Of a stretch of 34,110 nt of DNA, positions 1 through 34,110 are shown one piece after another (position 1 is the stretch's first letter; each line of letters opens with the position of its first letter). The DNA is taken from assembly GCA_026224975.1 (NCBI GenBank), contig JAMFRW010000541.1, positions 1 to 34,110 of the forward strand, in the 5' to 3' direction. This DNA is from Rhodoferax sp. (GTDB lineage Bacteria > Pseudomonadota > Gammaproteobacteria > Burkholderiales > Burkholderiaceae_C). The translations under genes and the position numbers were made by a program. Below the pieces are notes generated by a model. That model was given only the letters and a program-made list of their open reading frames with translations, did no database searches and was not told the origin of the DNA.

Positions 1-2
1 AT

Positions 3-170
3 GTGCGCGGCACCGCGGTCGCCGGCGTCGGCCTCGGCGTGCTGGAGGTGATGACGTCGCAATATCTCTCGTCGGGGCTGCGCGATGGCATCACGTACGC
101 GCTGCTCCTGAGCTTCTTGCTGCTGCGGCCGCGCGGCCTGTTCGGCAGCCTCGGCTTCTCGAGGGCCTGA
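3..170 (+). CDS. C-terminal fragment of a branched-chain amino acid ABC transporter permease (LivH-like), truncated by the window start
   Basis: Open frame from position 3: VRGTAVAGVGLGVLEVMTSQYLSSGLRDGITYALLLSFLLLRPRGLFGSLGFSRA*, matching the LivH C-terminal pattern (SSGxRDxI..ALLxxxLLxRPRGLFG). Confidence 0.75.
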   Translation: MRGTAVAGVGLGVLEVMTSQYLSSGLRDGITYALLLSFLLLRPRGLFGSLGFSRA

Positions 171-220
171 GATGAAACAGTCCCCACGCTCACTCCGTTG
201 GCTGCCTCCCGAGGGGGCGC

Positions 221-253
221 GTCAGTACCTTCGGGCGGCCGGGCGGTACTGAC
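221..253. repeat. Perfect 9-bp inverted repeat (GTCAGTACC / GGTACTGAC) directly abutting the bchB start codon
   Basis: GTCAGTACC at 221-229, 15-nt spacer, GGTACTGAC at 245-253; ATG of bchB at 254. Confidence 0.8.
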
Positions 254-1835
254 ATGCAACTCACCCTCTGGACCTACGAAGGCCCGCCGCACGTCGGCGC
301 GATGCGCATCGCCACCGCCATGAAAGACGTGCACTACGTGCTGCACGCGCCGCAGGGCGACACCTACGCCGACCTGCTGTTCACCATGATCGAGCGGCTG
401 CCGCAACGGCCGCCCGTCACCTACACCACCTTCCAGGCGCGTGACCTGGGCGGCGATACCGCCGAGCTGTTCAAGACCGCCGCACGCGATGCCTTCGAGC
501 GCTTTTCGCCCAAGGCGATGATGGTCGGCGCATCGTGCACCGCCGAGCTGATCCAGGACGACCCAGGCGGTCTGGCCAAGGCGCTCAATTTGCCGATCCC
601 GGTCGTCGCGCTCGAACTGCCTTCTTACCAGCGCAAGGAGAACTGGGGCGCGTCGGAGACCTTCTATCAAATGGTTCGCGCACTCGCCGGACCTTCGGTT
701 CCGGCACCGGGCACTGCGCGCACACCGCGTGATGCGAGCCGCGCGCCGAGCTGCAACATCCTGGGCCCCACCGCGCTCGGCTTTCGCCACCGCGACGATG
801 TTCGCGAGATCACGAAGCTGTTGATCGACATGGGCGTGGTGATCCACGTCACCGCGCCACTCGGCGCCACGCCGGCCGATCTGGCGCGCCTCGGCGATGC
901 GGATTTCAACGTCGTGCTCTACCCCGAGACCGCCGCGCTCACCGCGCAGTGGCTCACCCGCAGCTTCGGCCAGCCGGCAACCAAGACCGTCCCCATCGGG
1001 GCTGCCGCCACGCGCGAGTTCATCCGCGAAGTCGCGACACTGGCAGGACTGGACCCGACGGCCGCGCTGGCCGATGTGCAATCGCGCTCGCCCTGGTATG
1101 CGCGCTCGGTCGATTCGACCTACCTCACCGGCAAGCGCGTCTTCGTCTTCGGCGATGCCACGCATGCGGTGGCGGCGGCGCGCATCGCGTCAACGGAACT
1201 CGGCTTCACCGTGGTCGGCATCGGCACCTACAGCCGCGAGTTCGCACGCGAAGTGCGCGAGGCCGCCAAGCTCTATGGTGTGGAAGCGCTGATCACCGAC
1301 GACTACCTCGATGTGGAAGCGAAGGTCACCGAACTGCAGCCCGAGCTGGTGCTGGGTACGCAGATGGAACGCCACATCGCCAAGCGCCTGGGCGTGCCTT
1401 GCGCGGTGATCTCGGCACCTGTGCATGTGCAGGACTTCCCCGCGCGCTACTCGCCGCAAATGGGCTTCGAAGGCGCCAACGTGCTGTTCGACACCTGGGT
1501 GCATCCGCTGATGATGGGGCTGGAAGAGCATCTGATCGGCATGTTCCGCGGCGACTCGGAGTTTCATGAGGACGCGGCGCCTTCGCACCTCGGTGGCCAC
1601 GCGAACAAGCCGGCTGCGCCCGAGGCCGCACCGCAGATCGAGGTCCCCGCAGAACTCGCCGCAACCGCCAGACAACACGGAGAAAGCCCGCCCGCCGCGA
1701 TCCCGGCACAGTGGGCCCCCGATGCCGAGAAGGAGCTTCGCAAGATCCCCTTCTTCGTGCGCGGCAAAGCACGCCGCAACACCGAGCGATACGCACACGA
1801 CCATAGCGTACCGGTGATCACCGTCGAGACACTGT

Positions 1836-1864
<29 letters not shown>
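254..1864 (+). CDS. bchB: Light-independent protochlorophyllide reductase subunit B
   Basis: 536 aa, [48 protein letters not shown], characteristic BchB N-terminus; upstream of bchH/bchL. Confidence 0.97.
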
Positions 1865-6643
<4,779 letters not shown>

Positions 6644-6669
6644 GCCGATCGCACATCAAGGAGAGCGCC

Positions 6670-7371
6670 ATGACCGACATCACCTATCGCGAACGCAGAG
6701 GCCAGATCGAAACCTATTTCGATCGCACCGCCGTGCAGGCCTGGGCCCGGCTGACCTCCGACGCGCCCGTGGGCCGCGTGCGGGCCACCGTGCGCGCCGG
6801 GCGCGACCGCATGCGTGCCACCTTGCTCTCGTGGTTGCCCGACGATTTGCAAGGCCTGCGCGTGCTCGATGCCGGTTGCGGCACCGGCGCACTGGCGGTG
6901 GAAGCGGCGAATCGCGGTGCGCAGGTGCTGGCCATCGACCTTTCGCCGACCCTCGTCAACCTCGCCCGCAAGCGCCAGCCGGCACTCGCCAACGGCGGCT
7001 CGATCGACTTTCGTTCCGGTGACATGCTGGACCCGGCCCTCGGCCGCTTCGACTATGTGGTCGGCATGGATTCGCTGATCCACTACGAGGCTGTTGATGC
7101 GGTGCGCGTGCTCGCCGGCCTCGCCGCACGCACGCAGCGCGCCGTGCTCTTCACCTATGCGCCGAGCAACCCGGCGCTGATCGTCTTCCGCGCCGTCGGC
7201 AAGCTGTTTCCGCGTGGTGATCGCTCACCGTCCATCGTGCCTGTGGCTGAGCGTTCGCTGCATCGGCGCATCGATGAAGACGCGGAACTGCAGGGCTGGC
7301 ACATCGGGCGCACGCAGCGGATTGCCAGCGGGTTTTACACGTCGCAGGCCTTGGAGATCATCAAAGAATGA
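6670..7371 (+). CDS. bchM: Magnesium protoporphyrin IX O-methyltransferase
   Basis: 233 aa from ATG 6670 (MTDITYRERRGQIETYFDRTAVQAWARLTSD); SAM motif VLDAGCGTGALAVEAA; the longer ORF from 5659 is an out-of-frame extension through bchL. Confidence 0.95.
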   Translation: MTDITYRERRGQIETYFDRTAVQAWARLTSDAPVGRVRATVRAGRDRMRATLLSWLPDDLQGLRVLDAGCGTGALAVEAANRGAQVLAIDLSPTLVNLARKRQPALANGGSIDFRSGDMLDPALGRFDYVVGMDSLIHYEAVDAVRVLAGLAARTQRAVLFTYAPSNPALIVFRAVGKLFPRGDRSPSIVPVAERSLHRRIDEDAELQGWHIGRTQRIASGFYTSQALEIIKE

Positions 7372-8825
7372 ATCCGGCCAAGACAGTCATCGGACTCAAT
7401 TCGAAGCTGGCCAGCCAGTGGGCCCGCGTCGGCACGCGCTTCCTGCCCTTCGCCGATGCGGCCACCACCGAGCTGCCCCTGCCGCGGCTGATGCGGCTCT
7501 CGCTGTTCCAGGTGTCGGTGGGCATGGCGATGGTGTTGATGGTGGGCACGCTCAATCGTGTGATGATTGTCGAGCTGGGCGTGGCGGCGTGGCTGGTGTC
7601 GTTGATGGTCGCGCTGCCGCTGGTGTTCGCACCGTTTCGCGCGCTGGTCGGCTTTCGCTCCGACACGCACCGCTCGGTGCTGGGCTGGAAGCGCGTGCCC
7701 TACATCTGGATCGGCACGCTGCTGCAGTTCGGTGGGCTCGCGATCATGCCGTTCGCCTTGATCGTGCTCTCGGGCGACACGCATGGCGCGGCATGGATAG
7801 GCCACGCCGGCGCCGGCCTGGCCTTCCTGCTGGTGGGTGCGGGTTTGCAGACGACGCAAACAGCAGGCCTCGCCCTCGCCACTGATCTGGCGCCGGAGCG
7901 CGCACGCCCGCGCGTGGTCGCGCTGATGTACGTGATGCTGCTGCTCGGCATGGTCATCAGCGGCCTGTTCTTCGGCCTGCTGCTGCGCGACTTCACGCAG
8001 ATCAAGCTGATCCAGGTCGTGCAGGGCGCGGGCCTGCTCACGATGAGCTTCAACCTGATCGCGCTGTGGAAGCAGGAGCCGCGCAGCCGCGCGATCCGCG
8101 GGCGCAACGACCCCAAGCCGTCGTTCAGCGAGAACTGGGCGCGCTTTGCGGCGCAGGGCCGGTCGCTGCGCTTCCTCACCACCGTGGGCCTGGGCACCGC
8201 GGCCTTCAACATGCAGGACATCATCCTCGAGCCCTACGGCGGCGAGATCCTGCACCTGCCTGTCGGCGCCACCACCACGCTCACCGCGATGATGGCCTGC
8301 GGTGCGCTCGCCGCCTTTGCGCTGGCGGCGCGCTGGCTCTCGCGCGGCGTGTGTGCCAACAGGCTCGCGGCGTACGGCGTGCTCGCCGGCGTGGTCGCGT
8401 TCGGGCTGGTGATCTTTGCCGAGCCGCTGCAATCGGCCAACCTGTTCCGCGCCGGCGCCACGCTGATCGGCTTCGGCGCGGGCCTGTTTTCGGTCGGCAC
8501 GCTGACCGCCGCGATGAGCCTGGAGAGCAACGGCCTGAACGGCCTGGCGCTCGGTGCCTGGGGCGCCGTGCAGGCCTCGGCCGCGGGCGTGGCGATCGCG
8601 CTCGGCGGCGCCATTCGCGACGGTGTTTCGAGCCTCGCCATGCAGGGCGCGATGGGTGCCGGCTTGATGAGCCCGGCCACCGGCTACAGCTTCGTCTATC
8701 ACATCGAACTCGGGCTCCTGTTCGCCACGCTGGTCGCCATCGGCCCGCTGGTGCAGCGGCGCGCCGAGTTCACGCGTCCCGTCAGCAGCCCGGCCAAGTT
8801 CGGCCTGGCCGAATTCCCCGGCTGA
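7368..8825 (+). CDS. lhaA: PucC/LhaA-family light-harvesting assembly protein (BCD-type MFS)
   Basis: 485 aa multispanning protein, PLPRLMRLSLFQVSVGMAMVLMVGTLNRVMIVELGVAAWLVSLMVALPLVFAPFRALVGFRSDTHRS; ATGA overlap with bchM and position upstream of puhA. Confidence 0.93.
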   Translation: MNPAKTVIGLNSKLASQWARVGTRFLPFADAATTELPLPRLMRLSLFQVSVGMAMVLMVGTLNRVMIVELGVAAWLVSLMVALPLVFAPFRALVGFRSDTHRSVLGWKRVPYIWIGTLLQFGGLAIMPFALIVLSGDTHGAAWIGHAGAGLAFLLVGAGLQTTQTAGLALATDLAPERARPRVVALMYVMLLLGMVISGLFFGLLLRDFTQIKLIQVVQGAGLLTMSFNLIALWKQEPRSRAIRGRNDPKPSFSENWARFAAQGRSLRFLTTVGLGTAAFNMQDIILEPYGGEILHLPVGATTTLTAMMACGALAAFALAARWLSRGVCANRLAAYGVLAGVVAFGLVIFAEPLQSANLFRAGATLIGFGAGLFSVGTLTAAMSLESNGLNGLALGAWGAVQASAAGVAIALGGAIRDGVSSLAMQGAMGAGLMSPATGYSFVYHIELGLLFATLVAIGPLVQRRAEFTRPVSSPAKFGLAEFPG

Positions 8826-8879
8826 TCCACAGCCCGCCAACACACATCTCGCAAGCCTTCAACCCGCAGGAGACACACC

Positions 8880-9653
8880 ATGGGAACCGGAGCCATCACG
8901 GCCTACATCGATGTTGCGCAGATCGCGCTCTATGCCTTCTGGGTGTTCTTCGCAGGCCTCATCTACTACCTGCACCGCGAGGACAAGCGCGAGGGGTATC
9001 CGCTGGAATCCGATCGCTCTGGCGGGCGCATCAAGGTGCAAGGCTGGCCGCGCATCCCGCGGCCCAAGACCTTCCTGCTGCGCGATGGCCGCCGCGTGAG
9101 CGCGCCGAACTTTCGCGGCTCCACGCGTGAGCTGGCGCTGGCTCCCACCAGCCGCCACCTCGGCGCGCCACAGGAGCCCACCGGCAACCCGATGCTCGAT
9201 GGCGTGGGCCCGGGCTCTTATGCCGAGCGGGCCGACGTGGCCGATGTGACACTGGAAGGCCTGACCAAGATCGTGCCGCTGCGCGTGGCACCGGACTTCG
9301 TGGTTTCGCGCCACGACCCCGACCCGCGCGGCATGACGGTGCTGGGTGCCGATGGGCAAGTGGGCGGCACGGTGCGTGATGTGTGGGTGGACCGCTCCGA
9401 GGTCTTGTTCCGCTACCTCGAAGTGGAGGTGACGGCCGACGTGGGCAGCCGCCGCGTGCTGCTGCCCATCAACTTCTCGAAGATCGGCCGCCGGCATGTG
9501 ACGGTGCGCTCCATCCTCGGCCGGCACTTCGCGCAGGTGCCGGGCACCAAGTCACCCGACCAGGTGACCCTGCTCGAAGAAGAAAAGATCATGGCCTACT
9601 ACGGCGCCGGCACGCTCTACGCCACGCCACAACGCCAGGAGCCGCTGCTGTGA
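8880..9653 (+). CDS. puhA: Photosynthetic reaction center subunit H
   Basis: 257 aa, GTGAITAYIDVAQIALYAFWVFFAGLIYYLHREDKREGYPLESDR... Confidence 0.97.
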   Translation: MGTGAITAYIDVAQIALYAFWVFFAGLIYYLHREDKREGYPLESDRSGGRIKVQGWPRIPRPKTFLLRDGRRVSAPNFRGSTRELALAPTSRHLGAPQEPTGNPMLDGVGPGSYAERADVADVTLEGLTKIVPLRVAPDFVVSRHDPDPRGMTVLGADGQVGGTVRDVWVDRSEVLFRYLEVEVTADVGSRRVLLPINFSKIGRRHVTVRSILGRHFAQVPGTKSPDQVTLLEEEKIMAYYGAGTLYATPQRQEPLL

Positions 9654-10387
9654 TGCTGCCGCACGACCAGGCGCCAGAGCACGAATTCGAGGCCGAATAC
9701 GGCCTGCCCGAAGCGCTGCCGAAAGGCGAAAAATTGCTGTGGCAAGGCTCGCCCGATTGGCGGGTGATGGCGCGCGAAGCCATGCATGTGCGCTCGCTCG
9801 CCGTCTACTTCGCGGTGCTGCTGGCGTGGCGCGGCGTGACGCTGGTCGAAGGCGGCGCGGGCGCGCTGCAAGTGGCCACAACCGCCGGCATCCTCACGGC
9901 ACTCGCCATCGTCGCGCTCGGCGTGCTCACGCTGATGGGCTGGCTGATCGCCAAGACCAGCGTCTACACCATCACCGACCAGCGCGTGGTGATGCGCGTG
10001 GGCGTGGTGCTCACCATCACCTTCAACCTGCCGTACCGCACCATCGAATCAGCAGGCTTGCGGCTCAACAAGGATGGCAGCGGCGACATCCCGCTGACGC
10101 TGGCTGGCGCCGACCGCATCGCCTTCGTGCACCTGTGGCCGCATGTGCGGCCGTGGCAGGTCAAACGCACGCAGCCGATGTTGCGGGCGCTGCCGCAGGC
10201 CGAACACGTGGCGCAATTGATGGCGCAGTCGTTGGCGGCAGCGGCGGGGCAGGTTGTTGCCGATGCTGCAGCAGCAGTGGCTGCTGGCGCTTCGACGGTA
10301 CAAGCGCATCGCCCCGCACCCATCCACGAACGCACCACAGAGCGGCCGGCCACTCACGCCGATCACCATCAGCCGCTCGCCGCGTGA
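9653..10387 (+). CDS. puhB: Photosynthetic complex assembly protein PuhB
   Basis: In-frame ATG at 9653 overlapping the puhA stop (TGATG): MLPHDQAPEHEFEAEYGLPEALPKGEKLLWQGSPDWRVMAREAMHVR; PH-like membrane protein in the canonical puh position. Confidence 0.92.
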   Translation: MLPHDQAPEHEFEAEYGLPEALPKGEKLLWQGSPDWRVMAREAMHVRSLAVYFAVLLAWRGVTLVEGGAGALQVATTAGILTALAIVALGVLTLMGWLIAKTSVYTITDQRVVMRVGVVLTITFNLPYRTIESAGLRLNKDGSGDIPLTLAGADRIAFVHLWPHVRPWQVKRTQPMLRALPQAEHVAQLMAQSLAAAAGQVVADAAAAVAAGASTVQAHRPAPIHERTTERPATHADHHQPLAA

Positions 10388-10403
10388 CGCAGGAGCCAGC
10401 ACC

Positions 10404-10898
10404 ATGGAACACGCCATTGCCGATTCGCCCGCCGATGCACCCGCACGTGAGCACCTGCACGAGAACCTGCCACGCACGCCGTTGATGGCCCTGTGCGCGC
10501 TGGTCATCTGCACCGTCGTCGCAGTGGCCGCCGTGCGCATCACTGGCGTCGGCGTGGTTCACCAGCCTGACGCGGCGGCCGTCGAAGTGCGCGAGTTCCG
10601 TTTCGAAGACCGTCCCGACGGCAGCATCGTCGTGCTCGATGCGGCGAGCCGTGGCCTGGTCGAAACCGTGGCGCCCGGCACCAACGGCTTTCTGCGCGGC
10701 ACCATGCGCGGCCTGGCGCGCGAACGCAAGCGCATGGGCGTGGGGCCGGAGATTCCCTTCCGCATGATCGGCCGCGCCGATGGCCGCCTGACGCTGGAAG
10801 ACCCGGGCACCGGCCGGCGTGTGGACTTGGCTTCCTTCGGGCCGACCAATGCCGCCGTCTTCGCGCAGATCATGGTCGCGAAGCCAGCGGTTCAGTAG
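10404..10898 (+). CDS. puhC: Photosynthetic complex assembly protein PuhC
   Basis: 164 aa from ATG 10404; single TM, then VREFRFEDRPDGSIVVLDAASRGLVETVAPGTNGFLRGTMRGLARERKRMGVG, typical PuhC. Confidence 0.92.
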   Translation: MEHAIADSPADAPAREHLHENLPRTPLMALCALVICTVVAVAAVRITGVGVVHQPDAAAVEVREFRFEDRPDGSIVVLDAASRGLVETVAPGTNGFLRGTMRGLARERKRMGVGPEIPFRMIGRADGRLTLEDPGTGRRVDLASFGPTNAAVFAQIMVAKPAVQ

Positions 10899-10925
10899 TT
10901 GCTGCAGTCATTCCTGGAGAACGCG

Positions 10926-12014
10926 ATGAGCGATGTCGACACCGTCAAGCCCAGCTTCGAGCCCAAGCAAGGCATCTCCGCCGAGGCGACCACCGTCGCG
11001 CTGCAAGACACCATGCTCACGCCGCGCTTCTACACCACCGACTTCGCGGCCATGGACCGCATCGACGTGAGTTCGATCCGCCCGCAGTGGGATGTGCTGA
11101 TGAACGAGTTCCGCAGCGACACCAACGACGACCACTTCCAGCGCCCGGCCGACATGATGGGCGATTGCTCCAAGCTGCCGCCGGCGCTCTACCAGGAGTT
11201 CTCGGACTTCCTCATCAGCTCCATCACCTCGGAGTTCTCGGGCTGCGTGCTCTATGCCGAGATCAAGAAGCAGGTGAAGAACCCCGACATGAAAGAGCTC
11301 TTCGGCTACATGGCGCGCGACGAATCGCGCCACGCCGGCTTCATCAACCAGTGGCTGAAGGACTTCGGCATCGGCGTGGATCTGGGCTTTCTGGCGCGGG
11401 CCAAGAAGTACACCTACTTCAAGCCGAAGTTCATCTTCTATGCGACGTATCTGTCGGAGAAGATCGGCTATGCGCGCTACATCGCGATCTACCGGCAGGT
11501 AGAACGCCACCCCGAGCTTTGTTTCCATCCGATCTTCAAGTGGTTCGAGCGCTGGTGCAACGACGAGTTTCGCCACGGCGAAGCGTTCGCGCTGCTGCTG
11601 CGGGCCAACCCTCAGTTGCTGCGCGGCCTCAACAAGCTCTGGATCCGCTTCTTCGTGCTGGCGGTCTTTGCGACCATGTATGTGCGCGACCACCAGCGGC
11701 CGGAGATGCATGCGGCGATGGGGCTGGATGCGACGGCGTATGACTTCGAGGTGTTCCGCATCACCTCGCAGATCACCAAGCAGGTGTTCCCGCTCACGCT
11801 CAACCTCGACGACGCGCGCTTTGCGGCCGGGCTCGAGCGCATGCGGCGGATCTCGGTGGCGACCGAAGCGGCGAAGAAGCGCGGCGGGCCGATCGGCGGC
11901 GTGAAGCGGCTGGGCCTGGGCCTGGCGGCGGGCGCGACCTTCGTGCGGCTCTTCTGCCTGCCGGCCACGCCGAACGCGCTGCCGCAGAACGCGCGCCTGG
12001 CGCCAACCTGGTAA
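10926..12014 (+). CDS. acsF: Aerobic magnesium-protoporphyrin IX monomethyl ester (oxidative) cyclase
   Basis: Diiron carboxylate motifs ([43 protein letters not shown]); ATG at 10926 chosen over the upstream TTG start. Confidence 0.95.
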
Positions 12015-12026
12015 GCAGCGAGCAGC

Positions 12027-12872
12027 TTGCCAGTGACCGAGTTCCTTGGTGCGCATCCGATCATGCTCAACCACCTCCTGCCGGTGCTCTACGTGCTGTT
12101 CGTCTGGTGGTTCAGCACCGGCGTGATCCTCTACCTGGACGGCCTGCCGCGCTGGACCTTCAAGTGGACGATGCTGTTCACCACGCTGCTGCTGGGCCTG
12201 GCGCTCGCCGGCCTCTACGCCACGCGTGACGACACGCGCATCACCGGCGCTTACCTCGCCTTCAGTTGCGCGGTACTGGTCTGGGCCTGGCAGGAGGTGG
12301 CGTTTTTGCTCGGCTACGTGACCGGCCCACGCCGCACCGCCTGCCCGCTGGATGCGCAGGGGTGGCGCCGCGCCGGCTTTGCGCTGCAGGCCGTGCTGCA
12401 CCACGAACTGGCGCTGGTGGTGCTCGCGCTCGCGGTGGTCGCCGTGACCTGGGGCGGCGCCAACCACACCGGGCTCTTCACCTTCATGATCCTCTGGGTG
12501 ATGCGGCAAAGCGCCAAGCTCAATGTGTTCCTCGGCGTGCGCAACCTGAACGAAGGCTTTCTACCGGCGCACCTCGAGTACCTGCAAAGCTACTTCACGC
12601 GGGCGCGCATGAACTCGCTGTTTCCGGTCTCGGTTGTGCTCTCGACCTGGCTCGCCGTCCTGGTGTGGCAGGGTGCGACCAGCCACGGCATCGGCCGCTT
12701 CGAGGCCACGGCCGCGACCTTCAGCGCCACCTTGCTGAGCCTCGCGATCCTGGAGCACTGGTTCCTGGTGCTGCCGCTGCCGTCGGAGGCGCTGTGGAAC
12801 TGGGGGCTCAAGTCCCGCAAGCGCGTGCCGCCGGGAACGTCCATCGCACCTCCGGAAACCAAGCCCCTCTAG
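12027..12872 (+). CDS. puhE: Putative photosynthetic complex assembly protein PuhE (DUF3623-like)
   Basis: Multi-TM protein downstream of acsF; LGVRNLNEGFLPAHLEYLQSYF. Start may be TTG 12027 or GTG 12033. Confidence 0.88.
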   Translation: MPVTEFLGAHPIMLNHLLPVLYVLFVWWFSTGVILYLDGLPRWTFKWTMLFTTLLLGLALAGLYATRDDTRITGAYLAFSCAVLVWAWQEVAFLLGYVTGPRRTACPLDAQGWRRAGFALQAVLHHELALVVLALAVVAVTWGGANHTGLFTFMILWVMRQSAKLNVFLGVRNLNEGFLPAHLEYLQSYFTRARMNSLFPVSVVLSTWLAVLVWQGATSHGIGRFEATAATFSATLLSLAILEHWFLVLPLPSEALWNWGLKSRKRVPPGTSIAPPETKPL

Positions 12873-12949
12873 GCGGCATACCCGCCCCCATCTTCTTCAT
12901 CCGGCGCCTAGAATAAAACGGCCCGTCCCCGGGTGAAGGAGACTTGCAA

Positions 12950-14431
12950 GTGAGCCTCTCGACAGGCCTTCCGACCGACACCTCCCGCGAGGAGCCCGAC
13001 CTCGGCGCGCTTTCGCGCTGGGCGCCGGAGTTGGCCCGGACCTTTGTCTCGCTCGCGAGCGATATCGCCCTCGTCATCGATGACAGCGGCGTGATCCGCA
13101 ACGTGGCCCAGGGCCGCGGCGAGCCGCTCGCACCATCTGCCTCCCAATGGGTCGGCCGCCCGTGGATCGACACGGTGAGCGGAGACACCCGGGGCAAGAT
13201 CGAGCTGCTGCTCAACGAAGTAGCCACCAGCGGCATCGCCCGCAAGCGCGAGGTCAACCATCTGCTCACCGGCGGCGCGAGCGTACCGGTCTCGTACACC
13301 GCTGTGCGCCTCGGCGAAAACGGGCCGGTGCTGGCCGTGGGGCGTGACCTACGGGCCATCGCGGCCATCCAGCAGCGCTTTCTCGAATCGCAGCAGGATC
13401 TGGAAAAAGGCTACTGGCGCGCACGCCAGGCCGAGTCGCGCTACCGGCTGTTGTTCCAGGTCGCGACCGATGCGGTGATGGTCGTGGATGCCGAGAACTG
13501 GCAGATTCTGGAAGCCAACCAGGCCGCCTCCCAACTCTTCGACATAGCGGCCGAGCAGTTGCTCGGCCGGCCGGCGAGCTTCGGCTTCGAGCGACATTCG
13601 CGCAGCGCGGTCGATGCGCTGCTGACCTCCGCGCGCGCGAGCGGCCAGTCGGGCGAGATTGCCGCGCGCCTGCTCGGCCGCGTCACGCCGGCCAGCGTGG
13701 CCGCCACGCCGTTCCGCACTGACGACGCGATGCGCCTGCTGGTGCGGGTGCGCGCCGTTGATTCGCCGCAATCGTCGAGTGACCTCAACGCCGCCCTGGC
13801 GCGGCTGGTCGATGGCACCAGCGATGGCGTGGTCGTCACCGATTCGAGTGGCCGCATCCTCGTGGCCAACCCGGCCTTTCTGGCGTTGGTGCACCTGGGC
13901 GCCGAGGCTGATGTGAAAGGCCGCGCCCTCGCCGATTGGCTGGGCGAAGACGATCCCGCCCTCGCCGCGATGCTGGCGCAGGTGCGCCACCACGGCTTGG
14001 CCCGGCGCCGCGAGGCGAGCGTGCGGCCTGCCCATGCGCCGGCCTGCCGGATCGAGATCTCGGCCGCGCTGCTCACCGAAGGCGATCAGGAGTGCATCGG
14101 CTTCACCATGCGGCGCGTGGCGCAAGTCTCTGTCGCCGCGGCGGGTTTGTCGGAAGAACTGCGCCTCAGCATAGAGCAGCTCGCCGATCAGCTCGGCGAT
14201 GCGACGCTCCCGCAGTTGCTGCGGGATGCCACCGCGCTGGCCGAGCGCTACTTCCTGCAACTGGCCGCAGACCGCGTCGCTGGCGACGATGCCGCTGCCG
14301 CCGAACTGCTCGGCGTGAGCCGCGACGGCCTGGCGCGGCGCCGCCGCAAACACGCGCCGGCGCTCTCGGGCGGCGGTATGAGTGGCGCAAGCGATTCAGA
14401 TTCTTCCACCACCTCGTCGCCAAAAAGTTAA
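12950..14431 (+). CDS. ppsR: PAS-domain transcriptional repressor PpsR/CrtJ
   Basis: GTG 12950 with AAGGAG upstream; LGALSRWAPELARTFVSLASDIALVIDDSGVIRNVAQG plus multiple PAS regions and a C-terminal Fis-type HTH (AAAELLGVSRDGLARRRRKH). Confidence 0.93.
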   Translation: MSLSTGLPTDTSREEPDLGALSRWAPELARTFVSLASDIALVIDDSGVIRNVAQGRGEPLAPSASQWVGRPWIDTVSGDTRGKIELLLNEVATSGIARKREVNHLLTGGASVPVSYTAVRLGENGPVLAVGRDLRAIAAIQQRFLESQQDLEKGYWRARQAESRYRLLFQVATDAVMVVDAENWQILEANQAASQLFDIAAEQLLGRPASFGFERHSRSAVDALLTSARASGQSGEIAARLLGRVTPASVAATPFRTDDAMRLLVRVRAVDSPQSSSDLNAALARLVDGTSDGVVVTDSSGRILVANPAFLALVHLGAEADVKGRALADWLGEDDPALAAMLAQVRHHGLARRREASVRPAHAPACRIEISAALLTEGDQECIGFTMRRVAQVSVAAAGLSEELRLSIEQLADQLGDATLPQLLRDATALAERYFLQLAADRVAGDDAAAAELLGVSRDGLARRRRKHAPALSGGGMSGASDSDSSTTSSPKS

Positions 14432-16636
14432 GTGCTCAGCAGCCCCGCATTCGGCAAGGCGGACCTGACCAACTGCGAGCGGGAGCTCATCCACCTCGCG
14501 GGATCGGTGCAGCCGCACGGTGTGTTGATCGCCTTGCGAGAGCCGCAGTTCCGCATCCTGCAACTGAGCGCCAATGCGGAGGCCCTGCTCGGCGCACCGG
14601 TCGAATCCCTGCTGCAGCAACCGGTGAGCGAGCTGGGCGGCGACCTCGAAGCCAACATCCGCCACGTGGCCGCGGCGGCCGACCTGACCGACCCGGCGCC
14701 GCTGCGGTGCAAGTTGCCCGTGCGTGGATCGACGCAGCTCTTCGAAGGCACCGTCCACCGCGTGGGCACCGATGTGCTGCTGGTCGAGATCGAACCGGTG
14801 GATGGAGCGGGCGCGGCCCATGCGCCGTTGGTCGACATCCCGAACGAGCAGTTGCTCGATCTGCTCAACGACGCGGTGCAACACTTCAGCGGTGCGTCGA
14901 CCATCGGCACGCTGGCCGATGCGGCGGTGCGCAGCTTTCGCGACATGTTCGGCTACGACCGTTGCATGGTCTACAAGTTCGACCCCGACGGCCACGGCAA
15001 GATCATCGCCGAGGCGCGCGACCCGCGGCTCGAATCGCTGCTCGGCCACCACTACCCGGCCTCCGACATTCCGCAGCGCGCGCGCGAGCTCTACATCCGC
15101 AACCGGCTGCGCGTGCTGGTCGATGTGCACTACGAACCCGCACCGCTGGTGCCGCGCCAATTGCCCGGCACAGACGAAGAGCTGGACATGTCGCTATGCC
15201 ACTTGCGCAGCATGAGCCCCCTGCACCTTCAGTACCTGAAGAACATGGGCGTGACGGCCACGCTGGTGGTCTCGCTGGCGCGCGAGGGCAAGCTCTGGGG
15301 GCTGATCGCCTGCCACCACTACAGCGCGCGCAACCTGCGCTTTGCGCTGCGCTCGGCCGCCGATCTGATGGCCGAAGTGGTGGCCACCCGCATCGCCGCC
15401 ATCGACAACTACGCGCATGCGCAAGTCGCGATGCAGGTGCGCCGCCTGGAGCAGCGGCTGGTGGAAGCCACCTCGACCGAAGGCGACTGGCGGCTGGCGC
15501 TCTTTCGCAATCCGCGCACGCTGTTGCAGCCGCTGGATGCCACCGCCGCCGCGCTGTTCTACGAAGGCGAGCTGCTCACCGCCGGCGAGACGCCTTCCAC
15601 GCCGGAGCTGCGCAACCTGATCCAGTGGATCGATAGCCAGCCCTTCGACGGTCTCTTCTCCTGCTCGGCCGTCGGGCGCGACAATCCGGCGCTCGATTCG
15701 CTCACGCCGACCGCCAGCGGCGTGCTCGCGGTGAAGCTCTCGGCCTCCAAGCCCGATTACCTGGTCTGGTTCCGCAAGGAGCAATTGCTCACCGTCACCT
15801 GGGCCGGCGACCCGACCAAGCCAGTGGTCGGCAACGACCCGATGGAACTCTCACCGCGGCGCTCGTTTGCCGCGTGGTCGGAGATCGTGCGCGGCACCGC
15901 GGTGCCGTGGTCACCGAGCGAGCTGGCGCTGGCGCGTGCCTTCGGCGATGCGCTGGTCGACATCATCGTGCAGATCAACGCGGTGCGGCTCCTGATCGCC
16001 GAGCACCAACTCGCGCAGATCCGCGAGACGGTCTCGGATTCGAAAGAGCCGGTCGTGATCGCCGATGCGCAGCACCGCGTGCTGTTCGCCAATGCGGCCT
16101 TCGCGCGGCTGGTACATCGCCCCGACACTGGCTCGACCGCGCTGCGCCACGTGGCCGATCTCTTCGCCGAACCCGCCTCCATGCACAAGGTGCTGGCCGG
16201 CCTGGCGCACGAACGGCGCGCCTGGCGCGGCGAACAAGCGCTGACGCTCTCCGGTGGCAACGCGCTGCCTGTCGCAGTGCGCGCCGAAGTCGTGCCGGCC
16301 CGCGATGGTTCGGTGCTCGGCTTCTTCTTCGTCTTCAATGACTTGACCGGCGTTCAACGCGCGGCCGAAGCCCGCCGCCACCTCGAACAGTCCTTGAACA
16401 GCGCGAATGCCGCAGACGGCATCAAGGGCGGCGTGACGCGCGATGGCATGCGCGCTTCGGAGCCCACCGAGCGCGGTGACCTGATGGGCGCCATCCTCGC
16501 CAACGCCAGCCTCGCCGCGATGGACATCGCCGACGGCAATACCGCGCCGACGGTCGCGCCCCTGCTCGAAGAACTCGAAGCCTCGACGCGGCGGGCGACG
16601 GAGCTGTACGGGCGCATTCGCACCTTCGGTGGCTGA
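14432..16636 (+). CDS. bphP: Bacteriophytochrome (PAS-GAF-PHY-PAS, no recognizable histidine-kinase catalytic domain)
   Basis: LTNCERELIHLAGSVQPHGVLIAL (biliverdin-binding Cys region), FRDMFGYDRCMVYKFDPDGHGKIIAEARDPRLESLLGHHYPASDIP (GAF), PHY, PAS (EPVVIADAQHRVLFANAAFARL), then about 60 aa of helix; GTG starts right after the ppsR TAA. Confidence 0.93.
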   Translation: MLSSPAFGKADLTNCERELIHLAGSVQPHGVLIALREPQFRILQLSANAEALLGAPVESLLQQPVSELGGDLEANIRHVAAAADLTDPAPLRCKLPVRGSTQLFEGTVHRVGTDVLLVEIEPVDGAGAAHAPLVDIPNEQLLDLLNDAVQHFSGASTIGTLADAAVRSFRDMFGYDRCMVYKFDPDGHGKIIAEARDPRLESLLGHHYPASDIPQRARELYIRNRLRVLVDVHYEPAPLVPRQLPGTDEELDMSLCHLRSMSPLHLQYLKNMGVTATLVVSLAREGKLWGLIACHHYSARNLRFALRSAADLMAEVVATRIAAIDNYAHAQVAMQVRRLEQRLVEATSTEGDWRLALFRNPRTLLQPLDATAAALFYEGELLTAGETPSTPELRNLIQWIDSQPFDGLFSCSAVGRDNPALDSLTPTASGVLAVKLSASKPDYLVWFRKEQLLTVTWAGDPTKPVVGNDPMELSPRRSFAAWSEIVRGTAVPWSPSELALARAFGDALVDIIVQINAVRLLIAEHQLAQIRETVSDSKEPVVIADAQHRVLFANAAFARLVHRPDTGSTALRHVADLFAEPASMHKVLAGLAHERRAWRGEQALTLSGGNALPVAVRAEVVPARDGSVLGFFFVFNDLTGVQRAAEARRHLEQSLNSANAADGIKGGVTRDGMRASEPTERGDLMGAILANASLAAMDIADGNTAPTVAPLLEELEASTRRATELYGRIRTFGG

Positions 16637-16678
16637 CCGAGGTCCAGCGCGCTCCCGTGGCATCGCCAGGGCAGGCTC

Positions 16679-18118
16679 TTACGGCAGGGCGGCTTCGGCC
16701 AAAGGCATGTCCGCCGGAACGGTTGCTTCGAATTCTTCGGTGGGTTGGACCCACACAGTCTGGCGACCCGCCAAACGCCGCGCAGAGTCGTCGTCGAACG
16801 CGGCCTTCAGCGGGCCGATGGCACCCGGGTCGTACACGTATTCGACGTTCATATCGCCGCTCAGGATGATCGCCACCGGCAGCGCGTCGGTCGCCTTCCG
16901 CGCTGCCAACTCGCGCGAGATGGCGGGCATCAGGTTGTCGTCGATCAGCCGGTCGATGGTGCGGGCGCCACCGTCGGGCGAGCGGCACTTGTCGGCGATC
17001 AGGTAGCGGAATTCTTCGGTGTGGTACAGCTCGATGCGCCAGTGGGTGCGCAGCCGCTCGGCCAGGCGCGCCAGCGCGAGGCCCGGGGTCTCCAACCGAG
17101 GCGCGTCGCCCGGCAGTTGGGAGACGTGGCGGCTGTCGTTGCTGGATGTCTTGACGCTTGTTTGCAGTGGAACGGCCGCGACAGAGCGCGTGAAGACGGG
17201 TTGGGTGTCGGTCGAGCGGCGCCGTGTGCTGGGCGAAATCCAGCCGCCCGTGCCGACCCAGGCCAGATCATGCGGCCAGCCCTCGGCTTCGACGCCCGCC
17301 GTGCCGCGCATGCACAGCGCGGCAGCCTCGAAGGCCCAGTCGGTGTTTGCTGCCATCGCAGCTTCGGCGCCGGCGCCTTGCGCATCGGCCGCAGCTTCGC
17401 GCAAGGCGGCGCAATAAGCCCCGATCGCGCGCCGGTCGCCATCCGCGCTCGGCTTTGTCAGCGCACCTTGCAGGATGCAAAGCGCGGGCGGCGCGTCGGC
17501 CCAACGCGGCGTGCCGTTGTGATCGGTGAGCGGCAGGTGCGCCAGGGCGGCCAGCAGCACGTCCATCCCCGCGCGTTCGAGTTGCGGCTGGACCAATGCG
17601 GGGATGCGGTCTTCCAGCCCGAAGAGGCGGCACAAGGCCAGCAGTTGCAGAAAGTCGCGGTAATGGCCAGCGTCCCGCAGATCGCCGGGCGCTTGCACGG
17701 TGGTCGAGGGGCTGCGGCGCGCAAATAGGCGGTCGAACAGCCAGCGCCAGAGGCCGTAAGCGCGGATCACCTCGTGCAGGTCGGCGCTCAACTGACACAG
17801 GCTCACGCCGGCCGTGTAGTCGAAGCGCCAGAGTGCCAAGCGGTGATGAAAGACCAACTCGGCGGCGTACACGCGCTGAACCGCGGCGGCCGCCGCTTCG
17901 GGCCCGATCAGCGGCATCTGCAGGCGCTCTTCCATTGTTTTCAGAACGCGCTGCTGCCGAAGACGGGCGGTGCGCTCATCGGACGGGCTGAGCCACGGAT
18001 CGCGTCGCGGCGCGTGGGCGGGCGATGAAACCAATGCATCGGTAGAGGACATATCGTTTCTATCGTTTATGCGGATTTTTTCTTTATCGGCGAAAGGCCA
18101 GTCCACTGAACCGATCAA
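16679..18118 (-). CDS. Chimeric protein: PoNi-like (DUF1910/DUF1911-type) immunity region plus ClpV-like C-terminal domain
   Basis: N-terminal half HYRDFLQLLALCRLFGLEDRI...TDWAFEAAALCMRGTAGVEAEGWPHDLAW resembles the PoNi/DUF1911 layout; C-terminal ALARLAERLRTHWRIELYHTEEFRYLIADKCRSPDGGARTIDRLIDDNLMPAISREL resembles the ClpV D2 C-terminus. Start may instead be ATG 18052 (MSSTDALVSS). Confidence 0.65.
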   Translation of the reverse strand: MIGSVDWPFADKEKIRINDRNDMSSTDALVSSPAHAPRRDPWLSPSDERTARLRQQRVLKTMEERLQMPLIGPEAAAAAVQRVYAAELVFHHRLALWRFDYTAGVSLCQLSADLHEVIRAYGLWRWLFDRLFARRSPSTTVQAPGDLRDAGHYRDFLQLLALCRLFGLEDRIPALVQPQLERAGMDVLLAALAHLPLTDHNGTPRWADAPPALCILQGALTKPSADGDRRAIGAYCAALREAAADAQGAGAEAAMAANTDWAFEAAALCMRGTAGVEAEGWPHDLAWVGTGGWISPSTRRRSTDTQPVFTRSVAAVPLQTSVKTSSNDSRHVSQLPGDAPRLETPGLALARLAERLRTHWRIELYHTEEFRYLIADKCRSPDGGARTIDRLIDDNLMPAISRELAARKATDALPVAIILSGDMNVEYVYDPGAIGPLKAAFDDDSARRLAGRQTVWVQPTEEFEATVPADMPLAEAALP

Positions 18119-18163
18119 TGGAGTGGAAAAGCGATGCCTTTGTCACTGTTCCTGCGGCTCATT

Positions 18164-18189
18164 CCCTCTCCCTTCCCTTTCCCTTTCCC
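18164..18189 (-). other. G-quadruplex-capable tract (minus strand GGGAAAGGGAAAGGGAAGGGAGAGGG)
   Basis: Plus strand CCCTCTCCCTTCCCTTTCCCTTTCCC: five C3 runs separated by 2-3 nt, just downstream of the minus-strand ferredoxin stop at 18191. Confidence 0.75.
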
Positions 18190-18190
18190 T

Positions 18191-18514
18191 CTACCGCGTT
18201 GCGCCCGCGAGCAAAGGCAGCGTCGCTTCCACCTGAGCGATCGATTCGATCGCGCAGATCTGCGCGCCACTCCCGCCGCCCACAAACGCCACCGCCAGCG
18301 CACCTTTAGGGCACAGGCCGAGGCAGGTGGTGAGCGCGATGCGCGGCCGGGGCTTCAGGTCGCGCAGCGCTCGCCTCGCTTCCTGAACCACGGCCTTGGC
18401 CTTGAACCCGCGCGGGCCGTTGCTGCGCTTCTTGCACACGTTGCAGACCAGCAGCGCGGCGTTCCACGAGGGGCTTTCGAGCTTAGCCACCTTGGTGTTG
18501 GATTTGTCTTTCAT
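18191..18514 (-). CDS. (2Fe-2S) ferredoxin-like / DUF1636-type protein
   Basis: In-frame ATG at 18514: MKDKSNTKVAKLESPSWNAALLVCNVCKKRSNGPRGFKAK...RPRIALTTCLGLCPKGALAVAFVG; CxxC and CxxxC pattern of thioredoxin-like 2Fe-2S ferredoxins. Confidence 0.7.
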   Translation of the reverse strand: MKDKSNTKVAKLESPSWNAALLVCNVCKKRSNGPRGFKAKAVVQEARRALRDLKPRPRIALTTCLGLCPKGALAVAFVGGGSGAQICAIESIAQVEATLPLLAGATR

Positions 18515-18671
18515 GCGTCGATGATGGCCGGCAGCCCGTGAATCGGCAGGGGCCCACGCCGTAACCCTGGCCGGCGCCACGGGCAAAGCCGCCTACGGTG
18601 AATACCCGAAGCACCCCGATTTGTCTCCATCGCGACATCGAAAGCGCCCGCGCAGATGACACGATCCACCC

Positions 18672-20117
18672 ATGAGTTCCCTGCCCGATGGCCTGATCGT
18701 CGTTGCCAAGCGCGAATGCCCGACCTGCACGCTGGTCGAGCCGCTGCTGCGCGAACTCGCGCAGGGCCGGTCGCCGTTGACGGTCTACGTGCAGGACGAC
18801 GCGGCCTACGCGGCCGATGTGGCCGATGTGGCCGGCATGGTGTTCGACGAAACGCTGGAGCATTCCTTCCGACTCGGCATCGAGTTCGTGCCGACACTGA
18901 TCCGCGTCGAAGGTGGCCGCGAGGTCGCGCGCACGCACGGCTGGCACCGCGGCGACTGGCAGGAGATCAGCGGCCAGCCGGAACTCGGCGTGGCGCTGCC
19001 GCCCTTGCGGCCCGGTTGCGGCTCGAAGACGCTGGACCCCGGCATTGCCGAAGAGCTGATCGTGCGCTTCGGCAACACCGGCCTGGCCTCACGCAACGTC
19101 GAGATCGGTGGCGGCGAAGACCTCATGGAAGCGTGTTTCGAACGCGGCTGGACGGATGGCCTGCCGGTCGTGCCGCCCACACCCGCGCGCGTGCTGCGCA
19201 TGCTGCAGGGCACGACGCGCGCGCCCGACGAGATCATCGGCATGGTGCCGCCCGATCTGGCGCCGTGCACCGTCGAGAAGGTCGCCATCAACGCGGTGAT
19301 GGCTGGCTGCAAGCCCGAGTATCTGCCGGTCGTTCTGGCTGCGGTCGAGGCCGCGTTGATCGACGAATTCGGCATGCACGGTGTGCTCTGCACCACCATG
19401 TTTGCCGGGCCTGTGGTGATCGTCAACGGGCCGATGGCCAAGCGCGTCGGCGTCAACTCCGGCGTGAACGCGCTGGGCCAGGGCCACCGCGCCAACGCGA
19501 CCATCGGGCGCGCGCTGCAGCTCGTCATCCGCAACGTGGGTGGCGGCCGGCCGGGCGAACTCGATCGCTCCACGCTCGGCACGCCGGGCAAGTACAGCTT
19601 CTGCTTTGCCGAAGCCGAAGACCCGGGATGGGAATCGCTTTCGGTCGAACGCGGCTTCGCGCGCGACGCGTCGGTGGTGACGCTCTTTGCCGGCGAAGGC
19701 GTGCAGGGCATCGTCGACCAGAAATCGCGCACGCCGGAGTCGCTGGTGCGCAGCTTCGCTGCCTGCCTGCGGGCCGTCGATCACCCCAAGCTCGCGATGG
19801 CCGGCGATGCGCTGCTGGTGGTTTCGCCCGAGCACAGCCGCGTGTTCATGGAAGCCGGTTGGTCCAAGGCGAGGCTGCGCGAGGAACTCGGCCAGTTGTT
19901 GCTGTCGCCGGCCGACGAGATGCTGGCCGGCGCCGGCGGCATCGCCGAAGGGCTGCCACTCGTCATGGCCGGAACGCAGGTGCCCAAGTTCAGGCCGGGC
20001 GGCCTCATCATCGTTCGCGCCGGCGGCACCGCCGGCCTGTTTTCGGCGGTCATCGCCGGCTGGGCGGCCTCCGGCCCCACCGGCTCGACCCCTGTTTCGA
20101 AGGAGATCACTGCATGA
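18672..20117 (+). CDS. Thioredoxin-like N-terminal domain protein, UGSC-partner family
   Basis: 481 aa; N-terminal IVVAKRECPTCTLVEPLLREL thioredoxin-like CxxC, then ERGWTDGLPVVPPTPARVLRML...APCTVEKVAINAVMAGCKPEYLPVVLAAVEA; overlaps the selenoprotein start by ATGA (20114-20117). Confidence 0.8.
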   Translation: MSSLPDGLIVVAKRECPTCTLVEPLLRELAQGRSPLTVYVQDDAAYAADVADVAGMVFDETLEHSFRLGIEFVPTLIRVEGGREVARTHGWHRGDWQEISGQPELGVALPPLRPGCGSKTLDPGIAEELIVRFGNTGLASRNVEIGGGEDLMEACFERGWTDGLPVVPPTPARVLRMLQGTTRAPDEIIGMVPPDLAPCTVEKVAINAVMAGCKPEYLPVVLAAVEAALIDEFGMHGVLCTTMFAGPVVIVNGPMAKRVGVNSGVNALGQGHRANATIGRALQLVIRNVGGGRPGELDRSTLGTPGKYSFCFAEAEDPGWESLSVERGFARDASVVTLFAGEGVQGIVDQKSRTPESLVRSFAACLRAVDHPKLAMAGDALLVVSPEHSRVFMEAGWSKARLREELGQLLLSPADEMLAGAGGIAEGLPLVMAGTQVPKFRPGGLIIVRAGGTAGLFSAVIAGWAASGPTGSTPVSKEITA

Positions 20118-20641
20118 TCATGGAAACGCAAACCCTGCTCGACCCCACCTCGGAGCGCGCACCCGCCGCCCGGGCGCTGGCGGCGCGGCCGGCCTCGTTC
20201 GACGGAGCGACCGTCGGCATCCTCGACATCTCGAAGGCACGCGGCAACGTGTTCCTCGACCGCATCGCCGAGCGCCTCACCGAGCGCGGCATCGGCGTCA
20301 AGCGCTATCGCAAGCCGACCTTCACGCGCCCCGCGCCGGTGGCGCTGCGGCACCAGATCGCGGCGGAATGCCAGCTCGTCGTCGAAGGCCTGGCCGACTG
20401 AGGTTCCTGCACGTCGTGCTGTATGCATGACATCGTGGACCTCGAGGCGCGTGGCATTCCGGGAGTAGGTGTTGCCTCCAGCGAGTTCGTGGAAGCGGCT
20501 GCGATGCAGTCGAAAACGTTGGGTTTCGACCCGGCGATGGTGTTCGTCGCTCATCCGATCCAGGACCGGAGCGACGACGAGTTGCGCGCGCTCGCCGATG
20601 CGGCGTTGGAGGAGATCTTGCGGCGGCTTGTTTCTGACTGA
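20114..20641 (+). CDS. UGSC-family selenoprotein; in-frame UGA (20399-20401) read as selenocysteine (Sec96)
   Basis: Readthrough of TGA 20399-20401 gives ...QLVVEGLAD-U-GSCTSCCMHDIVDLEARGIPGVGVASSEFVEAAAMQSKTLGFDPAMVFVAHPIQDRSDDELRALADAALEEILRRLVSD*. The 20423..20641 ORF in the track is in the same frame; selA, selB and tRNA-Sec lie downstream. Confidence 0.93.
20413..20431 (+). promoter_or_regulatory. Candidate bacterial SECIS upper stem-loop
   Basis: GTCGTGC-TGTAT-GCATGAC: 7-bp stem (one G-U pair), 5-nt loop UGUAU containing G-U, loop starting 18 nt after the UGA. Confidence 0.75.
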
Positions 20642-20643
20642 GG

Positions 20644-20657
20644 GGCGCTGCGGCGCC
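20644..20657 (+). other. GC hairpin between the UGSC stop and the selA start
   Basis: GGCGC-TGCG-GCGCC, 5-bp perfect stem; selA GTG at 20666. Confidence 0.5.
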
Positions 20658-20665
20658 ACCGCCAC

Positions 20666-22114
20666 GTGACGCCCGTCGAGATGACGTCGGCTAGCGTCGC
20701 GCCGACGAACGCCGCGGTCCGGCCGCATCTGCCGTCCATCGACCGTGTGCTGGCCTGGCCGCCGCTGGTGGCGCTCGCCGAAGCGTACGGCCGCGCGCTG
20801 GTGCTCGAAGCCGCACGCGAGGAGTTGGCGGCTTGGCGAGAAGCAGGCCGTGCCGACGGCGCTCGAGTTGACATCGAGGCCGGCATAGCAGCCCGAGTCA
20901 TCGCCCGCGTCCAGCCCTCGCTGCGCCCCGTCTTCAACCTCACCGGCACTGTCCTGCACACCAACCTCGGCCGCGCACCGCTGCCCGCGCAAGCCATTGC
21001 CGCCATGATGCGAGTGGCGGCCGGCGCCTCCAACCTCGAGTTCGACCTGACGACAGGCAAGCGCGGCGACCGCGACGATCACGTGGAAGCCTTGTTGCGC
21101 AAACTCACCGGCGCCGAAGCCGCGACCGTCGTCAACAACAACGCGGCCGCCCTGATGCTGGTGCTCAACACGCTGGCCAGGCGCCGCGAGGTCATCGTCT
21201 CGCGCGGTGAATTGATCGAGATCGGTGGCGCATTTCGCCTGCCCGACATCATGGTGCAGGCCGGTTGCCGGTTGCGCGAGGTCGGCACAACCAACCGCAC
21301 CCACCTGCGCGACCACGCCGAAGCGATCGGCCCACGTACCGGGCTGATGCTCAAGGTGCACACGAGCAACTACCGAATCGATGGCTTCACCGCCGCGGCC
21401 GACGAACGCGCGCTCGGCGACCTGTGTCGGGAACGCGGCGTGCCCTTCGTCATCGACCTCGGCAGCGGGGCGCTCTGCGACCTCACGCGCTTCGGCCTGC
21501 CGCACGAACCCACGCCCGCCGAAGCGCTGGCGGCCGGCGCCGACCTCGTGACCTTCAGCGGCGACAAGCTGCTGGGCGGCCCGCAGGCCGGCATCATCGT
21601 CGGCCGCGCCGACCTCATCGCAAAGCTCAAGAAGAACCCGTTCAAGCGCGCGCTGCGCTGCGACAAGCTCACGCTGGCCGCGCTCGGTGCGGTGTTGCAG
21701 CTCTACGGCGATCCGGACCGGCTCGTGGCCCAAGTGCCCACGCTGCGCCTGCTCGCGCGGCCGGCGGTGCAGATCGAGGCTGTGGCGCTGCGGATGCAAC
21801 CCATCGTGGCCGCCTGGGCCGGCGAGCGCGCGCGGGTCACTGTGCAGCCGGTGCAAAGCCAGATCGGCAGCGGCGCCTTGCCGATCGACATGCTGCCGAG
21901 CCACGCGCTGCAGTTCGCACCGCCGGGGCCCAAGCGATTGTCGGGACGCGCGCTCGATCAGCTCGCGGCCGGCCTGCGCAATCTCGCCGTGCCGGTGATC
22001 GGCCGCATTGGGGATGGCGCGTTGTGGCTGGATTTGCGTTGCCTGGAGGACGAGGGGGGCTTTGCGGCGCTGTTCGGGCCTGCCGCCAGCGCGATGGTCG
22101 CCACAGCCCCGTGA
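20666..22114 (+). CDS. selA: L-seryl-tRNA(Sec) selenium transferase
   Basis: RPVFNLTGTVLHTNLGRAPLP...NNNAAALMLVLNTLA...VIDLGSGALCDLTRFGLPHEPTPAEALAAGADLVTFSGDKLLGGPQAGIIVGR (PLP lysine region). GTG 20666 or ATG 20681 start. Confidence 0.97.
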   Translation: MTPVEMTSASVAPTNAAVRPHLPSIDRVLAWPPLVALAEAYGRALVLEAAREELAAWREAGRADGARVDIEAGIAARVIARVQPSLRPVFNLTGTVLHTNLGRAPLPAQAIAAMMRVAAGASNLEFDLTTGKRGDRDDHVEALLRKLTGAEAATVVNNNAAALMLVLNTLARRREVIVSRGELIEIGGAFRLPDIMVQAGCRLREVGTTNRTHLRDHAEAIGPRTGLMLKVHTSNYRIDGFTAAADERALGDLCRERGVPFVIDLGSGALCDLTRFGLPHEPTPAEALAAGADLVTFSGDKLLGGPQAGIIVGRADLIAKLKKNPFKRALRCDKLTLAALGAVLQLYGDPDRLVAQVPTLRLLARPAVQIEAVALRMQPIVAAWAGERARVTVQPVQSQIGSGALPIDMLPSHALQFAPPGPKRLSGRALDQLAAGLRNLAVPVIGRIGDGALWLDLRCLEDEGGFAALFGPAASAMVATAP

Positions 22115-24045
22115 TCATCGCCACCGCGGGCCATGTCGACCATGGCAAGACCAGCCTCGTCAAGGCGCTGACCGAGATCGACACCGACCGGCTCGCCGAA
22201 GAAAAGCGCCGCGGCATGTCGATCGACATCGGCTTTGCGTATGCCGATGTGGGCGCGGCCACGCCGCTCGGCTTTGTCGACGTGCCCGGCCACGAGCGCT
22301 TCGTGCGCAACATGCTGGCGGGCGTGGCCTGCATCGATCTGGCGCTGCTCGTGATCGCCGCCGACGACGGGCCGATGCCGCAGACGCACGAGCACCTCGG
22401 CATCCTCACGCTGCTCGGCGTGCCGCGCTGCGTGGTCGCGCTGACCAAGATCGATCGGGTGGCGCCCGAGCGGCTGGTGCAAGCCGAGCGCGAAGTGGTG
22501 GCGTTGCTGCAGCCCGGGCCGTTTCGCGGTGCACCGGTCTTTCCGCTGGTCGCAACCCACGGAACCGGCGTGCCGGCCTTGCGCCAGCATCTTGCGGATG
22601 CTGCCGTGGCGTTTGCGGCGCGTCCGGTGGCAGGGCACTTCAGGCTCGCCGTGGACCGCAGCTTTGCGCTGGCAGGCGCGGGGCGCATCGTCACCGGTGC
22701 GGTGCTGTCCGGCCGCGTGCAGGTGGGCGATCAGGTGATCGTCTCGCCGCGCGGCACGGCGGCGCGCGTGCGCGGCATCCATGCGCAGAACCAGCGTGCC
22801 AACGTAGCCGTGGCCGGGCAGCGCTGCGCGCTCAACCTGGCCGGCGTCGATCTCAAAGATGCCGAGCCCGTGCGCGGTGATTGGGTCGTGGCCCCCGACG
22901 CACACGCGCCCACCGATCGCCTCGACGTGCAGCTCGACGTGCTCGCCAGCGAGCCCAAGGCACTCGCGCACCGGGCCGCGTTGCAACTGCACATCGGCGC
23001 CGCCTCGGTGAACGCGCGCGTGGCCACACTCGACGGCCCGAGCATCGCGCCGGGCGCCAGCGGCATGGCGCAGTTGAACCTGGAACGGCCCATCGCCGCG
23101 CTGCATGGCGACCGCTTCATCCTGCGTGACAGCGCCGCGGGCCGAACCGTGGCTGGGGGCCGGGTCATCGACCCCTTCGGGCCTGCGCGAGGCCGCTCGA
23201 AACCGGCGCGTGCCTTGCACCTGGCGGCAATGGCGCTGAGCGCGCCGGCCGACGCGTTGGCGGCGATGCTGGCAGCCGAACCCGACGGCATAGCCCTGCA
23301 GCGCTTTGCGTTGGCGCGCAACCTGACTGCCAGCGAAGCAGCGGTGTTGCGGGAGCCGCTGCATTCGCCCCTGCATGCGCCCTTCCGCAGTTCACCCGGC
23401 ATCGTGGTGATGGCAGCCGGCTCCGCGCCCATTGCCTTGTCGAGCACTCACTGGCAGGCGTTGCGGGAGCGCGTACGCGCTGCCGTCGCGCGCTGGCACG
23501 CGGACCGGCCCGACAGCGTGGGCGCCAGCGAAGCGGCCCTGGCCGAGCTGCTCGGCATGCGGCGAACAGTGCCGCTGCTGCACGCAGCGCTCGCGTCGAT
23601 GGTGGAAGACGGCACCGCCGCGCGCGAAGGCCTGCGCTTGCGCCTCGCCGATCACCGCGCCGTGCTGTCGCAGTCCGACAGCGATTTGCTGGACCGCGTG
23701 ACAACCCTGTTGCAGCCCGCAGGCCTGCGGCCCCCGATCGTCGGCGAACTCGCCACGCTGCTGGCCCTCCCCCAGCCCGAATTGATCGACTTCCTGACGC
23801 GCGCCAGCCAGCTCGGCGCACTGGTGCGCGTGGCGCCGAACCGCTTCTACCTGCCGCACACCGTGGCCGAGTTGATCGCACAAGCGCGGAAGCTCGCCGC
23901 CGAATCGGAAGATGGCCGCTTCGATGCCGCCGCCTACCGCGACCACACTGGCATCGGCCGCAACCTGACGGTGCAGGTGCTCGAATTCATGGACCGCGAA
24001 GGCGCGACGAGCTTCGATGGCGCGCGCCGCATGCCGACGCCTTGA
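22111..24045 (+). CDS. selB: Selenocysteine-specific translation elongation factor
   Basis: GTG at 22111 overlapping the selA TGA; [44 protein letters not shown] GTPase motifs, C-terminal winged-helix repeats; 644 aa. Confidence 0.97.
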   Translation: [644 protein letters not shown]

Positions 24046-24073
24046 CCAAACCCGCGTGCTAAGGTCTTGCCAC

Positions 24074-24169
24074 GGAAGAGAAACACATCCTGGTGGAGTG
24101 CCCGGTCTTCAAAACCGGCGAGACGCGCTCAGCGTGTCTGGTGGGTTCGACTCCCACTCTCTTCCGCCA
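24074..24169 (+). tRNA. selC: tRNA-Sec (anticodon TCA)
   Basis: 8-bp acceptor GGAAGAGA/TCTCTTCC, anticodon loop CTTCAAA (TCA at 24109-24111), long variable arm AGACGCGCTCAGCGTGTCT, T arm GTGGGTTCGACTCCCAC, GCCA end. Confidence 0.97.
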
Positions 24170-24186
24170 ACGCTCCCAGCCTCCGC

Positions 24187-24825
24187 ATGACCACACCGAC
24201 TCAGACGCCCATCCTGCAAGCCGATGCGCTCGGCTTCACCTACCCCGGCGAGCCTGCCCTCGTGAGCGATTGGTCGGCGACGATCGGCGCTGGCGTGACG
24301 CTGCTGCACGGCGACACCGGCAGCGGCAAATCAACGCTGCTGCGCGTGATGGCTGGCGTGCTGCCCGCCACTGGCCGACTCACGCTGGCTGGCATCGACC
24401 TTCGAAGCGATGCCTCGGCCTATCGGCGCCATCTTTTCTTCTGCGAGCCCGCGACCGAAGCTTTCGACCAAGTGACTGCACGCCAATGCACCGCGTCGCT
24501 CAGCGATGGCGATGAGGGCTTCGACGCATCCGCGTGGCAGCAACTCGCCGAAGGCTTCGCCTTGGGCCCGCACCTCGACAAGCCGCTGTACATGCTCTCG
24601 ACGGGCTCGAAGCGCAAGGTCTGGCTGGCTGCGGCGCTGGCGTCGGGCCGCGCGCTGGTCTTGCTGGACGAGCCGACAGGCGCGCTCGATGCGGCATCGG
24701 TACGCTGCCTTTGGGCCGCGCTCGGCCGCGCGGCGGCGCGCAACGATCGGGCCGTTGTCGTGGCGAGCAGCGAACGCATCACGCAGACGCCCCTCGCCGG
24801 CACGATCGAGTTACCGCCGCGCTGA
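24187..24825 (+). CDS. ABC transporter ATP-binding protein (orphan, no permease adjacent)
   Basis: Walker A GDTGSGKSTLLRVMAG, signature-like LSTGSKRKVWLAAAL, Walker B ALVLLDEPTGALD; ATG 24187. Confidence 0.88.
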   Translation: MTTPTQTPILQADALGFTYPGEPALVSDWSATIGAGVTLLHGDTGSGKSTLLRVMAGVLPATGRLTLAGIDLRSDASAYRRHLFFCEPATEAFDQVTARQCTASLSDGDEGFDASAWQQLAEGFALGPHLDKPLYMLSTGSKRKVWLAAALASGRALVLLDEPTGALDAASVRCLWAALGRAAARNDRAVVVASSERITQTPLAGTIELPPR

Positions 24826-24842
24826 GGAAGTCAAGTCGACGA

Positions 24843-26069
24843 TCAATGAAACGCCGCCGCATGCCGCGCGGCGATCCACTCCTCGTTGGTCGGCTCCACG
24901 CCCACCGCGAGCCGGCTGCCCGGCGCCGAGATGAGTGGCGCGTGGCTGGCGTTGGCGGCATCGTCGAGCACGATGCCAAGGAAGCCGAGTTCGCGACACA
25001 CGCGTTCGCGGATCTCGGCGCTGTGCTCGCCAATGCCTGCGGTGAACACCAGAAGATCGAGCCCGCCGAGCACCGCAACGAGGGAGCCCACCTCGCGCAC
25101 GATACGCCGCACATACAGCGCCAGCGCCGCGCGAACGCGCGCACCGACGTCATCGGTGCGGGATTCGGCGGCGAGCAGCACGCGCGGTTCCGACGACAGG
25201 CCCGAGACGCCGAGCAACCCCGACTCGTGGTACAGCACATGGCCGACCTGCGCCAGGCTGAGCTTTTCGATCTCCATCAGGTAGAGCACTGCGCCAGGGT
25301 CGAGCGAGCCGGTGCGCGTGCCCATCATCAAGCCGTCGAGCGCCGAGAAGCCCATCGTCGTGCCGACGCTTCGCAACCCTTGCATCCCGCACAGGCTGGC
25401 GCCGCTGCCCAGGTGCGCGGCGATCATGCGGCCGCGCGCCAGCCCGCCATGGCGTTCGGGCAGTGCGACCGAGAGGTACTCGTACGACAGGCCATGAAAA
25501 CCGTAGCGGCGCAGCCCGCGCTCCCACGCCGAATACGGCAGCGGCAGCATCTGCTCGACCTGCGGCAGCGTGTGATGGAACGCCGTGTCGAAGCAGGCGA
25601 TCTGCGGCAGCTCGGGATCGGCGGCCAGCAGCGTTTCGATGGCGTCGAGCGCAAAGGGCTGGTGCAGCGGCGCCAGCGGGACGAAGGTTTTGAGGTCAGC
25701 CAACACGGCCGCATCCACACGCGCCGGCTGCACATACTTGCTGCCGCCGTGCACCACGCGGTGCGCCACCGCCGCGAGCCGACGCGGCCCCAGGCGCAGC
25801 AGTACGCGTTCGCGGATGTGCGCCAGCGCGGCGTGATAAGGCTCCTGCGCATCCAGCATCAACGGCGCGGGCTCGACGCCTGTCTCGCCATAGGTCGCTT
25901 GCGAACCACCGATGTCCTGCACCTTGCCATTCCAGACCGGCGTGCGCGGGAGCGGTGATTGGCCGGCATCGAAGAGCGCGAACTTGATGCTGGACGACCC
26001 GCAGTTGAGCACCAGCACCAGCCCGCCGTGGGTCGCATAGCGGTCGAAAGAAGCGTGGGGGTGGGTCAT
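24843..26069 (-). CDS. ackA: Acetate kinase
   Basis: VLVLNCGSSSIKFALFD, AVAHRVVHGGSKY, ACFDTAFHHTLPQ, IAAHLGSGASLCGMQGLRSVGTTMGFSALDGLMMGTRTGSLDPG, FTAGIGEHSAEIRERV. Confidence 0.97.
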   Translation of the reverse strand: MTHPHASFDRYATHGGLVLVLNCGSSSIKFALFDAGQSPLPRTPVWNGKVQDIGGSQATYGETGVEPAPLMLDAQEPYHAALAHIRERVLLRLGPRRLAAVAHRVVHGGSKYVQPARVDAAVLADLKTFVPLAPLHQPFALDAIETLLAADPELPQIACFDTAFHHTLPQVEQMLPLPYSAWERGLRRYGFHGLSYEYLSVALPERHGGLARGRMIAAHLGSGASLCGMQGLRSVGTTMGFSALDGLMMGTRTGSLDPGAVLYLMEIEKLSLAQVGHVLYHESGLLGVSGLSSEPRVLLAAESRTDDVGARVRAALALYVRRIVREVGSLVAVLGGLDLLVFTAGIGEHSAEIRERVCRELGFLGIVLDDAANASHAPLISAPGSRLAVGVEPTNEEWIAARHAAAFH

Positions 26070-26262
26070 GGTGATGAGGTGTGATGAATCATGCGCCAGA
26101 GACAGGAGGCCAGCCCGGCGCGATGTCCAGACGGTTTTAGTGCATCTTGCACCGCCCGTGCGGTCACAGGCCTACAACCCGCCGCCAATCGGCCGATGAC
26201 CCTGAGCGACCACTGCGCAAAAAAGCGGCGCATCCCACGAGCAACCACCCGACGGCCACGCC

Positions 26263-26379
26263 ATGCACCCACTGCTCACCCTTCCCTCTGTCTTCCTGCT
26301 GCTGGCCTGCATCGGGCTGGCCGTGCCGCCGGCGCTTCGCGTCTACCGCATGGCGCGGATGCTCCTGGCGCGCGCCTGA
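26263..26379 (+). CDS. Possible 38-aa small membrane protein
   Basis: ATG 26263: MHPLLTLPSVFLLLACIGLAVPPALRVYRMARMLLARA*; one hydrophobic segment with a basic C-terminus, in the gap upstream of the Cache-CheW gene. Confidence 0.35.
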   Translation: MHPLLTLPSVFLLLACIGLAVPPALRVYRMARMLLARA

Positions 26380-26426
26380 GCCTCCACGTCCGATCGTCAG
26401 GACAACTTTCACCGAAGGGAGCCCCC

Positions 26427-28826
26427 TTGAGTCTCAGCTACAAAGGCATGCTGTTCACCGATCAGGCGGGGCCCTTCGTGCGGCACATGCCGACGCTGAA
26501 CGACCACCGTGAAACGCTGAAGACGCTGCAAGGCTCGTGGGACACGCTTTCACTGCTGGGCCACCTTTCGCACACCCGCGCCAACCTCGGCAAGACGCGC
26601 GAAGCCTTCGACAAGCTCACCGGTGAGCTGATGACCACGCTGGCCGACGAGACGCTGGCGCGCACCACCTCGGGCCTGGGCTACAAGGCGCAGGTAGCGG
26701 TCGACATCCTCACGCGCAACCTCTTCGAACGCACCGCCGACATCGGCTTTCTGGCGACCGATGCGGCCGTCGCGCACGCCGTCGCGTCGAACGACCCGGA
26801 GCAACTGGCCGCACTGCGCTTACGTTTTCAGCGCTACGCCTCGCGTTATTCGGTCTACCGCGACATCGTGTTGCTAGCCCCGAACGGCCAGGTGCTCGCG
26901 CGCATGAACGATGGCTTTGCGGGCCGATCGACTTCCGACATCGTCAGGCGCGCCGCCAACGGGCGAGGCTTCATCGAGACCTACGCCCCCACCGATTTCT
27001 GCGGCGGCCATGCGCTCACCTATGCGAGCGCCGTGGGCCAGAGCGCTGGCGTGCTGGTCCTGGTCTTCGACCTGATCGACGAGGTCCGCCGCGTCTTCGA
27101 TCGCCTGGCCAACGCCGACGAGTTGTTCGCTTTCGTCGACAGCGCAGGCCTGGTCGTCGCCTCGAACGACCCGGTTCGCCTGCCGACCGGCAGCCGCGCG
27201 CCGCTGCCGCAAGCATCGGCCCATGTGCGCCTCGCGGGCCAGAGTTATGTGGCGGTGCAGCGCCGGCCGCAACCGTATCAAGGCTACGAAGGCCCGGGCT
27301 GGACGGCGCTCGCCATGGTGCCGTGCGACGTGGCCTTCGAGCCCGTCATCACCGGCGCCGAAGCGGCGTTTTCGGGCGACGGCATCTTCTCGGAACGCAT
27401 GCGCTCGATTCCGATGCAAGCCAGCGCGATCCAGGGCAACCTGGACTGCGTCGTGTGGAACGGGCACTTGCTGAAGGGCGACGGCGCGGCCAAGGGCGGC
27501 GACACCGGCGCCCACGACTTCTCCCGCGCCCTGCTCGCCGAGATCGCCTCGACCGGCCGGCGCACACAAGGCGTGTTCGAAGCGGCCACCGCCGAACTGC
27601 TGGCCACGGTGACAGCCACCATGCTCGAAGAGACTCAGTTGCTCGCCGGCCTGGCTGTCGACATCTTCGACCGCAACCTCTACGAACGCGCCTGCGACTG
27701 CCGCTGGTGGACCGAAGACGCGACGCTCGCTGCACTCGACTCCGGCGCCAGCGCAGAAGTGCTGGCGCACATCAATTCGCTCTACACCGTCTACACCGAC
27801 ATCCTGCTGTTCGATGCACAAGGCCGTGTGGTCGCTTCCAGCGGCAACCCGTCGCTGGTCGGGCAGGTGCTGGCCGATGGCTGGGTCGGCGATTGCCTCA
27901 AGGCCGGCTCGCAAGCCAGCTACGCGGTCTCGCCCTTCGAAGCTTCGGCGCTGTACGGTGGCCGGGCGACCTATGTCTACACCGCGCCGATCCGGGCCGA
28001 TGGCGTCACCGTTGGCGGCGTGGGCCTGGTCTTCGATTCGGAGCCGCAATTCCTCGCCATGCTCGACGCCGCGCGGCCCACCCGCGCTGGCTCGATGGCC
28101 GCGTTTCTGCGGCCCGATGGCTCGCTCATCAGCGCCTCTGCCGGCCTGCCCGTGGCGCTGCCGAAGAAGGTGATGTCCTTGCGCGGCGGTGAATCGTGGA
28201 GCGGCACGCTGGTGAGCGATGGCAAATGTTTTGCCGTCGGCGCGACCGCCAGCAGCGGCTACCGCGAATTCAAGACCAGCGACGGCTATGTGGACGACGT
28301 GATCGCCGTCATCGTCGTGCCCTGCGGTCGGCTGGAGACCGGCCCCGAGGCCAAGCGCCTCACGCTCGTACCTGTGGCCAAGGGCACCGAAGTGGCCACC
28401 TTCTACATCGGCTCGCAGGCCACCGGCATCCTGGCTCAGGACGTGATCGAGTGCATCGAACTCAAGCAGGCGATCCGGCCCGCCGGCGGCCAGAACCCGG
28501 GGGCGCGGCGCCAGGGTTACATCGCCTGGCGGGACCAGGCACTGCCGCTCGTCGACATCGCCGGCGAACTCGGCGAATCCGGCGCGACACCGCGCCACGC
28601 CATCGTGCTCCAGCACCAGGGGTTGCACTTCGGCTTGCTCGTGTCTGACCTCGGCGAGATCGTGCCCCTGCAACTCTCGACGGCGCCCGCCGCGACCCGC
28701 CTGCACGGCGGCCTGGAACTGATCACGACGCTGGCCCAATCGGGCAGTGCGCTGCTGCCGCTGCTCTCGGTCGGCTGCATCGCCGCCTTGTCGGTCGCCA
28801 GGTCCGGGGCCAAGTCCGCAGCCTGA
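26427..28826 (+). CDS. Tandem Cache-like sensor protein with C-terminal CheW-like domain
   Basis: Two similar sensor modules (VDILTRNLFERTADIGFLATDAAV / VDIFDRNLYERACDCRWWTEDATL) and a CheW-like tail (TFYIGSQATGILAQDVIECIE...YIAWRDQALPLVDIAGELG...HFGLLVSDLGEIVPL). TTG 26427 (SLSYKGM) or ATG 26448 start. Confidence 0.8.
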   Translation: MSLSYKGMLFTDQAGPFVRHMPTLNDHRETLKTLQGSWDTLSLLGHLSHTRANLGKTREAFDKLTGELMTTLADETLARTTSGLGYKAQVAVDILTRNLFERTADIGFLATDAAVAHAVASNDPEQLAALRLRFQRYASRYSVYRDIVLLAPNGQVLARMNDGFAGRSTSDIVRRAANGRGFIETYAPTDFCGGHALTYASAVGQSAGVLVLVFDLIDEVRRVFDRLANADELFAFVDSAGLVVASNDPVRLPTGSRAPLPQASAHVRLAGQSYVAVQRRPQPYQGYEGPGWTALAMVPCDVAFEPVITGAEAAFSGDGIFSERMRSIPMQASAIQGNLDCVVWNGHLLKGDGAAKGGDTGAHDFSRALLAEIASTGRRTQGVFEAATAELLATVTATMLEETQLLAGLAVDIFDRNLYERACDCRWWTEDATLAALDSGASAEVLAHINSLYTVYTDILLFDAQGRVVASSGNPSLVGQVLADGWVGDCLKAGSQASYAVSPFEASALYGGRATYVYTAPIRADGVTVGGVGLVFDSEPQFLAMLDAARPTRAGSMAAFLRPDGSLISASAGLPVALPKKVMSLRGGESWSGTLVSDGKCFAVGATASSGYREFKTSDGYVDDVIAVIVVPCGRLETGPEAKRLTLVPVAKGTEVATFYIGSQATGILAQDVIECIELKQAIRPAGGQNPGARRQGYIAWRDQALPLVDIAGELGESGATPRHAIVLQHQGLHFGLLVSDLGEIVPLQLSTAPAATRLHGGLELITTLAQSGSALLPLLSVGCIAALSVARSGAKSAA

Positions 28827-28881
28827 GTGGTGGCCCACAAGGCCAGCGCTTGACAGGCGCGCGGGCGTCTACAGCCCGAAC

Positions 28882-28898
28882 CTTAATGCCTCCTTAAG
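28882..28898 (+). promoter_or_regulatory. PmrA/BasR-box-like direct repeat (CTTAAT-N5-CTTAAG)
   Basis: CTTAAT (28882-28887) GCCTC CTTAAG (28893-28898), just upstream of the PAP2 gene start at 28922. Confidence 0.7.
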
Positions 28899-28921
28899 GG
28901 AGGCTGGCTACGCTCGTCCCG

Positions 28922-29611
28922 ATGAACATCAGGATGTCGGGCCGACTCGAATGGCTCACCGTGGCCTTGCTCGCCGTCGTGCTCGCCTGGGACGCCTCGG
29001 GCCTCGATCTCCGGGCCGCGCGCCTCTTCGGCGGGCCGGGCGGCTTTCCGCTGAAGGACCACTGGCTGTTCGAGGGCGTGATGCACACCGGTGGCCGCTG
29101 GTTGTCGTGGATGCTCGCCGCGTGGGTCGTCATCGGCATCTGGCGCCCCACCGGCTGCTTGCACCGCATCGATGTCGCCGAAAGAATCCAGCTCGCGGCC
29201 AGCCTGGGCGCGGCGGTGCTGCTGATCTCTGGCATGAAGAAGTTCAGCAACACGAGTTGCCCGGCCGAACTCGAAGTCTTCGGGCGCACCGCACGCTATG
29301 TATCGCATTGGGCGTGGTTCCGCGCCACCGATGGCGGCACAGGCAGGTGCTTTCCGGCAGGGCATGCCTCCGCTGCGTTCGCGTTCGTGGGTGGCTACTT
29401 CGCCTTCATCAAGCGCTCACCCGACATCGCCCGCCTCTGGCTCGCCACCGCCGTGCTGTGCGGCATCGCACTCGGCGCAGCACAACAAGTGCGCGGCGCC
29501 CATTTCATGAGCCACACGCTGTGGACTGCGTGGCTGTGCTGGGCTTCCGCGCTGGCGATCGACAGGGCGCGCAGAGGCTACGTTCGATTCGGGCGCGTTT
29601 CGGCGGTGTGA
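28922..29611 (+). CDS. PAP2-family phosphatase / lipid phosphatase
   Basis: 229 aa membrane protein with CFPAGHASAAFAF (PSGH-like motif) and RGAHFMSHTLWTAW (third motif region). Confidence 0.88.
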   Translation: MNIRMSGRLEWLTVALLAVVLAWDASGLDLRAARLFGGPGGFPLKDHWLFEGVMHTGGRWLSWMLAAWVVIGIWRPTGCLHRIDVAERIQLAASLGAAVLLISGMKKFSNTSCPAELEVFGRTARYVSHWAWFRATDGGTGRCFPAGHASAAFAFVGGYFAFIKRSPDIARLWLATAVLCGIALGAAQQVRGAHFMSHTLWTAWLCWASALAIDRARRGYVRFGRVSAV

Positions 29612-29639
29612 GCGACTACCGAGCGCTCACGATGCGCGC

Positions 29640-29951
29640 TCAAGCCGCCACAGCACGCGGCGCAAGGTCCGCCTGACGGCGCCGCCATTCGTCGAAGCCG
29701 ATCGCGCCGAGGCGCGGCCCAGCGCCCGGCACCGGCGTGTCATCCTGCAGTTCGGTATCTGGTGGCGACCGGTGACCCGCGGCAAGTGGTGCCGGATATT
29801 CACGCCCGATACTTCGGCTCGATCTTGCCGCGAAAGTAGCCGCTCTCGGCGAGACGCTCGGCGCCGAAATGACTTCATGCCCGCCCGCACGAAGCAGGGC
29901 CACGAGCTTGGAACCGATGAGGCCTGAGCCTCCGATGACGACGATCTTCAT
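29640..29951 (-). pseudogene. Remnant of an SDR / NmrA-like NAD(P)-binding gene with internal deletion and apparent micro-inversion
   Basis: Minus strand N-terminus MKIVVIGGSGLIGSKLVALLRAGGHEVIS, internal AERLAESGYFRGKIEP (different frame), C-terminal TELQDDTPVPGAGPRLGAIGFDEW; family segment GDPRQVVPDIHARYFG is on the plus strand at 29771-29818. Confidence 0.8.
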
Positions 29952-29966
29952 GGTGTGTTTTCCCGA

Positions 29967-30446
29967 TCAGGCCAGTTGGGCCTTGTCCAAACCAAAGGCC
30001 TTGTCCGACGATCCCGGCACCGTCTTGAAGCCGACATTGATGCGGTTCCAGGCGTTGTTGGCCATCACGACGAAGCTCAGGTCGGAGAGTTCCTTTTCAT
30101 TGAGTTGCGTACGCACGCGCTCGTAGATGTCGTCGGGCACGCCGTGCTCCGGAAGCCGGGTCAGCGCGTCGGTCCAGGCCAGCGCCGCACGTTCACGCGG
30201 GCTGAACAGCGTCGACTCCCGCCACACGGCCAGGTGGTAGATGCGCAGCTCACGCTCGCCATGCATCTTGGCCTGCTTCACATGCATGTCGAGGCAAAAA
30301 CCGCAGCCGTTCAATTGCGCGGTCCGGATGGCGACCAGATCACCGATCGACGCCTCGATGGCACTGTCTTTCGTCGCGTTCGAAAACTCGATGAGCTTCT
30401 TGAACAGCTCGGGCGATTGCTGAAGGTAGTTGATTCGCTGGGTCAT
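29967..30446 (-). CDS. Carboxymuconolactone decarboxylase / AhpD-like protein
   Basis: ATG 30446: MTQRINYLQQSPELFKKLIEFSNATKDSAIEASIGDLVAIRTAQLNGCGFCLDMHVKQAKMHGE; CxxC...H motif of the CMD family. Confidence 0.93.
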   Translation of the reverse strand: MTQRINYLQQSPELFKKLIEFSNATKDSAIEASIGDLVAIRTAQLNGCGFCLDMHVKQAKMHGERELRIYHLAVWRESTLFSPRERAALAWTDALTRLPEHGVPDDIYERVRTQLNEKELSDLSFVVMANNAWNRINVGFKTVPGSSDKAFGLDKAQLA

Positions 30447-30478
30447 GGCTTTCTCCTGGGTTGGTCCATGACACACAA

Positions 30479-30505
30479 GACGCGCGGTGCCGCCGGTTTG
30501 TGACG
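30479..30505 (-). promoter_or_regulatory. Candidate ECF41-type sigma promoter (CGTCACA-N16-CGTC)
   Basis: Minus strand CGTCACA (30505-30499), 16 nt, CGTC (30482-30479), upstream of the CMD gene start at 30446. Confidence 0.65.
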
Positions 30506-30524
30506 GCTCGCCGCAAACTATTTT

Positions 30525-31400
30525 TCAGCCAGTACCGAACGCCGCCGCAATCCGCGCGAGCTTCTCCGGATTGCGTTGCACCAGGATGCGCACGATGCGG
30601 TTGCCGTCGGTCTCGTAAGACTGCGCCGATTCCAGCTCGCCATCGATGAAACGCAGCAAGGCCCACTCGCCGTTGATGACCGCCAGCTCCACGCGCACGG
30701 CCGCGCCGAAGCGCAGGTGCGCTGCGTAGAAGAGCTGCGCGATGCGCTGCCCGCCGAGCAAGGGCTTGGGGAAGCTGGTGACCTTGCCGCCGCCGTCGCC
30801 GATGAGTTCGGCGTCTTCGGCCAGCATGGCATTCAGCGCCGAGAAGTCGCCCTGGCCCAAGGCTTGCGCGAAGCTCGTCAACAGGCGCAGATGGGTCTCG
30901 CGCGGCACCTCGAAGCGTTGGCGGCCTTCGCGCAACTGCGTCTTGGCGCGGTGCACGATCTGGCGGCAGGCGTCTTCGCTCTTGCCGAGGGCCTGGGCCA
31001 CATCGTCGTATTCGGCATCGAAGACCTCGCGCAACAGAAAGGCGGCGCGCGCCTCGGGCGCCAGCCGTTCGAGCATCATCAGGAAGGCCACCGACACATC
31101 GTCGACGTGCTCCAGCAACTGCTCCGGTGTGGTCGGTGAATCGCCGAGCACCGGTTCGGGCAGCCAGATGCCGGTGTACTGCGCGCGTTGCAGCTTGGCG
31201 GCGCGCAGCCTGTCGATGGCGAGCCGCGTGGTCACCGTGACCAGCCACGCGTCGGCGCTCCTGAACGCATCCTGCGCCGCGTCGTTCCAGCGCAGCCAGG
31301 CGTCCTGCACCACGTCTTCGGCCTCGGCCATCGAGCCGAGCATGCGGTAGGCGATGCCTTGCAGCCGCGGGCGCAGGCGGTCGAAGGTCTCTTGCTTCAC
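30525..31400 (-). CDS. ECF41-type RNA polymerase sigma factor with SnoaL-like C-terminal domain
   Basis: MKQETFDRLRPRLQGIAYRMLGSMAEAEDVVQDAWLRW, region 4 AFLLREVFDAEYDDVAQALGKSEDACRQIVHRAK, C-terminal SnoaL-like extension. Confidence 0.93.
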   Translation of the reverse strand: MKQETFDRLRPRLQGIAYRMLGSMAEAEDVVQDAWLRWNDAAQDAFRSADAWLVTVTTRLAIDRLRAAKLQRAQYTGIWLPEPVLGDSPTTPEQLLEHVDDVSVAFLMMLERLAPEARAAFLLREVFDAEYDDVAQALGKSEDACRQIVHRAKTQLREGRQRFEVPRETHLRLLTSFAQALGQGDFSALNAMLAEDAELIGDGGGKVTSFPKPLLGGQRIAQLFYAAHLRFGAAVRVELAVINGEWALLRFIDGELESAQSYETDGNRIVRILVQRNPEKLARIAAAFGTG

Positions 31401-31407
31401 ATGCCGT

Positions 31408-32352
31408 TCAGGCGCTGGCCTGCACGATGCGGTCGCGCCCGCGTTGCTTGGCGAGGTAGAGGCGGCGGTCGACCGTATCGATGAAGGTGAGCGGATCGTC
31501 GTGCGCCGCGGGGATCACCGCGCCCACGCCCTGGCTCACGGTGAGCAACTGGCCGAGGGGCGATGCCGCGTGCGCGATCTGCTCCTTGAAGATGGCCTGC
31601 CGGCAGCGCTCGGCCACGCGCATGGCGGCGGCCCCGTCGGTGGCGGGCAGCACCAGCACGAATTCCTCGCCGCCATAGCGTGCGAAGAAGTCGCGCGGGC
31701 GGTTGGCGGCCGAGGCCAGCGCGCGGCCCACGCGCTTCAAGGCTTCGTCGCCCTGCACATGGCCGTAGTGGTCGTTGTACTGCTTGAAGTAGTCGATGTC
31801 GAACATGATCAGCGCGATGGGCTGCACATGGCGCCGCGCCTCGTTCCACTCGTCGTGGAACACCGCGTCGAACTTGCGGCGATTGGCGGCACCGGTCAGG
31901 CCATCGCGGAAGGAGAAGTCTTCCAGTTCCTTCTGCAGGCCCAGCAGTTTTTCCTCGGCCTTCTTGCGCTCGCTGATGTCGAACATGAAGCCCACCAGCG
32001 CCTCGACCTCGCCCGCCGCATCGCGCACCACATGCACCACATCCCGAATCCACACGTACTCGCCGCTCGCCGTCAGCGCGCGGTAATCGGCCTCATGGTC
32101 GACGCCCGCCTTGGACTGCGACACGCAGTAGTCGACGACCCACGCCCGATCGTCCGGATGCATGCGCGCTGCCCAGTCGTCGACGCTGGCCCAACTCGCC
32201 GGCGTCCACCCCAGCAGGCTTTCGATCTGGGGCCCGATGTAGGCGAAGCGGGCCGTGGCCCAATCGATCTTCCAGGGGATGGCACGGGTCGATTCGAGCA
32301 AGGTGCGGTAGACGGCGCTGTCGAGTTCCATGGGGCGGGAGGATAGCGGCAA
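31408..32352 (-). CDS. PAS-GGDEF diguanylate cyclase
   Basis: PAS region (WKIDWATARFAYIGPQIESLLGW...VEALVGFMFDISERKKAEE), GGDEF domain with FARYGGEEFVLVLP. Start may be ATG 32331 (MELDSAVYRT). Confidence 0.92.
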   Translation of the reverse strand: MPLSSRPMELDSAVYRTLLESTRAIPWKIDWATARFAYIGPQIESLLGWTPASWASVDDWAARMHPDDRAWVVDYCVSQSKAGVDHEADYRALTASGEYVWIRDVVHVVRDAAGEVEALVGFMFDISERKKAEEKLLGLQKELEDFSFRDGLTGAANRRKFDAVFHDEWNEARRHVQPIALIMFDIDYFKQYNDHYGHVQGDEALKRVGRALASAANRPRDFFARYGGEEFVLVLPATDGAAAMRVAERCRQAIFKEQIAHAASPLGQLLTVSQGVGAVIPAAHDDPLTFIDTVDRRLYLAKQRGRDRIVQASA

Positions 32353-32354
32353 GC

Positions 32355-33611
32355 ATGCTGCAAAAATGCAGGATGACTTCCTCTTCCCCGCCTTCTTCCC
32401 CGTCCACTCAGTTCTTCAAGATGGCGCTCGTGCTCGGCCTGCTCTCGGCCATCGGGCCGTTTGCCATCGACATGTACCTGCCGGCGCTGCCGGCCATCGG
32501 CGCGAGCCTGCGGGCCGACATTGGCGCGGTGCAGGCGAGCCTCACGGTGTTCTTCATCGCGCTCGGTGCGGGCCAGTTGGCCTACGGGCCGCTTTCGGAC
32601 ATGCTCGGGCGCAAGCTGCCGCTGTATGCCGGCCTGGCCTTGTTCGCCATCGCCAGCGTGGGCTGCGCGTTGGCGACGGATGTGCGCACGCTCGTCGCGT
32701 GGCGTTTTGTCGAAGGGCTGGGTGCGGCGGCCGGCATGGCGATTCCGCGGGCTGTTGTGCGTGATCTCCACACCGGCACCGATGCGGCGCGGCTGATGTC
32801 ACTGCTGATGCTGATCTTCAGCGTGTCGCCCATCCTCGCGCCGCTGGCGGGCAGCCTGGCGATTGCGCTCGCGGGCTGGCGCAGCGTGTTCTGGACCGTG
32901 GCCGTGTGCGCCGTGGCCGGCATGGTGATGATGGCCACATCGTTGCCCGAAACTCGCCCGCCGGCCGATCGCGTGAGTGCCGGCTGGGGCAGCGCATTGC
33001 GCGCCTACGCGTTGCTCTTGCGTGACCGGCACTACCTCGGCCTGGTGTTCACCGGCGGCTTTGCGATGGCGGGCTTCTTCACCTACCTGGCCAACTCGTC
33101 CTTCGTGATGATCGACCACTACGGCCTTTCGCCGACGATGTACAGCATCGCCTTCGGCGTGAACGCGGCGGCCTTCTTCGCGGCTTCGCAATTCAACGGT
33201 TCGCTGGGTGACCGCTTCGGGCTGTCCATGGTGGCCAAGGCCGCCGTGACCGCTTGCGGCCTCGTGATGTGCGTGATGCTGGCGTACTTCTGGGCGGGCG
33301 GCGACCGGCTCTCGGTGCTGGTGGTGCTCTACTTCGTGACCTCGGGGTTGATGGGCCTGGTGATCCCGACGACCGGCGTGCTGGCGCTCGAAGAACATGG
33401 CGAACACGCCGGCACCGCATCGGCCTTGATGGGCACGGTGCAGATGCTGACCGGCGCAGTGTTGATGGCGCTCGTCGGCCTCTTCTCCGATGGCCGGCCA
33501 TTGCCGATGGTGGCGGGCATGGCGGGTGGTGCGGTGATCTCGATGCTGCTCGGATGGGCCACGCTGCGCGGCCGCGCGACCCAGGCGTTGGCGGACTCGC
33601 GAGGGCGTTGA
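32355..33611 (+). CDS. Bcr/CflA-type multidrug MFS transporter
   Basis: LGLLSAIGPFAIDMYLPALPAIGASLRADIGAVQASLTVFFIALGAGQLAYGPLSDMLGRKLPL; start ATG 32355 or 32373. Confidence 0.92.
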   Translation: MLQKCRMTSSSPPSSPSTQFFKMALVLGLLSAIGPFAIDMYLPALPAIGASLRADIGAVQASLTVFFIALGAGQLAYGPLSDMLGRKLPLYAGLALFAIASVGCALATDVRTLVAWRFVEGLGAAAGMAIPRAVVRDLHTGTDAARLMSLLMLIFSVSPILAPLAGSLAIALAGWRSVFWTVAVCAVAGMVMMATSLPETRPPADRVSAGWGSALRAYALLLRDRHYLGLVFTGGFAMAGFFTYLANSSFVMIDHYGLSPTMYSIAFGVNAAAFFAASQFNGSLGDRFGLSMVAKAAVTACGLVMCVMLAYFWAGGDRLSVLVVLYFVTSGLMGLVIPTTGVLALEEHGEHAGTASALMGTVQMLTGAVLMALVGLFSDGRPLPMVAGMAGGAVISMLLGWATLRGRATQALADSRGR

Positions 33612-33794
33612 GCCGCCGGAAGCGAAGCCCTCTTGAAACTGGGCAGCGCCGGCGACTCGAGCTCAGCCTTCTCTGCGCAACTTCGTAGGCGCTTCGTTTC
33701 GGCTGAGCCACTTCTACAATCCGCCGCTTCGCCGCGACCGCGGCGTTCGACCCTTCGCTGCCGTCGCAGCGCTCAACCCCCACCCGGACCCTTC

Positions 33795-34110
33795 ATGGCA
33801 ACTGCAAAGAAAACCCTCTCGACCTCCATCGCCACCAAGGCCAAGCCTGCCGTGAAAGCGCCCGTCGCCAAGACCGTGACTGCCAAGGCCGTCGCCGCCA
33901 AGACCCCGGCTGTCAAGGCCCCTGCCGTCAAGACCGCCGCCGTGCTCAAGCCCATCAAGACGGCCTTCAACAAGACCAGCCTGATCGCGCACCTGGCCGA
34001 ACAAGCCGGTCAGGAGCCGAAGGCTGCCAAGGCCTTCATGGCCGCGCTGGAAGCCACCGTGCTGGCTTCGGTGCACAAGAAGGGCCTGGGCGAATTCACG
34101 CTGCCCGGCC
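33795..34110 (+). CDS. HU-family DNA-binding protein with H1-like Ala/Lys/Pro-rich N-terminal tail (truncated by window end)
   Basis: MATAKKTLSTSIATKAKPAVKAPVAKTVTAKAVAAKTPAVKAPAVKTAAVLKPIKTAFNKTSLIAHLAEQAGQEPKAAKAFMAALEATVLASVHKKGLGEFTLPG... Confidence 0.85.
   Translation, partial: MATAKKTLSTSIATKAKPAVKAPVAKTVTAKAVAAKTPAVKAPAVKTAAVLKPIKTAFNKTSLIAHLAEQAGQEPKAAKAFMAALEATVLASVHKKGLGEFTLPG

Follow-up and report, generated by a model that had tools for sequence, protein, structure and literature searches.

A single open reading frame in the genome of a photosynthetic bacterium, Rhodoferax sp., joins a PoNi-like domain, of the kind known from immunity proteins of the type VI secretion system (T6SS), to the C-terminal piece of the T6SS motor protein ClpV. 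This fusion is probably the product of an in-frame deletion in a T6SS locus of the type found in Roseateles koreensis, consisting of an immunity-like gene with a ClpV tail carried along as a passenger. The central evidence was that the two halves independently found their closest relatives in the same small R. koreensis locus, which indicates that the protein arose by the joining of two genes of such a locus. The protein is therefore most likely a relic, or else an orphan gene of the immunity type whose ClpV tail is a passenger. The fusion and its parts, given by position in the window (the whole stretch of DNA analyzed, 34,110 nucleotides), were the following:

16679 to 18118, minus strand: fusion open reading frame, 479 aa, TTG start, without internal stop.
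18052, minus strand: ATG, the likelier start of the fusion, giving 457 aa.
17201 to 17938, minus strand: PoNi-like (DUF1910/1911-type) helical domain, residues 61–306, assigned by a sub-threshold PoNi_N match, BLASTP, hhalign, alignment, and a fold match to 2fef.
17084 to 17200, minus strand: linker, residues 307–345, with no detectable homology and predicted to be disordered; the junction lies within it.
16682 to 17083, minus strand: ClpV/TssH C-terminal piece, residues 346–479, comprising a D2-small domain (347–411) and a C-terminal extension, assigned by Pfam, NCBIfam, and 46–47% identity to the R. koreensis ClpV.

The fusion frame is real, intact, and coding. The open frame of 479 residues reported in an earlier note on this DNA was present without any stop, and its coding composition supported the frame. 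Codon-position composition and codon usage preferred this frame across most of both halves; the signal in the linker was weak and in the same frame, and residues 1–60 were unsupported. From about residue 61 onward, the GC3 was 81% in the N-terminal half and 92% in the ClpV tail, most neighboring genes having values of 83–92%. Since residues 1–22 lacked coding composition (GC3 50%), the ATG at 18052 was preferred as the start. A chance open reading frame at 16679–18118 (minus strand) was ruled out by the coding statistics and by homology above the level of shuffled sequences.

The N-terminal half is, as judged by homology, a divergent PoNi (DUF1910/1911) immunity-type protein, even though it stays under the Pfam thresholds for PoNi: PoNi_N scored below its cut-off (17.3 versus 22.4 bits, E 0.005) and PoNi_C gave no match. 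By BLASTP, a true PoNi encoded in a different genome of the order scored 49–50 bits over about 190–210 residues, the best of 200 shuffles being 24 bits, and hhalign against a PoNi profile gave 92% probability over 106 columns. When this half was aligned with six PoNi proteins, positions in common were observed throughout the domain, including P.DLA and the PoNi_C-type motif WAFEAAA. The AlphaFold model (pLDDT 65, pTM 0.66) was compared with the PDB by Foldseek, and PA2201 (2fef) was the sole credible match (prob 1.00, TM 0.60, E 2e-3), with the caveat that PoNi rows were present in the alignment underlying the model; a true PoNi also matched 2fef by sequence. The earlier note had read this half as PoNi/DUF1911-like and had suggested profile comparison and structure prediction as checks, and both bore out the assignment.

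The N-terminal half resembles PoNi proteins (PF08928/PF08929; structures 2fef, 9vy2, and 9waq) in its all-helical fold, motif pattern, and length, but differs from them in its sub-threshold Pfam scores, in being joined to a piece of ClpV, and in having no PoNe toxin recognized beside it in the window. The genes next to the fusion were a phytochrome gene and a gene for a 131-aa protein without a family match. A DUF1911 gene adjoins about 90% of PoNe genes, orphan PoNi genes have been proposed or allowed for, and PoNi has been reported to protect against its cognate PoNe only (PMC6688995).

The C-terminal half (residues 346–479) is, on profile and alignment evidence, the D2-small domain of ClpV/TssH followed by a C-terminal extension. 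Pfam ClpB_D2-small (PF10431) matched residues 347–411 above its cut-off (E 3.2e-9, 37.1 versus 21.9 bits), and the NCBIfam model TssH/ClpV1 (TIGR03345) matched at profile positions 778–844 of 852 only (31.6 bits versus a cut-off of 885). No AAA family was matched when the protein was scanned with Pfam and NCBIfam, in agreement with the ClpV D2 C-terminus without Walker motifs that had been described in the earlier note. The likeness to ClpV/TssH thus extended over the last ~80–130 residues, whereas the N domain, the D1 and D2 AAA+ core, and the Walker motifs of that family were missing from the fusion. An extension of about 45 residues past the normal ClpV end was common to the fusion tail and the R. 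koreensis ClpV and was missing from the other tails compared. The tail was not a copy of the ClpV resident in the same genome, to which it was 22% identical, against 46–47% to that of R. koreensis.

Furthermore, a role of the tail in sheath contact, for which the earlier note had proposed a ClpV-derived module, was discarded. ClpV is recruited to the sheath by the binding of TssC through its N-terminal domain (PMC5048182), which is absent from the fusion.

In a search of the whole family, a single genome matched both halves strongly, at two sites separated by 4.4 kb that share a strand and follow the order of the fusion. This genome was that of Roseateles koreensis hw8 (contig NZ_JAQQXS010000006.1, L057). 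The tail matched its ClpV with an E-value of 5.6e-25 and 47% identity (103 bits in a second comparison), and the N-terminal half matched a PoNi-like frame with an E-value of 5.1e-20 and 46% identity (65 bits in the second comparison); the maximum of 200 shuffles was 28 bits. A contig scan of genomes with an alignment of the N-terminal half alone, which rested on two short peptide patterns, found the R. koreensis locus and no other. One strand of this locus carries TssC, TssG, and TssF (named from sequence and from alignment to other T6SS loci), and the divergent strand carries the PoNi-like frame, a complete ClpV (956 aa, in a 970-aa open frame), a DUF2169 protein, and others. The PoNi-like frame (842 aa, in an 863-aa open frame) has a PoNi-like N-terminal part followed by an RlpA-type DPBB domain, so that RlpA-like sequence stands between the PoNi-like part and clpV. 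The locus carries the nearest relatives of both halves but, unlike the fusion, keeps them in two separate frames with RlpA/DPBB sequence between them and with ClpV complete. The open frame at 11116–13644 (minus strand) of the R. koreensis contig, which contains both the PoNi-like and the RlpA-type DPBB sequences, shows a signal-peptide-like stretch at their border and may represent two overlapping genes or another fusion.

The position of the R. koreensis relative beside clpV, RlpA-like sequence, and TssF/G/C raised the question of whether the N-terminal half could be a T6SS accessory protein of a rare locus type, acting next to ClpV and having the PoNi fold only, without being an immunity protein. 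No PoNe was recognized among the genes named in that locus, and the sub-threshold Pfam scores point in the same direction. Nevertheless, the likeness to true PoNi spans most of the domain, WAFEAAA included, the fold matches, and examination of other T6SS stretches from the genus revealed no relative of the N-terminal half. An accessory role was thus considered the least probable of the explanations weighed here, with only a slight chance of being right.

We infer that the ancestor was a T6SS locus of the R. koreensis type, in which a PoNi-like frame would have preceded clpV on one strand. The intervening DNA, together with roughly the first 820 clpV codons, would have been lost in a deletion, which may have come before or after arrival at the present site, and the PoNi-like gene would thereby have come to run at its end in frame into the last ~134 codons of clpV; the remainder of such a locus is absent from the current site. 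The N-terminal half, which looks complete as a helical domain, could still provide orphan immunity by binding PoNe-type DNases that enter the cell. As for the tail, it would most likely be a passenger without a function of its own, a folded D2-small lid lacking the ATPase core and the sheath-recognizing domain.

Because both halves have their nearest relatives a short distance apart in a single T6SS cluster, a leftover of a deletion is most likely, rather than a purpose-built two-part protein, and the chimeric relic that the earlier note had offered as one possibility became the favored reading. The predicted full-length model (pLDDT 60, pTM 0.45) also favored a deletion: disordered residues 271–345, which include the linker, stand between a helical N-terminal domain and an alpha-beta tail domain folded separately from it. 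Against it, no ancestral unfused locus was found close to the Rhodoferax genome, R. koreensis being just ~46% identical and having the RlpA-like sequence between the genes; in addition, nothing else of a T6SS adjoins the gene, and all seven invariant ClpV tail positions were kept in the fusion (12-sequence alignment). The linker, compared in any frame with the R. koreensis locus, gave no significant homology by which the junction could be placed.

The retention of these invariant positions would also suit an orphan immunity protein of two domains maintained by selection, in which the PoNi-like half neutralizes a PoNe-type DNase and the D2-small tail is kept for oligomerization, stability, or docking. 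The intact frame, the coding composition continuing through the tail, the two folded domains of the predicted model, and the proposal of orphan PoNi genes mentioned above agree with such a protein. However, D2-small in known ClpB/ClpV proteins works together with the neighboring AAA+ core, which is absent here, and the fusion tail kept 17 of the 37 columns conserved at 70% in ClpV, the lowest number among 50 tails (22 in R. koreensis). The tail is thus either a divergent ClpV subtype or mildly drifting. As the architecture was moreover found in one genome only, a selected two-domain protein was judged unlikely.

The fusion was looked for in genomes sampled at the levels of genus, family, order, and class, and was seen once; it was not found in the genus-mates searched, and a contig scan of genomes with the single protein gave no match. 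The earlier note had suggested looking for the same architecture elsewhere, and these searches yielded none, so a functional architecture was not supported. Further copies may have been missed, since scoring in the large groups was limited to a few best candidates from each genome and since the contig scan used the two short patterns. The same note had named a single occurrence combined with signs of decay as evidence against its proposal: the single occurrence was found, and decay was not, as no positive sign of it was present in a gene without stop codon or frameshift and with a high GC3 in the tail. No description of a PoNi-ClpV fusion was found in a title- and abstract-level search of part of the literature. 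Additionally, plasmids gave no match to the fusion, and the only match among phage records, a weak one to ClpV, was in two contigs labeled Acinetobacter phage; hence, a phage or plasmid origin was set aside. None of the anti-phage defense families was matched.

Orphan T6SS immunity genes and islets such as SAIDI-1 have been described (PMC7400221). The fusion resembles them as an immunity-type gene outside a T6SS locus and without an obvious effector, and differs from them in consisting of a single gene that is joined to part of a structural protein of the T6SS. As a relic, the gene would capture a T6SS locus in the course of breaking down, a deletion having left an immunity-type gene joined to a remnant of the motor. 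Should the protein still be protective, it would represent an orphan immunity gene with a motor fragment, and would provide a naturally occurring test of the effect, if any, of this fragment on PoNi assembly. The case also shows that homology to a ClpV tail alone is no marker of a T6SS.

The window is the whole of one contig (C215) of a draft genome of 615 contigs that is 87% complete. Together with the occurrence of the architecture in one genome only, this leaves some room for an assembly artefact, namely a false join between two parts of a genuine T6SS locus. Such an error was nevertheless considered improbable: the joint is in frame, as a random misjoin would be one time in three; the missing part of clpV was on no other contig of the genome; and there was no repeat at the joint beyond a weak 29-nt similarity elsewhere in the gene. 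Another T6SS was present elsewhere in the genome, with TssF-TssG-ClpV on contig C460 and TssC on contig C355; the ClpV on C460 was a different one, and no clpV fragment of the R. koreensis type was found outside the fusion.

The contig neighbors were bacteriochlorophyll and reaction-center genes, a PAS/Fis regulator, a phytochrome, and a selenocysteine module. No T6SS component was detected among the window proteins scanned, and TssC, TssF, TssG, and the DUF2169 protein of R. koreensis matched nothing there. The placement of the gene outside any T6SS locus, between a phytochrome and a selenium locus, had thus been correctly described for this contig. The stop of the fusion lies 42 bp from that of the phytochrome gene. 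In three genus-mates (L116, L117, and L118), the phytochrome orthologue is followed by different genes (box-type benzoyl-CoA genes, a beta-lactamase-like hydrolase, and a heme-oxygenase-like protein, identified from their open reading frames) at the equivalent of position 16637 onward in the window, which shows the site after the phytochrome gene to be variable among genus-mates. On the other side, the upstream end of the fusion frame lies 72 bp from the neighboring gene of that strand (18191–18586, minus strand). This gene encodes the 131-aa protein, which contains cysteines and had no Pfam or NCBIfam match, and it may share a transcript with the fusion.

At 18672–20117 (plus strand), upstream of the selenoprotein, a 481-aa protein is encoded that begins like a thioredoxin and matched no Pfam or NCBIfam family. 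This protein was absent from nine genus-mates, and the selenium locus may therefore be a local acquisition. The selenocysteine module that follows (20120–24169, plus strand) contained:

20399 to 20401, plus strand: TGA crossed by the frame of a UGSC-motif selenoprotein (LVVEGLADUGSCTSC).
20666 to 22114, plus strand: selA.
Within 21265 to 24045, plus strand: selB frame.
24074 to 24169, plus strand: tRNA-Sec (UCA).

In a plain list of open reading frames, the selenoprotein appears truncated at its Sec codon.
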